Origin: Enterobacter sp. RIT418
GTDB taxonomy: Bacteria; Pseudomonadota; Gammaproteobacteria; Enterobacterales; Enterobacteriaceae
DNA: 64,000 nucleotides
Direction: 5' to 3'
NCBI RefSeq assembly: GCF_003057745.1
Contig: NZ_QBJD02000001.1
Coordinates: forward strand, 310,001 to 374,000
The position numbers and the translations under genes are program-made. Below are positions 1 through 64,000 of the stretch, in pieces (the stretch's first letter is position 1; every line of letters starts with the position of its first letter). The notes under the pieces were generated by a model. The model was given only the letters and a program-made list of their open reading frames with translations, searched no databases and was not told the DNA's origin.

Positions 1-244
1 CCGCCCGGTAGCGGGAAAGCGTTTCAGGCGACCACTCCTTGAGCGGCTTATTTGCCAGCACGCACTCACCGCCGGTCGGCGTGAGATAGCCCGTCAGCAG
101 GCGAAGAAGGGTGGATTTTCCCGCGCCGTTCGGCCCAATCAGCGCAACCATTTCGCCGGGAGATAGCGTGAGGGAAACGTTATCAATCAGCACTCGCCCC
201 GACTGGGTAAACGATATGTTGTCCGCGCAAAACCGTTCAGCCAT
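1..244 (-). CDS. hmuV: Hemin ABC transporter ATP-binding protein HmuV (partial, C-terminus outside window)
   Basis: This is the N-terminal ~81 residues of the ATPase that powers heme import across the inner membrane with HmuU and HmuT. The Walker A motif GPNGAGKST is readable and is followed by [14 protein letters not shown], typical of FecE/HmuV-like ATPases. The ATG at 242-244 overlaps the end of hmuU by 8 bp, as expected for a translationally coupled last gene of the hemS-hmuTUV operon. The rest of the gene, including Walker B and the signature motif, lies beyond the left edge. Confidence 0.9.
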
Positions 245-1229
245 GCTGACCTCCACGACGAAAAATTAGCCACAGGAACCACGGGGCGCCGAGCAGGCTG
301 GTCAGCAGGCCGACCGGCATCTCCGCCGGGGAGACCAGCGTGCGGGCGATCGTATCCGCGATCAGCAGCAGCAATGCGCCCGCCAGCACGGAGCCGGGGA
401 TCGCCGCGCGGTGATCGGCCCCAAGCCACATGCGCACCAGGTGCGGCACCACCAGGCCGACAAAGCCGATCACGCCGCTGACGGCAACGGCGGCGGCCAC
501 CAGCAGCGCGCTGCACAGCAGCAACACGCGCTGAACCACCGCAACGTCTACGCCCAGGTAATGCGCCTCCTCTTCACCCAGCTGCAGCAAATTGAGCGCC
601 CCGGCAAGCCGCCAGATTACCAGCACCGTTGGGATCGTCAGGGAGGCAACGGCCAGCAGCGTTGACCACTGCGCCTGGCCGAGGCTGCCCATGCCCCACA
701 GCGAAAGCTGGCGCAGTTGGGCGTCATTGCTGAGCCACGAGAGCACGCCAACCGCGGCGCCGCACAGGGCGTTAATGGCAATTCCCACCAGCAGCAGGCG
801 GGAGAGCGAGCCGTCGCGCTGCTGGCTCAGGAAGAAAATAACGACCGTCGCCGCCAGCGCGCCAAGAAACGCGGCGAGCATAGGCGCATAGAGCATGATC
901 AGCGCCGGCAGGGAGAGCGGAAGTACTACCCACAGGGCCACGGCCAGCGCCGCGCCGCTGCTGATCCCTAGCAGGCCGGGGTCGGCCAGCGGGTTACGAA
1001 ACAGCCCCTGCATGACGCAGCCTGAAAGGGCCAGCGACCCGCCGATGACCAGCGCCAGCAGCACGCGGGGCAGGCGGATCGTCAGCCAGATCTGGCGGAG
1101 CGCCTCATCGCCGTGGCTCCACAGCAGGCTGAGCGGGAGGCGCAGCGCGCCAAAGCCGGTTGCCGCGAGCGTCATGCCCGCCAGCAGCGCGGCAAGCGCC
1201 CACAGTGAAAATGCGGTGCGCCGGGCCAT
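237..1229 (-). CDS. hmuU: Hemin ABC transporter permease HmuU
   Basis: A 330-residue FecCD-family permease, the usual length, with about nine to ten hydrophobic segments. It contains the family motif GxxxQxxxRNPLADPxLLGIxSGA near residues 70-95 (here [19 protein letters not shown]) and the cytoplasmic coupling stretch [18 protein letters not shown] near residue 255. It forms the membrane channel that receives heme from HmuT and is driven by HmuV. The start codon shares one base with the hmuT stop (TGATG arrangement), so the two genes are coupled. Family and operon position agree, so the call is firm. Confidence 0.93.
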
Positions 1230-2050
1230 CAGGGCAGCTGTTCCGCTTTGGTTCGCAGGGCCAGAATGGCCTCCGGCGTTCGCACGCTAAAGCCCAGCAG
1301 AGCCATATCGTCAACCACCAGCACCTCCCGGTTGCGTCCCGCGGGGGTATGCGCCAGCCCGTGCAGTTTCCAGAGGCTGGCCTCGCCGCCCATCGCGTCG
1401 ATGCCGTCCTGGGATATCACGACCAGATCGGGACGGCTGGCGATGACGCCTTCCTGCGACAGCGGCTGGTAGCGGCTAAAGCCCTGCATAGCGTTTTGCA
1501 GCCCGGCCGCGCGAATGGCCGCGTCCGCGCCCGTCTGCTGCCCCGCGGCCATGGCGGTCATTCCGCCGTGGCTGAGGATAAACAGCACCCGCTTGTTGAG
1601 CGGGGAGGCGGGCAGCGCCGCCAGCGCGTCACGCAGCGTTTTGCGCAGGATCTCCCCCTGCGCCTCGCGGTGGGTCGCTTCGGCAATGACCCGCACCTTT
1701 TCATCTATCGCGCTCAGCGCACTGTCGGCGGGAACGGTAACAACCTTCACGCCGCTCTGTTCAACCATCCTTAACGCCAGAGCAGGCTGCGCCTGCGCGC
1801 TCGCCAGCACCAGCGTCGGGCGCAGAGATAACATCCCTTCCGCGTTAAGCTGGCGCAAATAGCCGACGTCCGGCAGGGCGTTCGCCGCCTGCGGCCACCG
1901 GCTGGTGCTGTCGCGGCCTACCAGTGACGATTGCGCATCAAGGGCATAGACAATCTCCGTGACGTCTCCCCCGAGCGTCACCATTCGCTCCTGCGCGGCG
2001 GCGAGCGCCATCAGGGGCAGAGCGCCGAGCAGGGCAAGCCACGTTTTCAT
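1229..2050 (-). CDS. hmuT: Periplasmic heme-binding protein HmuT
   Basis: A 273-residue substrate-binding protein of the heme-type ABC transporter (TroA/BtuF-like fold). Residues 1-19 form a Sec signal peptide (MKTWLALLGALPLMALAAA). The mature start, RMVTLGGDVTEIVYALDA, is the characteristic beginning of HmuT/HutB proteins, and VGYLRQLNAEGMLSLRPTLVLAS follows near residue 62. It carries heme from the outer-membrane receptor HemR to HmuUV. The ATG overlaps the hemS stop as ATGA (2047-2050). Confidence 0.92.
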   Translation of the reverse strand: MKTWLALLGALPLMALAAAQERMVTLGGDVTEIVYALDAQSSLVGRDSTSRWPQAANALPDVGYLRQLNAEGMLSLRPTLVLASAQAQPALALRMVEQSGVKVVTVPADSALSAIDEKVRVIAEATHREAQGEILRKTLRDALAALPASPLNKRVLFILSHGGMTAMAAGQQTGADAAIRAAGLQNAMQGFSRYQPLSQEGVIASRPDLVVISQDGIDAMGGEASLWKLHGLAHTPAGRNREVLVVDDMALLGFSVRTPEAILALRTKAEQLP

Positions 2051-3075
2051 GCGGCAAGCCCCGTCGAGGTGAGGGCGTCAATCTGGCTGCGCCAGCGGGC
2101 CTGCTCCGGCTCGCCTTCGGTACGCTGTCCGTACAGCTGGGCGATCTGCGTGCCGTCTGCTGCGAACAGCTCGAGGCTGGTGACGTGCCCGTCCGCGGTT
2201 GGCTTACGCGTGACCCAGGTCTCCGCGATCGTCTCTTCAAGCAGGTGCAGGGTAAAGGCAGGGTTGAAAATATTCAGCCAGCCCTTCATCGGCACCACCT
2301 TTTCAACCACCCCGGTAAAGATCTGCACGCAGCCGCGGTTGCCCACGAAGACCATGATCTCGTTCCCGTCCTGGCACGCGGTGTCCAGCAGCTGCGCCAG
2401 AGCGGTGTTCTCGACCTGACAGGCGAGATCGTCGCCGACGAGGCGAAAGGCCTGCTGGCGGCTGAGGTTATGATGCTTCAGCAGGCTGAAGAACTGGTGC
2501 ACGTCGGTCATAGCCCGCCACTCTTTGTCTACGGTGACGGCATCCGCGCTATCAGCGTGGGCGGGCACGTCTGCGGCCTTCAGCGCAAGCGGCGGGTTGT
2601 CGGCAGCGATAAAGCGCGTCAGCACGTTGGCCCAGGCGGAAACGTCGGTGTTATCCGTGGTGTAGACCTTGAGCAGCGCATCGCCCTGGTGGTCGAAGAA
2701 CTGAATGCTCTGACGCGCGCCGCGCGCCGTGGTTTCGCTGATGTGGAACGCGCTCGCCCACTGGTTGAGGAACAGGCGTAGATCCAGCGCGCGCGGGTTC
2801 AGCACCAGCCCGGCGTGGCCGCTGAGGTGCTGGTTTGTAAACGCGCCCACCTGCTCGTGAACCGCGTATTCGTTGCGGCAGATGCACTTGGTTTCGCCCA
2901 CGGCTTCCAGCGCGCCCAGAACGTCGCGGATGTCGCCATGCAGGCGCCAGGCGTCGTGCCCGACGCGGGCAAAGGCGAGCTCCGCTTCGCTGATGTTCAG
3001 CATGCCTGCGATATCCCGCGCGTAGTTGCCCGGATGTTGTTCTTTTAGCTCAAGCCAGCGTGTGTAGTGATGCAT
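2047..3075 (-). CDS. hemS: Hemin-degrading/heme-handling factor HemS (HmuS)
   Basis: A 342-residue cytosolic HemS/ChuS-family protein with two tandem repeats of the fold (roughly residues 10-165 and 185-335). Members bind imported heme and degrade it or pass it on. The start MHHYTRWLELKEQHPGNYARDIA is the family N-terminus; the reading frame is open 18 codons further upstream, but AAGGAAGAG sits just before the ATG at 3073-3075, so that start was chosen. It lies 47 bp downstream of hemR and overlaps hmuT by 4 bp. It is likely co-induced with hemR under iron limitation. Confidence 0.93.
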   Translation of the reverse strand: MHHYTRWLELKEQHPGNYARDIAGMLNISEAELAFARVGHDAWRLHGDIRDVLGALEAVGETKCICRNEYAVHEQVGAFTNQHLSGHAGLVLNPRALDLRLFLNQWASAFHISETTARGARQSIQFFDHQGDALLKVYTTDNTDVSAWANVLTRFIAADNPPLALKAADVPAHADSADAVTVDKEWRAMTDVHQFFSLLKHHNLSRQQAFRLVGDDLACQVENTALAQLLDTACQDGNEIMVFVGNRGCVQIFTGVVEKVVPMKGWLNIFNPAFTLHLLEETIAETWVTRKPTADGHVTSLELFAADGTQIAQLYGQRTEGEPEQARWRSQIDALTSTGLAA

Positions 3076-3122
3076 TATCTCTTCCTTATCAATATGCGCC
3101 CCGGCGCGGCGGGGCGAGCGGA

Positions 3123-5108
3123 TTACCACTGATAGCTTACGAAAATCTTGCCGTTACGCCCGTCCTGCGGGATGCCCTGCGGTGACCAGTACGCTTTATC
3201 GAAGGCGTTGCCCAGCACCAGCGTGGTGGTCACGCCTTTCAGCTGCGCCTGGCCCTTATAGCTGACGTAGAAATCATTGACCGCATAGCCGGGCTGCTTG
3301 CTGTAGCTGCTGCTGACGTGCGTGGAGCGATCGGCAAAGGTACCGACCCAGCCCACGGAGAAGCCGCTTTGCGCCACCGGAATATCCAGTTTGCTGGTGA
3401 CGGTATCCGGATTAATGCTGGAGATGTACTCGCCGGTATTGGTATCCTTGCCGCGCGTGCGGTTGTAGGCCACGTCCAGGTTGAACAGGTCCGTCGAATA
3501 TTTGGTCATTACGTCCCAGCCCCAGATTTTGGCGTCAGGAACGTTGTAGGACGTGGTGGTCGCGGCGGCAAAATCGACGGCGGTGGAGATGTAGTCTTTG
3601 GCCTTGGTATCGAAGTAGCTCGCCTTAAACTCCAGGGCATCGTTTGCCAGCAGCAGGTTGTCAAAGCGCAGGCCCATCCCGAACTCCTGCGTTTTATTGG
3701 TTTCCGGGCGCAGGTTAGGGTTCGGTACCCAGTAGTTAGTGTAGAAGCTGCCGATGGAGAAGTGCTTTGAGTCGTTATACATTTCGCCCATGGTTGGGGC
3801 GCGGAACGCCTGCGCGTACGAGCCGAACAGCATCAGCCAGTCGGTTGGGCTGACGGTTAACCCGGCGCGGGAGGACCATTTGTCCGCATCCACGTCGTCA
3901 TAGCCCTGGCTGCTGCCGCGGTAGCTGTCGTAGCGGGTGCCGCCCAGCAGTGTGACCGGCACGTCGCGCAGGGTGATTTCATCCTGCAGCCAGCCGGAGC
4001 TGAAATCGATTTTGGCGTCCGGGAAGCCGGTGGTTGTGCCGCCGGGATGCTGCTCCTGGCGGTAATACTCTCCGCCGTAGGTGAGCAGGTGCGAGGCAAA
4101 GGAGTCGCTGAACAGGCGGGTGCGGTTTTCCACTTTTCCGCCTTTGGTGGACTGCTTGCGAAATTCGCCCGTGCCGTCAACGTTCTGGGCATTGATGCGC
4201 GCCTCCGACCAGTAGACTTTTACGTCCGCGTTCAGCCAGTCGTTACCTTCTGGCGCGATTCGGTAGCCGAGCTGCGCGTCGCGCTGGATGGTCGAGCGGT
4301 CGGTCATCGGGTTGCTGCTGGCGCTGGCGTCCGGGGTTTGCGGGTTTTTCGGCTCCTGGGCGTCGTTATTGTAGTAGCGCAGGGAGCCGCTCAGCGTCTG
4401 GGCCGGATCGATTTTCCAGCTGCCCTTCGCCAGCATATTATTTATCGACTCATCGTTTGGCGCCGTCGTCCCGTTGCTCTGGCGGAGATCGCCGCGGTCG
4501 CGGCTCGACCAGGACAGCAGCCCGTCGAGCGTGTCCGTGCGGCCGTACGCGCTGGCGCCCATGCCGAGGCTACGATCGCCGGTTGCGCCGGTGCCAAACA
4601 CGCGATAGCCGCTGTTTTTACCCGGCTCCAGCAGATCTTTTGCATCGACGGTATCGTAAGCGATCACGCCGCCCAGCGCGCCGCTGCCGTACAGCAGCGC
4701 GGACGGACCGCGTACCACTTCGATACGCTTGATCAGGGCCGGATCGAGGAAGGTGCTGTTGAGGTGGCCGGTGTCGGTGCCCTGGCGCACGCCGTCGACC
4801 AGCACCAGCACGCCCCGGCGGTCGTAGCCGCGCAGGTTCACGTCCTGGCCGTTGGTGCGCCCGGTGCCGTCCAGCGTCAGGCCCGGCACTTTGCGAAGCA
4901 GGTCGGCGGCAGAGCTGGCGGTCTGGTTTTCGGGCGCGGTGGCGTCAATCACGCTCACCATCATCGGCGCTTCAAAGGCGCTGCGGGCGTTGCCCGTGGC
5001 GGTAACGGTAATGTCATCTGCGGCAGCAAACGCGACGCCCGGCAGGGTGCTGACAATCGCCAGCGCCAGAAGTGAAGGGCGCAAAGACGCGGAATGCAGG
5101 TGTGGCAT
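3123..5108 (-). CDS. hemR: TonB-dependent heme/hemoglobin outer-membrane receptor HemR
   Basis: A 661-residue TonB-dependent receptor. A signal peptide ends near residue 29 (GVAFAAAD) and is followed by a TonB-box-like DDITVTA. The plug domain spans about residues 45-155 (NLRGYDRRGVLVLVDGVRQG), then a 22-strand barrel ends in the typical aromatic FVSYQW. The heme-receptor motifs FRAP (AQAFRAPTMGEMY) and NPNL (WVPNPNLRPE) are present. It imports heme across the outer membrane. The ribosome site GGAGAG precedes the ATG. hemR sits between hemP and hemS in one direction, so it probably shares the Fur-controlled promoter at 5402-5416. Confidence 0.94.
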   Translation of the reverse strand: MPHLHSASLRPSLLALAIVSTLPGVAFAAADDITVTATGNARSAFEAPMMVSVIDATAPENQTASSAADLLRKVPGLTLDGTGRTNGQDVNLRGYDRRGVLVLVDGVRQGTDTGHLNSTFLDPALIKRIEVVRGPSALLYGSGALGGVIAYDTVDAKDLLEPGKNSGYRVFGTGATGDRSLGMGASAYGRTDTLDGLLSWSSRDRGDLRQSNGTTAPNDESINNMLAKGSWKIDPAQTLSGSLRYYNNDAQEPKNPQTPDASASSNPMTDRSTIQRDAQLGYRIAPEGNDWLNADVKVYWSEARINAQNVDGTGEFRKQSTKGGKVENRTRLFSDSFASHLLTYGGEYYRQEQHPGGTTTGFPDAKIDFSSGWLQDEITLRDVPVTLLGGTRYDSYRGSSQGYDDVDADKWSSRAGLTVSPTDWLMLFGSYAQAFRAPTMGEMYNDSKHFSIGSFYTNYWVPNPNLRPETNKTQEFGMGLRFDNLLLANDALEFKASYFDTKAKDYISTAVDFAAATTTSYNVPDAKIWGWDVMTKYSTDLFNLDVAYNRTRGKDTNTGEYISSINPDTVTSKLDIPVAQSGFSVGWVGTFADRSTHVSSSYSKQPGYAVNDFYVSYKGQAQLKGVTTTLVLGNAFDKAYWSPQGIPQDGRNGKIFVSYQW

Positions 5109-5182
5109 AGCAACTCTCCATTAAGAATCGAAAGCGCTGGCTGCCTGGGGATCACCTGGGTGGCTGGCGTAATGTTATTGGT

Positions 5183-5371
5183 TTATTTTGTGAGGATCAG
5201 TTTTCCGGCATGGGTCTGGCGCAGCAGGTAGCGCTGGCCGTCATGCTCGATGATCACCCTTCCAGCCTCTCCCAGCAGCGTTTTGCTGTCGATACGACGA
5301 TCGTCGGAAGCGGGGGAAGGCGCTGTGTGATTTTTTGCCTTTGTAGCCGCGGCGTTATCCGTACGTGACAT
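5183..5371 (-). CDS. hemP: Hemin uptake protein HemP
   Basis: A 62-residue HemP/YdiE-family protein. The conserved core is [20 protein letters not shown] followed by [18 protein letters not shown]. The ATG at 5369-5371 (MSRTDNAA) is preferred over an in-frame TTG six codons earlier. The gene begins 31 bp downstream of a perfect Fur box. In other bacteria HmuP/HemP proteins act as activators or accessory factors of heme receptor genes, and its place directly upstream of hemR fits that. Its biochemical role in this organism cannot be read from sequence. Confidence 0.88.
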
Positions 5372-5401
5372 AATGTTTATAAATAACAATCAATGTAACA
5401 A

Positions 5402-5416
5402 TGATAATCATTATCA
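5402..5416 (-). promoter_or_regulatory. Fur box upstream of hemP-hemR
   Basis: The 15-mer TGATAATCATTATCA is an exact 7-1-7 Fur operator (TGATAAT-N-ATTATCA), centred about 38 bp before the hemP start. Fur-Fe(II) would repress the heme locus in iron-replete cells. Confidence 0.92.
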
Positions 5417-5496
5417 ATAAACTGCAAATTCACGGCAAGCGTTTTTGTGAAAATAATGTGACGGGATCAAATTTGGGGGTGAGTTGTGGCCTGATG

Positions 5497-5535
5497 CCCT
5501 CACCCCGACCCTCTCCTACGGGGAGAGGGAGAAGG
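5497..5535. repeat. Dispersed GC-rich hairpin repeat downstream of aroH
   Basis: The sequence CCCTCACCCCGACC followed by the stem CCCTCTCC (5509-5516) / GGAGAGGG (5522-5529) is the widely dispersed intergenic hairpin element of Enterobacteriaceae. It lies between aroH and hemP and could act as an mRNA 3'-end stabiliser or terminator for aroH. A short open frame running through it is an artefact of the repeat. Confidence 0.7.
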
Positions 5536-5543
5536 GCTGAATT

Positions 5544-6590
5544 TCAGAAGCGCGTATCGACCGCCGCCGCCAGTTTTTCCACCAGCAGCTCGCTGTCTTC
5601 CCAGCTCAGGCACGGATCGGTAATCGACTGGCCGTAAACCATCTGCTGGCCGGCCACGATTTTCTGCGTGCCTTCCTTAATGAAGCTCTCCGCCATAATG
5701 CCCGCGACGGCGGTAGAGCCGCTGCGGATCTGCTGGCAGATCTCATCGCACACGTCCAGCTGGCGGCGGTGCTGCTTCTGGCAGTTGCCGTGGCTGAAAT
5801 CCACCACCAGATGTTCCGGCAGGTCGAACTCGGCCAGCGTTTCGCAGGCGGCGGCAATATCTTCCGCGTGGTAGTTTGGCTTTTTGCCGCCGCGCATAAT
5901 GATGTGGCCATACGGGTTGCCGCTGGTCTGGTAAATGGTCATCTGCCCGCTTTTGTCAGGGGAGAGGAACATATGGCTGGCGCGCGCCGCGCGAATGGCG
6001 TCTACAGCAATGCGCGTGTTGCCGTCCGTGCCGTTTTTAAAGCCAACCGGGCAGGAGAGCGCCGAGGCCATTTCGCGGTGGATCTGGCTTTCGGTGGTAC
6101 GTGCGCCAATCGCGCCCCAGCTGATGAGATCGGCGATAAACTGCCCGGTCACCATATCCAGGAACTCGGTGGCGGTCGGTACGCCAAGCTCGTTCACCTG
6201 CAGCAGCAGCTTGCGCGCCAGCTCAATGCCGTGATTCACGCGGTAGCTGCCGTTGAGGTCCGGGTCGGAAATCAGCCCTTTCCAGCCCACGACGGTGCGC
6301 GGCTTTTCAAAGTAGGTGCGCATAACGATCTCAAGGCGATCCTGATGCTTATCGCGCAGGCCCTGAAGACGTTTTGCGTAGTCCATTGCCGCATCCAGAT
6401 CGTGGATGGAGCAGGGGCCGATGACGACAAGAAGACGCTTGTCTTCGCCGTTAAGAATTTTTTCAATGCGGCGGCGGGAGGCCGTCACGTGTTCCGCCAC
6501 CTCAGCGGAAACGGGGTGCCGCTGCGCCAGTTCGGCCGGTGTGACCAGGCTATCAATGCGCGCCGTGCGGAGTTCGTCGGTTTTATTCAT
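5544..6590 (-). CDS. aroH: Trp-sensitive 3-deoxy-7-phosphoheptulonate synthase AroH
   Basis: A 348-residue DAHP synthase catalysing PEP + erythrose 4-phosphate to DAHP, the first step of aromatic amino-acid synthesis. The N-terminus MNKTDELRTARIDSLVTPAEL is the AroH (tryptophan-sensitive) signature and differs from AroF and AroG. Conserved active-site stretches are VIGPCSIHD, RTYFEKPRT, GARTTESQIHREMAS, FKNGTDG and VDFSHGNCQK. The neighbourhood ppsR-aroH-hemP matches E. coli. A TrpR operator lies upstream at 6732-6749, so repression by TrpR with tryptophan is expected in addition to feedback inhibition. Confidence 0.96.
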   Translation of the reverse strand: MNKTDELRTARIDSLVTPAELAQRHPVSAEVAEHVTASRRRIEKILNGEDKRLLVVIGPCSIHDLDAAMDYAKRLQGLRDKHQDRLEIVMRTYFEKPRTVVGWKGLISDPDLNGSYRVNHGIELARKLLLQVNELGVPTATEFLDMVTGQFIADLISWGAIGARTTESQIHREMASALSCPVGFKNGTDGNTRIAVDAIRAARASHMFLSPDKSGQMTIYQTSGNPYGHIIMRGGKKPNYHAEDIAAACETLAEFDLPEHLVVDFSHGNCQKQHRRQLDVCDEICQQIRSGSTAVAGIMAESFIKEGTQKIVAGQQMVYGQSITDPCLSWEDSELLVEKLAAAVDTRF

Positions 6591-6731
6591 GGGATATCTC
6601 AGAAATTTTTTGCTTCATCGGCAGACTACCGGGAAGTGATGGGCATCACATTAAACCAATCCCTGCTGATTTCAAGTTCGGGGCGAACGCGCCCCGACGA
6701 TGCGCATCATGATACCTGAAATGTAATTAAT

Positions 6732-6749
6732 GTACTAGCATATTAGTAC
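6732..6749 (-). promoter_or_regulatory. TrpR operator of aroH
   Basis: GTACTAGCATATTAGTAC keeps both outer half-sites of the TrpR consensus (GTACTA...TAGTAC). It lies 142 bp upstream of the aroH start and physically overlaps the last codons and stop of ppsR (stop at 6743-6745). The aroH promoter is therefore embedded in the ppsR 3' end. Confidence 0.8.
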
Positions 6750-7576
6750 ATGCGGCGATTCAGCCCCATAATATCGAGGATTTTGGTGGCAATTTCTTCC
6801 ACGGAATAGTTGGTGCTGTTCAGCCACGGGATCTGGTTTTTACGGTACAGGGCTTCAACCTCTGATACTTCCATTCGGCACTGGCGCATGGAGGCATAGC
6901 GGCTGTTTTCGCGGCGCTCTTCGCGAATGGCGGCCAGCCGCTCCGGGTTGATGGTCAGGCCAAAGAGCTTGTGCTGCAGGGGCTTAAGCGCGGCGGGCAG
7001 AACGAGGTTATCCATGTCGTCAGCAATAAACGGATAGTTGGCCGCGCGAATGCCAAACTGCATCGCCAGGTAAAGGCTGGTGGGGGTTTTTCCGCAGCGC
7101 GAGACGCCGAGCAAAATTACCTGCGCCTGATCGAGGTTACGCAGCGAAATGCCGTCATCGTGGGCCAGGGTGTAGTCAATGGCGGCGATTCGCGCATCGT
7201 ACTTGGTCAGGTTGCCGGGGTTCAGTCCGTGGGTTCGGTGCGCGATCGGCGTGGGGTCAAGCTTCAATTCGCTCTGCAGGGGAGCGACCAGCGCCTGCAC
7301 GATATCCTGGCAAAAGCCTTCACTTTGCAGAATGATGGCGCGAATTTCAGGAATAACGATGGAGTAGAAAACCAACGGACGCACGCCGGTCTGCTGAAAG
7401 ATGGCGTCGATCTGGTCCTTTACGGCCCGGGCGCGGCTCTCATTTTCCACGAACGGCAGCGTGATGCTGTTAATCGAAACCGGAAACTGCGACATCACCG
7501 CGTGCCCCAGCACTTCGGCGGTGATCGCCGTACCATCAGAAATATAAAAAACGTGGCGATCGACAGCATTATCCAT
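6743..7576 (-). CDS. ppsR: PEP synthase regulatory protein PpsR (bifunctional kinase/pyrophosphorylase)
   Basis: A 277-residue DUF299 protein that inactivates PEP synthase by ADP-dependent phosphorylation of a threonine and reactivates it by phosphate-dependent removal. [19 protein letters not shown] begins the protein, and the P-loop [11 protein letters not shown] lies near residue 155. The frame extends three codons to a GTG, but AGGGTG is best spaced for the ATG at 7574-7576. It is divergent from its target ppsA, which is the conserved arrangement. Confidence 0.96.
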
Positions 7577-7911
7577 TTTATTCACCCTGAATAGCGTACC
7601 TAATTGCCTGAAAGCATAAATTAAAAAAGTAATTTCTACAGCAAAGAACTTCTCATAATTATAAATGAAACGGCATTTTTGATTTTACTGAAAAGCGGAT
7701 TTCATTTTTCGAATAGCGGCTTTATTTTTGTGGTTTTTGCCGGAATCTATAGGAATCATCGGGTTAGCGTTTGATGGGAATCTGTCCGAAAAGTTGAAAA
7801 TTTAAATTGCTTACACGATTCACCGTTTTTTTAGCGCAAACAAATATGCCAGTATAAATACGTAGTCAGGTGTTTCTTACTCCGATCAAATATCACAAAA
7901 GGATTGTTTCG
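7577..7911. promoter_or_regulatory. ppsR/ppsA divergent regulatory region with a Cra-like site
   Basis: This 335-bp AT-rich region must contain both promoters. At 7811-7822 the sequence TTACACGATTCA matches 9 of 12 positions of the Cra (FruR) consensus TGAATCGATTCA, with a perfect right half CGATTCA. Cra is known to activate ppsA in E. coli. The ribosome site AAAGGA directly precedes the ppsA ATG. No riboswitch or small RNA was seen. Confidence 0.55.
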
Positions 7912-10290
<2,379 letters not shown>

Positions 10291-10311
10291 CGTTTAATTA
10301 TTATTTAATAG

Positions 10312-10344
10312 AAGGGGGAAGTGCGTAAGCTCTCCCCCTTTTTC
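10312..10344 (+). terminator. Rho-independent terminator of ppsA
   Basis: Stem AAGGGGGA (10312-10319) pairs with TCCCCCTT (10333-10340) and is followed by a T run, 21 bp after the ppsA stop. Confidence 0.88.
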
Positions 10345-10380
10345 ATTTTTATACAAAATCATATCGCATGTTTATTGATT

Positions 10381-10866
10381 TTATTGTTCCTGTTTTTTAA
10401 GCCAGGAATCACTATATTTGATTACACCGTCTAAATAGAGCCACTCGATGCCTCTGAAACGGATGGACACTGTCTCAAGCATATTGGCTGAGTGAGATCC
10501 TGGAATGTAGCTGTGGTTCGCATTTACGCTCATAATAACAACGCCGTCAAGTGTGAGTCGGTAAAGTTCGCGTTCCATTCCGGCATCGTTAATTTCGTAG
10601 TATCTAATGACGGCTTTTTGCAGTCTGCGACCTTCACATACGCATACGGCCAGGTAAGGGCTCATTTTATCAATGTACTTATGGAGAATGAGAGGGTGAT
10701 GCTGTCGAGTTCCTGACATACTTCCCGTGTGGCTATCTACAGGTTGGGCAACACCAAAACTACTACTCATAATTTCAACGGCCCCCAGCCTGCCTGGGGT
10801 TGAGCATGGTCCACTCACTAACATTCCATTTTCGTCATATAAAAACATATAAGCTGGTAGGGACAT
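10381..10866 (-). CDS. Orphan Hcp-family type VI secretion tube/effector protein
   Basis: A 161-residue protein with the Hcp1 (TssD) family layout. It starts MSLPAYMFLYDENG, contains EIMSSSFGVAQPVD and HHPLILHKYIDKMSP (the Hcp HxPxxxxKxID core, near residues 58-70), and ends with the strand pattern LYRLTLDGVVI...VSIRFRGIEWLYLDG. Hcp forms the hexameric rings of the T6SS inner tube and can chaperone cargo. It is the last gene of a three-gene unit, 4 bp after the lipoprotein gene. No T6SS core genes (tssB, tssC, vgrG, clpV) are in the window, so it would have to work with an apparatus encoded elsewhere. Base composition is visibly AT-richer than the flanks, suggesting transfer. Confidence 0.85.
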   Translation of the reverse strand: MSLPAYMFLYDENGMLVSGPCSTPGRLGAVEIMSSSFGVAQPVDSHTGSMSGTRQHHPLILHKYIDKMSPYLAVCVCEGRRLQKAVIRYYEINDAGMERELYRLTLDGVVIMSVNANHSYIPGSHSANMLETVSIRFRGIEWLYLDGVIKYSDSWLKKQEQ

Positions 10867-10870
10867 TGCA

Positions 10871-11215
10871 CTATCTCCTTAAGTCTACCGTATTCCCTTC
10901 ACTGTCAATAATAAAAGAGTATGCGTAATGGGTATTCTCGATCGTATAGGTGGCAGCATAAATAACGCCTTTCTCAAGGTGAAGAGTGAAACAGGTATTA
11001 GGATAAAATAAACTAACGCCTTCTTCTCCAATCAGTTTCTTGTAGTTGTGACCATTTTCGGCCAGCGAATAGCGACGTAATTCATCTTCTTTTTTGACAG
11101 TAAAACAGATGTTGCTGCCATTTATATAAATAGGCCTCCATGCCCCGGCGCCAAAATATTCACCCGTTGGGCAACCGGTAAGTAAGAGTATAGCTAATGC
11201 TAAGCTCCTCTTCAT
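10871..11215 (-). CDS. Small lipoprotein, candidate immunity protein of the adjacent effector
   Basis: A 114-residue protein with a lipoprotein signal: MKRSLALAILLLTGC gives a lipobox LLTG with Cys15 as the lipidated residue. The mature part has two further cysteines (FTVKKEDELRRY region and the NTCFTLHLEKG strand) and looks beta-rich. Its ATG overlaps the stop of the metallopeptidase gene as ATGA (11212-11215), so the two are translationally coupled, the usual toxin/immunity arrangement. It ends 4 bp before hcp. It resembles the small periplasmic lipoproteins annotated as T6SS immunity proteins in enterobacteria. A periplasmic inhibitor would fit a toxin acting in the periplasm. The function is inferred from context. 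Confidence 0.7.
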   Translation of the reverse strand: MKRSLALAILLLTGCPTGEYFGAGAWRPIYINGSNICFTVKKEDELRRYSLAENGHNYKKLIGEEGVSLFYPNTCFTLHLEKGVIYAATYTIENTHYAYSFIIDSEGNTVDLRR

Positions 11216-11766
11216 GATGGAAAATTTCCTAACACTTGTTTGTAGTTATCCAATAAAGTACCGTCATGCTGGGAAGGGTTATAATCTCTTAGCTTGATTA
11301 AATAGCTGTTTTGATAAAAACCATAGGTCTTAAATAACCAGTAATCGCTTACGATACAGGCCTGCTGTTCCATTGAGTAATCAGCAAGACTGCACTTATC
11401 TAAGCTGTATGAATAGTCGGCGGCCCATGAGAATATACCCCTGGTTTTAACCCACATCCCCCTTTGTTTCTGCCAGACGTGCATCATTTCGTGAAGAAAT
11501 AAATGCTGTTGCCCCACTCTGTCTCGCAGCGGCATCGAAAAATCGTCTTCATAAATGCCTTCCTGAAACCAGACTTCTCCGTTTGGCGTCATAGCGGTGA
11601 GATTGTCCTGCAGGTTAAAGGGTAGGTAGCTGCCTCTGTGAATCCAGACCTGATTGTAATGAATGCTGAAATCAAAGAGCGAACTGGCGAGGTTAATTTC
11701 CCCCAGGGTTAAAAGGCGTAATCCCCCCGGCTTTATGGGATCGAACCTGACAGGTTTGTGATACAT
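11212..11766 (-). CDS. HExxH zinc metallopeptidase-like protein, candidate type VI effector
   Basis: A 184-residue protein without signal peptide. HEMMHVWQ places the zinc-binding HExxH at residues 92-96, and SMEQQACIVSDYW supplies a likely third ligand at Glu133. The order HExxHxxQ...ExxA is that of mini-gluzincins (DUF4157-like). The N-terminus KPGGLRLLTLGEINLASSLF and the stretch TAMTPNGEVWFQ recall short enterobacterial proteins labelled Rhs- or VgrG-related, and VgrG2b of Pseudomonas carries a comparable metallopeptidase toxin domain. Absence of a signal peptide together with a coupled lipoprotein downstream and hcp as third gene suggests delivery through Hcp. Substrate unknown; the domain reading is firm, the effector role is inference. 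Confidence 0.72.
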   Translation of the reverse strand: MYHKPVRFDPIKPGGLRLLTLGEINLASSLFDFSIHYNQVWIHRGSYLPFNLQDNLTAMTPNGEVWFQEGIYEDDFSMPLRDRVGQQHLFLHEMMHVWQKQRGMWVKTRGIFSWAADYSYSLDKCSLADYSMEQQACIVSDYWLFKTYGFYQNSYLIKLRDYNPSQHDGTLLDNYKQVLGNFPS

Positions 11767-11914
11767 ACCCCCTCCTTTTGTGAAAAAACATTAACACTAA
11801 ATTCAATTAAATCAATTATTTAGTTAATGAATGGGATGAGGGTTTATGCCAGGTTTTAATGATTACAGGATTCGTTCAAAGGAATGAGATGTAGCCGAGG
11901 AGCGAATTTTGAAT

Positions 11915-12019
11915 AAAAAAAAGCCCATCGTGGGAGATGGGCAAAGACTACACACAGCAATTCGTTGTTTCACTCAGGGAATTCCATGCTTATAAATCAA
12001 GATGTTGATTTATAACCGT
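11915..12019 (-). ncRNA. rprA: RprA, Hfq-dependent small RNA activating rpoS translation
   Basis: The reverse strand reads ACGGTTATAAATCAACATCT at the 5' end, then GAGTGAAACAACGAATTGCT, and ends in the terminator GCCCATCTCCCACGATGGGC plus eight T. This matches E. coli RprA nearly base for base over its 105 nt. RprA pairs with the rpoS leader (and other mRNAs) and is made when the Rcs envelope-stress relay is active. In E. coli it also lies next to ydiK, as here. Its terminator is about 150 bp upstream of the metallopeptidase gene, on the same strand. Confidence 0.95.
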
Positions 12020-12025
12020 GTCCTA

Positions 12026-12070
12026 ATAGTAGGCATCTCAACTTTTAGCGTCGATCAGATTCGTCTCAAT
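12026..12070 (-). promoter_or_regulatory. rprA promoter with RcsB-type upstream site
   Basis: On the minus strand TACTAT (12026-12031) is a -10 element 6 nt before the RprA 5' end. GAGACGAATCTGATCG lies about 25-40 bp further upstream and corresponds to the region bound by RcsB at the E. coli rprA promoter. The RcsB assignment rests on recalled similarity. Confidence 0.65.
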
Positions 12071-12216
12071 AGTTAAAGAGACGTAAAGATTTATAGGGTG
12101 CAATAGCGATATGGGGGCTGAAACAGCGGGTCTGACCAGTGGTGAGAGAATATATTGTTTAGAAAATCTTATATATCGTGTGGTCGCCGGGTGAGCTAAC
12201 CCACCCGGCAAAACGC

Positions 12217-13332
12217 TTACTGCTTGTTTTGATCTTCCAGCGCTTCCAGCTCGCTGAGGATGAGGTCCGGGTCCGTTCCCGGAGGGGGAATTTCATGCAC
12301 CCAGGCTGAGAACAGGCGCCAGGTGACGGCCAGCAGCACCGGGCCGATAAACAGGCCAATCATGCCGAACGCAATCAGGCCGCCGATGACCCCGGAGAGA
12401 ATGAGGATGAGCGGCAGGTCGGCACCCATGCGGATCAATATCGGACGAATCACGTTATCCATCGTGCCGACAACGCAGCTCCAGACCAGCAGCACCGTTC
12501 CCCAGGTCGTATCACCCGTCCAGTACAGCCAGATGATGGCCGGAACCAGCACCAGCAGCGGCCCCAGCTGTGCCAGGCAGGTCATCAGCATCACCACGGT
12601 GAAGACGGTGGCGTAAGGCACGCCGGAGATTGCCAGGCCAATGCCGCCCAGTACGGCCTGCGCCAGCGCGGTCACCACCACGCCGAGCGCGACGGCGCGA
12701 ACGGCCTGCGCGGCCAGCAGAACGGCCGCGTCGCCACGTTTACCCGCCAGACGGGTAGCAAAGTGGCGCACGCCCAGGGCCACCTGCTCGCCGCGCCAGT
12801 ACAGCAGGGCGCTAAAGACCAGCATCAGCGCACAGTGCATCATAAAGCGCCCAATGTGCGCCGCCTGGCCGACAAACCAGGTGGTGGTCGTGCCAATATA
12901 CGGCCGCACTTTTGCCATGATCGCGCTGCCGCCCATCTCCAGCAGGCTGTGCCAGCCGCTGTAAAGCTTGGCACCGATCACCGGGATGCTGTTCAGCCAG
13001 GCCAGGTCGGGTAGCGTCAGATCGCCGCTGCTGACGGCGCGGATCACCGGGCCGCTGGAATCAACGAGGCTGTTAACCAGCAGGGCAACAGGAATAATAA
13101 ACAGCAGGAACAGCAGCAGCGTCATGACCAGTACCGCAAGGCTGCGGCGGCCAAACAGCAATTTCTCCAGGCGTAATAACACCGGCCAGGTGGCAACCAC
13201 CACCGTGCCCGCCCACGCGAAACCGAGAATAAAAGGCTGAACAATCCACAGGCACGCAATAATCATGAGGGCCAGGAACAGCACCGACAGCAGAATTTGC
13301 GCAACGTCCCTGGGCTGACGAAGATTGACCAT
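12217..13332 (-). CDS. ydiK: AI-2E family inner-membrane transporter YdiK
   Basis: A 371-residue protein of the AI-2E/PerM permease family with about eight membrane segments: two near residues 12-50, two more near 65-95, and a C-terminal group from ~200. The family motif GxxDNxIRPxLIRMGADLPLILILSGVIGG is present (GTMDNVIRPILIRMG). Substrate unknown in this subgroup. The start MVNLRQPRDVAQILLSV was chosen because AAGGAAA precedes the ATG at 13330-13332; the frame is open 18 codons further. Gene order rprA-ydiK-ydiJ matches E. coli. Confidence 0.93.
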   Translation of the reverse strand: MVNLRQPRDVAQILLSVLFLALMIIACLWIVQPFILGFAWAGTVVVATWPVLLRLEKLLFGRRSLAVLVMTLLLFLLFIIPVALLVNSLVDSSGPVIRAVSSGDLTLPDLAWLNSIPVIGAKLYSGWHSLLEMGGSAIMAKVRPYIGTTTTWFVGQAAHIGRFMMHCALMLVFSALLYWRGEQVALGVRHFATRLAGKRGDAAVLLAAQAVRAVALGVVVTALAQAVLGGIGLAISGVPYATVFTVVMLMTCLAQLGPLLVLVPAIIWLYWTGDTTWGTVLLVWSCVVGTMDNVIRPILIRMGADLPLILILSGVIGGLIAFGMIGLFIGPVLLAVTWRLFSAWVHEIPPPGTDPDLILSELEALEDQNKQ

Positions 13333-13528
13333 AAAAGTATCTTTCCTTAAATAAACGCCAGATCGGCTGGCGGAAACCCTGGCCACGTATCATTAATCAT
13401 TGGCGATAGCAGCCATTTTTGACAGGCGGATTGTGCCTGTAATTCAGCTAAGCACATAAGAAAAAAATGTGATAAAAAGTTGAGACACAACGCAAACGAT
13501 TTCACACCTCTTATTAGGGTCGACGGTC

Positions 13529-16500
13529 ATGATCCCACAAATTTCTCAGGCACCCGGCGTCGTTCAGCTGGTGCTTAATTTTTTGCAGGCGCTGGAGCAA
13601 CAGGGTTTTACGGGGGATACCGCCACGAACTACGCCGACAGGCTGACGATGGCGACAGACAACAGTATCTACCAGCTTCTTCCCGATGCGGTCGTTTTTC
13701 CCCGCTCGACGGCGGACGTCGCGCTGATTGCGCGGCTGGCGTCGCAGGAGCGCTTTACCTCCCTGATTTTCACCCCGCGCGGCGGCGGGACGGGCACCAA
13801 CGGACAGGCGCTGAACCAGGGTATCATCGTTGACATGTCCCGCTATATGAACCGCATCATCGAAATTAACCCGGAAGAGGGATGGGTGCGCGTTGAGGCG
13901 GGCGTCATCAAAGACCAGCTCAACCAGTATTTAAAACCCTATGGCTACTTTTTCGCGCCGGAGCTGTCGACCAGCAACCGCGCTACGCTTGGCGGGATGA
14001 TCAACACCGACGCCTCCGGCCAGGGATCGCTGGTCTACGGCAAAACCTCCGACCACGTGATGGGCGTGCGCGCCGTGCTGCTGGGGGGCGATATTCTTGA
14101 TACCCGGCCAATGCCGGTGGCGCTGGCGGAAACGCTGGCGCAAGAGAGCACCGTGACCGGGCGCATCTACCGCACCGTGCTGGAGCGCTGCCGCGACAAC
14201 CGCCAGCTGATCCTCGATAAATTCCCGAAGCTGAACCGCTTCCTGACGGGCTACGATCTGCGCCACGTGTTTAACGATGACCTGAGCCAGTTTGACCTGA
14301 CCCGCGTGCTGACCGGTTCCGAAGGCACGCTGGCGTTTATTACCGAGGCGCGTCTGGACATCACCCGGCTGCCGAAGGTGCGTCGCCTGGTGAACGTCAA
14401 ATACAACTCCTTTGATTCCGCGCTGCGCAACGCGCCGTTTATGGTGGCGGCGCGGGCGCTGTCGGTGGAAACCGTCGACTCCAGGGTGCTGAACCTGGCC
14501 CGGGAAGACATCGTCTGGCACTCGGTAAGCGAGCTGATTGCCGACGTGCCGGACAGCGAGATGCTCGGCCTCAACATCGTCGAGTTTGCCGGCGATGACG
14601 AAGCGCTGATTAACGAACAGGTCACCACGCTTTGCCAGCGCCTCGACGCGCTCATCGCCAGCGGCGAGGGCGGGGTGATTGGCTGGCAGCAGTGTAACGA
14701 CCTCTCCGGCATTGAGCGTATCTACGCGATGCGTAAAAAAGCGGTCGGGCTGCTGGGGAATGCCAAAGGGGCGGCCAAGCCCATTCCCTTTGCGGAAGAT
14801 ACCTGCGTCCCGCCCGAACATCTGGCGGACTACATCGTCGAGTTCCGCGCGCTGCTGGACAACCACGGCCTGAGCTACGGCATGTTCGGCCACGTTGATG
14901 CGGGCGTACTGCACGTGCGCCCGGCGCTGGACATGTGCGACCCGCAGCAGGAGATCCTGATGAAGCAGATCTCCGACGAGGTTGTCGCCCTGACGGCGAA
15001 ATACGGCGGCCTGCTGTGGGGCGAACACGGCAAAGGCTTCCGCGCGGAGTACAGCCCGGCGTTCTTCGGCGAGCAGCTTTACGGCGAGCTGCGCAAGGTG
15101 AAGGCGGCATTCGATCCTGACAACCGCCTCAACCCCGGAAAGATTTGCCCGCCGGAAGGCGTGGACGCGCCGATGCTGAAGGTTGACGCAGTCAAGCGCG
15201 GAACGTACGACAGACAGATCCCGGTGGCCGTGCGCGGCGCCTGGCGCGGCGCGATGGAGTGCAACGGCAACGGCCTGTGCTTTAACTTCGACGTGAACAG
15301 CCCGATGTGCCCGTCGATGAAAATCACCAGCAACCGCATTCATTCTCCGAAAGGACGCGCGACGCTGGTGCGGGAGTGGCTGCGCCTGCTGGCCGATCGC
15401 GGCGTCGATCCGCTGAAGCTGGAAAAGGAGCTGCCGGAAAAACGCGCCAGCCTGCGCGGGCTTATCGAGCGCACCCGCAACAGCTGGCACGCGAACAAAG
15501 GCGAGTACGACTTTTCACACGAGGTGAAAGAGGCGATGTCCGGCTGTCTGGCCTGCAAAGCCTGCTCGACGCAGTGCCCGATTAAAATCGACGTGCCGGA
15601 GTTTCGCTCTCGCTTCCTGCAGCTTTACCACACGCGCTATCTGCGCCCGATGCGCGATCATCTGGTGGCGACGGTGGAAAGCTACGCCCCGCTGATGGCG
15701 CGCGCGCCGAAGACCTTCAACTTCTTTATTAATCAGCCCCTGGTGCGCAAGCTGTCCGAAAAGCACATTGGGATGGTGGATCTGCCGCTGCTCTCAGCGC
15801 CGTCGCTCCAGCGCCAGCTGGTGGGACACCGCTCGGCGAACATGACGCTTGAACAGCTTGAGGCCTTAACGCCCGAGCAGAAGTCCCGCGTTGTGCTGGT
15901 GGTGCAGGATCCGTTTACCAGCTATTACGATGCCCAGGTGGTGGCCGATTTTATTCGCCTCGCGGAAAAGCTGGGCTATCAGCCGGTCGTCCTGCCGTTT
16001 TCTCCTAACGGTAAAGCGCAGCACATTAAAGGCTTCCTGACCCGCTTCGCCAAAACCGCGCGCAAAACGGCTGAGTTCCTCAACCGCGTGGCGCAGCTTG
16101 GCATGCCGATGGTAGGGGTCGATCCGGCGCTGGTGCTTTGCTATCGCGACGAGTACAAGCAGGCGCTTGGCGAGCAGCGCGGGGATTTCCACGTGATGCT
16201 GGTCCATGAATGGCTGCCGTCGGCGCTGCAGGATACGACCCGTGCGGATGTCAGCGGCGAACCCTGGTATCTGTTCGGCCACTGCACCGAGCTGACGGCG
16301 CTGCCGGGCGCGCCCGCGCAGTGGTCATCCATTTTCGCCCGCGTTGGCGCGAAGCTGGAGAACGTTAGCGTCGGCTGCTGCGGCATGGCGGGTACCTACG
16401 GACACGAAGTGAAAAATCACGCCAGCTCGCTCGGCATCTACGAGCTGTCGTGGCATCAGGCGATGCAGCGACTGCCGCGAAACCGCTGTCTGGCGACGGG

Positions 16501-16585
16501 CTATTCCTGCCGCAGCCAGGTGAAGCGCGTTGAGGGCAACGGCGTACGCCATCCTCTACAGGCTTTACTGGAGATTATGGGATGA
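13529..16585 (+). CDS. ydiJ: FAD/Fe-S D-2-hydroxyglutarate dehydrogenase-type oxidoreductase YdiJ
   Basis: A 1018-residue fusion of three parts. The FAD-binding PCMH domain (~45-280) includes [16 protein letters not shown] and [20 protein letters not shown]. The FAD-oxidase C-terminal domain (~290-545) includes [13 protein letters not shown] and [11 protein letters not shown] ferredoxin-like segment has Cys673, Cys676, Cys679 and Cys683, followed by a CCG-type domain with [13 protein letters not shown] near residue 950. Such proteins oxidise D-2-hydroxy acids (D-2-hydroxyglutarate reported for YdiJ) and pass electrons to the Fe-S part. Length equals E. coli YdiJ. Its stop overlaps menI by 4 bp. 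Confidence 0.92.
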
Positions 16586-16992
16586 TCTGGAAACGCACGG
16601 TGACGCTTGACGCGCTCAATGCGATGGGCAAAGAGAACATGGTTGGCCTGCTGGATATCCAGTTTACCCGCATCGGCGAGAACGAACTGGAAGCCACCAT
16701 GCCCGTTGATAGCCGCACCCACCAGCCGTTTGGCCTGCTGCACGGCGGGGCGTCGGTGGTGCTCGCCGAAACGCTGGGGTCGGTGGCGGGATATTTATGC
16801 ACCGAGGGCGAACAAAAGGTCGTCGGGCTGGAGGTGAACGCCAACCACCTCCGCTCGGTGCGCAGCGGCCGCGTGCGGGGCATCTGCCGCGCGCTCCACG
16901 CCGGCAGTCGCCATCAGGTCTGGCAAATCGACATTCTCGACGAGCAGGAACGGCTGTGCTGTTCGTCGCGGCTGACGACGGCGGTGGTGTAG
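16582..16992 (+). CDS. menI: 1,4-dihydroxy-2-naphthoyl-CoA hydrolase MenI
   Basis: A 136-residue hot-dog fold thioesterase (formerly YdiI) that hydrolyses DHNA-CoA in menaquinone synthesis. The motif [17 protein letters not shown] near residues 51-67 contains the catalytic Glu63, and [17 protein letters not shown] is the CoA-site strand. It overlaps ydiJ as ATGA (16582-16585), so the two are translated together although they serve different pathways. Confidence 0.94.
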
Positions 16993-17078
16993 CGTTTCAC
17001 CATGTTTTGCCTGTGGTCAAAAAATCGTCAGCAGAGTGTGATATACTGGCGATGTTTTGTACTAACACCGAGGACATT

Positions 17079-17273
17079 ATGGATACCGAAATAACCCCAA
17101 CCCAGCTGGCCATTGAATATTTACGTCGCGACAAGAGCAACCTCTCTCCGGCTCAGTACCTGAAAAAGCTGAAACAGCTTGAGCTTGAGTTTACCGATCT
17201 GCTCGCGCTCTCTTCTAACGAGCTCAAAGAAGAGATTTACTTTGCCTGGCGGTTGGGCGTTCACGTCCATTGA
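17079..17273 (+). CDS. ydiH: Conserved small protein YdiH
   Basis: A 64-residue acidic/helical protein: MDTEITPTQLAIEYLRRDKS at the start and LSSNELKEEIYFAWRLGVHVH near the end. It matches E. coli YdiH in sequence and position. The function is unknown. GAGGACATT precedes the ATG at 17079; a longer frame beginning upstream overlaps menI in another frame and is not used. In E. coli ydiH is followed by the suf operon; here 15 kb intervene. Confidence 0.88.
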   Translation: MDTEITPTQLAIEYLRRDKSNLSPAQYLKKLKQLELEFTDLLALSSNELKEEIYFAWRLGVHVH

Positions 17274-17280
17274 CCCTGAG

Positions 17281-17307
17281 AAAAAGGCCGCGTTTGCGGC
17301 CTTTTTT
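17281..17307. terminator. Bidirectional terminator between ydiH and the regulator gene
   Basis: AAAGGCCGC (17283-17291) pairs with GCGGCCTTT (17296-17304) and is followed by T6 on the plus strand and preceded by A5, serving both convergent genes. Confidence 0.88.
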
Positions 17308-17318
17308 GTCTCTGACGT

Positions 17319-17948
17319 TCAGTATTTCGCGGGAAGCTTGTTTATCCTGATCAGCTTCCCTTCCTCAATGTCGATGAATCCCCCCGTCCGGAGATCGGCC
17401 AGGATGCGCATCACGCCGCTGCGCGAAAGCTGGGTTTTCTCTCTGATATAGCGCTCTGCCGTGATGCTGGCCCGGTAGTGTTCATCTTCGTCCATTAGCT
17501 TGAGCAGCTGCTGGCGAATCATCTCGTAAGCCGTTGGCGCGCCCTGGGGCATGATATTTTTATACAGCCGACTGTAGACGAACATCAGCTGCTTTGAGAA
17601 AAGCCCCCACAGCGATTTTTCATTGATGATCTCGTGTACGCGCTCTGCAGGGATCACGCCAATCGTGCAGGGCGTAACGGTTTTAAAATAATCGTCGAAA
17701 TAAATATCCGTCAGGTTGGCGATGCCAAAAACGGCCGGCGCGCGGGCGGTGGACAGCATCATCGCATCGCTTCTGCGGTATACCGCAACCGTACCTTCCA
17801 GCAGTAAATAACACATTCCCTGGCCGTTAACCTGGAGATCGAGCTGTTCCCCGCGAGCGGTTTTGCGCGGCGTGCAGTAGGGCAGCAAATGGTTGATAAG
17901 CGCTTGCGCGTAGGGGGAACCGCGGTGAGGGTTTTCAGATGAAGACAT
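17319..17948 (-). CDS. Winged-helix regulator of the YaiV/IprA family (copy 1)
   Basis: A 209-residue protein. Residues ~30-130 resemble a cyclic-nucleotide-binding-like sensory fold (CYLLLEGTVAVYRRSDAMML), and ~140-209 form a C-terminal winged helix: YIREKTQLSRSGVMRILADL, then a wing, then the terminal INKLPAKY. The ending LPxxY and the SRSGVMRIL recognition helix are shared with copy 2 and with E. coli YaiV/IprA. Its position next to a fimbrial operon suggests a local regulator. Target DNA may be the GTCTA-N4-TAGAC palindromes at 18765-18915. The effector ligand is unknown. Confidence 0.8.
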   Translation of the reverse strand: MSSSENPHRGSPYAQALINHLLPYCTPRKTARGEQLDLQVNGQGMCYLLLEGTVAVYRRSDAMMLSTARAPAVFGIANLTDIYFDDYFKTVTPCTIGVIPAERVHEIINEKSLWGLFSKQLMFVYSRLYKNIMPQGAPTAYEMIRQQLLKLMDEDEHYRASITAERYIREKTQLSRSGVMRILADLRTGGFIDIEEGKLIRINKLPAKY

Positions 17949-18015
17949 CGTCGATAACCTAAAAAATGACCTCTTATATTATAGCGTTGCTCTCTTTTGC
18001 AGGCACGTCCTGCCG

Positions 18016-18675
18016 TCAGTATTTTCGTGGCAAATGGTGAATGTCCAGCAGCACGCCGCGCTCCATCGTGATGTACTTCCCGGTGCGCAGTTCGGCCAAA
18101 ATTCGCATAATGCCGCTGCGCGAAAGGTAGGTTCGGCTTTTGATATACGCTGCCGCCGTAATATTGTTACGTATTGCCTCCGTTTCCTGCATCAGCTCAA
18201 CAAGCTGAAAGCGAATGATGTCGTAGGCCGACATCTGCGATATTTGCGCGCAGTGCTCGTACACGCGCGAGGCGGTATAAATCAGCAGTTTCGAAAAATG
18301 CTCCCAGAGATCCTGCTGCGCAACGATGTGATTGAACGCCTCCAGCGGTACGCGGGCCAATTCTGACGTTTCGATGGCGCGAACGTAAAGATGCTCGGAT
18401 GAGAATTGACTGCTGACGCCTAAAATAAAGGGGGCGGATTCTGAGTTTAATACAATGCCGTCGCCGCGGCGGTGAAGCGCCACGCTGCCCTGTAAAAGTA
18501 AAAAGCACTGGCGAACGTCGTCTCTATAATAATGCACCACCTCTCCCCGGCCGATCACCGCCCGCTCCGCGGAAGGCAAAATTCGTGAAATCAGCGTCTC
18601 AATATGCCCGAAGGGTTTTAATTCAAGTACCGATGAACCGGAACGGTTCGGCGGCGCGGCTAAGCGCGTATTCAT
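18016..18675 (-). CDS. Winged-helix regulator of the YaiV/IprA family (copy 2)
   Basis: A 219-residue paralogue of the gene that follows it. The same pattern is seen: sensory half with CFLLLQGSVALHRRGDGIVL, then YIKSRTYLSRSGIMRILAEL and the C-terminal IHHLPRKY. The ATG at 18673-18675 (MNTRLAAPP) was preferred to a GTG four codons upstream because GTGAGG then sits at ribosome-site distance. A 67-bp gap separates it from copy 1, so both may be co-transcribed. The 400-bp region upstream is shared with the divergent fimbrial operon and holds three palindromes. Confidence 0.8.
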   Translation of the reverse strand: MNTRLAAPPNRSGSSVLELKPFGHIETLISRILPSAERAVIGRGEVVHYYRDDVRQCFLLLQGSVALHRRGDGIVLNSESAPFILGVSSQFSSEHLYVRAIETSELARVPLEAFNHIVAQQDLWEHFSKLLIYTASRVYEHCAQISQMSAYDIIRFQLVELMQETEAIRNNITAAAYIKSRTYLSRSGIMRILAELRTGKYITMERGVLLDIHHLPRKY

Positions 18676-19074
18676 AAGATACCTCACATTACAGGTGCGA
18701 TCGTTTTTCGCATCGCATAAGGAATTATCTTAGAAATTAATCATTCGCGAAATGGTTTGCCAAAGTCTAAAAGTAGACCCGTCGTGGAATTGAATATAAC
18801 TCGCTGAAAGTTATCGTGTTGTGATTGAGTCTATTAATAGACCTATGCGCATGGCCAATAATTTAATCAGAATTGAAATGTTGAGTTTTCGTTAAGCGGC
18901 AGTCTACAGCTAGACCCTAAATCAGTTGTCTTTGCGAAGGCGATTATATAAATTTTGACCAGTTGACGCGGTGACGCAATCTAAAATTATTCATAAAAGA
19001 ATGAGCTTATCTTTCTTTTATCATTTTCTGCTGCGCGCTGATTACACATAAATAAAGAAATGGAGAGTTAAACA
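18676..19074. promoter_or_regulatory. Divergent regulator/fimbria control region with three GTCTA-N4-TAGAC palindromes
   Basis: This 399-bp AT-rich region contains three identical-arm inverted repeats, GTCTA-N4-TAGAC, at 18765-18778 (spacer AAAG), 18829-18842 (TTAA) and 18902-18915 (CAGC). The starts are 64 and 73 bp apart, close to six and seven helical turns, so all three face the same side of the DNA. Arms are conserved while spacers vary, as expected for operator sites. GGAGAG lies before the fimbrial ATG; promoter hexamers are not clear enough to place. Confidence 0.75.
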
Positions 19075-19599
19075 ATGATGATAAATAAAGTTATTGCCGC
19101 AGCCGGACTGGCACTCACGACGTCCGCGGCAATGGGGGCCGCAGGAACCGTTAATTTTTCCGGGAATATTCTGGACTCCGCGTGCGACGTCGCGGTGGCT
19201 TCTCAGAATCAGGTGGTGGTGCTTGGGGATTACTATAAAAACGATTTTACCGCAGCCGGTTCCAGAACCGCCGCCACGCAGTTCGCCATTGTGCTGAAAA
19301 ACTGCCCGGTCGCGGTAAGCACGGCCAAAGTGCGGTTTGACGGCACGCCGGACGCCAGCAACGCGAACCTGCTTGCCATTGACTCCTCCGTTCAGGGGGC
19401 CGCAACGGGCGTTGCCATTAACCTGATGACCGCCGATAAGGTCGATTTGCCTTTGCAGGGCAGCAATAGCTACGCCTATTCGCTGAGCAGCACGGCGGAT
19501 AATACCCTCAACTTTTACGCGCAGTATATTTCAACGGCGCTATCGGTGACGGCGGGACCGGCTAATTCCGTAGCGAATTTTTCAGTTGTGTATAACTAA
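19075..19599 (+). CDS. Major fimbrial subunit (FimA-type pilin)
   Basis: A 174-residue chaperone-usher pilin. The signal peptide ends near residue 22 (TTSAAMGAAGTV). The mature N-terminus AAGTVNFSGNILDSACDV is a donor strand followed by the first conserved Cys, the second lying in LKNCPVAVSTAKVRFDGTP, and the C-terminus NSVANFSVVYN has the penultimate Tyr needed for chaperone recognition. It is the first gene of the operon and is followed by a 66-bp gap, often a site of mRNA processing that favours the major subunit. Confidence 0.9.
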   Translation: MMINKVIAAAGLALTTSAAMGAAGTVNFSGNILDSACDVAVASQNQVVVLGDYYKNDFTAAGSRTAATQFAIVLKNCPVAVSTAKVRFDGTPDASNANLLAIDSSVQGAATGVAINLMTADKVDLPLQGSNSYAYSLSSTADNTLNFYAQYISTALSVTAGPANSVANFSVVYN

Positions 19600-19665
19600 A
19601 CGTAACGATTGGTGCCGCACGTGTTTCAACGGGGGCCTGACGTTACCTATTTTTAGAGAGGAATA

Positions 19666-20343
19666 ATGAATCCAGGTAATAAAATCCTGTTGGCGGCTGC
19701 GGCTTTCATCACGTCGGTGTCGGTTGCTGATGCCGGGGTGATTATTGGCGGTACGCGGGTTATTTTTGCCGGCGCGAATAAAGAGGCAACGATCGACGTA
19801 AATAACGCCGATAAAACGCCGTATTTAATCCAGTCATGGGTCGATCTGCCGGAGGGGAAGGGGAATAAAGCCCCCTTTATCGTCACGCCGCCGCTGTACC
19901 GGCTCGACGCCGGGCAGAAAAATATCGAGCGGATTTTGCTGACGGGAACCCTGCCGCAAAATAAAGAAAGCCTGTTCTGGCTGAATATTAAATCGATACC
20001 GTCGGCGACGGCGCAGGTGAATACATTACAAATTGCCGTTAAAACGCGGATCAAGCTTATTTATCGTCCCTCAAGCCTGAGCGCCTCGACGCCCGAAGAG
20101 CAGGCAGACAGGCTGGTCTGGTCGCGCAGCGGCGATCGCCTTCAGGTGACGAACCCGTCGCAGTACGTGGTGAATTTTAACGAAATCAGCGTCGGCGGAA
20201 TTAGGCTGGACGATGTCTCCTGGGTTCTGCCCGGCGCGGTGGCGACGTTCGCGCTGCCGCCGGGCAGCAGCAGCGGGCAGATTATTTTCAAGGTAATTAA
20301 CGATTACGGTAGCCCCGGACCGGCGCATCAGGCCCGCCTGTAG
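19666..20343 (+). CDS. Periplasmic fimbrial chaperone (PapD/FimC family)
   Basis: A 225-residue protein with a signal peptide to about residue 23 (SVSVADAG) and the two immunoglobulin-like domains of pilus chaperones. Domain 1 has GGTRVIFAGANKEATIDVNN and the G1-strand region IERILLTGTLPQNKESLFWLNI, ending in AVKTRIKLIYRP, the family signature. Domain 2 runs from ~140 (LQVTNPSQYVVNFNEISVGG). It binds pilin subunits in the periplasm and hands them to the usher. AGAGAGG precedes its ATG. Confidence 0.92.
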   Translation: MNPGNKILLAAAAFITSVSVADAGVIIGGTRVIFAGANKEATIDVNNADKTPYLIQSWVDLPEGKGNKAPFIVTPPLYRLDAGQKNIERILLTGTLPQNKESLFWLNIKSIPSATAQVNTLQIAVKTRIKLIYRPSSLSASTPEEQADRLVWSRSGDRLQVTNPSQYVVNFNEISVGGIRLDDVSWVLPGAVATFALPPGSSSGQIIFKVINDYGSPGPAHQARL

Positions 20344-20387
20344 CTTCAGGCCGCAGGGATCGAAGGCCACCGGTCAGGTTGAGAAAG

Positions 20388-22901
20388 ATGGTAACGAAAA
20401 ATGATACGCGGCAGCCCTCGCGACGGGCGATCTATATCGCCCTTGCGCTGGCCGCCGTTCCTGCCGCCTGGGGGCGCGAAACGTTTAACGCCGAGCTGGT
20501 CGAGCTGGACAATCCGGGGATGGGCAAGGCCGATTTATCCGCCTTTGAGTCGGGCTCTCAGGCGCCGGGAACATACCGCGTTGACATCATTCTTAACGAT
20601 CGGCTGGTGGAAACCCGTGAGGTTGAATTTATTCAGGCCAGCGACGATCGGCTCCAGCCGTGCCTGAGCCTGGCGCAGCTTAACGCGTGGGGCGTTAAAA
20701 CCGCGCTGTTTCCGGAAATGGCGAAGGGCAATGGGGCCTGCGCCAGCCTCCAGGCCATCCCTGACGCGCGCGCCGATTTTCAGTTTGGCGCGCAGCGGCT
20801 GGTCTTAAGCATTCCCCAGGCCGCGGTTGCGCTGCCTGCCCAGGGAGAGGTCTCGGCGGATCGTTGGGACGAGGGGATTACGGCAGCGATGCTGAACTAT
20901 AGCCTGAACGGGGCTACAGGCTGGGCAAACGGCGGAGAGAGCGCCGGCAGCCAAAGCCAGTACGCCAACCTGCGTCCCGGCATCAACGTGGGGCCATGGC
21001 GGCTGCGCCATTACTCAACCTGGACGCGCGATGACGGCGGCCAGAGCGCATGGAATACGGTCTACAGCTATGCCCAGCGTGCCGTCATTCCGCTGCGGGC
21101 TCAGCTCACGCTCGGGGACAGCGCCGCCCCCTCGGACGTCTTTGACAGCGTGCCGTTTCGCGGCGTGCAGCTGGCCTCCGATGATGACATGCTGCCCGAT
21201 TCGCAAAAAGGCTACGCGCCCGTCGTGCGCGGAATCGCCCGCACCAATGCCCAGGTTACCGTGCGGCAAAACGGCTATCAGATCTACCAGACGTTTGTCG
21301 CCCCGGGCGCGTTTGAAATTACGGATCTTTATGCCACCGGAGGCGCGGGGGATCTGGACGTTACCGTTCTCGAAGCCGACGGCAGCGAGCAGCGCTTCAC
21401 GCTGCCGTACGCTTCGCTGCCGGTGCTTCAGCGGGAAGGCCGCGGGAAATATGCCTTCACGGGCGGGCAGTATCGGTCGTGGAACAGCAGCGTTGAGAGG
21501 ACGCCGTTTGCGCAGGCTACGGGGATCTACGGCCTTCCGCAGGGCGTAACCGCCTACGGCGGCGCGCAGTCGTCGGGGCACTATCGGGCGCTCGCGCTCG
21601 GCCTCGGCAAAAACATGGGCGAGGCTGGCGCGCTCTCGGCAGACGTCACCCAGGGCTGGTCGGCACTACCCGACGGCGGAAAATCTGGCGGCCAGTCCTG
21701 GCGCGTTCGCTTTAGCAAAACCGAGGCGGCGAGCGGAACGCAGCTGACCGTAGCGGGCTATCGCTTTTCTTCACGCGGCTATTACAGCATGCAGGAGGTT
21801 CTGGATGCGTACGGCGACGGCAGCGCCCCGCAGGCGGCGCGCAAAAACCGCGTGGAAGTGTCGATCGGCCAGCCCCTGGGCGAGGCGTCAGGCGCGCTGA
21901 TGCTCAGCGCGGCGCGGGAAGATTACTGGGGTTCCGCCGGGTCTACGGCATCGTACAGCCTCGGCTATAACAACGCCTGGCGCGGCATGAGCTACGGACT
22001 GTCCTGGACCTACAGCCAGCGCGCCAGCGCGGGTGCGCAAGGGCAACAGCCGCAGGGCGACAGCGATCGGCTGCTGGCTTTTAACCTCAGCGTGCCGCTG
22101 GATACATTCTTACCGCAGGCGTGGGCCAGCTACGGCCTGAGCGCCAGCAGGCATAACGGCGCGACGCACAGCGTTGGCTTAAACGGCGTGGCGCTGGAGA
22201 ACAGGGCGTTCAGCTGGAACGCACAGCAGGGCTACGGCACGCGCGGCGCGGGCGCGACGGGGAATCTCGGCGGCGATTATAAGGGCACTTACGGTGATGC
22301 CTCGGCGGGCTACGGCTACGACAAAAATGGCCAGCGTCTGAACTACGGCCTGCAGGGCGGCGTTCTGCTTCACGAGGATGGCGTGACCTTTTCGCAGCCG
22401 CTGGGCGAGACCAACGCGCTGGTGAAAGCGCCCGGCGCGCACGACGTCGATATTCGCAACCAGCCCGGCGTCAGAACGGATTATCGAGGGTATACGACCG
22501 TCAGCAATCTGTCGAACTACCGGAAAAACGAACTCTCGCTCGCGCCGGAAACGATGCCGGGCGACGTAGAGCTGGAGGTGACGACCCGGACGGTGATACC
22601 GACGCGCGGCGCCGTGGTGAAGGCCGAGTATCTGGCAAAAGTCGGACATCGGGCGCTGATGAGCATTATTCACCGCGGCCAGTTTGTGCCTTTTGGCGCC
22701 ATCGCTGCGCAGATAAAGGGGGAAGGGAATAGCGGCATCGTTGGCGACAACGGCCAGGTGTATCTCGCCGGCCTTGAGGCACAGGGCACGTTGTTCGTGA
22801 CGTGGGGGGAGAAGGCGGGGCAGCAGTGCCGCGCGCCGTACGCCCTGCCAGAGCGATCTCTTCTTGCGGATATAGCAGAAATTAACGTCAATTGCGTTTA
22901 A
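20388..22901 (+). CDS. Outer-membrane fimbrial usher (FimD/PapC family)
   Basis: An 837-residue usher. After a signal peptide (ALALAAVPAAWG) come the N-terminal chaperone-binding domain (ETFNAELVELDNPGMGKADLSAFE), a 24-strand barrel with the family signature TLGDSAAPSDVFDSVPFRGVQLASDD, the plug domain inside it, and C-terminal beta domains ending CRAPYALPERSLLADIAEINVNCV with the conserved Cys pair. The ATG at 20388 is used; the frame opens with a TTG three codons earlier. It forms the secretion pore through which the fimbria is built. Confidence 0.93.
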   Translation: MVTKNDTRQPSRRAIYIALALAAVPAAWGRETFNAELVELDNPGMGKADLSAFESGSQAPGTYRVDIILNDRLVETREVEFIQASDDRLQPCLSLAQLNAWGVKTALFPEMAKGNGACASLQAIPDARADFQFGAQRLVLSIPQAAVALPAQGEVSADRWDEGITAAMLNYSLNGATGWANGGESAGSQSQYANLRPGINVGPWRLRHYSTWTRDDGGQSAWNTVYSYAQRAVIPLRAQLTLGDSAAPSDVFDSVPFRGVQLASDDDMLPDSQKGYAPVVRGIARTNAQVTVRQNGYQIYQTFVAPGAFEITDLYATGGAGDLDVTVLEADGSEQRFTLPYASLPVLQREGRGKYAFTGGQYRSWNSSVERTPFAQATGIYGLPQGVTAYGGAQSSGHYRALALGLGKNMGEAGALSADVTQGWSALPDGGKSGGQSWRVRFSKTEAASGTQLTVAGYRFSSRGYYSMQEVLDAYGDGSAPQAARKNRVEVSIGQPLGEASGALMLSAAREDYWGSAGSTASYSLGYNNAWRGMSYGLSWTYSQRASAGAQGQQPQGDSDRLLAFNLSVPLDTFLPQAWASYGLSASRHNGATHSVGLNGVALENRAFSWNAQQGYGTRGAGATGNLGGDYKGTYGDASAGYGYDKNGQRLNYGLQGGVLLHEDGVTFSQPLGETNALVKAPGAHDVDIRNQPGVRTDYRGYTTVSNLSNYRKNELSLAPETMPGDVELEVTTRTVIPTRGAVVKAEYLAKVGHRALMSIIHRGQFVPFGAIAAQIKGEGNSGIVGDNGQVYLAGLEAQGTLFVTWGEKAGQQCRAPYALPERSLLADIAEINVNCV

Positions 22902-22911
22902 GGCATTCAGT

Positions 22912-23859
22912 ATGAAAACACTATTTTTGAGCGTCCTGCTGTGCGTCGCGTCGGGGTGGCATTCCGCGCGCGCCGGAACCTGCAGCACGATTTTGCCTCA
23001 GGAGTCCACGCTGTCCGTCGGGACCCTGACGGTCCAGCGGGACGTGCCCGTCGGCACGGTTATTTTTTCGCGCGCGGCGACGTCCACGAAATCGTACATG
23101 ACCGATTGCACAAGCCCTTTGACGCTCGGCTTTAGCATGCGCTACCTCAGCGCGACGCCGAGCGCGTACGGCAATCACGTCTACAGCACCAACATCGCCG
23201 GGATAGGAATTCGTTTTTCATCCGGTAATTATTTTGAAAACCCGGCCTATACGTTCTCCTACAGCCCGCAAACCTCTTACGTTGAATGGTGGGGTGGAAA
23301 AATTGAGCTGGTGGTCACCGGACCGGTTACCTCCGGGGCGCTTACGCCCGGCGTAGTGGGCGTGGTGACGCTTCAGGGCAGCGACGGCATTTTTCGCGAT
23401 GCCCTGACGACCCGGATAACCGACGGCGTCGTCAACGTGGTGGCCTGCACGATAACGACGCCTGGCCTGACGTTTCCGATAGGCGATATTTCGGCCTCTA
23501 CGTTCGGCTCAGCGGTCGGCACTACGCCTGCCGGTACGCAGAATACGCAGGATCTCGGGCTGAACTGCGATGCGGGTGCAAACGTGAACGTCACGCTGAG
23601 CGGCATTCAAAACCCGGATATCGCTAACGGCAGCGTGCTGGCCCTGACCGGACAAGGCGCGGACGGCGTCGCAAAGGGCGTGGGGGTCCAGCTGTTATAT
23701 AACGGTACGCCGCTGGCGATGAACGCGCGGCTCGCGCTAAAGCCCGCCGCTGGCGGGCAGGAATCCTTTCCGTTGACGGCGCGCTATTACCAGACCCGCG
23801 CGTCGGTGGAGCCGGGTTCTGCCAACGCGTCCGCAACGTTAAATCTGACCTACCAGTAG
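22912..23859 (+). CDS. Two-domain fimbrial tip adhesin (FimH-like)
   Basis: A 315-residue protein with a signal peptide to residue ~21 (SGWHSARAG). Residues ~22-170 form an unassigned receptor-binding domain with Cys pairs (GTCSTILPQ; TDCTSPLTLGF) and the aromatic stretch TSYVEWWGGKIEL. Residues ~175-315 form a pilin domain (VVACTITTPGLTFPIGDI; DLGLNCDAGANVNVTLSGIQ) ending in LNLTYQ. The two-domain layout and position after the usher mark it as the tip adhesin. The lectin domain is not recognisably FimH, so its ligand cannot be predicted. Confidence 0.85.
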   Translation: MKTLFLSVLLCVASGWHSARAGTCSTILPQESTLSVGTLTVQRDVPVGTVIFSRAATSTKSYMTDCTSPLTLGFSMRYLSATPSAYGNHVYSTNIAGIGIRFSSGNYFENPAYTFSYSPQTSYVEWWGGKIELVVTGPVTSGALTPGVVGVVTLQGSDGIFRDALTTRITDGVVNVVACTITTPGLTFPIGDISASTFGSAVGTTPAGTQNTQDLGLNCDAGANVNVTLSGIQNPDIANGSVLALTGQGADGVAKGVGVQLLYNGTPLAMNARLALKPAAGGQESFPLTARYYQTRASVEPGSANASATLNLTYQ

Positions 23860-23870
23860 CCGGAGACGCG

Positions 23871-24383
23871 ATGAAGTACCGGATTATTTTGACCGCGATG
23901 GCGGCACTGATGAGCGCGAGCGCGATGTGTGCGGACGGCGTGAACGTTAGCGTAACGGGGAATATCGTGGCTTCTCCCTGCCTCTTTAACGGTGGCAGTT
24001 CAGCTGTGAACGTTGATCTTGGCGATATCCAGGCCGCGAACCTGGCGACGCCGGGCTCAACGTCCGCACCGGTCCTCTTTAGCCTGTCGTTTAGCCAGTG
24101 CCCGGTGGGAACCCGCAGCGTGACGGTAGCCTTTACCGGCACGCCCGATCCCGCCGCGGGCAACGACTATTACGCCAACGGCGGAACCGCCCGCAACGTG
24201 GCGATTGCGATGATCGACGCGGCAAGCGGTGAGCGTAAGGGAACAGGTTCAGCCGTGTCCCACTCTGTGTCTGCAGACCGAACGGTGATGATGCCGATGA
24301 AAGCGATGGTCTCGTCAGCGGCGGGAGGCGCCACGGCGGGTTCGATTAGCGCGGTGGTGATGCTAACCCTGCAATACAACTGA
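23871..24383 (+). CDS. Minor fimbrial subunit
   Basis: A 170-residue pilin. The signal peptide ends at SASAMCADG; the mature part has the donor strand GVNVSVTGNIVASPCLF, a second Cys in LSFSQCPVGTRSVTVAFTGTPDP, and the terminal VVMLTLQYN. Its place after the adhesin suggests a FimF/FimG-like adaptor joining adhesin and shaft. It starts 11 bp after the adhesin stop. Confidence 0.87.
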   Translation: MKYRIILTAMAALMSASAMCADGVNVSVTGNIVASPCLFNGGSSAVNVDLGDIQAANLATPGSTSAPVLFSLSFSQCPVGTRSVTVAFTGTPDPAAGNDYYANGGTARNVAIAMIDAASGERKGTGSAVSHSVSADRTVMMPMKAMVSSAAGGATAGSISAVVMLTLQYN

Positions 24384-24413
24384 GCGTCGTGCGAAGAGAT
24401 TCAGGAAGAAAAT

Positions 24414-25040
24414 ATGCTCAACATCGTCATTAACGAACCTGACGTGCTGTTTAGACAGGGACTTACGTACCTGTTGGCCGACTTCTTTGCGCAAAAGGAC
24501 AGGCCAGAAATTCGCATTGATGTGCATTCCTCGCCTGCGGGCATTCTGCTGGCGGATATGCTGGTGCTTTCCCTCGCGCCCGGCGAATGCTTCACCTGCT
24601 TTACGCCCTCTTTGGCAGGCCGAAAGGGGGTTGCAATCGGCCTCGTTGACGCGTGCCCTGAATGGGACGCGCTGCCTTCCTGCTTTGAGGATATGCTTTT
24701 TATAGCGCGCCGCGCACCGCTGATGCAGATGCGGTTGACGCTGGAAAAGGCATGGGCAAGACGCCTGCTGCACGACGCTTATCGTCGTCCGTCCTCCTGC
24801 GCCGACTGTCAATACAGAGGGCTTACGCCTCAGCAGGTCAGGGTGATGCAGGAGCTTCATCAGGGGCTGTCGATCGCCGACACCGCGCAGCGGTTGGGAA
24901 TCGCCGTTAAAACAGTATTTTCCCATAAGTATGCGGTCATGGAGAAATACAGGCTGCGCAGCGACTACGAGTTGACGTTATTTTTACATCGAATGGCGGA
25001 AAAGCGCAGCGGCTTCAGCGCCCACAGCCTGATTCCATGA
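24414..25040 (+). CDS. LuxR-type helix-turn-helix regulator at the end of the fimbrial operon
   Basis: A 208-residue protein. The N-terminal ~130 residues look like a degenerate receiver-like domain (MLNIVINEPDVLFRQGLTYL) without a clear phosphorylation site. Residues ~138-195 form a GerE-type DNA-binding domain: GLTPQQVRVMQELHQGLSIA, DTAQRLGIAVKTVFSHKYAV, MEKYRLRSDYEL. It follows the minor pilin gene by 30 bp in the same direction, so it is probably made with the fimbriae and may feed back on them, as FimW/FimZ-like regulators do in Salmonella. An exact family name is not claimed. Confidence 0.8.
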   Translation: MLNIVINEPDVLFRQGLTYLLADFFAQKDRPEIRIDVHSSPAGILLADMLVLSLAPGECFTCFTPSLAGRKGVAIGLVDACPEWDALPSCFEDMLFIARRAPLMQMRLTLEKAWARRLLHDAYRRPSSCADCQYRGLTPQQVRVMQELHQGLSIADTAQRLGIAVKTVFSHKYAVMEKYRLRSDYELTLFLHRMAEKRSGFSAHSLIP

Positions 25041-25127
25041 ATAGCGAAACGGAGTGTCTGGTTATGCGCCTATAAGTAAACGCGAGGGCCGTGTTAATTT
25101 TTGATTTTTATACGTGACTCTTCAACG

Positions 25128-26345
25128 ATGCAAATTCATAAAACCACAACACCGATTTTCGTGAGTAAGTTTCAGTGCGTTGGCTCGGAATGCTTAATTT
25201 CCTGCTGCCGCGGCTGGACAATCAGTATTGATAAGAAAACCCATCAGAAGTATGTCTTTTCCGCACATCCGGAAATAGCAGCAATCGCAAAAGATAACCT
25301 AATCCTTCAGCGTAAAGGCAAAAGTAATTATTCCAGAATCAGGCTGGACGAAAAGGGTAATTGTCCTTTTATCGATGAGAATAAGCTGTGCATGGTGCAC
25401 CGGGATTTAGGCGAAGCGGCGCTATCGCCGACCTGCGCGACCTACCCGCGATTATCGTCACGCTATCAGGACGAAACGCGAAAAAATATGACGCTTTCCT
25501 GTCCGGAAGTGGTGCGGCGCGTGCTGTTTGACCCTGAGGCGATGCTGCTGCAGGAGCAGGATGAGCTGCTGGCGGTGTATAAAACCAACCTTATCGGCCA
25601 GCGTCAGTCTGTACCGCAGGCTAATCAGGTGATCCATCTTATGGCCTGGAATCTGATTCAATCGCCTTCAAAGGGCATAGAAGAAAACCTGATGGCGCTG
25701 GCGCAGCTAATCCTGATGCTGCAGCACGTTAGCTTTGACCTGCACGGCCAGTACGAGCAGGTTGAGCAATTTTATGAGGGGCTGCTTCGGGAATTGCAGA
25801 GCGGAAAATCGCTGCTGGATGCAAATAGCGTTGCGCGCTCAAGCACGATGAAATACCTCGCCTTATCTATTCTGGGCACCAACGTGGCCCGCGATTCGGC
25901 CCGGGATGGCTTCGTTCTGGAAGGGCACCGGCAAATTGCGCGGTATCTGGATGTGAGCAGCCTGGCCGACCCGGAGGAGATTGACGAGAAGTTCGTCGGC
26001 ATTAACCAGCAGTGGCAGACGCTGTGTGAGGATTCCTGTATTTCAGAACCGCACGTGCTGCGCAACTATCTGCTCTACAAACTGTATAGCGGCTATTTCC
26101 CCGGCATAGAGACGGCAACCATCATGCGGCAGTTCTACCGCATCGTCCTCGATTTCTTCTATTTAAAAACGTTCCTGAGCGTCAAATCCATGCACGACGA
26201 GCTTGAACAGCAGACGGTGATGAAAACCATTGCCAGCTTCTCGGAAAAGACCCTGCACAACCAGACCATCGACGCGCGAATGGATTTTGCGATCGATAAA
26301 ATCAACGGCGGTGACGATCTTACCTGCCTGCTGCTGATTGGCTAA
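25128..26345 (+). CDS. fliB: Flagellin lysine-N-methylase FliB-like protein
   Basis: A 405-residue protein of the FliB/YkgJ-like cysteine-cluster family. The N-terminal cluster is CVGSECLISCCRGW (residues ~17-30), with CPFI, CMVHRDLGEAALSPTCATYPR and SCPEV following, a likely Fe-S or zinc site. Salmonella FliB methylates lysines on flagellin. Here it is far from any visible flagellin gene. The ATG at 25128 (MQIHKTTTPIFVSKFQC) fits the family; an in-frame TTG at 25101 is possible because GAGGG lies upstream of it, and no good ribosome site precedes the ATG. Confidence 0.82.
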   Translation: MQIHKTTTPIFVSKFQCVGSECLISCCRGWTISIDKKTHQKYVFSAHPEIAAIAKDNLILQRKGKSNYSRIRLDEKGNCPFIDENKLCMVHRDLGEAALSPTCATYPRLSSRYQDETRKNMTLSCPEVVRRVLFDPEAMLLQEQDELLAVYKTNLIGQRQSVPQANQVIHLMAWNLIQSPSKGIEENLMALAQLILMLQHVSFDLHGQYEQVEQFYEGLLRELQSGKSLLDANSVARSSTMKYLALSILGTNVARDSARDGFVLEGHRQIARYLDVSSLADPEEIDEKFVGINQQWQTLCEDSCISEPHVLRNYLLYKLYSGYFPGIETATIMRQFYRIVLDFFYLKTFLSVKSMHDELEQQTVMKTIASFSEKTLHNQTIDARMDFAIDKINGGDDLTCLLLIG

Positions 26346-26351
26346 AACGCG

Positions 26352-26380
26352 AAGAGGCCCGCAGCGCGAGCCTCTTTTTT
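26352..26380. terminator. Bidirectional terminator between fliB and the FdhF-like gene
   Basis: AAGAGGC (26352-26358) pairs with GCCTCTT (26370-26376), followed by a T run, between two convergent genes. Confidence 0.82.
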
Positions 26381-26381
26381 A

Positions 26382-28532
26382 TCAGACGTTTGCCGCGTCA
26401 AGCAGGCGCGTCTTCATATTCTGATAGGCCGCGGCGGCAAAATCCTCCGCCCAGCGCTGATCGTCAATCGCCTCGAGCCGTACCGCGCAGTATTTCGTTT
26501 CCGGCGTTTTGGATACCGGGTCGAGATTATCCTGCGTCAGCTCGTTGCAGGCGCCAATCCACCACTGACAGGTCATGTAGACCGCCCCGACGTTGATGCG
26601 CTCGCTGACGCTGGCGCGGGTAATGACTTTCCCCCTGCGCGAACGGACCCACACCAGCTCGCCGTCGGTAATGCCGAGGTTGTCCGCATCGACAGGGTTT
26701 AGCTGCACCCGTCCCGGCTCGTCGGCCAGGCTTTGCAGCGCCGCGCAGTTGCCGGTCATCGAGCGGCAGGAGTAGTGTCCGACCTCGCGCACCGTGCAAA
26801 GCACCAGCGGATAGTCCGCGTCCGGGACTTCCGCAGGCGCGCGCCACTCGGCGGCAAAAAGCTGCCCCTTGCCGCTTGCGGTATCGAAGCGGTTGTCTTT
26901 GTACAGATAGGGCGTACCGGGATGATCGAGGGTAGGGCATGGCCACTGGACGTGGCCCATTTCGCCCATTTTCTCGTAGGTCACGCCGTAGAACAGCGGG
27001 CACAGCTCGCGCATTTCATCCCAGATTTGCCGTTCGGAGTCGTAGCGCATCGGATAGCCCATTTCAGTGGCGAGCAGGCTGATAATGTCCCAGTCGCGCT
27101 TGACGTTGCCGCGGGCGTCGATGGCTTTACCGAAGCGCTGGAAGCCGCGGTCGGCGCAGGTAAATACGCCGCCGTGTTCGCCCCAGGAGGTGGCGGGAAG
27201 CAGCACGTCCGCCACCTCGGCCGTTTTGGTCATAAAGATGTCCTGAACCACCACAAAATCGAGCGCGTCGAAGCCGCGGCGAACCAGGCCTAAATCCGCT
27301 TCGGTCTGAAGTGGGTCTTCCCCCATGATGTAATAGGCCTTGATTTTGCCTTCAAGGGCAAGGTGCGGGACTTCGGTGATGCGGGTACCGACGCTAGCGT
27401 CCATCTTGTCGGGATCAATCCCCCAGGCATCGGCAAATTTCTGCCTGACGGCGGGGTCGGTCACCGCCTGATAGCCGGGGAACATGTTGGGCAGGACGCC
27501 CATGTCGCAGGCCCCCTGAACGTTGTTCTGCCCGCGCACCGGGCCAACGCCGACCGCCGGACGGCCCAGGTTGCCGGTGAGCAGCGCCAGGCTGGAAAGC
27601 CCTTTCACCACGTCGACGGCCTGACCAAACTGGGTGACGCCCATCCCCCACATGACGGTTGCCGACGGGGCGGCGGCAAAGGTGCGCATGGCCTGGCGTA
27701 TCTCCTGGGCCGGTACGCCCGTCAGGTGCTCCACGCGCTCCGGCGGGTAGTTCTCGACGGTTTTTCGGTAGGCATCCAGCCCCTGCGTAAAGCGCGCCAC
27801 GTAGTTTTTGTCGTACAGCTCCTCTTCCAGCAGCACATAGCCAAAGGAGTTGACCAGAGCCATATTGCTGCCGTTTTTCAGCTGAAGGTGCTGGTCGGCG
27901 ATGCGGGCCGTTTCAATGCGCCGCGGATCGCAGACGATAATTTTTGCGCCATTCTCACGCGCTTTCAGCACGCGCCTGGCAACGATGGGGTGTGAATCCG
28001 CGCAGTTGTAGCCAAAGACCAGCAGGCATTTCGAGTTTTCAATGTCGCTAATGGCGTTGCTCATTGCGCCGTTGCCGAGCGTCTCCTGCAGCCCGGCAAC
28101 CGAAGGCCCGTGGCAGACGCGCGCGCAGCAGTCGACGTTGTTAGTGTGCAGCACCGCGCGGGCAAATTTTTGCATCACGTAGTTGGTTTCGTTCCCTGTT
28201 CCGCGTGAAGAGCCGGTGGTCATGATGGCGCGGGGGCCGAACTCCGACCTAATGCCGCTCAGCCTGTGGGCGGTATAGCGAATGGCCTCTTCCCAGGTGA
28301 CTGGCGTAAAGGCGTCGCCCTTACGATAGCGGATCATCGGCTGCGTCAGGCGAGGGGTAAGCAGGCGAGTGTCGTTTAAGAAGTCCCAGCCGTAAAATCC
28401 TTTCAGGCAAAGCGTGCCCTGGTTGGTGACGCCGTCTGCCGCTTCGGCGCGGATGATACGGTTATTTTCAACGACAAGATTGAGCTTGCAGCCTGCGCCG
28501 CAGTAGGGGCAGACGGTGGCGATTTTTTTCAT
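26382..28532 (-). CDS. Formate dehydrogenase H-like molybdoenzyme with Cys instead of Sec
   Basis: A 716-residue protein closely related to E. coli FdhF, which oxidises formate to CO2 with a bis-MGD molybdenum cofactor and one 4Fe-4S cluster. The cluster ligands are Cys8, Cys11, Cys15 and Cys42. CCARVCHGPSVAG places a cysteine at residue 140, exactly where E. coli FdhF has selenocysteine; the codon at 28113-28115 is TGC, not TGA. Later motifs QNNVQGACDMG, GEDPLQTEADLG and the C-terminal CTVREVGHYSCRSMTGNCAAL are intact. No electron-transfer partner (hycB-like) is adjacent. A sigma-54 promoter lies ~66 bp upstream. The gene is best named an fdhF paralogue. Confidence 0.88.
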   Translation of the reverse strand: MKKIATVCPYCGAGCKLNLVVENNRIIRAEAADGVTNQGTLCLKGFYGWDFLNDTRLLTPRLTQPMIRYRKGDAFTPVTWEEAIRYTAHRLSGIRSEFGPRAIMTTGSSRGTGNETNYVMQKFARAVLHTNNVDCCARVCHGPSVAGLQETLGNGAMSNAISDIENSKCLLVFGYNCADSHPIVARRVLKARENGAKIIVCDPRRIETARIADQHLQLKNGSNMALVNSFGYVLLEEELYDKNYVARFTQGLDAYRKTVENYPPERVEHLTGVPAQEIRQAMRTFAAAPSATVMWGMGVTQFGQAVDVVKGLSSLALLTGNLGRPAVGVGPVRGQNNVQGACDMGVLPNMFPGYQAVTDPAVRQKFADAWGIDPDKMDASVGTRITEVPHLALEGKIKAYYIMGEDPLQTEADLGLVRRGFDALDFVVVQDIFMTKTAEVADVLLPATSWGEHGGVFTCADRGFQRFGKAIDARGNVKRDWDIISLLATEMGYPMRYDSERQIWDEMRELCPLFYGVTYEKMGEMGHVQWPCPTLDHPGTPYLYKDNRFDTASGKGQLFAAEWRAPAEVPDADYPLVLCTVREVGHYSCRSMTGNCAALQSLADEPGRVQLNPVDADNLGITDGELVWVRSRRGKVITRASVSERINVGAVYMTCQWWIGACNELTQDNLDPVSKTPETKYCAVRLEAIDDQRWAEDFAAAAYQNMKTRLLDAANV

Positions 28533-28597
28533 CAATAACAGACCTGTTAATAAATGAAGCGATGTTTAACTGGAGCATTCCAGTCCCGTACCCGGCT

Positions 28598-28615
28598 AAA
28601 GCAGGATCCGTGCCA
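28598..28615 (-). promoter_or_regulatory. Sigma-54 promoter of the FdhF-like gene
   Basis: On the minus strand TGGCACGGATCCTGCTTT matches the sigma-54 consensus TGGCACG-N4-TTGCW with one mismatch and has exact GG-N10-GC spacing. Transcription would begin near 28590, leaving a ~58-nt leader before the ATG at 28532. Confidence 0.82.
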
Positions 28616-28658
28616 CATCGTAGCATCTTGATTATCAGGAGGTTATTGCGAGCAAAGT

Positions 28659-28700
28659 CGTGTCATCGTCAACAGGTTCGTCATATGTGACGATGACACG
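28659..28700. repeat. 13-bp inverted repeat, candidate enhancer site
   Basis: CGTGTCATCGTCA (28659-28671) is repeated inverted as TGACGATGACACG (28688-28700) with a 16-bp spacer. It lies 44-102 bp upstream of the sigma-54 promoter, a usual distance for an enhancer-binding protein site. No T run follows on the minus strand, so a terminator for ariR is less likely. Confidence 0.65.
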
Positions 28701-28723
28701 TCAGGAAGGGGAGTACAGCCGGG

Positions 28724-29002
28724 TTAAAGATCGTCCATGGTGTAGCCCACAACAATCTCAAGCGTTTTGCGGATAACATCGGCCCGAACAACGTCGTGCG
28801 TGCCTTCAAGCGTCTGGATCAGCCACAGAATAATGGCCTTATTGGTGATATGCCCTTCAGTGGCCTGGATACAGCGTACTGCCGTAGAGAAAATAGCGGA
28901 CTCTTCAGCAAAACGATCGCCTGCGTGACGGAAATACTCCGACAAAGGGCTTTCATGAAATGCCGATGTGTACTCGGGTTGAATCTGAATATTCTGTCTC
29001 AT
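28724..29002 (-). CDS. ariR: Biofilm/acid-resistance connector protein of the AriR/YmgB family
   Basis: A 92-residue protein matching E. coli AriR (YmgB): LSEYFRHAGDRFAEESAIF, GHITNKAIILWLIQTLEGT and ADVIRKTLEIVVGYTMDDL. AriR is a small dimeric helical protein that influences biofilm and acid resistance, and the ycgZ-ymgA-ariR products act through the Rcs phosphorelay. GGTGAGA precedes the ATG. It is the third gene of the operon, 29 bp after ymgA. The fourth E. coli gene, ymgC, is absent. Confidence 0.88.
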   Translation of the reverse strand: MRQNIQIQPEYTSAFHESPLSEYFRHAGDRFAEESAIFSTAVRCIQATEGHITNKAIILWLIQTLEGTHDVVRADVIRKTLEIVVGYTMDDL

Positions 29003-29031
29003 TTATTCTCACCGTAGCTGTTAGGTTGTAG

Positions 29032-29352
29032 TCAATGTATTTTCTTTGGATCGGACGGTTTTCCTTTACCAAATAAGGGCACTACATTGTCTTCCGTTAT
29101 CCGAAGAGATCCCTCTCCGTGAGTCCTTCCCTGTGCGGTGCGGCGATGTTTAAACGCGGCACGGTTTTCGCCTACGTCGGCAATAACGCGCGCTATGGCT
29201 TCCCGCCGCCCGGGATCTTTTTCATGCGTCTTCATGCTCCATAGACGCTCGATTAACGTGCCTGTCGTGAGCGGCCCGCGCTCTTTCAGTAGCGAAAGAA
29301 CGGCTTCTCCGATAAGCGAGTCAATCAGCTTGTCTACGTCACTGCTTTTCAT
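29032..29352 (-). CDS. ymgA: Two-component connector protein of the YmgA family
   Basis: A 106-residue protein. MKSSDVDKLIDSLIGEAVLS, LLKERGPLTTGTLIERLWSM and the C-terminal PKKIH align with E. coli YmgA (about 90 residues; MKTSDNERIKYEITGQAVLQ, ending in IH). The ATG at 29350-29352 was chosen over a codon eleven residues upstream because the sequence then begins like YmgA and does not overlap ycgZ. The middle stretch (~65-95) is longer than in E. coli. It lies 10 bp after ycgZ and is probably coupled. Confidence 0.75.
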   Translation of the reverse strand: MKSSDVDKLIDSLIGEAVLSLLKERGPLTTGTLIERLWSMKTHEKDPGRREAIARVIADVGENRAAFKHRRTAQGRTHGEGSLRITEDNVVPLFGKGKPSDPKKIH

Positions 29353-29362
29353 AACGGCGTTT

Positions 29363-29602
29363 TTATCGTTCGAAGAGCAGGCCAAGCAGCATGTGGTAAT
29401 GCTGTTCCTCTTCCGGACTGGAGGCCTTTTCGAGGCGGCTTAACAATTTCGTACAGAGCGATTTTCGGTTGAGATTTCGCCCGTCGCTCAGAATTTCTAC
29501 TACCACCTGGCCCAGCGTTTCCTGCTGGGTTGGAAGCGCTGCCTTTTCGAAATACTGCGCAATCGCTGCGGCGGAATCTCCGGCATAACCGTTCTGGTAC
29601 AT
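29363..29602 (-). CDS. ycgZ: Two-component connector protein of the YcgZ family
   Basis: A 79-residue helical protein. AIAQYFEKAALPTQQETLGQ, VVVEILSDGRNLNRKSLCTK and the ending HMLLGLLFER match YcgZ of E. coli. AGGAG precedes the ATG. It is the first gene of the ycgZ-ymgA-ariR operon, divergent from bluF. In E. coli this operon is repressed by BluR and released when BluF is excited by blue light, leading to Rcs-dependent matrix changes. Confidence 0.85.
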   Translation of the reverse strand: MYQNGYAGDSAAAIAQYFEKAALPTQQETLGQVVVEILSDGRNLNRKSLCTKLLSRLEKASSPEEEQHYHMLLGLLFER

Positions 29603-29938
29603 GTTTCGCTCCTGTTAAGGTCCGTAATCAGTAACGTTACATTTAAGGTATACACTTTTTTCAAATCTGTACATTTAAAATGTACAATTTTTTAATAAAT
29701 TGTCATATTTTCTTATAAAGGCGTTTTTATACAACACGTTATGCATGCTGTTTTTTATCGGTCAAGGTTGGGATATATTGTACAAGCTTCAGCTGCAGGA
29801 GAGAGTTGTACAAAGGATAATGAAGGGGCTGAAATGACGATAAATCATTGAGATGTAAATTATTTGTTAGGCAATTAATATGCTATAACAGAATGTAACC
29901 CACACGTTTTATCGTCCACACCTAACCCCAGGAATAGC
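29603..29938. promoter_or_regulatory. ycgZ/bluF divergent region with MlrA/BluR-type TTRTACAA boxes
   Basis: This 336-bp AT-rich region holds a 9-1-9 palindrome TGTACATTTAAAATGTACA (29668-29686) close to the ycgZ promoter, with TATACC as a possible -10 on the minus strand. Further boxes are TTATACAA (29727-29734) and two TTGTACAA (29778-29785 and 29806-29813). The motif resembles the TTGTACA half-site reported for MlrA, a MerR-type relative of BluR, so BluR is the likely binder. Confidence 0.72.
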
Positions 29939-31159
29939 ATGCTCACGACCATCATTTACCGCAGTCATATCTGCGATGACGTGCCTGTGAAAGCACTCGA
30001 AGACATGGTAGCTGCTGCAAATCATCATAATCGACATGAAAATGTCACAGGGATTTTGTTATTCAACGGCACGCATTTTTTTCAGCTGCTTGAGGGTCCC
30101 GCGGAGAGCGTGACGGCTATCTATCAGCATATTTGCTGCGATCCGCGCCATCACAACGTGGTTGAGCTGTTACGGGATCACGGTCCGTCGCGCCGCTTCG
30201 GTAACGTCGGCATGGAGCTTTTCGATCTGCGGCATTACGACAGGGATGACGTGCTTCAGAGCGTGCTTGATAAGGGCACGACGAAATACCAGATGACTTA
30301 TAACGATCGCGCCCTGCAGTTTTTCCGCACCTTCGTTGAGGCGACTGAAAAAGCGAACTATTTCGAGCTGCCTCCGGCGGATTCGTGGGAATTTATTCCC
30401 GAAGAAACGGCGCTTTCCGTGCAGCCGGAGGTTGTCGCGCCCGGCGCCGACTGTAGCTTCGCCTTCCAGCCCATCGTGGACCCGTTTATGCAGGAGGTGG
30501 TCTCATGGGAAGCGCTTATCCGCTCGCCTGGCGGTGAATCACCGGGGGCCTATTTTGACGCCTTACCGCGTGAGGAGCTGTACGAACGGGATTTGAAAAG
30601 TAAGCAGGTCGCGCTGTCGATGGCCAGCGCGCTGGGCCTACAGGACCAGACGTTATCTCTCAACCTGCTGCCGATGACGCTGGTGAACGTCCCGAGCGCC
30701 GTGGATTTCCTGCTCACGGCGATAGAAGCAAACGGCTTCGTGCCGGAGCAAATCGTGGTGGAATTTACCGAAAGCGAAGCCATATCTCGCTTCGAGGAGT
30801 TTACCAGCGCCGTCAGGCAGCTTAAAAGCGCGGGCATCAGCGTGACCATCGATCACTTTGGTGCGGGGTTCGCCGGGCTACAGCTGCTGGCGCAGTTCCA
30901 GCCGGACAGAATCAAGATCAACCGCGACTTGATTATGGACGTCCATAAGAGCGGCCCGCGGCAGGCGATTATTCAGGCGATCATCAAGTGCTGCGCGTCG
31001 CTGGAAATTCAGTTTTGCGCCGTCGGCGTGGAGAAAGCCGAAGAGTGGATGTGGCTGGAGTCGGCGGGCATTTCTCAGTTTCAGGGCCATCTGTTTGCCA
31101 GCCCGCGCCTGGGAGGCATTCCGGCTATAGCCTGGCCCGAGAAAAAGTTCGGATTTTAA
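29939..31159 (+). CDS. bluF: Blue-light sensor BluF (BLUF domain plus degenerate EAL domain)
   Basis: A 406-residue protein. The BLUF domain (1-~95) contains Tyr7 and Gln49 of the flavin hydrogen-bond network (IIYRSHI; HFFQLLEG). The EAL-type domain spans ~150-395. It keeps WEALIR, but the metal-binding DDFGTG motif is replaced by IDHFGAG, as in E. coli BluF, which does not degrade c-di-GMP but binds and releases BluR. FADs bound to the BLUF domain would sense blue light in the cytoplasm. It is divergent from the connector operon and precedes bluR. Confidence 0.94.
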   Translation: MLTTIIYRSHICDDVPVKALEDMVAAANHHNRHENVTGILLFNGTHFFQLLEGPAESVTAIYQHICCDPRHHNVVELLRDHGPSRRFGNVGMELFDLRHYDRDDVLQSVLDKGTTKYQMTYNDRALQFFRTFVEATEKANYFELPPADSWEFIPEETALSVQPEVVAPGADCSFAFQPIVDPFMQEVVSWEALIRSPGGESPGAYFDALPREELYERDLKSKQVALSMASALGLQDQTLSLNLLPMTLVNVPSAVDFLLTAIEANGFVPEQIVVEFTESEAISRFEEFTSAVRQLKSAGISVTIDHFGAGFAGLQLLAQFQPDRIKINRDLIMDVHKSGPRQAIIQAIIKCCASLEIQFCAVGVEKAEEWMWLESAGISQFQGHLFASPRLGGIPAIAWPEKKFGF

Positions 31160-31164
31160 TGAAG

Positions 31165-31296
31165 TTGTACACATTGATGACGGCTTAGCTGTACGTGACG
31201 TCAAATTTATACAACAATGTATTAACGAGTGAATGGTTTTTTGCACCATTCACTTGTCTCTGAGTGAGGTATTAGTTATACAAAAGCGTTGTACAA
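31165..31296. promoter_or_regulatory. bluF-bluR intergenic cluster of TTRTACAA boxes
   Basis: Boxes are TTGTACA (31165-31171), TTATACAA (31207-31214), TTATACAA (31276-31283) and TTGTACAA (31289-31296). The last two lie 13 bp apart just before bluR and could form an autoregulatory site. Confidence 0.65.
31228..31254. repeat. 10-bp perfect hairpin between bluF and bluR
   Basis: AGTGAATGGT (31228-31237) pairs with ACCATTCACT (31245-31254) around a 7-nt loop. It may end or attenuate bluF transcription, but the bases after it (TGTCTCTG) are not a clean T run. Confidence 0.55.
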
Positions 31297-31348
31297 TCTG
31301 ATAAGGTTGGTTCGGTTGGGTATGGAAGTGTTAAGCGTGAGGGAGTTA

Positions 31349-32083
31349 ATGGCCTATTACAGTATCGGTGAAGTCGCCGAACGATGCGGTATCAACCCCG
31401 TTACGCTGCGTGCCTGGCAGCGTCGCTACGGGTTATTGAAACCCCAGCGCAGCGAGGGGGGCCATCGTCAGTTTGACGATGAGGATATCCTGCGCATTGA
31501 AGAGATCAAGCGCCTGATGAAGTCCGGCATATCGGTCGGAAAAGTGAAAGCGCTGTTGGGAAACAGCGAAGTGTTGACCCAGGGCAGCTGGGCAACGCTG
31601 CAGGAAGAGATGATGACCGTCCTGCGCTACGCAAACCCTGCGAAGCTTCGCGCGAAGATCGGCGAATTCCGCCGGGACCACGCGATGGATGTGCTTATCG
31701 ATAACATTATCACCCCGGTTCGTCAGCGAATGAATCAGGACCAGAACACGGTGCGCCACATGGCGAGCCTGCTCGACGGTGTGCTGATTGAGTTTGCCAT
31801 TGCAAGCCTGACGGAATCACGTAAAAAAGCCGGAAAAGACGCCCTGCTCATCGGCTGGGAGTGCGACGATCGCACGCATCTCTGGCTTGAAGCCGCCCGT
31901 CTTGCGCAAAAAGGCTGGCACATCGACGTGCTGGCAGACCCTATTGATTCACCGCGTCCGGAGCTCTTCCCCGGGCAAAAAATCTTCGTCTGGACGGGAA
32001 AACCGATGACGCCTCGCCAGCAGGAACAGCTCGACCACTGGCGGGAACAGGGTTTTGCTATAGCGTTTCATCCAGCACTGTAA
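31349..32083 (+). CDS. bluR: MerR-type repressor BluR
   Basis: A 244-residue protein. The MerR helix-turn-helix and wing occupy residues 1-70 ([38 protein letters not shown]), followed by a B12-binding-like effector region as in E. coli BluR and MlrA, ending in a Rossmann-like stretch ([19 protein letters not shown]). BluR represses ycgZ-ymgA-ariR until bound by light-activated BluF. The start MAYYS follows a GGGAG site; the frame is open 20 codons further. It is separated from bluF by ~190 bp with its own boxes. Confidence 0.92.
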
Positions 32084-32421
32084 CGGGTCCGAAAGGGCCT
32101 TTTGTATTTTTTCCTCTCATTCCCTCATTTCGTGACGTTAACTTTCGCTGCCATCAATCATCTATTTCAAAAATAGGCATTTTCGATGCATATTTTGTCT
32201 TTCACCATTACCGTCTCTTTCTGTAAATAAAATACATTATCTATCAATGTATTGAACAAATAATTCCATCCCAGCCTTATCTCCGTACAGGGTCTATGCT
32301 TAGTAAAAGGTGCCAAAAAGGGCGGTTAAGCACAAAGCCCCTGCTGTCAGGGGGTTGAAGTGATAATCGTTATCACTAACATGGTGTTATGCCCCTGTGG
32401 CTCTCGACATGAGGTGGAACT
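32084..32421 (+). promoter_or_regulatory. suf operon control region with Fur box
   Basis: This 338-bp region has a Fur box at 32361-32375 (TGATAATCGTTATCA, one mismatch to the 7-1-7 consensus) inside the perfect dyad GTGATAATCGTTATCAC, about 50 bp before sufA. A small hairpin CCCCTG/CAGGGG (32338-32353) and two AT-rich dyads, CTATTT/AAATAG (32162-32176) and AATACATT/AATGTATT (32231-32253), are also present. E. coli suf is controlled by Fur, IscR, OxyR and IHF; sites for the last three could not be assigned. Confidence 0.75.
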
Positions 32422-32790
32422 ATGGAATTGCATTCAGAAACCTTTAACCCTGCCGACTTTGCCTGGCGTGGCCTTACGCTCACGCCAGCGGCAGCGGCAC
32501 ATATACACGAGCTGGTGGCGAAGAAGCCGGAGATCCTCGGCGTGCGCCTTGGCGTTAAGCAAACTGGCTGCGCGGGCTTTGGCTATGTTCTTGATACGGT
32601 CACCGAGCCTGAAAAAGACGATTTAGTCTTCGAAACCGACGGCGCAAAGCTGTACGTGGCGCTGCAGGCGATGCCTTTCATTGACGGAACCGAAGTCGAT
32701 TACGTGCGCGAAGGCTTAAATCAGCTTTTCAAATTTCATAACCCGAAAGCCCAGAACGAATGCGGCTGCGGCGAAAGCTTTGGGGTATAG
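32422..32790 (+). CDS. sufA: A-type Fe-S carrier SufA
   Basis: A 122-residue HesB/IscA-family protein with the three ligand cysteines Cys50 ([10 protein letters not shown]), Cys114 and Cys116 ([11 protein letters not shown]). It receives Fe-S clusters from SufBCD and delivers them to apoproteins. GAGGTGG precedes the ATG. It is the first gene of sufABCDSE, induced under iron starvation or oxidative stress. Confidence 0.96.
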
Positions 32791-32798
32791 GCGGTACT

Positions 32799-34289
32799 AT
32801 GTCTCGACAGACTGAAGCAACTGACGATGTAAACACCTGGAGCGGCGGACACCTCAACTATAAAGAGGGTTTTTTCACGCAGCTGCAAACCGACGAGCTG
32901 GCGAAGGGCATTAACGAGGACGTCGTCCGCGCGATTTCGGCCAAGCGCAACGAGCCGGAGTGGATGCTCGAGTTTCGCCTGAGCGCGTTTCGCGCCTGGC
33001 TGGAAATGGAAGAGCCCCACTGGCTGAAAGCGCACTACGATAAGCTCAACTATCAGGACTACAGCTATTACTCCGCGCCGTCCTGCGGCAGCTGTGACGA
33101 TACCTGCGCCTCGCAGCCCGGCGCGATCCAGCAAACGGGCGCCGAGAACAGCTTCCTGAGCAAAGAGGTTGAAGAGGCCTTCAACCAGCTGGGCGTTCCG
33201 GTACGTGAAGGCAAAGAAGTCGCGGTAGACGCCATTTTTGACTCCGTGTCGGTGGCGACGACCTATCGAGAAAAGCTGGCGGAGCAGGGGATCATTTTCT
33301 GCTCGTTCGGCGAGGCGATCCACGATCACCCCGAGCTGGTGAAAAAGTACATCGGCACCGTGGTGCCGAGCAACGACAACTTCTTCGCGGCGCTCAACGC
33401 GGCTGTGGCTTCTGACGGGACGTTTATTTACGTGCCGAAAGGCGTGCGCTGCCCGATGGAGCTTTCCACCTATTTCCGCATCAACGCGGAAAAAACGGGC
33501 CAGTTCGAGCGCACGATCCTCGTCGCCGATGAGGGCAGCTACGTGAGCTACATCGAAGGGTGCTCCGCGCCGGTGCGCGACAGCTATCAGCTGCACGCGG
33601 CGGTGGTGGAGGTCATCATCCATAAAGATGCCGAAGTGAAATACTCCACTGTGCAGAACTGGTTCCCCGGGGACGGGAATACCGGCGGCATCCTCAACTT
33701 CGTCACCAAGCGCGCGCTGTGCGAGGGCGAAAACAGCAAGATGTCCTGGACCCAGTCGGAAACCGGCTCGGCCATTACCTGGAAATACCCGAGCTGTATT
33801 CTGCGCGGGGACAATTCCATCGGCGAGTTTTACTCGGTGGCGCTGACCAGCGGCCATCAGCAGGCGGATACCGGCACCAAGATGATCCACATCGGTAAAA
33901 ACACCAAATCCACGATTATCTCGAAAGGGATCTCCGCCGGGCACAGCCAGAACAGCTATCGCGGGCTGGTGAAAATCATGCCGACGGCCACCAACGCGCG
34001 CAACTTTACCCAGTGCGATTCGATGCTGATTGGCGCGGACTGCGGGGCGCATACCTTCCCGTACGTCGAGTGCCGTAATAACACGGCCCAGCTCGAGCAC
34101 GAGGCCACCACCTCGCGGATTGGGGAAGATCAGCTCTTCTACTGCCTGCAGCGCGGGATCAGCGAAGAAGATGCGATTTCAATGATTGTGAACGGCTTCT
34201 GTAAGGACGTGTTCTCTGAACTGCCGCTGGAATTTGCCGTTGAAGCTCAGAAACTCCTCGCCATTAGTCTTGAACACAGCGTCGGTTAA
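32799..34289 (+). CDS. sufB: Fe-S scaffold component SufB
   Basis: A 496-residue subunit of the SufBC2D scaffold where clusters are assembled. [17 protein letters not shown] is the family start; AGGCGG precedes it. The motif [12 protein letters not shown] and the beta-helix core ([38 protein letters not shown]) are intact, as is the C-terminal [20 protein letters not shown] with the essential Cys. It begins 8 bp after sufA. Confidence 0.97.
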
Positions 34290-34298
34290 GGAAAGCAC

Positions 34299-35045
34299 AT
34301 GTTAAGCATTAAAGATTTAGAGGTTGGCGTCGACGATAAAGCGATCCTGCGCGGCCTCAATTTTGACGTTAAGCCGGGCGAAGTCCACGCCATCATGGGG
34401 CCAAACGGCTCCGGGAAAAGCACGCTTTCAGCGACCCTGGCGGGACGGGAAGATTACGAAGTGACCGGCGGTTCGGTTGAGTTCAACGGTAAAGATCTGC
34501 TGGAGATGTCGCCGGAAGATCGCGCGGGCGAGGGCATTTTTATGGCCTTCCAGTACCCGGTGGAAATTCCCGGCGTCAGCAACCAGTTCTTCCTGCAAAC
34601 CGCGCTGAACGCGGTGCGCAAATACCGCGGCCTTGAGGCGCTGGACCGCTTTGACTTCCAGGACCTGATGGAAGAGAAGATCGGGCTGCTGAAGATGCCG
34701 GAAGATCTGCTGACCCGCTCGGTGAACGTCGGCTTCTCCGGCGGCGAGAAAAAGCGTAACGACATTCTGCAGATGGCGGTGCTGGAGCCTGAGCTGTGCA
34801 TCCTCGACGAAACCGACTCCGGGCTGGACATCGACGCCCTGAAGATTGTCGCCGATGGCGTAAATTCTCTTCGCGACGGCAAGCGCTCGTTCATTATCGT
34901 CACCCACTACCAGCGTATTCTGGACTACATCAAGCCGGACTACGTCCACGTGCTCTACCAGGGCCGCATTGTGAAATCCGGTGATTTTACGCTGGTGAAA
35001 CAGCTGGAGGAGCAGGGCTATGGCTGGCTTACCGAACAGCAGTAA
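34299..35045 (+). CDS. sufC: Fe-S assembly ATPase SufC
   Basis: A 248-residue ABC-type ATPase without membrane segments. Walker A GPNGSGKST lies near residue 35, the signature FSGGEKKRNDI near 148, and Walker B CILDETDSGLD near 167. It forms SufBC2D and couples ATP hydrolysis to cluster assembly. Its last 26 bp overlap sufD. Confidence 0.97.
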   Translation: MLSIKDLEVGVDDKAILRGLNFDVKPGEVHAIMGPNGSGKSTLSATLAGREDYEVTGGSVEFNGKDLLEMSPEDRAGEGIFMAFQYPVEIPGVSNQFFLQTALNAVRKYRGLEALDRFDFQDLMEEKIGLLKMPEDLLTRSVNVGFSGGEKKRNDILQMAVLEPELCILDETDSGLDIDALKIVADGVNSLRDGKRSFIIVTHYQRILDYIKPDYVHVLYQGRIVKSGDFTLVKQLEEQGYGWLTEQQ

Positions 35046-36291
35046 TGCGCTCCAGCAGTGGCACCGCCTGTTTGAAGCGCAGGGCGTTGCCCGTTCTGAA
35101 CAGGCCCAGCAGCACCTGCAGCAGATGCTGCGTCTGGGCCTGCCCACGCGCAAGCATGAGAACTGGAAATACACGCCGCTGGATGGCCTGCTGAACGGCG
35201 AGTTTGTCACCCGGCGGGCAGCGATCGGTTCGGTCCAGCGCGACGCGCTGGCGCTGAACGTGGACGCGGTGCGGCTGGTCTTTGTCGACGGCGTCTATTC
35301 CCCCGAGCTGAGCGACGACGCGCGGGAGAGCGGGTTCGAAATTGCGATTAACGACGAGCGCCAGAGCCTGACCGCCGCCGTTCAGCCCGAGGTGTTCCTG
35401 CACCTCACCGAGAGCCTCGCGCAGACGGTCACGCATATTTGCGTGAAGCGCAACCAGCGCCCGATGAAGCCGCTGCTGCTGCTGCACATCACGCAGGGGC
35501 TGGAGGGCGACGAGATCAACACGGCGCACTATCGCCACCATCTTGAGCTGGCAGAGGGCGCGGAGGCGACGGTGATTGAGCATTACGTCAGCCTCAACGA
35601 GGTCCGCCACTTTACCGGTTCGCGTCTCACCATGAACGTGGCGGCCAACGCCCAGCTACACCACATCAAGCTGGCGTTTGAAAACCCGGCGAGCCACCAC
35701 TTCGCCCACAACGACATCGTGCTGGGCCAGGACGCCGCGGCCTATAGCCACAGCTTCCTGCTCGGCGGCGCGGTGCTGCGCCACAATACCAGCACCCGGC
35801 TAAACGGCGAAAACACCACGCTGCGCGTTAACAGCCTGGCGATGCCGGTTAAATCGGAAGTGTGCGACACGCGCACCTGGCTTGAGCACAACAGGGGCTA
35901 CTGCAACAGCCGCCAGCTGCATAAAACCATCGTCAGCGATAAGGGCCGCGCGGTGTTTAACGGCCTGATCAACGTGGCACAGCACGCCGTTAAAACCGAC
36001 GGGCAGATGACCAACAACAACCTGCTGCTGGGGCGCCTGGCGGAAGTGGATACTAAACCGCAGCTGGAAATCTACGCCGATGACGTGAAGTGCAGCCACG
36101 GCGCAACGGTTGGGCGTATTGACGACGAACAGATGTTCTACCTGCGTTCGCGCGGTATTGACAGGCGGTCGGCGCAGAAGATGATTATCTACGCCTTTGC
36201 GGCCGAGCTGACGGAAGCGCTGCGGGACGGCGAGTTGAAACAGCAGGTGCTGGCGCGCATTGGCCAGCGTCTGCCTGGAGGCGATGCATGA
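35020..36291 (+). CDS. sufD: Fe-S scaffold component SufD
   Basis: A 423-residue SufB paralogue. [20 protein letters not shown] starts inside the end of sufC (26-bp overlap, as in E. coli). The beta-helix core and the C-terminal signature [20 protein letters not shown] with RSRGI are present. It pairs with SufB and supports iron acquisition by the scaffold. Confidence 0.96.
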
Positions 36292-37508
36292 GTTTTCCGG
36301 TAGAGAAAGTCCGGGCAGATTTTCCGGTTCTGGCCCGTGAGGTAAACGGCCTGCCGCTGGCGTATCTCGACAGCGCGGCCAGCGCGCAGAAGCCGAATCA
36401 GGTGATAGAGGCGGAAGCGGAGTTTTATCGCCACGGCTATGCCGCGGTGCACCGGGGCATTCACACCTTGAGCGCCGAGGCGACCCGGCGCATGGAGAAC
36501 GTGCGTACTCAGGCGGCGACTTTCCTCAACGCGCGCTCGCCGGAGGAGCTGGTTTTCGTGCGCGGCACCACGGAGGGCATCAACCTGGTGGCCAACAGCT
36601 GGGGCAGCGCGCAGGTCCGCGCGGGCGATAACATCATCATCACCCAGATGGAGCACCACGCGAACATCGTTCCGTGGCAGATGCTCTGCGAACGCACTGG
36701 CGCGCAGCTGCGAGCGATCTCGCTGAATCAGGACGGCACGCTGCAGCTTGAGCAGCTTGATGCCCTGCTGGACGAGCGTACGCGGCTGGTTGCCGTGACG
36801 CAGGTCTCTAACGTGCTGGGCACCGAAAACCCGGTGGCGGAGATTATCGATAAAGCACACCGGGCGGGCGCGAAGGTGCTGATTGACGGCGCGCAGGCGG
36901 TGATGCACCACGCGGTGGACGTTCAGGCGCTGGACTGTGATTTTTACCTCTTCTCCGGGCATAAGCTCTACGGGCCGACCGGCATCGGCGTGCTCTACGT
37001 GAAGGAAGATATTCTCCAGGCCATGCCGCCGTGGGAAGGGGGCGGCTCGATGATTGCCACCGTCAGCCTGACCGAGGGCACCACCTACGCGCGTGCGCCG
37101 TGGCGCTTTGAGGCCGGTACGCCAAACACCGGCGGCATTATCGGGCTCGGCTCGGCGCTGTCTTACGTCTCCGCGATTGGCCTTGACGCCATTCAGGCGT
37201 ACGAACAGCAGCTGATGCGTTACGCGCTGCAGGCGCTGGCCAGCGTGCCGGATCTGACCCTCTACGGCCCGCAGGATCGCCAGGGCGTCATTGCCTTCAA
37301 TCTGGGGAAACATCACGCCTATGACGTTGGCAGTTTCCTTGATAACTACGGCGTCGCCGTGCGCACCGGACACCACTGCGCGATGCCGCTGATGGCGTTT
37401 TACCAGGTGCCGGCAATGTGCCGCGCGTCGCTGGTGATGTACAACACGACGGAAGAGGTCGACAGGCTGGTGGCAGGGCTGAAGCGCATTCACCAGCTGC
37501 TGGGCTAA
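36288..37508 (+). CDS. sufS: Cysteine desulfurase SufS
   Basis: A 406-residue class V PLP enzyme converting cysteine to alanine and an enzyme-bound persulfide. The PLP lysine lies in [13 protein letters not shown] and the active Cys364 in [10 protein letters not shown]; the codon for Cys364 is at 37377-37379. It overlaps sufD by 4 bp (ATGA). It passes sulfur to SufE. Confidence 0.97.
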
Positions 37509-37521
37509 GGGAGAGCAAGAG

Positions 37522-37938
37522 ATGGCAGAGCTGCCGGACAAAGAAAAACTGCTGCGCAACTTTGGGCGTTGCGCAAACTGGGAAGAGAAGTACCTCTACA
37601 TCATCGAGCTGGGGCAGCGTTTACCGCCGCTCGGCGCTGAAGCGCACAGCCCGGAGAACATTATTCAGGGCTGTCAGAGCCAGGTGTGGATTGTGATGAA
37701 GCAATCTGACGACGGGACCATTGAACTGCGCGGCGACAGCGACGCCGCGATTGTCAAAGGCCTTATCGCCGTTGTGTTCATCCTTTACCATCAGATGTCG
37801 GCGCAGGACATCGTCGCGTTCGACGTGCGGCCGTGGTTTGAAAAAATGGCTCTGACCCAGCATCTTACGCCGTCCCGATCGCAGGGGCTCGAAGCAATGA
37901 TTCGCGCCATTCGCGCCAAAGCCGCAATCCTTAGCTAG
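37522..37938 (+). CDS. sufE: Sulfur acceptor SufE
   Basis: A 138-residue protein with the acceptor Cys51 in [10 protein letters not shown]. It takes persulfide sulfur from SufS and gives it to SufB. It is the last suf gene, 13 bp after sufS; GGGAG precedes the ATG. Confidence 0.96.
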
Positions 37939-38035
37939 ACTTAAAAGACAGCATTCATTCTGTTCCGCGAGGTGGTTCCTGCCTCGCTGGTTTTTCAGCT
38001 TTCTGGCGTCCTGTCAGTGAATAAGGAATCTCAGC

Positions 38036-39049
38036 ATGAAGCGCGCGTCTCTTATAACTCTATTACTCCTTGGTTCGCTCAACGCCCTTCATTCGGCCTG
38101 GGCGGTGGATTATCCTTTGCCCCCTGCGGGCAGCCGGCTAATTGGTCAAAACCAAACCTATACGGTGCAGGAGGGGGACAATAAGCTGCAAACGATCGCT
38201 CGCCGGTTTAATACGGCCGCGCAGCTTATTCTCGAAGCCAATAACACCATTGCGCCGGTTAATCCCGCGCCCGGTACAGCGATCGTCATTCCTTCGCAGA
38301 TGCTGCTGCCCGATACCCCGCGCGAAGGCATCGTCGTCAACCTGGCGGAGCTGCGGCTCTATTATTTCCCGCCGGGCGAGAATATCGTTCAGGTTTATCC
38401 GCTGGGCATTGGACAGCTGGGGCTTGAAACGCCGGTGACGACGACGCGCGTCAGCCAGAAGATCCCCAACCCGACCTGGACACCAACGGCGGGCATCAGG
38501 GCGCGTTCTCTGGCGCAGGGGATTAAGCTGCCCCCTGTGGTGCCAGCGGGGCCGAATAACCCGCTAGGGCGCTTCGCGCTGCGTTTAGGCGTGGGAAATG
38601 GGGAATATCTTATCCACGGGACCAGCGCGCCGGACAGCGTTGGGCTGCGCGTGAGCTCCGGCTGCATGCGGATGAACGCCCCGGACATTCAGGCGCTGTT
38701 TGCGCAGGTGCGCGTTGGTACGCGCGTGCAGATTATCAATGAGCCGGTGAAATATGCCGTCGAGCCGGACGGTAGGCGCTATATCGAAGTGCACAGGCCG
38801 CTGGCGCAGGAGGAGGGAGAAAATCCTCAAACCTCGCCAATTACGCACTCGGCGGCGTTTGCGTCGTTTGTTTCGCAATCCGGGAGCGATAAAGCGCTTA
38901 TCGATAAAGCCCTGTCTCGCCGGGCGGGTATTCCCGTGGCGGTGAATGCGCAGAGCGGCGCATCGGCCAGCACGAGCGTGCAGTCGGTGCAAAACAGTCG
39001 GATATCGGACGCTATTGCAGAAAACGAAGGGGAAAAGGTCACGCAGTAA
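38036..39049 (+). CDS. ldtE: L,D-transpeptidase LdtE
   Basis: A 337-residue exported protein. After a signal peptide (to ~23, LHSAWAVD) comes a LysM domain (~40-88, [18 protein letters not shown]), then the YkuD catalytic domain (~97-240) with His194 and Cys210 in [20 protein letters not shown]. LdtE makes 3-3 cross-links in peptidoglycan. The C-terminal ~90 residues are low-complexity and rich in Ser, Ala and Gln. It lies downstream of suf and convergent with lpp, the same order as E. coli ynhG-lpp. Confidence 0.94.
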
Positions 39050-39069
39050 ATGTCAGCGGAATGAGATAA

Positions 39070-39100
39070 AAAAAATGGCGCACAATGTGCGCCATTTTAT
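39070..39100. terminator. Bidirectional terminator between ldtE and lpp
   Basis: AATGGCGCAC (39074-39083) pairs with GTGCGCCATT (39087-39096); A and T runs flank the stem on either side. Confidence 0.9.
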
Positions 39101-39112
39101 TAACAGGTACTA

Positions 39113-39657
<545 letters not shown>

Positions 39658-41070
39658 TTACAGTACGTGAACAGATGCAGTATTGGTTGTTCCGCTTGGT
39701 ACCAGCGCGCCGGAAACCATCACGACAACGTCACCTTTCTGAGCCAGGCCGCTTTCCAGCGCCAGCGCTTTACCCTGAATGTAGAAATCGTCAGTAGAGG
39801 CGATCTCTTTGACCAGATGAGCCACAACGCCTTTGCTCAGCACCAGCTGACGCGCGGTAGTCTCGTTAGTGGTCAGCGCCAGGATGGTGGCATCTGGGAA
39901 GTATTTACGCACGGCGCGAGCTGATTTACCGCCCTGGGTCGCAACCACGATCAGCGGCGCGTCCAGTTTTTCTGCGGTTTCAACTGCACCACGGCACACG
40001 GCTTCGGTGATACGCAGCTTGCGGCTGTCGTTGTTGAAGTCCAGACGGCTGGTCATCACGCGGTCAGTACGCTCACAGATGGTTGCCATGATGCTAACGG
40101 CTTCCAGCGGGTACTTACCTTTAGCGGATTCGCCGGACAGCATAACCGCATCGGTACCGTCGAGGATGGCGTTCGCCACGTCGCCTGCTTCTGCGCGGGT
40201 AGGACGTGGGTTTTTGATCATGGAGTCCAGCATCTGCGTCGCGGTGATAACCACCTTACGCGCGCGAACGCATTTCTCGATCATCATCTTCTGCGCGAAG
40301 ATTACTTCTTCAACCGGGATTTCAACGCCCAGGTCACCACGTGCAACCATGATGCCGTCAGACGCTTCGAGGATTTCGTCGAAGTTGTTCAGGCCTTCCT
40401 GGTTTTCAATTTTGGAGATGATCTGGATCTTCTCGCCGCCGTGGGCCTTCAGGTGCTCACGGATTTCCACCACGTCGGAACGCTTACGGATGAAGGAGGC
40501 TGCCACGAAATCAACGCCTTGCTCGCAGCCGAAGATCAGGTCCTGCTTGTCTTTTTCAGCCAGTGCTGGCAGTGCGATGGAAACGCCCGGCAGGTTAACG
40601 CCTTTGTTTTCGCCCAGGTCGCCGTTGTTCAGCACTTTACAGATAACTTTATTACCTTCGATCGCGGTCACTTCCATGCCGATCAGACCATCGTCTACCA
40701 GCACGGTGTTGCCTACGGACAGGTCGCTGGTGAAGCCTTCATAGGTCACTGCAACGATTTCGCTGTTACCGACGACGGATTTGTCGGTGGTGAAGGTGAA
40801 GGTCTGGCCCGCTTTCAGAGAGACGTCGTTGCCGCCTTCCAGCTTGATGGTGCGGATTTCAGGTCCTTTGGTATCCAGCAGGATAGCGGCTTTTTTGCCG
40901 GTCTTGCTCATCACGTTGCGCAAGTTCTGGATACGCTGGCCGTGTTCTGCGTAATCACCGTGGGAGAAGTTCAGACGCATAACGTTCATGCCGGCATCCA
41001 GCATTTTGCTCAGCATCTCTTCGGATTCGGTTTTTGGGCCGATGGTACAAACAATTTTCGTCTTTTTCAT
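39658..41070 (-). CDS. pykF: Pyruvate kinase I PykF
   Basis: A 470-residue enzyme making pyruvate and ATP from PEP and ADP, activated by fructose 1,6-bisphosphate. [20 protein letters not shown], the active-site [14 protein letters not shown], the K+/Mg2+ site [20 protein letters not shown] and TATQMLDSM are intact. Length equals E. coli PykF. A Cra-like site lies about 207 bp upstream, fitting Cra repression of glycolysis. Opposes PpsA at the PEP/pyruvate node. Confidence 0.97.
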
Positions 41071-41276
41071 GACAGTCTTAGTCTTTAAGTTGGGAAGGAT
41101 ATGGAAATCTCGCTCCGGGGGCGCACCGCCGCAGAGCCAAACCTGTGTTGCAAAATTGACTATGGCACGCAGTAAGGATAGGTGACATCAAATGAGCGTG
41201 CAGAAGAAAGTGTGCCTGAGTTTCAGCCCAAGGAGAGAGAGCAGAGTGTGTACGTTGTTTTTTATAGTCCAAGCGC

Positions 41277-41288
41277 TGAAACCATTCA
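41277..41288 (-). promoter_or_regulatory. Cra (FruR) operator upstream of pykF
   Basis: TGAAACCATTCA matches the Cra consensus TGAAWCGWTTCA at 11 of 12 positions. It lies in the long pykF upstream region, where E. coli also has a Cra site. Confidence 0.72.
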
Positions 41289-41450
41289 CCAGGGATTAGG
41301 CGCGCATTATACGCCGATTTCGAGATAAAAGGAAAATGGAAACAGCGTTTCAAAAACAATCTGTGCAGAACCTCACAATATTGTTATCAAGGCGTTAAGG
41401 TAGATTGAAATCTTATCGCGGCGTAAGAATGACCCGCCGCGTTTTGCTCA

Positions 41451-41640
41451 TTAATCCAGCGCTTGAAGAAGCTCGGCAATCAGGTCGCGGCTATCCTCAA
41501 TGCCCACAGAGAGACGGATTGGCTCAGGCACGATGCCGCTAGCAAGACGTTGCTCCAGCGGAACAGGCGCGTGGGTTAACGCTGTGGGAATATTCATACC
41601 CGGTATGCTCCCCCGTGCGAGTTGCGCAAACGTCGAGGTC
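41451..41640 (-). pseudogene. C-terminal remnant of a Cys/Met metabolism PLP enzyme
   Basis: On the minus strand an open stretch ending at TAA (41451-41453) reads MNIPTALTHAPVPLEQRLAS, then GIVPEPIRLSVGIEDSRDLI and AELLQALD. This is the hallmark C-terminus of trans-sulfuration PLP enzymes (MetB, MetC, methionine gamma-lyase): T-H-x-x-x-P...R...GI...IRLSVGxED..DLIxxLxxAL. The N-terminal ~340 residues, including the PLP lysine region, are missing; nothing similar is seen up to the metN start. It flanks a methionine-type ABC transporter, so a lost methionine/cysteine lyase is plausible. Confidence 0.8.
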
Positions 41641-41813
41641 GGATAATCATTGCCGAAATTCTTCTATTGGCTTCTCGCCGCAGAATTCGCTTCTTATTCC
41701 CGGGCGCTATAAGACATGCCTTTTTGTTCATTTAATTCCGTAGATAGCCTGATTAGTATCGTTTGGACATCCATACTGCTAAACCGCTATATGTACTACG
41801 GATATTAATAAGA

Positions 41814-42836
41814 ATGATTGAACTCAGGAATATTTCGAAGGTTTTTGACAACGGCAAAGTCGCGCTGACCGCTGTCGACAACGCGAATTTAACGGTTGAG
41901 CAGGGACAGATTTACGGAATTATTGGCTACAGCGGGGCGGGGAAAAGCACCCTCATCCGGCTGCTGAACGGCCTGGAGAAACCAAGCACTGGTAGCGTGA
42001 CCATTAACGGGCACAACATCTCGGCCGCGAAGGGCGAGGCGCTGCGTCAGGCGCGTCTTAAAATCAGCATGGTGTTCCAGCACTTCAACCTGCTGTGGTC
42101 GCGCACGGTGAACGAGAACATCGCCTTTTCGATGCAAATCGCGGGCGTACCTAAAGCGAAAATTAAGGCGCGGGTGGCCGAGCTGGTGGATCTGGTCGGC
42201 CTGAAGGGGCGCGAAAATGCCTATCCGTCGCAGCTGAGCGGCGGGCAAAAGCAGCGCGTGGGCATTGCGCGCGCGCTGGCCAACAGCCCGGACGTGCTGC
42301 TCTGCGATGAAGCGACCTCTGCGCTTGACCCGCAAACCACCGATCAGATCCTTGATCTGCTGCTGGACGTTAACCGTCGCTTTCAGCTGACCATCGTTTT
42401 GATTACCCACGAAATGCACGTGGTGCGCAAAATCTGCGACCGCGTGGCGGTGATGGAGAACGGAAAAGTCGTGGAAGAGGGCGACGTGCTGCGCGTCTTT
42501 ACCCATCCGCAGCAGCCGATCACGCAGCAGTTTGTCCGCCAGGTTAGCCAGTACGCCGAAGAGGAAACGTTTAACACGGAGCTGGCAAACGACCTGGAAG
42601 GCGCGGTGATCAGGCTGACGTTTACCGGGCACAGTACGCACCGGCCGATCGTAGGGGAGCTTACGCTGCGCTACGGCCTGCCGTTTAACATCCTGCACGG
42701 AAAAATGACGCAAACCGCCCACGGCGTTTTCGGACAGCTTTGGGTCCACGTCGTGGCATCAGATGAGCAACTGAACAATATCCTCGCCGACCTGAAGCAA
42801 AGCGATATTGACGGCGAGGTAATTAAGCATGGCTGA
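41814..42836 (+). CDS. metN: Methionine-type ABC transporter ATP-binding protein (MetN family, second copy type)
   Basis: A 340-residue ATPase. Walker A GYSGAGKST (~35), the Q-loop VFQHFNLL, the signature LSGGQKQRVGIARAL and Walker B VLLCDEATSALD are present, followed by the C-terminal NIL regulatory domain (~265-340) typical of MetN. It powers uptake of methionine or a related sulfur compound with the permease and binding protein downstream. The ATG at 41814 (MIELRNISKVF) is preferred; a TTG 17 codons upstream lacks similarity. Weak GGACATCC-type bases at 41765-41772 could be a MetJ site but fall short of the consensus. It overlaps the permease by 8 bp. Confidence 0.88.
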   Translation: MIELRNISKVFDNGKVALTAVDNANLTVEQGQIYGIIGYSGAGKSTLIRLLNGLEKPSTGSVTINGHNISAAKGEALRQARLKISMVFQHFNLLWSRTVNENIAFSMQIAGVPKAKIKARVAELVDLVGLKGRENAYPSQLSGGQKQRVGIARALANSPDVLLCDEATSALDPQTTDQILDLLLDVNRRFQLTIVLITHEMHVVRKICDRVAVMENGKVVEEGDVLRVFTHPQQPITQQFVRQVSQYAEEETFNTELANDLEGAVIRLTFTGHSTHRPIVGELTLRYGLPFNILHGKMTQTAHGVFGQLWVHVVASDEQLNNILADLKQSDIDGEVIKHG

Positions 42837-43497
42837 GAATCTTTTTCCGCACCTGAAGTGGGACCAGCTGTGGTCGGCCACCCAGGAGACGCTGTACATG
42901 ACCGCGCTTTCCGGCGTGGCGACCTTTGTGCTCGGCATCGTGCTGGGGCTGGCGCTGTTTTTAACCGCCCGCGGCGGTCTGTTCCAGAACCGCACGGTCT
43001 ACAGCGTGATGTCGATCGTGGTGAACGTGTTCCGCTCCATCCCGTTCATTATCCTGATCGTCCTGCTGATCCCGTTCACCAAGACTATCGTCGGGACCAT
43101 TCTCGGCGCAAACGCGGCGCTGCCGGCGCTGATTGTCGGTGCGGCGCCGTTCTACGCTCGCCTGGTCGAGATCGCCCTGCGCGAAGTCGACAAAGGGGTT
43201 ATCGAGGCCACGCGCTCAATGGGCGCGCGGCTGAGCACGCTCGTATTTCGGGTTTTACTGCCGGAATCATCACCTGCACTGGTTTCAGGTATTACTGTGA
43301 CGCTCATTGCGCTGGTCAGCTACAGCGCCATGGCGGGGGTGATTGGCGCCGGCGGGTTGGGAAATCTGGCTTATCTGGAAGGATTCCAGCGCAACCACGG
43401 TGACGTCACGCTGGTGGCAACGGTGACCATTTTAATCATCGTTTTCATTATCCAGTTCTGCGGCGATGTCATTACTTCACTGTTAGACAAAAGATAA
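42829..43497 (+). CDS. metI: Methionine-type ABC transporter permease (MetI family)
   Basis: A 222-residue permease with five membrane segments. The MetI signature NVFRSIPFIILIVLLIPFTK lies near residue 65, and the coupling-loop EAA motif reads EVDKGVIEATRSMGARLSTL near residue 120. It starts within the end of metN (8-bp overlap). Its ligand is probably methionine or a related compound. Confidence 0.9.
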   Translation: MAENLFPHLKWDQLWSATQETLYMTALSGVATFVLGIVLGLALFLTARGGLFQNRTVYSVMSIVVNVFRSIPFIILIVLLIPFTKTIVGTILGANAALPALIVGAAPFYARLVEIALREVDKGVIEATRSMGARLSTLVFRVLLPESSPALVSGITVTLIALVSYSAMAGVIGAGGLGNLAYLEGFQRNHGDVTLVATVTILIIVFIIQFCGDVITSLLDKR

Positions 43498-43525
43498 TCT
43501 CTAATAACACACGGGAACCATCATC

Positions 43526-44338
43526 ATGAAAAAAACGCTGACGCTGATCGCCGCCGCAACCCTGAGCGCCCTGAGCTTTGCCGCCTGGGCCGACACCCTG
43601 ACCGTGGGGGCGTCCAACACGCCGCACGCGGAAATTCTCGAGCAGGCGAAGCCGATTCTGGCGAAGCAGGGGATCGACCTGGAGATCAAGCCGTTCCAGG
43701 ACTACATCCTGCCGAACACCGCGCTGGCGGGCCGCGACATCGACGCCAACTACTTCCAGCACATTCCCTACCTGAACAGCGTGCTGAAGGATCACGCGGG
43801 TGATAAGGATTACGATTTCGTCAGCGCGGGCGCGATCCACATTGAGCCAATCGGCATCTACTCGAAAAAATACAAGTCGCTGAAGGATCTGCCGGAAGGC
43901 GGAAAAATCATCATGCGCGACGCGGTGTCCGAAGAGGGGCGTATCCTCTCCATCTTCGAGAAAGAGGGCGTGATCACGCTGAAGCCGGGCATCGACAAAG
44001 TGACCGCGCGCATCAGCGACATCGTCGAGAACCCGAAAAAGCTGCAGTTTACGCCTAACGTCGAGGCCTCCCTGCTGCCCCAGATGTATAACAACGACGA
44101 AGGCGCGGCGGTGGTGATTAACGCCAACTACGCGATTGACGCCGGTCTGGACCCGGTTCACGACCCGATTGCGGTCGAGAGCGGTGAAAACAACCCGTAC
44201 GCCAACATCATTACCGTGCACCGCGGTGACGAGAAGAAAAAAGATATCGTCGCGCTGGTAAACGTCCTGCACTCGAAAGAGATTCAGGACTGGATCCGCA
44301 CCAAATATAAAGGCGCGGTGATCCCGGTAAATAATTAA
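43526..44338 (+). CDS. metQ: MetQ/NlpA-family substrate-binding protein without a lipobox
   Basis: A 270-residue NlpA-family periplasmic protein. DTLTVGASNTPHAEILEQAK, NTALAGRDIDANYFQHIPYL and VESGENNPYANIITV are family motifs. E. coli MetQ is a lipoprotein (LxGC), but here the signal reads LSALSFAAWADT with no cysteine, so cleavage by signal peptidase I and a soluble periplasmic protein are predicted. It is the last gene of metNIQ and has a strong terminator after it. Confidence 0.88.
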   Translation: MKKTLTLIAAATLSALSFAAWADTLTVGASNTPHAEILEQAKPILAKQGIDLEIKPFQDYILPNTALAGRDIDANYFQHIPYLNSVLKDHAGDKDYDFVSAGAIHIEPIGIYSKKYKSLKDLPEGGKIIMRDAVSEEGRILSIFEKEGVITLKPGIDKVTARISDIVENPKKLQFTPNVEASLLPQMYNNDEGAAVVINANYAIDAGLDPVHDPIAVESGENNPYANIITVHRGDEKKKDIVALVNVLHSKEIQDWIRTKYKGAVIPVNN

Positions 44339-44356
44339 TTAGCTGATTTACAAGAT

Positions 44357-44391
44357 GAAGCCCGGCGAGACTCTCGTCGGGCTTCTTTTTT
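44357..44391 (+). terminator. Terminator of the metNIQ-type operon
   Basis: GAAGCCCGGCGA (44357-44368) pairs with TCGTCGGGCTTC (44374-44385, one G-T pair), followed by T6. Confidence 0.9.
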
Positions 44392-44446
44392 GTATACCGC
44401 CAGCGAATGAATTAAGCTGAGTTTTTCGGGCAATGGAGCGATGGCA

Positions 44447-44656
44447 ATGGGCAATGTAACGAAAGACGAAGCGCTGTATCAGGAGATGTGCCGGGTCGTT
44501 GGCAAGGTGGTGCTGGAGATGCGCGATTTAGGCCAGGAGCCAAAGCATATCGTGATTGCGGGCGTGGTGCGGACCGCGCTGGCAAACCAGCGGATTAAAC
44601 GCAGCGAACTCACCACCCAGGCGATGGAAACGGTGGTGAAAGCGCTGGCCGGGTAG
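44447..44656 (+). CDS. fumD: Fumarase D-type small protein FumD
   Basis: A 69-residue protein almost identical to E. coli FumD (YdhZ): EMCRVVGKVVLEMRDLGQEP and KHIVIAGVVRTALANQRIKR. The E. coli protein has reported fumarase activity. The ATG at 44447 was chosen because GGAG lies 8 nt upstream; an ATG at 44441 would be too close. In E. coli fumD is next to pykF; here the metNIQ stretch separates them. Confidence 0.9.
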   Translation: MGNVTKDEALYQEMCRVVGKVVLEMRDLGQEPKHIVIAGVVRTALANQRIKRSELTTQAMETVVKALAG

Positions 44657-44808
44657 GCCCTGCGGCCATTTGCTTATCCTGCGCTGGCTGGAACGAGAGG
44701 TCTGCCGTCGGTGTAAAGTCTTTTTAAACGGAAAATGAGGCAATGAACGACTCGGAGAGTTGATGCGCTTTTGTTACCAATGTGTCCTTTCATATCATGG
44801 AGAAAATG

Positions 44809-46215
44809 ATGAAACGGACCATGCTAACTACCGCGCTCGCGTGCCCGGTTTTACTGTTTGCTATGCAGGCGGCACACGCCGCGCCGCAGGCCCACGTGGT
44901 GTGCGGCTACTCCCATACCCTCGGCGATGACGCCATCATGATGTATGGCATGCCCAACCATGCCATGCTGCACGACTTCTTTGGCAATGCCCATACCGAT
45001 GCCGATTCCACCCGGGAAAGCCTGCGCAGGCTTGAACGCACCACCTGCGACAACAAAGCCGACAGCTCCGCCTACTGGGCGCCGTCGCTGCGCCTGCCCG
45101 ACGGCACGGTGGTAAAACCGGCCTATCAGAAAACCTACTATCAGGCGTCTCACGTGGATACCGCGCCGCTAACGCCTTTCCCGGCCGGGCTGGCGCTGCT
45201 GGCGGGGGATCACCACGGGACGGCGCCAAACCCGCATATCACGTTTTTGTGCGCGAACGGCAAAGGCTACACCTCCAAAGTGGGGGAGGTATGCGGGCTG
45301 CGTAAGGCAAAAGACGCGGTGCAGTTTAATATCGGCATTCAGTTCCCGAACTGCTGGGACGGCGTTAACCTCAAGCCCGCTCACGGCCTCGCCAACGCTA
45401 CCTACGACGTTAAAGGCGTGTGTCCGGACGCATTTCCGGTGAAAATCCCGACCGTGAATATGAACGTTGCCTACGTGCTGCCGATGATATCATCGCTGGA
45501 TACCGGCAAAGCCCAGCTTTCGCTCGATCCGCTGATGCACGGCGACGAACGCGAGGAGCGCTGGGGCAGCCTGTATACGGCGCACGCCGACTTTATGAAC
45601 GGCTGGACGGAGGACGCGGCCCGGTTTATGACCGACCTGTGCATGAACCGCGGGATGGACTGCGGCACGACCGTTCCTTACGGCTATGAAAAAGCGAAGG
45701 CGAACGTCTGGCTAAGCAGCCGGGAACCAGACGCCTCTCACGCGAACGCGCAGAGTCTGCTGGTGGAGGATAACTGGCAAAACGGCGGGCGCACGAAAAA
45801 CGGCGAAACCCTGTCGCTGGTGAAATTCAAGATCCCCGCGCTGCCTGCCGGACAGGATCCGTCGCTATTTAAATATCGCGTGCGTATCTACGGTGGGAAA
45901 GTGGAAACCGACGGGGCCGACCAGATCTTCTTCTATCCGGCCAGCAGCGACTGGGATCCGACCAGCGTGAGCTGGAATGCCCGTCCGGCCTGTAGCTATA
46001 AATCCGATGCCGTGCTGTACCTCAACCACAAGCGTGAATACCGGATGGTCGATGTCGATAAGGCCGTGCGCAAGGCGCTGGCGCAGGGGAAAACGCAAAT
46101 CTCATGGTACATCGGCGGCGATCGTCAGGGGAATCATTATCAGTTCGAGCCGGCCTCATCTCCAGAAAGCCTGATTCTGATGCTGTCTGGGTTCCAAAAG
46201 ACGCCTGAAATTTAA
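44809..46215 (+). CDS. Secreted DUF1996 protein with C-terminal DNRLRE-type domain
   Basis: A 468-residue exported protein. The signal peptide ends near residue 24 (FAMQAAHAAPQ). Residues ~30-225 match DUF1996: MPNHAMLHDFFGNAHTDADS, TTCDNKADSSAYWAPSLRLP, FPNCWDGVNL and a CPDAFPVKIPTV segment. Residues ~300-465 resemble the DNRLRE carbohydrate-binding-like fold (ANVWLSSREPDASHANAQSL; SWDPTSVSWNARPACSYKSD near the end, with W/D repeats). DUF1996 is common in fungi and actinobacteria and unusual in enterobacteria. A cell-wall or polysaccharide role is a guess. GGAGA precedes the ATG at 44809; two upstream in-frame ATGs are less well placed. Confidence 0.82.
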   Translation: MKRTMLTTALACPVLLFAMQAAHAAPQAHVVCGYSHTLGDDAIMMYGMPNHAMLHDFFGNAHTDADSTRESLRRLERTTCDNKADSSAYWAPSLRLPDGTVVKPAYQKTYYQASHVDTAPLTPFPAGLALLAGDHHGTAPNPHITFLCANGKGYTSKVGEVCGLRKAKDAVQFNIGIQFPNCWDGVNLKPAHGLANATYDVKGVCPDAFPVKIPTVNMNVAYVLPMISSLDTGKAQLSLDPLMHGDEREERWGSLYTAHADFMNGWTEDAARFMTDLCMNRGMDCGTTVPYGYEKAKANVWLSSREPDASHANAQSLLVEDNWQNGGRTKNGETLSLVKFKIPALPAGQDPSLFKYRVRIYGGKVETDGADQIFFYPASSDWDPTSVSWNARPACSYKSDAVLYLNHKREYRMVDVDKAVRKALAQGKTQISWYIGGDRQGNHYQFEPASSPESLILMLSGFQKTPEI

Positions 46216-46237
46216 AGCCAGCGGAGGTGAGGCGAAA

Positions 46238-46265
46238 AAAAAGCACCGGTAACCGGTGCTTTTTC
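46238..46265. terminator. Bidirectional terminator between the DUF1996 gene and a small gene
   Basis: AAGCACCGGT (46241-46250) pairs with ACCGGTGCTT (46252-46261), flanked by A8 and T runs. Confidence 0.92.
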
Positions 46266-46266
46266 T

Positions 46267-46407
46267 TTAGATTTTGCAGGCATCGCCGCAGTCGTCGTCG
46301 GCGATAACCGCCTGAGCTTTCTTGTCTGCGTCTTCCAGACGTTCCGCGTTACGCTCTTCTGCTTCGTCCAGGCCGCTAAAGACCAGGTTATCGAGATCAA
46401 TTTCCAT
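46267..46407 (-). CDS. Small acidic protein with Cys-rich tail, function unknown
   Basis: A 46-residue protein: MEIDLDNLVFSGLDEAEERN at the start, a charged helix, and the tail IADDDCGDACKI with two cysteines. The ATG at 46405-46407 is preceded by GGGTG at good distance and a TATACT -10 element further upstream (near 46447), and the gene ends at a strong terminator, so it is likely real. A longer frame upstream is not used. The C-terminal CGDAC could bind metal or be modified. No family is recognised. Confidence 0.68.
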   Translation of the reverse strand: MEIDLDNLVFSGLDEAEERNAERLEDADKKAQAVIADDDCGDACKI

Positions 46408-46532
46408 AGTACACCCGCTATATTCAGTTTTTGATACCGGCACAGTATAGGGGAAAAAACGGAGACAATGTACCTCGCAGCACATAAGGATAATCCCTGC
46501 CATACTCAGTGATTTAGCGCTGAGGAAAGCCG

Positions 46533-47315
46533 ATGATTATTCTGTGTAAAACCTGCGGGACCTCCTACGACCATCAGCCTGACCGCTGCCCCATTTGCGA
46601 GGATGAACGCCAGTACGTTCCGGCCACCGGTCAGGCGTGGACCGATTTTGAAACCGTAACCGCGACCCACGCCAACAAATGGCAACAGCTTGAGCCAGAT
46701 TTGTTTAGCCTCAAAACCGTGCCCGCGTTTGCCATCAACCAGCGCGCGCTGCTTTTACGCACCCCGAACGGCAACGTGCTGTGGGACTGCATCGCCAACC
46801 TGGATGCGGCAACCAAAATGCTGATCGCGGCGCTGGGCGGCATCAGCGCTATCGCCATTTCGCATCCGCACTATTACACCACGCTGCAGGACTGGGCAGA
46901 CGCGTTCGATGCTCCCGTTTATCTCCACGCCAGCGATCGCGAGTGGGTGATGCGCGAAAGCCCGGCGATCCGCTTCTGGGAGGGCGATGCGCTGGATATC
47001 CTGCCTGCGGTAACGCTGCTGCGGCTCGGGGGCCATTTCGCGGGTGGAACGGTGCTTCACTGGCAGAAGGGCGAGGGCGTGCTGCTGGCGGGCGATATTC
47101 TGCAGGTGACGCCGGGGAAGGATGCCGTCTCGTTTATGTGGAGCTATCCGAACATGCTCCCGCTGCCCGCGCGCACGGTGGAGCAGGTGACGGCGCGGCT
47201 TGAGGGCAGAGCGTACGCGCGTCTCTACGGCGCGTTTGAAGGTCAGAATATCCTCGCGGAGGCTAGCGAGATCGTGCGCCGGTCGGGCCAGAAATATATT
47301 GCTTGTATGAAGTAA
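46533..47315 (+). CDS. MBL-fold protein with N-terminal zinc ribbon
   Basis: A 260-residue protein. The N-terminal zinc ribbon uses Cys5, Cys8, Cys19 and Cys22 (CKTCGTSYDHQPDRCPIC). The metallo-beta-lactamase fold follows. The usual HxHxDH motif is altered to SHPHYYTT (His111, His113, then Tyr114, Tyr115 in place of the next ligands), while GGHFAGGTVL and AGDILQVTPGKD resemble later motifs. Metal binding may be reduced to one site or lost. The function is unknown. CTGAGGAAAG precedes the ATG. Confidence 0.82.
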   Translation: MIILCKTCGTSYDHQPDRCPICEDERQYVPATGQAWTDFETVTATHANKWQQLEPDLFSLKTVPAFAINQRALLLRTPNGNVLWDCIANLDAATKMLIAALGGISAIAISHPHYYTTLQDWADAFDAPVYLHASDREWVMRESPAIRFWEGDALDILPAVTLLRLGGHFAGGTVLHWQKGEGVLLAGDILQVTPGKDAVSFMWSYPNMLPLPARTVEQVTARLEGRAYARLYGAFEGQNILAEASEIVRRSGQKYIACMK

Positions 47316-47387
47316 AGCGTGGTGGGTAAACTTTAAGAGCGTGATCTCGATCATGTCTAAACTAAAACAGATAAAAGAGATATTGCT

Positions 47388-48023
47388 ATGCAACATATCA
47401 TTGAAGGTTTTCTCAGCTTTCAAAAAGAGATTTTCCCGCAACGTAAAGAGCTCTTCCGCAGCCTGGCGTCCAGCCAGAATCCCAAAGCGTTGTTTATTTC
47501 CTGCTCCGACAGCCGCCTGGTTCCAGAGCTGGTGACGCAGCAGGAGCCAGGACAGCTCTTTGTCATTCGCAATGCTGGCAACATCGTGCCGCCTTTCGGG
47601 CCTGAGCCGGGCGGCGTTTCCGCAACGATTGAATACGCCGTTGTGGCGCTGGGCGTGACCGATATCGTCATCTGCGGCCACTCTAACTGCGGCGCGATGA
47701 AAGCGATCGCTGACGACGCTGACCTGGGCCCGATGCCCGCCGTCTCCCACTGGCTGCGCTACGCCGACGCGGCGAAAGCGGTCGTTGAGAAGAAAGCGTG
47801 GGAGAAGCCGATCGACAAAGTGAACGCGATGGTGCAGGAAAACGTATTTGCCCAGCTGAGCAACATCAAAACTCACCCGTCCGTTGCGGTAGGCCTTCGC
47901 AACAACGCCATCCGCCTGCACGGCTGGGTATACGACATTGAAAGCGGCGAGATTCGCGCGCTGGACAAAGAGACAAAAACCTTTATCTCCCTGTCTGAAA
48001 ATCCTGGCGTGTTCTTCGAGTAA
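47388..48023 (+). CDS. Beta-type carbonic anhydrase (CynT/Can family)
   Basis: A 211-residue enzyme interconverting CO2 and bicarbonate. Zinc ligands Cys39, His98 and Cys101 are visible ([18 protein letters not shown]), with Asp41/Arg43 as the catalytic dyad. [20 protein letters not shown] is the CynT-type signature. Numbering coincides with E. coli CynT, but no cynS or cynR is adjacent, so it works outside a cyanate operon. GAGAT sits before the ATG. Confidence 0.92.
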
Positions 48024-48048
48024 CGCACGCCGAGGGCAGGGAAGCCCG

Positions 48049-49644
48049 TCAGCCCTCCACCCACGGCAGCTTTCTGCGTGCCCCAGCAGCAGGCTGATGC
48101 ACTCCTTTCGCGATAGCGTCCCCTATCTCCGCGCATTCGATGATCCCCTGTACGAAGGGGTGGTCGTGCATGAGCCACGGAATGGCACCAAATGCAATGC
48201 GTCCACGAATCGATTCGGGGCTTCTTAACGTATAGTCTGCGCTGACGTCCGGTATGTCATCGCCCGTTTCCATCAGCTGTTTGCGCAGCGTGGGGAAAGG
48301 CAGATCTTTCGTTTTAAGCGGCTTCTGCCCGCGGGCGTCGATAAAAACGTCGAAGCGCAGGGTGTGGCCGTGATGGGTGATTACCGTTTGACCGCTACCG
48401 ATGTCCATATCATAGTCGTCCCCCAGGGCGGCGACGCTCACGATGCCCGCCTCGCGTAGCGCCAGCAGTCGGCGAATAGACTGCGGTGGGATCGCTGCAT
48501 AGTTATCAATAAACACGCGCGCCAGCCCCGCCTGGAACCGCGCCCTGTCGCGCTCGTTCAGCGCAGGGACAATCTCTGATACCACGTCGTGCAGCCGAAG
48601 CACGGCGTAGCGCCACGCCACCGTGCGCCGCTCGCGCTTGTTGCGCTCGACCTCTTTCAGGTTCTCTTCTGCCCAGGTAAACGGGCCGTGCCGTTTGCGA
48701 TCCTCGTACCAGGCCTCCAGCAGGTTGTCCGCATTCAGGTCGTGCAGCGAGATCGCCTGACACCACTCGGGGTCGGCCAGTTCCAGCTCTTTCACCATCA
48801 GTGCAAAAACGCGATCGAGGAGCCCGTCTGCGCCTTTGGCGATTTCAGACTCGACGGCAGATTCAGTCAAAATCGAGAGCGGCTCATAGGGGATAGGACA
48901 GTAAAAATCCGCCTCAGGCAGAATTCCCGTTCGGGACATCAGGACGATACGTAACGCCTCGCTGCCTTTATCAAGAATAAACTGTTGGTCAGCGAAATGA
49001 CCGTGCTGCATCACCACCGCCATCGCGGCATCCAGCCCGCTCAGGGAGGTGCCCATAATGCCGACGCGGCAGGCGGGGATGCGCGCGTCCATGAGCCCGG
49101 ACCAGGGGCTTGGAAAGAAGCTGCGCGTGGCTTCATCTTCATCCGGCCAGACGTGCCCCGTGGCGACGACAACCCGGTCAAACCGCGCAGGATGCGGCTT
49201 ACCGTTGACCGAGAGCATTACGCCTTCTGGCGCCGCGTCAATGTCGGTGACCCGAGCGGATTCATGGACATTGACCTCAAACCCCTGCGTTTTGGCTTCT
49301 TTAACAAGGGTTAAAAAGCCGTCGCGAAAGTATTCTCCCAGCAGCAGCCGCGGCAAAAACTGGCGATCGTGCAGGCTGGCTTTATCGACCTTGAAGCGCG
49401 CAAGATAGGCTTGGTCCTGGCGCCTGAGCCAGTCAAGGTACGTGATGAACAGTGGGGGTATTTCAATACTGGCAATATTGGCCAGCATAAAGCGCGCGTT
49501 TTCATCATCGCTGTAGGGCATGCCCACGCCGGCTTCGTCAGCCTGTTCAAAAACGGAAACGGCCAGAGGGATTTTAGTTTTCAGAAGGGAATAAAAGGTG
49601 TAAATCCCGGTCGGGCCGGAGCCGATAATGGCGATTTTCTTCAT
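48049..49644 (-). CDS. ydhS: FAD/NAD(P)-binding oxidoreductase-like protein YdhS
   Basis: A 531-residue protein with an N-terminal FAD-binding motif KKIAIIGSGPTGIYTFYSLL, and GIMGTSLSGLDAAMAV near residue 200 as a second dinucleotide site. LPEADFYCPIPYEPL and EVERNKRERRTVAWRYAVLR are shared with E. coli YdhS. Substrate unknown. The ATG at 49642-49644 is preceded by GGGAGA; the frame is open nine codons further. Confidence 0.9.
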   Translation of the reverse strand: MKKIAIIGSGPTGIYTFYSLLKTKIPLAVSVFEQADEAGVGMPYSDDENARFMLANIASIEIPPLFITYLDWLRRQDQAYLARFKVDKASLHDRQFLPRLLLGEYFRDGFLTLVKEAKTQGFEVNVHESARVTDIDAAPEGVMLSVNGKPHPARFDRVVVATGHVWPDEDEATRSFFPSPWSGLMDARIPACRVGIMGTSLSGLDAAMAVVMQHGHFADQQFILDKGSEALRIVLMSRTGILPEADFYCPIPYEPLSILTESAVESEIAKGADGLLDRVFALMVKELELADPEWCQAISLHDLNADNLLEAWYEDRKRHGPFTWAEENLKEVERNKRERRTVAWRYAVLRLHDVVSEIVPALNERDRARFQAGLARVFIDNYAAIPPQSIRRLLALREAGIVSVAALGDDYDMDIGSGQTVITHHGHTLRFDVFIDARGQKPLKTKDLPFPTLRKQLMETGDDIPDVSADYTLRSPESIRGRIAFGAIPWLMHDHPFVQGIIECAEIGDAIAKGVHQPAAGARRKLPWVEG

Positions 49645-49797
49645 CGACAGTCTCCCTGCGTTTTTTTCCATACGATAAGCGTAGCAGGTGACGGCTTCAG
49701 GGTTTGGAATGCGGGGAGAATTCGGATATTAACGAGAGGACCGACGCGAACGGTGAGCGCCAGTCTGCTGGCGCTTATTGTCCTGTTGAGGTTTATC

Positions 49798-50265
49798 TTA
49801 CGCCTGCAGCGCTTTTGTGAAGATCACTTTATCTTCATTAGGAGCATAGTAGTGACGTATTCTCGCCTCATTGATAAAACCTTGCTTACCGTAAAACGCG
49901 CGGGCCGCGCTAAAATCGTCAAGGCTGGAGGTCTCAACCAGCAGCAGCCTTGCCTGCTTATTTCTCAACTCCTTTTCAACCTCGTCGATCAGGGCCTGTC
50001 CGATACCCTGCCGCTGGCGGGAAGGGCAGATCCATAGCATCAGTAAGTTCCAGACGCTGTTGGTCATCACTTCGGGGGCGCAATAGGCAACACCCACCAG
50101 ACCTTGCTGGTCTGCGCTAAACCATATTTCATCCGATTTACCAGAAAAGTAGGTATCAAGCGTGTCCTGCACATGCAAGAGCCCTTCACGATCGAACTGT
50201 CCGCTCGCTTCTAACATCGCGAGTAAGGGTTCTGAATCGGAGGGAGTGGTGGGGCGAATAAGCAT
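49798..50265 (-). CDS. GNAT-family N-acetyltransferase
   Basis: A 155-residue acetyltransferase. The acetyl-CoA binding signature WICPSRQRQGIGQALIDEVE lies near residues 78-97, and AARAFYGKQGFINEARI marks motif B. The N-terminus is MLIRPTTPSDSEPLLAMLEA. The substrate cannot be predicted. Confidence 0.87.
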   Translation of the reverse strand: MLIRPTTPSDSEPLLAMLEASGQFDREGLLHVQDTLDTYFSGKSDEIWFSADQQGLVGVAYCAPEVMTNSVWNLLMLWICPSRQRQGIGQALIDEVEKELRNKQARLLLVETSSLDDFSAARAFYGKQGFINEARIRHYYAPNEDKVIFTKALQA

Positions 50266-50406
50266 AGAAATTCCTTTTTTACGCTGGAGATCGAAAGCTC
50301 ACGGCTTGAGTGAGTAACGAATGTATAAGCAGAAATCGCAAGACGCGTGGTTGTTTTAATGAATTTTCGTATTGAAAATAGGAAGGAATACAGAGAAGAA
50401 ATAGAA

Positions 50407-50483
50407 TGGTGCGTCTGAATGGACTCGAACCATCGACCCCCACCATGTCAAGGTGGTGCTCTAACCAACTGAGCTACAGACGC
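50407..50483 (-). tRNA. tRNA-Val (anticodon GAC), second of a tandem pair
   Basis: The minus strand begins GCGTCTGTAGCTCAGTTGGT, has the anticodon stem-loop CCACC-TTGACAT-GGTGG (GAC), the T-arm GGTTCGAGTCC and a 3' CCA. It is 77 nt long. It matches one of the E. coli valV/valW pair. Confidence 0.97.
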
Positions 50484-50487
50484 AAAA

Positions 50488-50564
50488 TGGTGCGTTCAAT
50501 TGGACTCGAACCAACGACCCCCACCATGTCAAGGTGGTGCTCTAACCAACTGAGCTATGAACGC
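50488..50564 (-). tRNA. tRNA-Val (anticodon GAC), first of a tandem pair
   Basis: Begins GCGTTCATAGCTCAGTTGGT, with anticodon GAC, T-arm GGTTCGAGTCC and CCA end, 77 nt long. Only 4 bp separate it from the second copy. The two differ in acceptor, D-stem and T-stem bases. No integrase gene adjoins the pair. Confidence 0.97.
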
Positions 50565-50717
50565 AACGTGTTGTCGGCGACAACGGGGACGAATATTAGC
50601 GGCACAGCCCGGCTGAGGCAAGAGGGAAAATGCAATTTTCTCTCTGATTTCACGCGATTGCTTCATTACCGCGCAAAGTGTAGAGAAAGTAGCCGCCAGC
50701 AGGCGGCTACCGCCTGA

Positions 50718-52091
50718 TTAACGCGCAGCGCGCTGCAAAATCACCGTGGACGGCTGACGCTGCAGGAAGCGCATCCGCAGCATCATCATGATGGCCGCCG
50801 AGGTCAGGCCGATGATAAAGCCCATCCAGAATCCGGCCGGCCCCATGCGGTCCACCACCAGATCGGTCAGCGCCAGCACGTAGCCCGTCGGCAGGCCGAG
50901 CACCCAGTAGGCGATGAAGGTGATAAAGAAGATGGAGCGCGTATCTTTATACCCGCGCAGCACGCCGCTGCCGATGACCTGGATAGAGTCCGATATCTGG
51001 TAGACCGCCGCCAGCAGCATCAGGTGAGACGCAAGCAATACCACCTGCGGATTGTCGTTGTAGAGCAGGGCGATTTGCTCGCGTAGCGTAACGGTAAATA
51101 GCGCCGTGCAGACGGCCATGCACACCCCGACGCCCAGCCCGGTCCGCGCGGCGGTTTGCGCATCCAGCGTGGAGCCCTGTCCCAGGCGGAAGCCCACCCG
51201 GATCGTCACCGCGGCGGCCAGCGACATCGGCAGAACGAACATCAGCGAGCTGAAGTTGAGTGCAATCTGGTGTCCAGCCACGTCAATAATCCCCAGCGGG
51301 GAGACGAGCAGTGCCACCACGGCAAACAGCGTGACTTCAAAAAACAGCGCCAGCGCAATGGGCAGGCCGAGCTGGATGAGCCGCGTCATCACGTTCCAGT
51401 CCGGCGTGCTGAATCTCGTCGCGTTGCGAATATCGCGCATTGATCGCGCGCGCTTCACGAACGTAATCATGCTGAAGAACATCACCCAGTAAACCGCTGC
51501 CGTTGCCACGCCACAGCCTACGCCGCCCAGCTCCGGCATGCCGAAGTGGCCATAGATAAAGACGTAGTTTACCGGAATGTTGACCAGCAGGCCGATAAAG
51601 CCCATCACCATGCCCGGCTTGGTTTTCGCCAGCCCCTCGCACTGGTTACGCGCGACCTGGAAAAAGAGGTAGCCCGGGGCGCCCCAGAGCAGCGCGCGAA
51701 GATAGCCGACGGCTTTGTCGGCCAGGACAGGATCGATGTTGTGCATCGCGCGGATGATGTGGCCCGCGTTCCACAGCACGACCATGATCAGAATTGACAC
51801 AAAACCCGCGAGCCAAAAGCCCTGGCGAACCTGATGGGCGATGCGATCGCGACGGCCAGAACCGTTAAGCTGCGCGATGACCGGGGTTAGGGCCAGCAGC
51901 AGGCCGTGACCGAACAGGATCGCCGGCAGCCAGATAGAGGTACCAATCGCGACGGCGGCCATATCAGTGGCGCTATAGCCACCCGCCATCACCGTATCCA
52001 CAAATCCCATTGCGGTCTGAGCGACCTGCGCGACGATCACGGGTATCGCCAGTGCCAATAATTGACGCGCTTCAATCATGTACTTCTGCAC
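50718..52091 (-). CDS. mdtK: MATE multidrug efflux pump MdtK (NorE)
   Basis: A 457-residue MATE transporter with twelve membrane segments that exports drugs and cationic compounds in exchange for Na+ or H+. The N-terminus [20 protein letters not shown] and [19 protein letters not shown] match E. coli MdtK. It lies between the tRNA-Val pair and ribE, as in E. coli. Confidence 0.95.
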
Positions 52092-52315
52092 GTGAACACC
52101 TTTGTATTGTTGTTATTTGAGAGACAAAAAAGCCGCCGAAACTGGCAGCAAGAAGAAAATGAAGGGAGATGCCAGCTATTGTAGCGGGGTTTAACTAATT
52201 ATCTAGTGAAAAAATCGCCAGAAAATGCGCTTCGCTGGCAACCTCTTTTTCCAACTGTTATTGTGGTGAGATTAAACGGTGTCGCCACCGTAAGAAATGA
52301 ACAGGAGCTGTAGGC

Positions 52316-52957
52316 ATGTTTACTGGTATTGTGCAGGGCACTGCGAAAGTGGTGTCTATTGATGAAAAACCTAATTTTCGTACCCACGTGGTCGAGCTTC
52401 CGGAATATATGCTGGACGGCATTGAAACCGGTGCCTCGATTGCGCATAACGGCTGTTGCCTGACGGTGACCGAAATAAACGGCAATCAGATTAGCTTCGA
52501 TTTAATGAAAGAGACGCTGCGCATCACCAACCTCGGCGAGCTGGCGGTGGGTGACGTTGTCAACGTTGAGCGCGCGGCGAAATTCAGCGATGAGATTGGC
52601 GGGCATTTGATGTCCGGCCATATTATGACTACCGCTGAGGTAGCGAAGATTGTGACCTCAGAAAATAACCGCCAAATCTGGTTTAAAGTGCAGGACCCGG
52701 CCCTCATGAAATACATCCTGTATAAAGGATTTATTGGCATTGATGGGATTAGCCTGACGGTCGGTGAAGTGACGCCAACGCGTTTTTGCGTACATCTGAT
52801 CCCCGAAACGCTGCAGCGCACGACGCTGGGCGCGAAAAAACTGGGCCATCGGGTAAATATTGAAATCGATCCGCAAACCCAGGCGGTGGTTGATACCGTT
52901 GAGCGCGTGCTGGCCGCAAAAGAGGCGGCGATAATAAAAGCGGCAGAAGACGAATAA
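52316..52957 (+). CDS. ribE: Riboflavin synthase alpha chain
   Basis: A 213-residue enzyme with two lumazine-binding repeats ([12 protein letters not shown]...; [15 protein letters not shown] in the second half). It dismutates two 6,7-dimethyl-8-ribityllumazine molecules to riboflavin. AGGAGC precedes the ATG. It is also called ribC in E. coli. No FMN riboswitch is seen upstream. Confidence 0.96.
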
Positions 52958-52987
52958 AAATAACCCCGGCGAGCCGGGGTTATTTTT
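52958..52987. terminator. Bidirectional terminator between ribE and cfa
   Basis: AAATAACCCCGGC (52958-52970) pairs with GCCGGGGTTATTT (52973-52985), flanked by A and T runs. Confidence 0.93.
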
Positions 52988-54136
52988 TTATCGCGCGACG
53001 CGAAGCCCGTTCTCAATTCCGCGGCTAAACACCACCTGCCAGAGCTGAATATCGCGCGCGCGGAAAGCACCCGCGCAGGCGTTCAGATAATAGGTGAACA
53101 TCCGTTTAAAGCGTTCGGAATAGTTGTCGGCAATGTCCGGCCACGCGGCCAGGAAGCGTGCGTACCAGGCCATCAGCGTGGTGTCGTAATCCGCACCGAA
53201 ATTATGCCAGTCTTCGACAAGGAAATGCGGCTCGCTGGCGTTCGCAATATGGCGGACAGAGGGTAAACAGCCGTTAGGGAATATGTACTTATTGATCCAC
53301 GGGTCGACGTTATTGTCGGTCCGCTTTGAGCCGATGGTGTGGAGCAGGAAGATGCCGTCCGGCTTGAGGTTACGGTCGGCAACGGTGAAATAGGTATCAT
53401 AATTTTTCGGCCCTACATGCTCGAACATCCCGACGGAAACAATGCGATCGAACTGCTCGTTGAGGTCGCGATAGTCCTGAAGGCGAATATCCACGTCCAG
53501 ATCCTGGCACCGTTCCTGCGCCATTTTCCGCTGTTCAGCAGAGATGGTCACGCCTACAACGCTCACGCCATAGTGTTTCGCCATAAACCAGGCAAGCCCG
53601 CCCCAGCCGCAGCCGATATCCAGCACGCGCATGCCGGGCTGGAGCTGCAGTTTTTCGCAGATCAAACGGAGCTTATCCTGTTGGGCCTCTTCCAGGGTGG
53701 TGGCCTTTTTCCAGTAGCCGCAGGAGTATTGCATCAGCGGGTCCAGCATGCGGCTAAACAGATCGTTGCCAAGATCGTAATGCTCTTTGCCAACGATCCA
53801 CGCGCGCTTCTTGCTTTGCAGGTTGAACAAACGCGCAGATGCGATGCGCAGCGTGTCTTTGAGATGATGCGGAAGCTGTTTTTCCAGCCCCGCGCGCAGC
53901 ACGCTGGTGAAGAACACGTCCAGGCGCTCGCACTCCCACCAGCCGTCCATATAGCTTTCGCCCAGGCCGAGAGACCCTTCCTGCAGCACGCGTTTAAAAA
54001 AATCGGGATGTTTGACCTGTGGGTCCGCAGGAGACGGTCCGTTAATCGTAATGCCGGCTCGACCCAACAGTTCACTGACGATCCGGGACCAGTTATCGTC
54101 CGGAACGCTGACTTCTTCTATACACGATGAACTCAT
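52988..54136 (-). CDS. cfa: Cyclopropane-fatty-acyl-phospholipid synthase Cfa
   Basis: A 382-residue enzyme that adds a methylene from SAM to unsaturated phospholipid chains, hardening membranes in stationary phase and acid. The SAM-binding motif VLDIGCGWGGLAWFMAKHYG lies near residue 170; YSCGYWK and FPNGCLPSV are family motifs. Convergent with ribE, as in E. coli. Confidence 0.95.
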   Translation of the reverse strand: MSSSCIEEVSVPDDNWSRIVSELLGRAGITINGPSPADPQVKHPDFFKRVLQEGSLGLGESYMDGWWECERLDVFFTSVLRAGLEKQLPHHLKDTLRIASARLFNLQSKKRAWIVGKEHYDLGNDLFSRMLDPLMQYSCGYWKKATTLEEAQQDKLRLICEKLQLQPGMRVLDIGCGWGGLAWFMAKHYGVSVVGVTISAEQRKMAQERCQDLDVDIRLQDYRDLNEQFDRIVSVGMFEHVGPKNYDTYFTVADRNLKPDGIFLLHTIGSKRTDNNVDPWINKYIFPNGCLPSVRHIANASEPHFLVEDWHNFGADYDTTLMAWYARFLAAWPDIADNYSERFKRMFTYYLNACAGAFRARDIQLWQVVFSRGIENGLRVAR

Positions 54137-54286
54137 AGCTTCTCCATCACCTTGCTGTGATCAGAACCTTCAAACAGCGTAGACGCTTTTTATGGTTTGT
54201 GAGAAATCTCACGGTTAATCCCGCGAGGCTAGTATCCGACGTAGAACAGAGGAAGGGAGATAGCCCTTGCCGAAAAGCCTTCCATG

Positions 54287-54314
54287 GTAAAACGGGAGCA
54301 CTCCGGCTCCCGTT
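54287..54314 (-). terminator. Terminator downstream of punC
   Basis: On the minus strand AACGGGAGC and GCTCCCGTT (54306-54314 with 54291-54299) form a 9-bp stem followed by TTTT, about 120 bp beyond the punC stop. The remainder of the 297-bp cfa-punC interval should hold the cfa promoters; no gene is seen. Confidence 0.75.
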
Positions 54315-54433
54315 AACGCTTAATATTTATCGTGTTTATTGAACCAAATTTAGTATAGGCCTCAAAAATGGCTGATTCAATATAAAATTCTTAGCAACCT
54401 AATCACTGATGCCTAACATAATTACGGCCGCGA

Positions 54434-55633
54434 TTAGGCATGCGAACGCTCAGCTTCGCTGCGCTCATCCTGAACGGTTTGCGCTGAAGATTGCATCCGG
54501 TAGCCCACGCCAGCCAGAAGAACCGTTGCCAGCATCACGCTGGTGGTGGTCAGCAGTGGCGTAGCAATCAGCGCGGAGACCACGAGGCTTGCCAGGAAGC
54601 ACAGGCCCAGCTGCAGGGTGTTTTGCAATGCGGCTGCGCGACCCGTAGCATGAGGGAACGGGCGCAATGCCTGGGCCACCACGATAGGGTAAATGGCGCC
54701 GTTAGCGACCGCCATAACGCAGAACGGAATCAAAATTTCTGCCAGCCCCGCCCCGGGGATAAAGCCTACTGCCCAGGTTCCAACGACGCTAAGGGCGTAC
54801 AGCACCAGCAGCCACGGCAGCATCTGCTGGCCTTCCCATTTTTGCAGCGCGGCGCGACAGCCGTAGCCGCCGACCAGGAAAGCGATGGTCTGTGGGACAT
54901 AGCTTAGGCCAATCGCCGCTGGGCTATAGCCCATATCGTGCAGAATAAACGGCGAGCCGGTCAGCCAGGCAAAGAAGCTTGCGGAGCAGGCGGCGTAGAT
55001 CAGTACGTTGCCGCGGTAAGCTTTGGCCTTCAGCAGGGAGATGAAGGTGATCGGCTTCGCGTCAGCGTGCTCTATTTTTTTATGCGCGGGCTTAAGCGCG
55101 AAGGCGGGCAGCATCAGTACCAGCGTAATCGCAAACAGCGTGGCAAAAATCGCCTGCCAGTCAAAATGCGCCAGGATCCAGCTGCCCAGCAGCGGGGCCA
55201 GGGCAGGCGAAAGGCCAACCAGCGGCATGATGGTGGCAAAAATTCGGTTCGTGCGCGACGCTGGATAGTAATCGGTCACCAGCGCCTGCCAGGTCACCGC
55301 CGCGGCGCAAACGCCCACCGCCTGAATGAAGCGAAGCACCAGCAGCCAGGCGGCATCGCGCACCCACAGCATGCCCAAACAGCCGACGGCGAAAATGGCC
55401 AGGCCGAGCAGCAGAACCGGCTTGCGGCCAAAGCGGTCGGAGAGGGGCCCCCACAGCAGCTGTGCGAAGGCAAAGCCTGCCAGGAACAGGCTCAGGCTCG
55501 CGCTGATGGCGGCAGCAGGCGTTTGCAGATCTTCCTGCATGGCGGCAAACGCGGGCAAATACATGTCGGTCGCTAAAAAGCCCAGCACGCTCAGGCCGCC
55601 GAGCCAGACTAAAAATCCTTTCCTGGGTTGCAC
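54434..55633 (-). CDS. punC: Bcr/CflA-type MFS transporter PunC (YdhC)
   Basis: A 399-residue 12-helix transporter, shown in E. coli to import purine nucleosides such as adenosine. [14 protein letters not shown] near residue 23 and [20 protein letters not shown] in loop 2-3 are Bcr/CflA motifs. It is divergent from punR, which in E. coli activates it. Confidence 0.9.
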
Positions 55634-55747
55634 TCTTTTTTCTCCTCAAGGAGGCAGGTATACGGTGGCGAAGAGTGTAGGGAGTGCAAAGCAGCTTGTG
55701 AAACGCTAATATTTGGCTGTTGCAATCAAAAATTTTGCAGGCAGAAA

Positions 55748-56659
55748 ATGTGGTCAGATTATTCTCTTGAAGTGATTGATGCCGTTGCGCGCAACGGCAG
55801 CTTTAGCGGTGCCGCACAGGAGCTGCATCGCGTCCCCTCGGCGATAAGCTATACGGTTCGGCAGCTGGAGGAGTGGCTCGCCGTTCCGCTCTTTGAGCGA
55901 CGGCATCGGGATGTGGAACTGACGCCAGCTGGGGCGTGGTTTTTGAAAGAAGGGCGTTCTGTTATCAAAAAAATGCAGATCACCCGCGAACAGTGCCAGC
56001 AGATTGCCAACGGCTGGCGCGGGCATCTCTCCATCGCCGTAGATAACATCGTCAGGCCGGAGCGCACGCGGCAGATGATCGTCGATTTCTACCGTCACTT
56101 CTCGGACGTCGAGCTTAGGGTATCGCAGGAGGTGTTCAACGGCGTATGGGACGCGCTGGCGGACGGCAGGGTAGAGATGGCTATCGGCGCGACCCAGGCA
56201 ATCCCCGTGGGCGGGCGCTACGCCTTTCGGGACATGGGCATGCTGAGCTGGATCTGCGTGGTCGCGCGCCATCATCCGCTGGCGGCGATGGAAGGACCGC
56301 TGAGCGATGACGCGTTGCGCAACTGGCCGTCGCTGGTGCTGGAAGATACGTCGCGATCGCTGCCCAAGCGTATTACCTGGCTGCTGGACAACCAGCGGCG
56401 CGTGGTGGCGCCCGACTGGGACTCTTCAGCAACCTGCCTGAGCGCGGGGCTGTGCGTGGGTATGGTGCCCGTCCACTTTGCGCGTCCGCGAATTGACGCC
56501 GGAGAGTGGGTTGCCCTGGCGCTGGAAAATCCCTTTCCTGACGCGGCGTGCTGCCTGACCTGGCAGCAAAATGACGTCTCGCCCGCCATGGCCTGGCTGC
56601 TGGAGTATCTGGGAGATAGCGAAACGCTGAACAGGGAGTGGCTGCGGGAGCCAGCGTAG
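55748..56659 (+). CDS. punR: LysR-type regulator PunR (YdhB)
   Basis: A 303-residue LysR protein. The helix-turn-helix NGSFSGAAQELHRVPSAISY and TVRQLEEWLAVPLFERRHRD form residues 17-56, followed by a substrate-binding domain. In E. coli PunR activates punC. The ATG at 55748 (MWSDYSLEVIDAV) is chosen; the frame is open 40 codons further upstream, inside the punC gene start. The intergenic gap is 114 bp. Confidence 0.9.
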   Translation: MWSDYSLEVIDAVARNGSFSGAAQELHRVPSAISYTVRQLEEWLAVPLFERRHRDVELTPAGAWFLKEGRSVIKKMQITREQCQQIANGWRGHLSIAVDNIVRPERTRQMIVDFYRHFSDVELRVSQEVFNGVWDALADGRVEMAIGATQAIPVGGRYAFRDMGMLSWICVVARHHPLAAMEGPLSDDALRNWPSLVLEDTSRSLPKRITWLLDNQRRVVAPDWDSSATCLSAGLCVGMVPVHFARPRIDAGEWVALALENPFPDAACCLTWQQNDVSPAMAWLLEYLGDSETLNREWLREPA

Positions 56660-56675
56660 CTGGCCCCGAAGAGGT

Positions 56676-57701
56676 TTAACGGCGGTAGTCGCGGAAAGGA
56701 CCGTCCGCAACGGAGCGGCGCTCAATCAGGCGAGGGTGAACCTCAATTGACTGCGACTCTTCGCGCTTGCTGACGATCCTGTCCATCAGCATGTTAAACG
56801 CCGTTTCGCCCAGCGAGTCTTTCGGCTGGTGAATGGTCGTCAGCGCCGGGGTGAAGAAGCGCGCGTTGCGCACGTTGTCATACCCGATCACCGAAATGTC
56901 CTGCGGCACGCGCAGGCCGAGCTCGTCTGCCGCACAGAGCGCGCCCATCGCCATAATGTCGCCGCCGCAGAAGACGGCGGTAGGGCGGTGCTGCTGGGAG
57001 ACGATCTGCTGCATCGCGCGGTAGCCGGATTCCGGCTCAAAGTCGCCCTGAACTATCCAGTTTTCCGGCACGTTAATCAGCGCTTCTTCCATGGCTTTCA
57101 TGAACCCGGCCAGGCGTCCCGCGCCGGTGTTGCGCTCCAGCGGGCCCGGGATGACGCCGATATCGCGGTGGCCGCGCTCGATCAAATAGCGCCCTGCCAT
57201 ATAGCCGCCTTCAAAGGCGTTATCGATAACCGAGTCGGTGAAATCGGCACGCGCTTCGCCCCAGTCCATGACCACCATCGGAATATGGCGATACTCTTCC
57301 AGCATGGAGAGAACGGACTCCGGGTACTCGGAGCACATGACCAGCAGGCCATCTACGCGCTTTTGCGCCATCATCGACAGATAGGCGCGCTGTTTTTCAA
57401 TATTGTTCCACGCGTTGCCCAGAATGAGGGTATAGCCTTTCTGGAAGCAGTTTTTCTCAACGGCTTCAATAATTTCGGCAAAGTAGGCCGCTTCGCTGCT
57501 GGTCGCCAACAGGCCGATAGACTTGGTGTGATTAACCTTCAGGCTGCGCGCAACCGCACTCGGTGAATAGTGCAGTTCTTTGATCGCGGCCCAGACGGCG
57601 TTGCGCGTCTCTTCCGCCACGAAGCGGGTTTTGTTAATAACATGTGATACGGTTGTAGTGGAAACGTTTGCGCGTTTTGCTACGTCTTTAATTGTTGCCA
57701 T
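56676..57701 (-). CDS. purR: Purine repressor PurR
   Basis: A 341-residue LacI-family repressor, co-repressed by hypoxanthine and guanine. The HTH is [20 protein letters not shown], the hinge [20 protein letters not shown], and the ligand-binding core follows. It controls purine synthesis genes and itself. Autoregulatory operators are present upstream and inside the gene start. Confidence 0.97.
57658..57673. promoter_or_regulatory. Internal PurR operator in purR
   Basis: GTGGAAACGTTTGCGC matches 12 of 16 positions of the PurR consensus ACGCAAACGTTTGCGT. It lies inside the purR coding start, where E. coli also has its second operator. Confidence 0.6.
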
Positions 57702-57745
57702 TAAATGTCACTCCAGACCCTATCCTAATATCCTGAAAAATGGGG

Positions 57746-57761
57746 AGGTAAACGTTTGCCT
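57746..57761. promoter_or_regulatory. PurR operator upstream of purR
   Basis: AGGTAAACGTTTGCCT (minus strand AGGCAAACGTTTACCT) is a near-perfect PurR box about 45 bp before the start and appears the same as the recalled E. coli purR O1 site. Confidence 0.85.
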
Positions 57762-57998
57762 TCTCTCACCCTTATTACGCAATGTTGAATTGCGACACGC
57801 CGGGAAAACGACACAGGACGTCAGGAGGGGGTCAATGGCCGGTACGCTAATAAATTTAGCGTGGAATTTTGTCCTATCTTGAGGAAAAGGGGAAGAGCAA
57901 AAGTGGTTATCATTTTAAATCCGGGAAGATTTTTGACGTAAACTGTGCAAAAATGAGCAAGCTCACTTTCCGTGTGGGGATTAAAAGGAGAAAAATTG

Positions 57999-58088
57999 AT
58001 GAGTTCCGATCTTAAGTTTTCGCTGATGACCACCGTTATTGTGCTGGCGCTGATTGTTGCCGGCGGGCTGACGGCTGCACTGCACTGA
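57999..58088 (+). CDS. ynhF: Small membrane protein YnhF
   Basis: A 29-residue protein: MSSDLKFSLMTTVIVLALIV then AGGLTAALH. It is one membrane helix and matches E. coli YnhF (29 residues). AAGGAGAAAAATTG precedes the ATG at 57999-58001. Function unknown; it lies between purR and ydhP, as in E. coli. Confidence 0.92.
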   Translation: MSSDLKFSLMTTVIVLALIVAGGLTAALH

Positions 58089-58253
58089 TTTTGAGGGGGG
58101 GAGAGTCCTCTCCCTCCTGCTCGTCTCTAGATTGTTACTTCTGTGGCAAAAATCTTTTGCCAAATTGTTAACTTCTCATTTTTTGTGATTGATGTCATGC
58201 TTTTGACTTCTTTGTTCTGTGTCGTGCTATGACGCGGCATCCGGAGTAAACGC

Positions 58254-59420
58254 ATGAAAATCAATTTTCCCCTGCTGGCCCTCGCCATTGGCGCGTTTGG
58301 GATCGGCACCACTGAATTTTCCCCGATGGGGCTCTTACCCGTTATCGCCCGGGGCGTGGACGTCTCGATCCCGGCGGCGGGGATGCTGATTAGCGCCTAC
58401 GCGATCGGCGTAATGGTCGGGGCTCCGCTGATGACGCTGCTGCTTTCCCATCGCGGGCGCCGCAACGCGCTGATTTTCCTGATGGCTATCTTCACTCTCG
58501 GCAACGTGCTGTCGGCGATTGCACCCGATTACACCACGCTGATGCTGTCACGCATTCTGACGAGCCTTAACCACGGCGCGTTCTTCGGCCTGGGCTCCGT
58601 TGTAGCCGCAAGCGTTGTGCCTAAGCACAAGCAGGCCAGCGCGGTCGCCACCATGTTTATGGGGCTGACGATTGCGAACATTGGCGGCGTACCGGCTGCG
58701 ACATGGCTTGGCGAAGCGATTGGCTGGCGAATGTCCTTCTTAGCGACGGCCGGACTGGGCGTGGTCGCCATGGTGGCGCTGTTCTTCTCGCTGCCGAAGG
58801 GCGGGGCGGGCGAGCGGCCAGAGGTGCGCAAAGAGCTGTCGGTACTAGCGCGCCCGCAGGTGCTTTCCGCGCTGCTCACCACGGTGCTGGGCGCGGGCGC
58901 CATGTTCACGCTTTACACCTATATTGCCCCCGTCCTGCACGATATCACCCGTGCGACGCCGGCGTTCGTTACGGCGATGCTGGTATTGATTGGCGTGGGC
59001 TTTTCCATCGGCAACTATCTCGGCGGCAGGCTTGCCGACCGTTCGGTCAGCGGAACCCTGAAGGGCTTTTTAACTCTGCTGATTGCCATCATGGTGGCCA
59101 TACCGTGGCTCGCGCAAAGCCAGGCGGGTGCCGCCGTGGCAATGGTCGTTTGGGGAGCCGCGACCTTTGCGGTCGTTCCGCCGCTGCAGATGCGCGTGAT
59201 GCGCGTTGCGCACGAGGCGCCGGGGCTGTCGTCTTCGGTGAATATCGGGGCGTTTAATCTGGGGAATGCGCTAGGTGCCGCAGCGGGAGGGGCGGTGATT
59301 TCAGGTGGTCTGGGATACGGCTTTGTGCCGGTGATGGGCGCGATCATCGCGGCCCTGGGGCTGCTGCTGGTGCTGATGTCCGGTCGTAAACAGCCGGAAA
59401 CGGCCTGCGCCGTAGATTAA
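58254..59420 (+). CDS. ydhP: MFS transporter YdhP
   Basis: A 388-residue 12-helix MFS transporter of the AraJ/YdhP sugar-efflux-like group. ALAIGAFGIGTTEFSPMGLL in helix 1 and MLLSRILTSLNHGAFFGLGS-like motifs in helix 4 (RILTSLNHGAFFGLGSVVAA) match E. coli YdhP. Substrate unknown. Order ynhF-ydhP-sodB is conserved. Confidence 0.92.
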   Translation: MKINFPLLALAIGAFGIGTTEFSPMGLLPVIARGVDVSIPAAGMLISAYAIGVMVGAPLMTLLLSHRGRRNALIFLMAIFTLGNVLSAIAPDYTTLMLSRILTSLNHGAFFGLGSVVAASVVPKHKQASAVATMFMGLTIANIGGVPAATWLGEAIGWRMSFLATAGLGVVAMVALFFSLPKGGAGERPEVRKELSVLARPQVLSALLTTVLGAGAMFTLYTYIAPVLHDITRATPAFVTAMLVLIGVGFSIGNYLGGRLADRSVSGTLKGFLTLLIAIMVAIPWLAQSQAGAAVAMVVWGAATFAVVPPLQMRVMRVAHEAPGLSSSVNIGAFNLGNALGAAAGGAVISGGLGYGFVPVMGAIIAALGLLLVLMSGRKQPETACAVD

Positions 59421-59426
59421 ATAAAA

Positions 59427-59452
59427 ACGCAGAAGGGCGGTCCCTTCTGCGT
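59427..59452. terminator. Terminator between ydhP and sodB
   Basis: ACGCAGAAGGG (59427-59437) pairs with CCCTTCTGCGT (59442-59452). A TTTTTATT run follows on the minus strand, so it mainly serves sodB. Confidence 0.9.
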
Positions 59453-59457
59453 GTGAT

Positions 59458-60039
59458 TTATGCGGCGAAGTTCTTCGCCACAAATTCCCAGTTTACCAGC
59501 GCCCAGAAGTGCTCCAGGTAGTTCGGACGGGCGTTACGGTAATCGATATAGTACGCGTGCTCCCACACGTCCACGGTCATCAGCGGCGCTGCGCTGGTGG
59601 TCAGCGGCGTACCGGCGTTCGAAGTCGATACGATAGCCAGCTTGCCATCCGCCTCTTTTACCAGCCAGGTCCATCCGGAACCGAAGTTTTTCACTGCGGC
59701 ATCGGTAAACTTCGCTTTGAACTCTGCGAAGCTGCCAAATGACGAAGTGATAGCGCTCGCCAGCTCGCCGGTCGGTTCTCCGCCTGCGTTCGGTGCCAGG
59801 CAGTGCCAGTAGAAGGTGTGGTTCCATACCTGCGCGGCGTTATTGAAAATACCGCCTTCTGAGCTGCGCACGATCTCTTCCAGCGTTTTGCCTTCAAAGT
59901 CGGTGCCCTTAATCAGGTTATTCAGGTTGGTGACGTAGGTCTGGTGGTGTTTGCCGTAGTGGTATTCCAGGGTCTCCGCGGAAATGTGCGGGGCCAGGGC
60001 GTCTTTTGCATATGGTAGTGCAGGTAATTCGAACGACAT
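59458..60039 (-). CDS. sodB: Iron superoxide dismutase SodB
   Basis: A 193-residue Fe-SOD. The metal ligands are in [13 protein letters not shown] (His27), NHTFYWHCL (His74) and [13 protein letters not shown] (Asp157, His161). [20 protein letters not shown] is the family start, chosen over an open frame 27 codons longer; GGAGAG precedes it. Fur and RyhB normally regulate sodB; the short leader here was not analysed for pairing. Confidence 0.97.
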
Positions 60040-60132
60040 TGCTACTCTCCTTATTGTTTTTACGTTGCCAATAGCCTTACAGACAACAGGGATAGAGTAG
60101 CAAATTGAAAGGGTATGCAAAAGAGGAACTTA

Positions 60133-60154
60133 CCCTGCCGCCGGAGCGGCAGGG
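60133..60154 (-). terminator. Hairpin downstream of mepH
   Basis: CCCTGCCGC (60133-60141) pairs with GCGGCAGGG (60146-60154) around CGGA, 7 bp past the mepH stop. No long T run follows, so termination may be weak. Confidence 0.6.
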
Positions 60155-60160
60155 CAGGGT

Positions 60161-60934
60161 TTAGCGGATCGTTTTCGGCGTCATAACGCGGCGTGCGCCG
60201 ACGTAGTGGCGGACCCAATACTCTTCGCTAAGCGAGGTAATCTGAATGTCGCGCCCGCTGCGCGGTGACTGAATAAACTTACCGTTGCCGACGTAGACGC
60301 CAACGTGGTCCGCCGTGCCGCGTCCCTGGGTGCGGAAGAAGACCAGATCGCCGTTTTCCAGTTCGCCGCGGTTAACCGGAGATGCGTCGCGCAGGTGGTA
60401 CATTTCATTCGCCGTACGCGGAATGCGGAACTTCACCAAATCTTTATAGGCATAATAGACCAGGCCGCTGCAGTCAAAGCCGGTGCGCGGAGAGGTCCCC
60501 CCCCAGCGGTACGGTTTGCCGATTTGCCCCATCAGCTTATTCATCGCCGTTTTTTGCGCTTTCTGCATGCGAACCTTGTGTATGTCGGCCAGCTTCGCGG
60601 ATTTAACGCATTTTGTTTTACGCCCTTTACGGACGGTACATTTTTCCGTGGTGAGGTTGGCGGCGGTTTTTTGCGCTTTAAGCTTGCTTGATTGAGCTGT
60701 TCGGGAGGATTTGACGCTGGTCTTGCTGGATGCGGTTTGCTTTGCTTGCGTGCTGTTTTTTTTCTTTGCTGTTTTGCTGCTGGTTTTTTTCTTACGTTCG
60801 GTGCTTTTCGCCAGATGCGTTTTTTGTACGGCAGAATGCCGCGCCTGCTGAGATGCGTTCGCCGCTGGCGTGAGAGAAAGAGTGGTAAACAGTAAAGCAC
60901 AGAGCGTGATCGAGATTTTATTTATCCGCGCCAC
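60161..60934 (-). CDS. mepH: Murein DD-endopeptidase MepH
   Basis: A 257-residue NlpC/P60 enzyme that cuts D-Ala-mDAP cross-links during cell-wall growth. After a signal peptide (to ~27) comes a long Lys/Thr/Ser-rich linker (~30-115) and the catalytic domain with Cys155 (TGFDCSGLVYYAYKDL) and His210 (RGTADHVGVYVGNG). The linker is low-complexity and variable between species. It matches E. coli YdhO. Confidence 0.93.
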   Translation of the reverse strand: MARINKISITLCALLFTTLSLTPAANASQQARHSAVQKTHLAKSTERKKKTSSKTAKKKNSTQAKQTASSKTSVKSSRTAQSSKLKAQKTAANLTTEKCTVRKGRKTKCVKSAKLADIHKVRMQKAQKTAMNKLMGQIGKPYRWGGTSPRTGFDCSGLVYYAYKDLVKFRIPRTANEMYHLRDASPVNRGELENGDLVFFRTQGRGTADHVGVYVGNGKFIQSPRSGRDIQITSLSEEYWVRHYVGARRVMTPKTIR

Positions 60935-61271
60935 TGGGCAGTCCCCTGGTAAATGCAGGCTTTCTATAATACCCGCGTGTGATTTACAAAACCTGTCGAT
61001 TCTAATCTATATAAAGCAGATAAGTTAATAGCATTTTTCAATCTAAAAATGTGTTTCGTTAGCAAGTGCAAAAAAATTCACCGTTCTGTCGCACTATTGG
61101 TCACTCCCTAAGCAAAACCTTATAGGGAATAGGGTTAAGCTACATTTCCAATGCAACTTATAGCCGCACGCGTTAAAATATATAACGTGACTAAAATGTT
61201 ATTTTCCGATGTCTGCCTGAACCGCTACAATGTCAGACGATTGCCGTAACAGAAGTTTAAGGAAGCAAGAT
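60935..61271. other. mepH-grxD intergenic region
   Basis: This 337-bp AT-rich interval lies between two divergent genes. It should contain both promoters. TTAAGGAAG (61257-61265) gives the ribosome site of grxD. No small RNA, Fur box or other clear site was seen. Confidence 0.5.
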
Positions 61272-61619
61272 ATGAGCACCACTATTGAAAAAATTCAGCG
61301 CCAGATCGCTGAAAACCCGATTCTCCTGTACATGAAAGGTTCTCCGAAGCTGCCAAGCTGCGGTTTCTCTGCACAAGCGGTTCAGGCGCTCTCTGCCTGT
61401 GGCGAGCGTTTTGCTTATGTTGATATCCTGCAAAACCCGGATATCCGCGCCGAGCTGCCAAAATACGCAAACTGGCCGACGTTCCCGCAGCTGTGGGTTG
61501 ACGGCGAGCTGGTTGGCGGCTGCGACATCCTGATTGAAATGTATCAGCGTGGCGAACTGCAGCAGCTGATCAAAGAGACCGCGGCTAAGTACAAAACCGA
61601 AGAGCCGGACGCAGAATAA
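61272..61619 (+). CDS. grxD: Monothiol glutaredoxin GrxD
   Basis: A 115-residue CGFS-type glutaredoxin (Cys30 in LPSCGFSAQ) that carries [2Fe-2S] clusters with BolA-type partners. NWPTFPQLWVDGELVGGCDI is the glutathione-binding region. MSTTIEKIQRQIAENPILLY matches E. coli GrxD. Confidence 0.96.
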   Translation: MSTTIEKIQRQIAENPILLYMKGSPKLPSCGFSAQAVQALSACGERFAYVDILQNPDIRAELPKYANWPTFPQLWVDGELVGGCDILIEMYQRGELQQLIKETAAKYKTEEPDAE

Positions 61620-61632
61620 TTTTCTGCTCAAA

Positions 61633-61665
61633 TAAAAAAGCGACCTGAAAAGGTCGCTTTTTTTT
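61633..61665. terminator. Bidirectional terminator between grxD and rnt
   Basis: AAAAAGCGACCT (61635-61646) pairs with AGGTCGCTTTTT (61651-61662) around a GAAA loop. Confidence 0.93.
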
Positions 61666-62314
61666 ATTCTTCGCTGTCGCCCATCGGCAGCGGCCAACCG
61701 CCCAGGCGCTTCCAGCGATTGACTATCTCACAGAACAGCTCGGCGGTGCGCTCGGTGTCGTAGAGCGCCGAGTGCGCCTGCGTGCCGTCAAACTCGATGC
61801 CCGCCGTAATGCAGGCCTTGGACAGGACCGTCTGTCCCAGCGCCAGCCCGCTGAGCGCGGCGGTATCGAAGGTCACAAACGGATGGAAGGGGTTACGTTT
61901 CAGGGACGCTCGCTCGGCGGCGGCCATCGTAAAGCTGTGGTCGAAGGTCGCATTGTGGGCCACCATGATGGCGCGGCTACAGTCGTTGTCCTTCATGCCT
62001 TTACGCACCATTTTGAAGATGGCGTGAAGCGCATCATATTCGCTCACCGCGCCGCGAAGCGGGTTTTTCGGATCGATACCGTTAAACGCCAGCGCTTCCG
62101 GCTGCAGGTTTGCGCCTTCAAAAGGTTCTACGTTAAAATGCAGCGTGGTGTCCGGTGTAAGCCAGCCCTGTTCATCCATCTTCAGCGTGATGGCGGCAAT
62201 CTCAAGCAGCGCATCGGTTTTAGCGTTAAATCCGGCTGTTTCTACATCAATGACAACGGGATAAAAACCACGAAAACGGTCGCACAGACCGGTAAGTTGA
62301 GCGTTATCGGACAT
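61664..62314 (-). CDS. rnt: Ribonuclease T
   Basis: A 216-residue DEDDh 3'-5' exonuclease that trims tRNA and other stable RNA ends. Catalytic Asp23 and Glu25 are in [23 protein letters not shown] and [15 protein letters not shown] carry the remaining Asp and His residues. Next to gloA and nemA as in E. coli. Confidence 0.96.
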
Positions 62315-62410
62315 CAGGGTCTCTTACAAGGGGAAAAAAGCAGTGCGTATTATGGCAAATTTTAACAGGGGATGCAGTAAAACTACGGGCGCATAGCGCG
62401 CCCTGCGGGA

Positions 62411-62818
62411 TCAGTTGCCCAGACCGCGACCGGCGTCTTTGGCTTCAATCAGCTCGATTTTGTAACCGTCCGGATCTTCAACGAAGGCAATGACGGTGGT
62501 GCCGCCCTTAACCGGACCGGCTTCGCGGGTCACGTTGCCGCCGTTGCTGCGGATGCGCTCGCACGCCTCGGCAGCGTTGTCCACTTCAAGCGCAATATGG
62601 CCGTACGCGGTGCCCAGCTCGTACTTATCTACGCCCCAGTTATAGGTCAGCTCGATAACCGCTTCCTCGCTTTCCGGGCCGTAGCCCACGAACGCCAGCG
62701 AATATTTGTATTCCGGGTTTTCGCTGGTACGCAGCAGCTTCATGCCCAGCACGTTGGTGTAGAACTCGATGGAACGTTGCAGGTCGCCAACGCGCAGCAT
62801 GGTGTGAAGTAGGCGCAT
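62411..62818 (-). CDS. gloA: Lactoylglutathione lyase (glyoxalase I) GloA
   Basis: A 135-residue Ni-dependent enzyme that converts the methylglyoxal-glutathione hemithioacetal to lactoylglutathione. Metal ligands His5, Glu56, His74 and Glu122 fall in [30 protein letters not shown] and [10 protein letters not shown]. It follows nemA, which also detoxifies electrophiles. Confidence 0.96.
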
Positions 62819-62917
62819 AATTTCCTCTTAACCAGTGGAATGGATTAACTTTTTTAACAGAAACGATGTTTGAGTATAGCGGCGAAACATCGCCGCTATC
62901 AATCACTATGGCAGGGA

Positions 62918-64000
62918 TTACAGAGAAGGGTAGTCGGTATAACCTTCCGCGCCGCCGCCGTAGAAGCTTTCCGGACGCTGTGGGTTCAGCTCTGCTTTTT
63001 TCTGCAGGCGCGCAACCAGATCCGGGTTAGCAATGTAGTCTCGGCCGAACGCCACGGCGTCGATGAGACCTTTACCAATCAGGTCTTCCGCTTTCTCTGG
63101 CGTATAAGCGCCGGCACCGATGATCACGCCGTGGAAGCGCTCGCGCACTTTCTGGCGGAAGCTTTCCGTGTAAGGCTGGCCGCCGGCCCAGTCCGGCTCG
63201 GACATGTGCAGGTAGGCGATGCCGCGTTTTGCCAGCTCTTCAATCAGGTACAGCGCATCGGCTTCTTCATTCGGGCCGTTATCCACGTTCTGGAAAGAGC
63301 CGATCGGAGAAACGCGGATGCCGATGCGGTCCGGGCTCCATTCCTGGCAAACGGCATCCACCACTTCCAGCACCAGGCGGGCGCGGTTTTCAACGCTGCC
63401 GCCGTACTGGTCGGTACGATGGTTAGAAGACGGTGACAGGAACTGGTGCAGCAGGTAGCCGTGAGCGGAGTGCAGCTCAATCAGGTCGAAACCGGCTTCG
63501 CGCGCGTTTGCGACCGCCTGGCGGAAATCATTAACGATGCCGGGGATTTCGTTCAGCTCCAGCGCGCGAGGCATAGAGGTGTCAACGCGGATGGCGTTGC
63601 CGTTTTCATCGCGCAGGGAGGTGCGGGTATTCGCGCTCAGGGCAGAGGCGGAAACCGGGGCTTGACCGCCGGGCTGGATGCTGCTGTGTGAGATGCGGCC
63701 GGTGTGCCACAGCTGAACCGCAATACGGCCGTCTTCAGCATGCACGCCCGCGGTGATTTTTTTCCACGCGGCGATCTGTTCCGGGCTGTGCAGCCCCGGC
63801 GCGCCAGCGTAGCCTTTCGCCTGTGCGGAAATTTGCGTGGCTTCTGTGATAATCAGGCCCGAGCTTGCGCGCTGGCGATAATATTCACCCATCAGAGGCG
63901 TAGGGATGTCACCCGGCTCGATGCTGCGCAGGCGGGTAAGGGGAGCCATAAATACGCGGTTTGGCGCGGTAACGGCACCCACTTTCAGTGGGGTAAATAG
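62918..64000 (-). CDS. nemA: N-ethylmaleimide reductase NemA (partial, N-terminus outside window)
   Basis: An Old Yellow Enzyme-family FMN reductase of reactive electrophiles. About 360 of ~365 residues are present; the frame continues past 63982 ([20 protein letters not shown]) to the right edge. [35 protein letters not shown] and [13 protein letters not shown] are family motifs. In E. coli it is co-transcribed with nemR and gloA under NemR control; nemR would lie beyond the edge. Confidence 0.95.

Follow-up and report, generated by a model that had tools for sequence, protein, structure and literature searches.

An FhlA-dependent sigma-54 promoter in all likelihood drives a stand-alone, selenium-free formate dehydrogenase H (FDH-H) in the window, a stretch of 64,000 nucleotides from Enterobacter sp. 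RIT418 (G000:C1:310001-374000 of a 4.56-Mb genome). The sequence-only reading had assigned this gene, Cys-fdhF, to an FhlA-type regulon, and six lines of sequence evidence support the assignment. FhlA is the preferred activator because a matrix derived from hydN operators ranks the site first in the window, because the half-sites are common to the hydN promoter of the same genome, because 44 of 80 orthologues of Cys-fdhF have a hydN-fdhF-hypF setting, because the spacing to the -24 element is conserved, because the genome encodes an FhlA that is 85% identical to that of E. coli, and because the one near-complete genome of the genus without FhlA, G039, is also without the site and has a decayed Sec-fdhF promoter. 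Cys-fdhF would be a new member of the FhlA/sigma-54 regulon, an ordinary but well-supported addition to a regulon that is itself known, and is very probably switched on along with the hydrogen-making machinery of the cell. Apart from the primary FhlA-site papers (Leonhartsberger 2000, Schlensog 1994, Maier 1996), which the search did not cover, none of the open-access papers among the matches listed treats FhlA control of a stand-alone Cys-fdhF, as judged from titles and the opening of abstracts.

The features of the locus are as follows.

26382-28532, minus strand: Cys-type fdhF, FDH-H paralogue of 716 aa (ORF, VCHG motif, TIGR01591)
28536-28550, minus strand: near-invariant leader of 15 nt, TTAACAGGTCTGTTA, immediately ahead of the Cys-fdhF start region, exact in 76 of 81 orthologues
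28598-28615, minus strand: sigma-54 promoter TGGCACGGATCCTGCTTT, with the -24 GG at 28614-28613 and the -12 GC at 28602-28601, exact GG-N10-GC
28659-28700, no strand: perfect 13-bp inverted repeat, arms 28659-28671 and 28688-28700, 16 nt apart
28661-28671, minus strand: half-site R, TGACGATGACA, downstream arm, 12 bp from M (alignment of 15 loci, genus loci)
28678-28683, minus strand: half-site M, TGACGA, in the repeat loop (alignment of 15 loci)
28679-28692, minus strand: palindromic core CGTCA-CATA-TGACG (GTC-N6-GAC), CGTCATATGTGACG, 77 bp to the -24 element
28688-28698, minus strand: half-site L, TGTCATCGTCA, in the upstream repeat arm, with the same sequence as the hydN half-sites at G000:C12:83617-83642
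28724-29002, minus strand: upstream neighbour, ORF of 92 aa on the same strand as fdhF (ORF list)

The Cys-type formate dehydrogenase

The identification of the paralogue as a Cys-type FdhF is borne out by the VCHG motif of its product, where the second copy in this genome, at C22, reads TGA. The two paralogues are 64% identical, and the C22 copy has one internal TGA. The product is a full-length alpha subunit, scoring 895 bits against the NCBIfam model TIGR01591 (Fdh-alpha, cut-off 666). The active-site selenocysteine of the FDH-H family is absent, Cys taking its place in the window copy and in all 80 relatives fetched. By record name the closest fdhF relatives belong to Enterobacter and close kin, and the genus sample consists of the 61 genomes assigned to the genus of the window. 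The gene is flanked by the 92-aa ORF, which we take to be AriR/YmgB-like, and by a convergent ORF at 25101-26345, and it lies outside any hydN-hypF operon.

The sigma-54 promoter

The sigma-54 element with exact GG-N10-GC spacing is confirmed and is the top RpoN-matrix match of the window. With the matrix given in Table 2 of PMC7658346, it scores 18.3 of 21.4 bits, the next match on either strand of the window reaching 13.7. The TGGCAC-N5-TTGCW context of sigma-54 promoters is present, with the first T of TTGC being C in the window, and the looser pattern TGGCACG-N5-TGCTTT occurs at three places in the 4.56-Mb genome. Upstream DNA was fetched for 42 stand-alone loci of the genus, from which the per-locus site counts come, and 41 of the 42 have a sigma-54 element that scores 15.6 bits or higher. 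L206 (G013), fetched with the genus loci, is without the strict core, has a sigma-54 score of 12.8 and is excluded from the core and spacing counts below. The distance from the promoter to the ATG is 67-125 bp across stand-alone loci. A small inverted repeat, ACTGG...CCAGT, sits just past the expected transcription start (28569-28584, minus strand); it is found in 14 of 15 aligned Enterobacter-group loci and is missing from L022.

A putative three-half-site operator

The perfect 13-bp inverted repeat was recovered as described; when the 191-bp intergenic stretch was shuffled 3000 times with its dinucleotides preserved, the longest arm was 11. Its distance had been given as 44-102 bp upstream; the lower figure is right, while the upper one is the distance from 28598 to 28700, and the repeat lies 44-85 bp from the first -24 base (28615). 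On the fdhF strand the operator reads TGTCATCGTCA (L)-N4-TGACGA (M)-N6-TGACGATGACA (R)-45 bp-TGGCAC...TGC. The 13-bp repeat is L paired against R, with M inside its loop, and the GTC-N6-GAC spacing that had been noticed there is indeed kept by the core. In 15 aligned Enterobacter-group loci, L, M, R and the promoter are conserved islands in otherwise changed DNA.

The extent of conservation differs between the core and the repeat. Of the 14 Enterobacter-group relatives with names (L015-L027, L069), all but L022 have a perfect repeat of 11-15 bp, and 33 of 41 genus stand-alone loci have one of at least 10 bp; the two samples share genomes and are not independent. The inner core CGWCA-N4-TGWCG is present in all 41 genus loci, and TGTCATCGTCA-N4-TGWCGA with at most one mismatch in 34. 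Because all 41 keep the core but only 33 keep the repeat, the core is the constant part of the operator and the long repeat a frequent elaboration of it. The earlier picture of an FhlA element thus holds in that an FhlA-type site is present, but its constant unit is the core rather than the 13-bp repeat. An alternative core, CGACA-N4-TGTCG, is found in L022 and in the genus loci L189, L196, L197, L198 and L204, where TGTCGA recurs 12 bp after M. For a putative FhlA operator, the arrangement of three half-sites is unusual.

Relation to the hydN operator

In a second departure from the earlier picture, the nearest template of the Cys-fdhF operator is the hydN operator. A hydN matrix was built from 27 upstream sites of operon-type loci (29 found, two spurious ones left out) and contains no site from stand-alone fdhF promoters. 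It ranks 28678-28698 (minus strand) first among 127,960 positions of the window, with 33.1 of a possible 33.9 bits, the next non-overlapping match reaching 7.7. Of the 36 other stand-alone loci, 34 have their best match to this matrix 60-320 bp upstream of fdhF, several Citrobacter matches being weak (7-20 bits); in L063 and L085 the best match is elsewhere and the promoter site comes second with 6.8 bits. Each of the 22 stand-alone loci of Klebsiella/Raoultella or Citrobacter type carries a core-type match upstream.

The 11-mer TGTCATCGTCA occurs at six places in the genome, four of which make two inverted pairs, one at Cys-fdhF and one before hydN. The other two exact copies (C9, C40) were set aside as single sites, read by eye to be without a partner arm. 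The hydN promoter of this genome, whose HydN is identified by NF007658 (370 bits), carries TGTCATCGTCA-N4-TGACGATGACA, a 26-bp palindrome, and in E. coli TGTCATCGTCA-N4-TGTCGATGACA is found upstream of hydN. The Cys-fdhF promoter resembles the hydN-hypF promoter in its TGTCATCGTCA-N4-TGWCGA half-sites and in having a sigma-54 element 64-76 bp downstream. The hydN palindrome is closed, whereas at Cys-fdhF a 12-bp shift of the right arm, with retention of the inner TGACGA, gives three half-sites. The regulator of the hydN-hypF promoter is FhlA in E. coli and Salmonella (PMC11841067, PMC3844500), hydN-hypF belonging to the E. coli formate regulon (PMC11841067) and both hydN-hypF and fdhF being FhlA/sigma-54 targets in Salmonella (PMC3844500).

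The two promoters also differ at -12, where hydN promoters often have GA or GT while the Cys-fdhF promoter has GC. Such GA or GT in place of GC is seen in the hydN promoters of relatives, for example at L133:7054-7071 (minus strand), and the Salmonella hydN sigma-54 site is likewise of this GA or GT kind at -12 (PMC3844500). The sigma-54 pattern has no match in three of the eight hydN promoters compared (L222-L224), which read TGGAAC. Wholesale copying of the hydN promoter was considered and rejected, as the DNA between site and -24 element is not clearly alike in eight pairs: six fall below the 95% shuffle level and two, L133/window and L223/L056, lie exactly at it.

A second relative is the promoter of Sec-fdhF, in E. 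coli as in this genome, which shares the CGTCA-N4-TGACGA core, a sigma-54 element and an FDH-H product. It differs from the Cys-fdhF promoter in its locus, its selenocysteine product and its spacing between core and -24 element, which is 85 bp in both genomes as against 77 bp.

The CGTCA-N4-TGWCG core is common when taken alone, with 50 strand matches genome-wide and 21 in a reversed control. The RpoN scoring of core loci covers the 23 that have locus ids, drawn from the 50 strand matches; two have a score above 14 within 220 bp, Cys-fdhF (18.3) and Sec-fdhF (14.6), one more scores 12.1, and hydN is below 11. The published 14-column FhlA matrix is weak and not selective in the window. Its best match at the repeat is 12.0 of 17.1, a value reached by five of 127,974 window positions including the repeat itself; on the core it gives 8.6, which 61 window positions equal or exceed, and the E. 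coli hydN site scores only 7.0.

Spacing between operator and promoter

From the start of the core to the -24 element, 62 of 64 stand-alone loci (41 genus loci, the window and 22 others) measure 74-79 bp. In the hydN promoters of operon-type loci the same distance is 74-76 bp in 35 of 42 and 65-67 bp in the remaining seven; it is 66 bp for hydN of this genome and 75 bp for E. coli hydN. Steps of about 10 bp between these values point to a need for activator and polymerase to lie on a fixed face of the helix relative to each other. The other two stand-alone loci, at 90 bp, do not fit such steps and count against the helical-phase picture. In a circular test on ten promoter classes, periods of 10.5, 10.0 and 9.75 have p values of 0.006, 0.014 and 0.022, which are illustrative only, the classes having been chosen by hand after the data were seen.

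FhlA, its absence from one genome of the genus and alternative readings

The FhlA encoded in the genome scores 1433 bits against NF011958 (cut-off 830), and a stretch of 28 residues near its C terminus, presumably the HTH, is identical to that of E. coli FhlA. FhlA matches are present in 59 of the 61 genus genomes, the exceptions being G001 and G039; in 11 of the 59 the match is only 71-72% identical and could be a paralogue. G001, which is 78% complete, has the site and no FhlA match. Among near-complete genus genomes, 57 of 58 have FhlA and 57 of 58 have the site (among the matches listed), G039 being the exception both times. The genome of G039 is complete, with no site within one mismatch and only a TGA-type FdhF. 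Upstream of its Sec-fdhF the core and the -24/-12 element are lost, whereas both are kept in all seven readable FhlA-bearing genomes, this one included; eight were compared, and L214, the Sec-fdhF of G040, was left out as its start was not located. The lack of Cys-fdhF is not special to G039, since G027, G030, G038, G040 and G056 keep FhlA and have only a TGA-type FdhF. G039 looks like a natural loss of the formate regulon, in which site and regulator have gone together, as a single event in one genome.

The genome has 11 PF00158 matches, of which seven are strong, so that another enhancer-binding protein (GlrR, NorR, NtrC, PspF or the protein at C6) might use the repeat beside a genuine sigma-54 promoter. 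Besides FhlA, the strong matches are GlrR, NtrC, NorR, PspF, TyrR and one at C6 without family assignment. The repeat ends in TGTC/GACA, as we assume GlrR sites do, and its left arm contains one GT-N7-AC match, which we take to be a NorR-like motif. Control by one of these proteins is nevertheless improbable. The 200 bp upstream contain no match to TGTC-N10-GACA, to the NtrC-type GCAC..GTGC or to GTCA-N3-TGAC (consensus motifs), the operator is also found upstream of hydN in eight of eight genomes compared, hydN being an established target of FhlA in E. coli and Salmonella, and the sites are lost together with FhlA in G039. The C6 protein (L008, G000:C6:95989-96486) is a sigma-54 activator of 343 aa that reaches no cut-off in the best 25 of the 29 NCBIfam models matched.

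The repeat starts 23 bp past the stop codon of the upstream ORF and is perfectly paired, as would be a transcription terminator or other RNA hairpin of that gene, unrelated to fdhF. The chance of this is very small, as a scan of 28500-29050 finds no terminator-like site, and there is no T-run at the repeat. What is conserved, moreover, is the half-site in the loop and the spacing to the -24 element rather than the pairing: eight of the 41 genus loci lack long pairing yet keep both core and spacing, and the core is kept in Klebsiella- and Citrobacter-type loci despite other upstream genes. It is equally hard to credit that the sigma-54-like element is a silent remnant and that an unrecognised sigma-70 promoter transcribes fdhF. 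There is one weak sigma-70-like match, at chance level (one found, 1.0 expected), while 41 of the 42 genus loci fetched, and all 22 stand-alone loci of Klebsiella/Raoultella or Citrobacter type, preserve GG-N10-GC together with its distance from the core.

Proposed mechanism and implications

Under control by FhlA, fermentation would lead to a build-up of formate, and formate-bound FhlA would occupy half-sites L and M, which together form the GTC-N6-GAC palindrome. Half-site R, which lies roughly a helical turn beyond them, might aid occupancy. FhlA would then loop to the sigma-54 polymerase waiting at the -24/-12 element 77 bp away, and the promoter would be opened. Synthesis of Cys-FdhF would then coincide with that of hydrogenase 3, the Hyp proteins, HydN and Sec-FdhF, giving the cell a second FDH-H that is free of selenium. 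From the sequence comparisons we infer the binding of FhlA, activation by formate, the role of R and the use of Cys-FdhF in formate hydrogenlyase.

The Cys-FdhF of Pectobacterium atrosepticum is the main, working formate dehydrogenase of FHL-2 (PMC7384014). Because of this work and the predicted co-regulation, we infer that Cys-FdhF may serve here as a backup FDH-H for hydrogenase 3 or as a partner of HydN. Since Pectobacterium FHL-2 depends on HyfR, a relative of FhlA, according to the same paper, FhlA is not necessarily the protein that recognises this family of operators in every organism. PMC6004506 refers to a hydN-fdhF(Cys) unit in Serratia and gives a Cys variant of the E. coli enzyme as 20-fold less active, and PMC3349551 has oxygen limitation raising hydN and fdhF in Pectobacterium and Dickeya.

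If control by FhlA is true, a widespread genus has a second, selenium-free FDH-H under the formate sensor, and formate hydrogenlyase activity in the genus may be predicted to persist without selenium. The operator model, with half-sites spanning 21 to 26 bp at a fixed distance from the -24 element, would be sharper than the published 14-column FhlA matrix, and one and the same operator would serve a gene that is part of an operon in certain genera and isolated in the rest.

Operon setting and possible relocation of Cys-fdhF

The 44 operon-type orthologues comprise 42 with a HydN-type motif at most 900 bp upstream and two, L088 and L090, with only a hypF motif downstream; the other 36 of the 80 are stand-alone. 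The order hydN-fdhF-hypF is found in Kosakonia, Kluyvera, Buttiauxella, Pectobacterium and others, followed in several genomes by an ORF like a nickel transporter, while this genome has hydN-hypF-nickel transporter without fdhF. Such operons share with the window an orthologous Cys-FdhF and the same, or nearly the same, leader, and they have the FhlA-type site at the operon head. No sigma-54 promoter is seen directly before fdhF in operon-type loci, whereas the gene has its own here and in Klebsiella/Raoultella- and Citrobacter-type loci.

Because the stand-alone copies lie in at least three different neighbourhoods (L015/L022, L056, L063), separate relocations are suggested. On a tree built by a quick method, the stand-alone label needs at least two changes, of which the starred branches force only one, and the tree gives no direction. 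L210 (G013:C1:216000-219000), an operon-type Cys-fdhF of 82% identity that lies away from the hydN-type site of its genome, has a weak sigma-54 match and an imperfect core and is perhaps a further relocation.

The leader TTAACAGGTCTGTTA has one exact copy in the genome and is common to the operon and stand-alone settings among the 81 orthologues. Its positions, -18 to -4, are each kept in 77-81 of the 81, compared with a mean of 47 for the third positions of codons 3-40. Five orthologues depart from it: L094 is without the leader, and L046, L051, L065 and L072, which are Pectobacteriaceae and Erwiniaceae by record name, have one or two changes. A stable hairpin was rejected as an explanation, since five stretches fold no better than their shuffles (z -1.6 to 0.9). 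The leader may possibly serve translational control.

A tentative scenario, which we hold to be possible though rather doubtful, is that Cys-fdhF left the hydN-hypF operon several times (in Enterobacter/Lelliottia, Klebsiella/Raoultella, Citrobacter and perhaps G013), that FhlA control was each time rebuilt at the same helical phase from the -24 element instead of being carried along, and that the gene kept its own near-invariant leader as a second, translational layer of control.

Small RNAs of the window itself are RprA and STnc550 (11913-12019, 57702-58091 and 50313-50445, including an HPnc0260 match); the HPnc0260 match overlaps a tRNA on the opposite strand and is therefore probably spurious. 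Four Citrobacter loci, picked for a search because the sequence had been noticed there, have a small RNA gene of the RyhB family (RF00057) immediately upstream of Cys-fdhF (L030:4734-4798, L066:4732-4796, L085:4730-4797 and L063:4728-4795).
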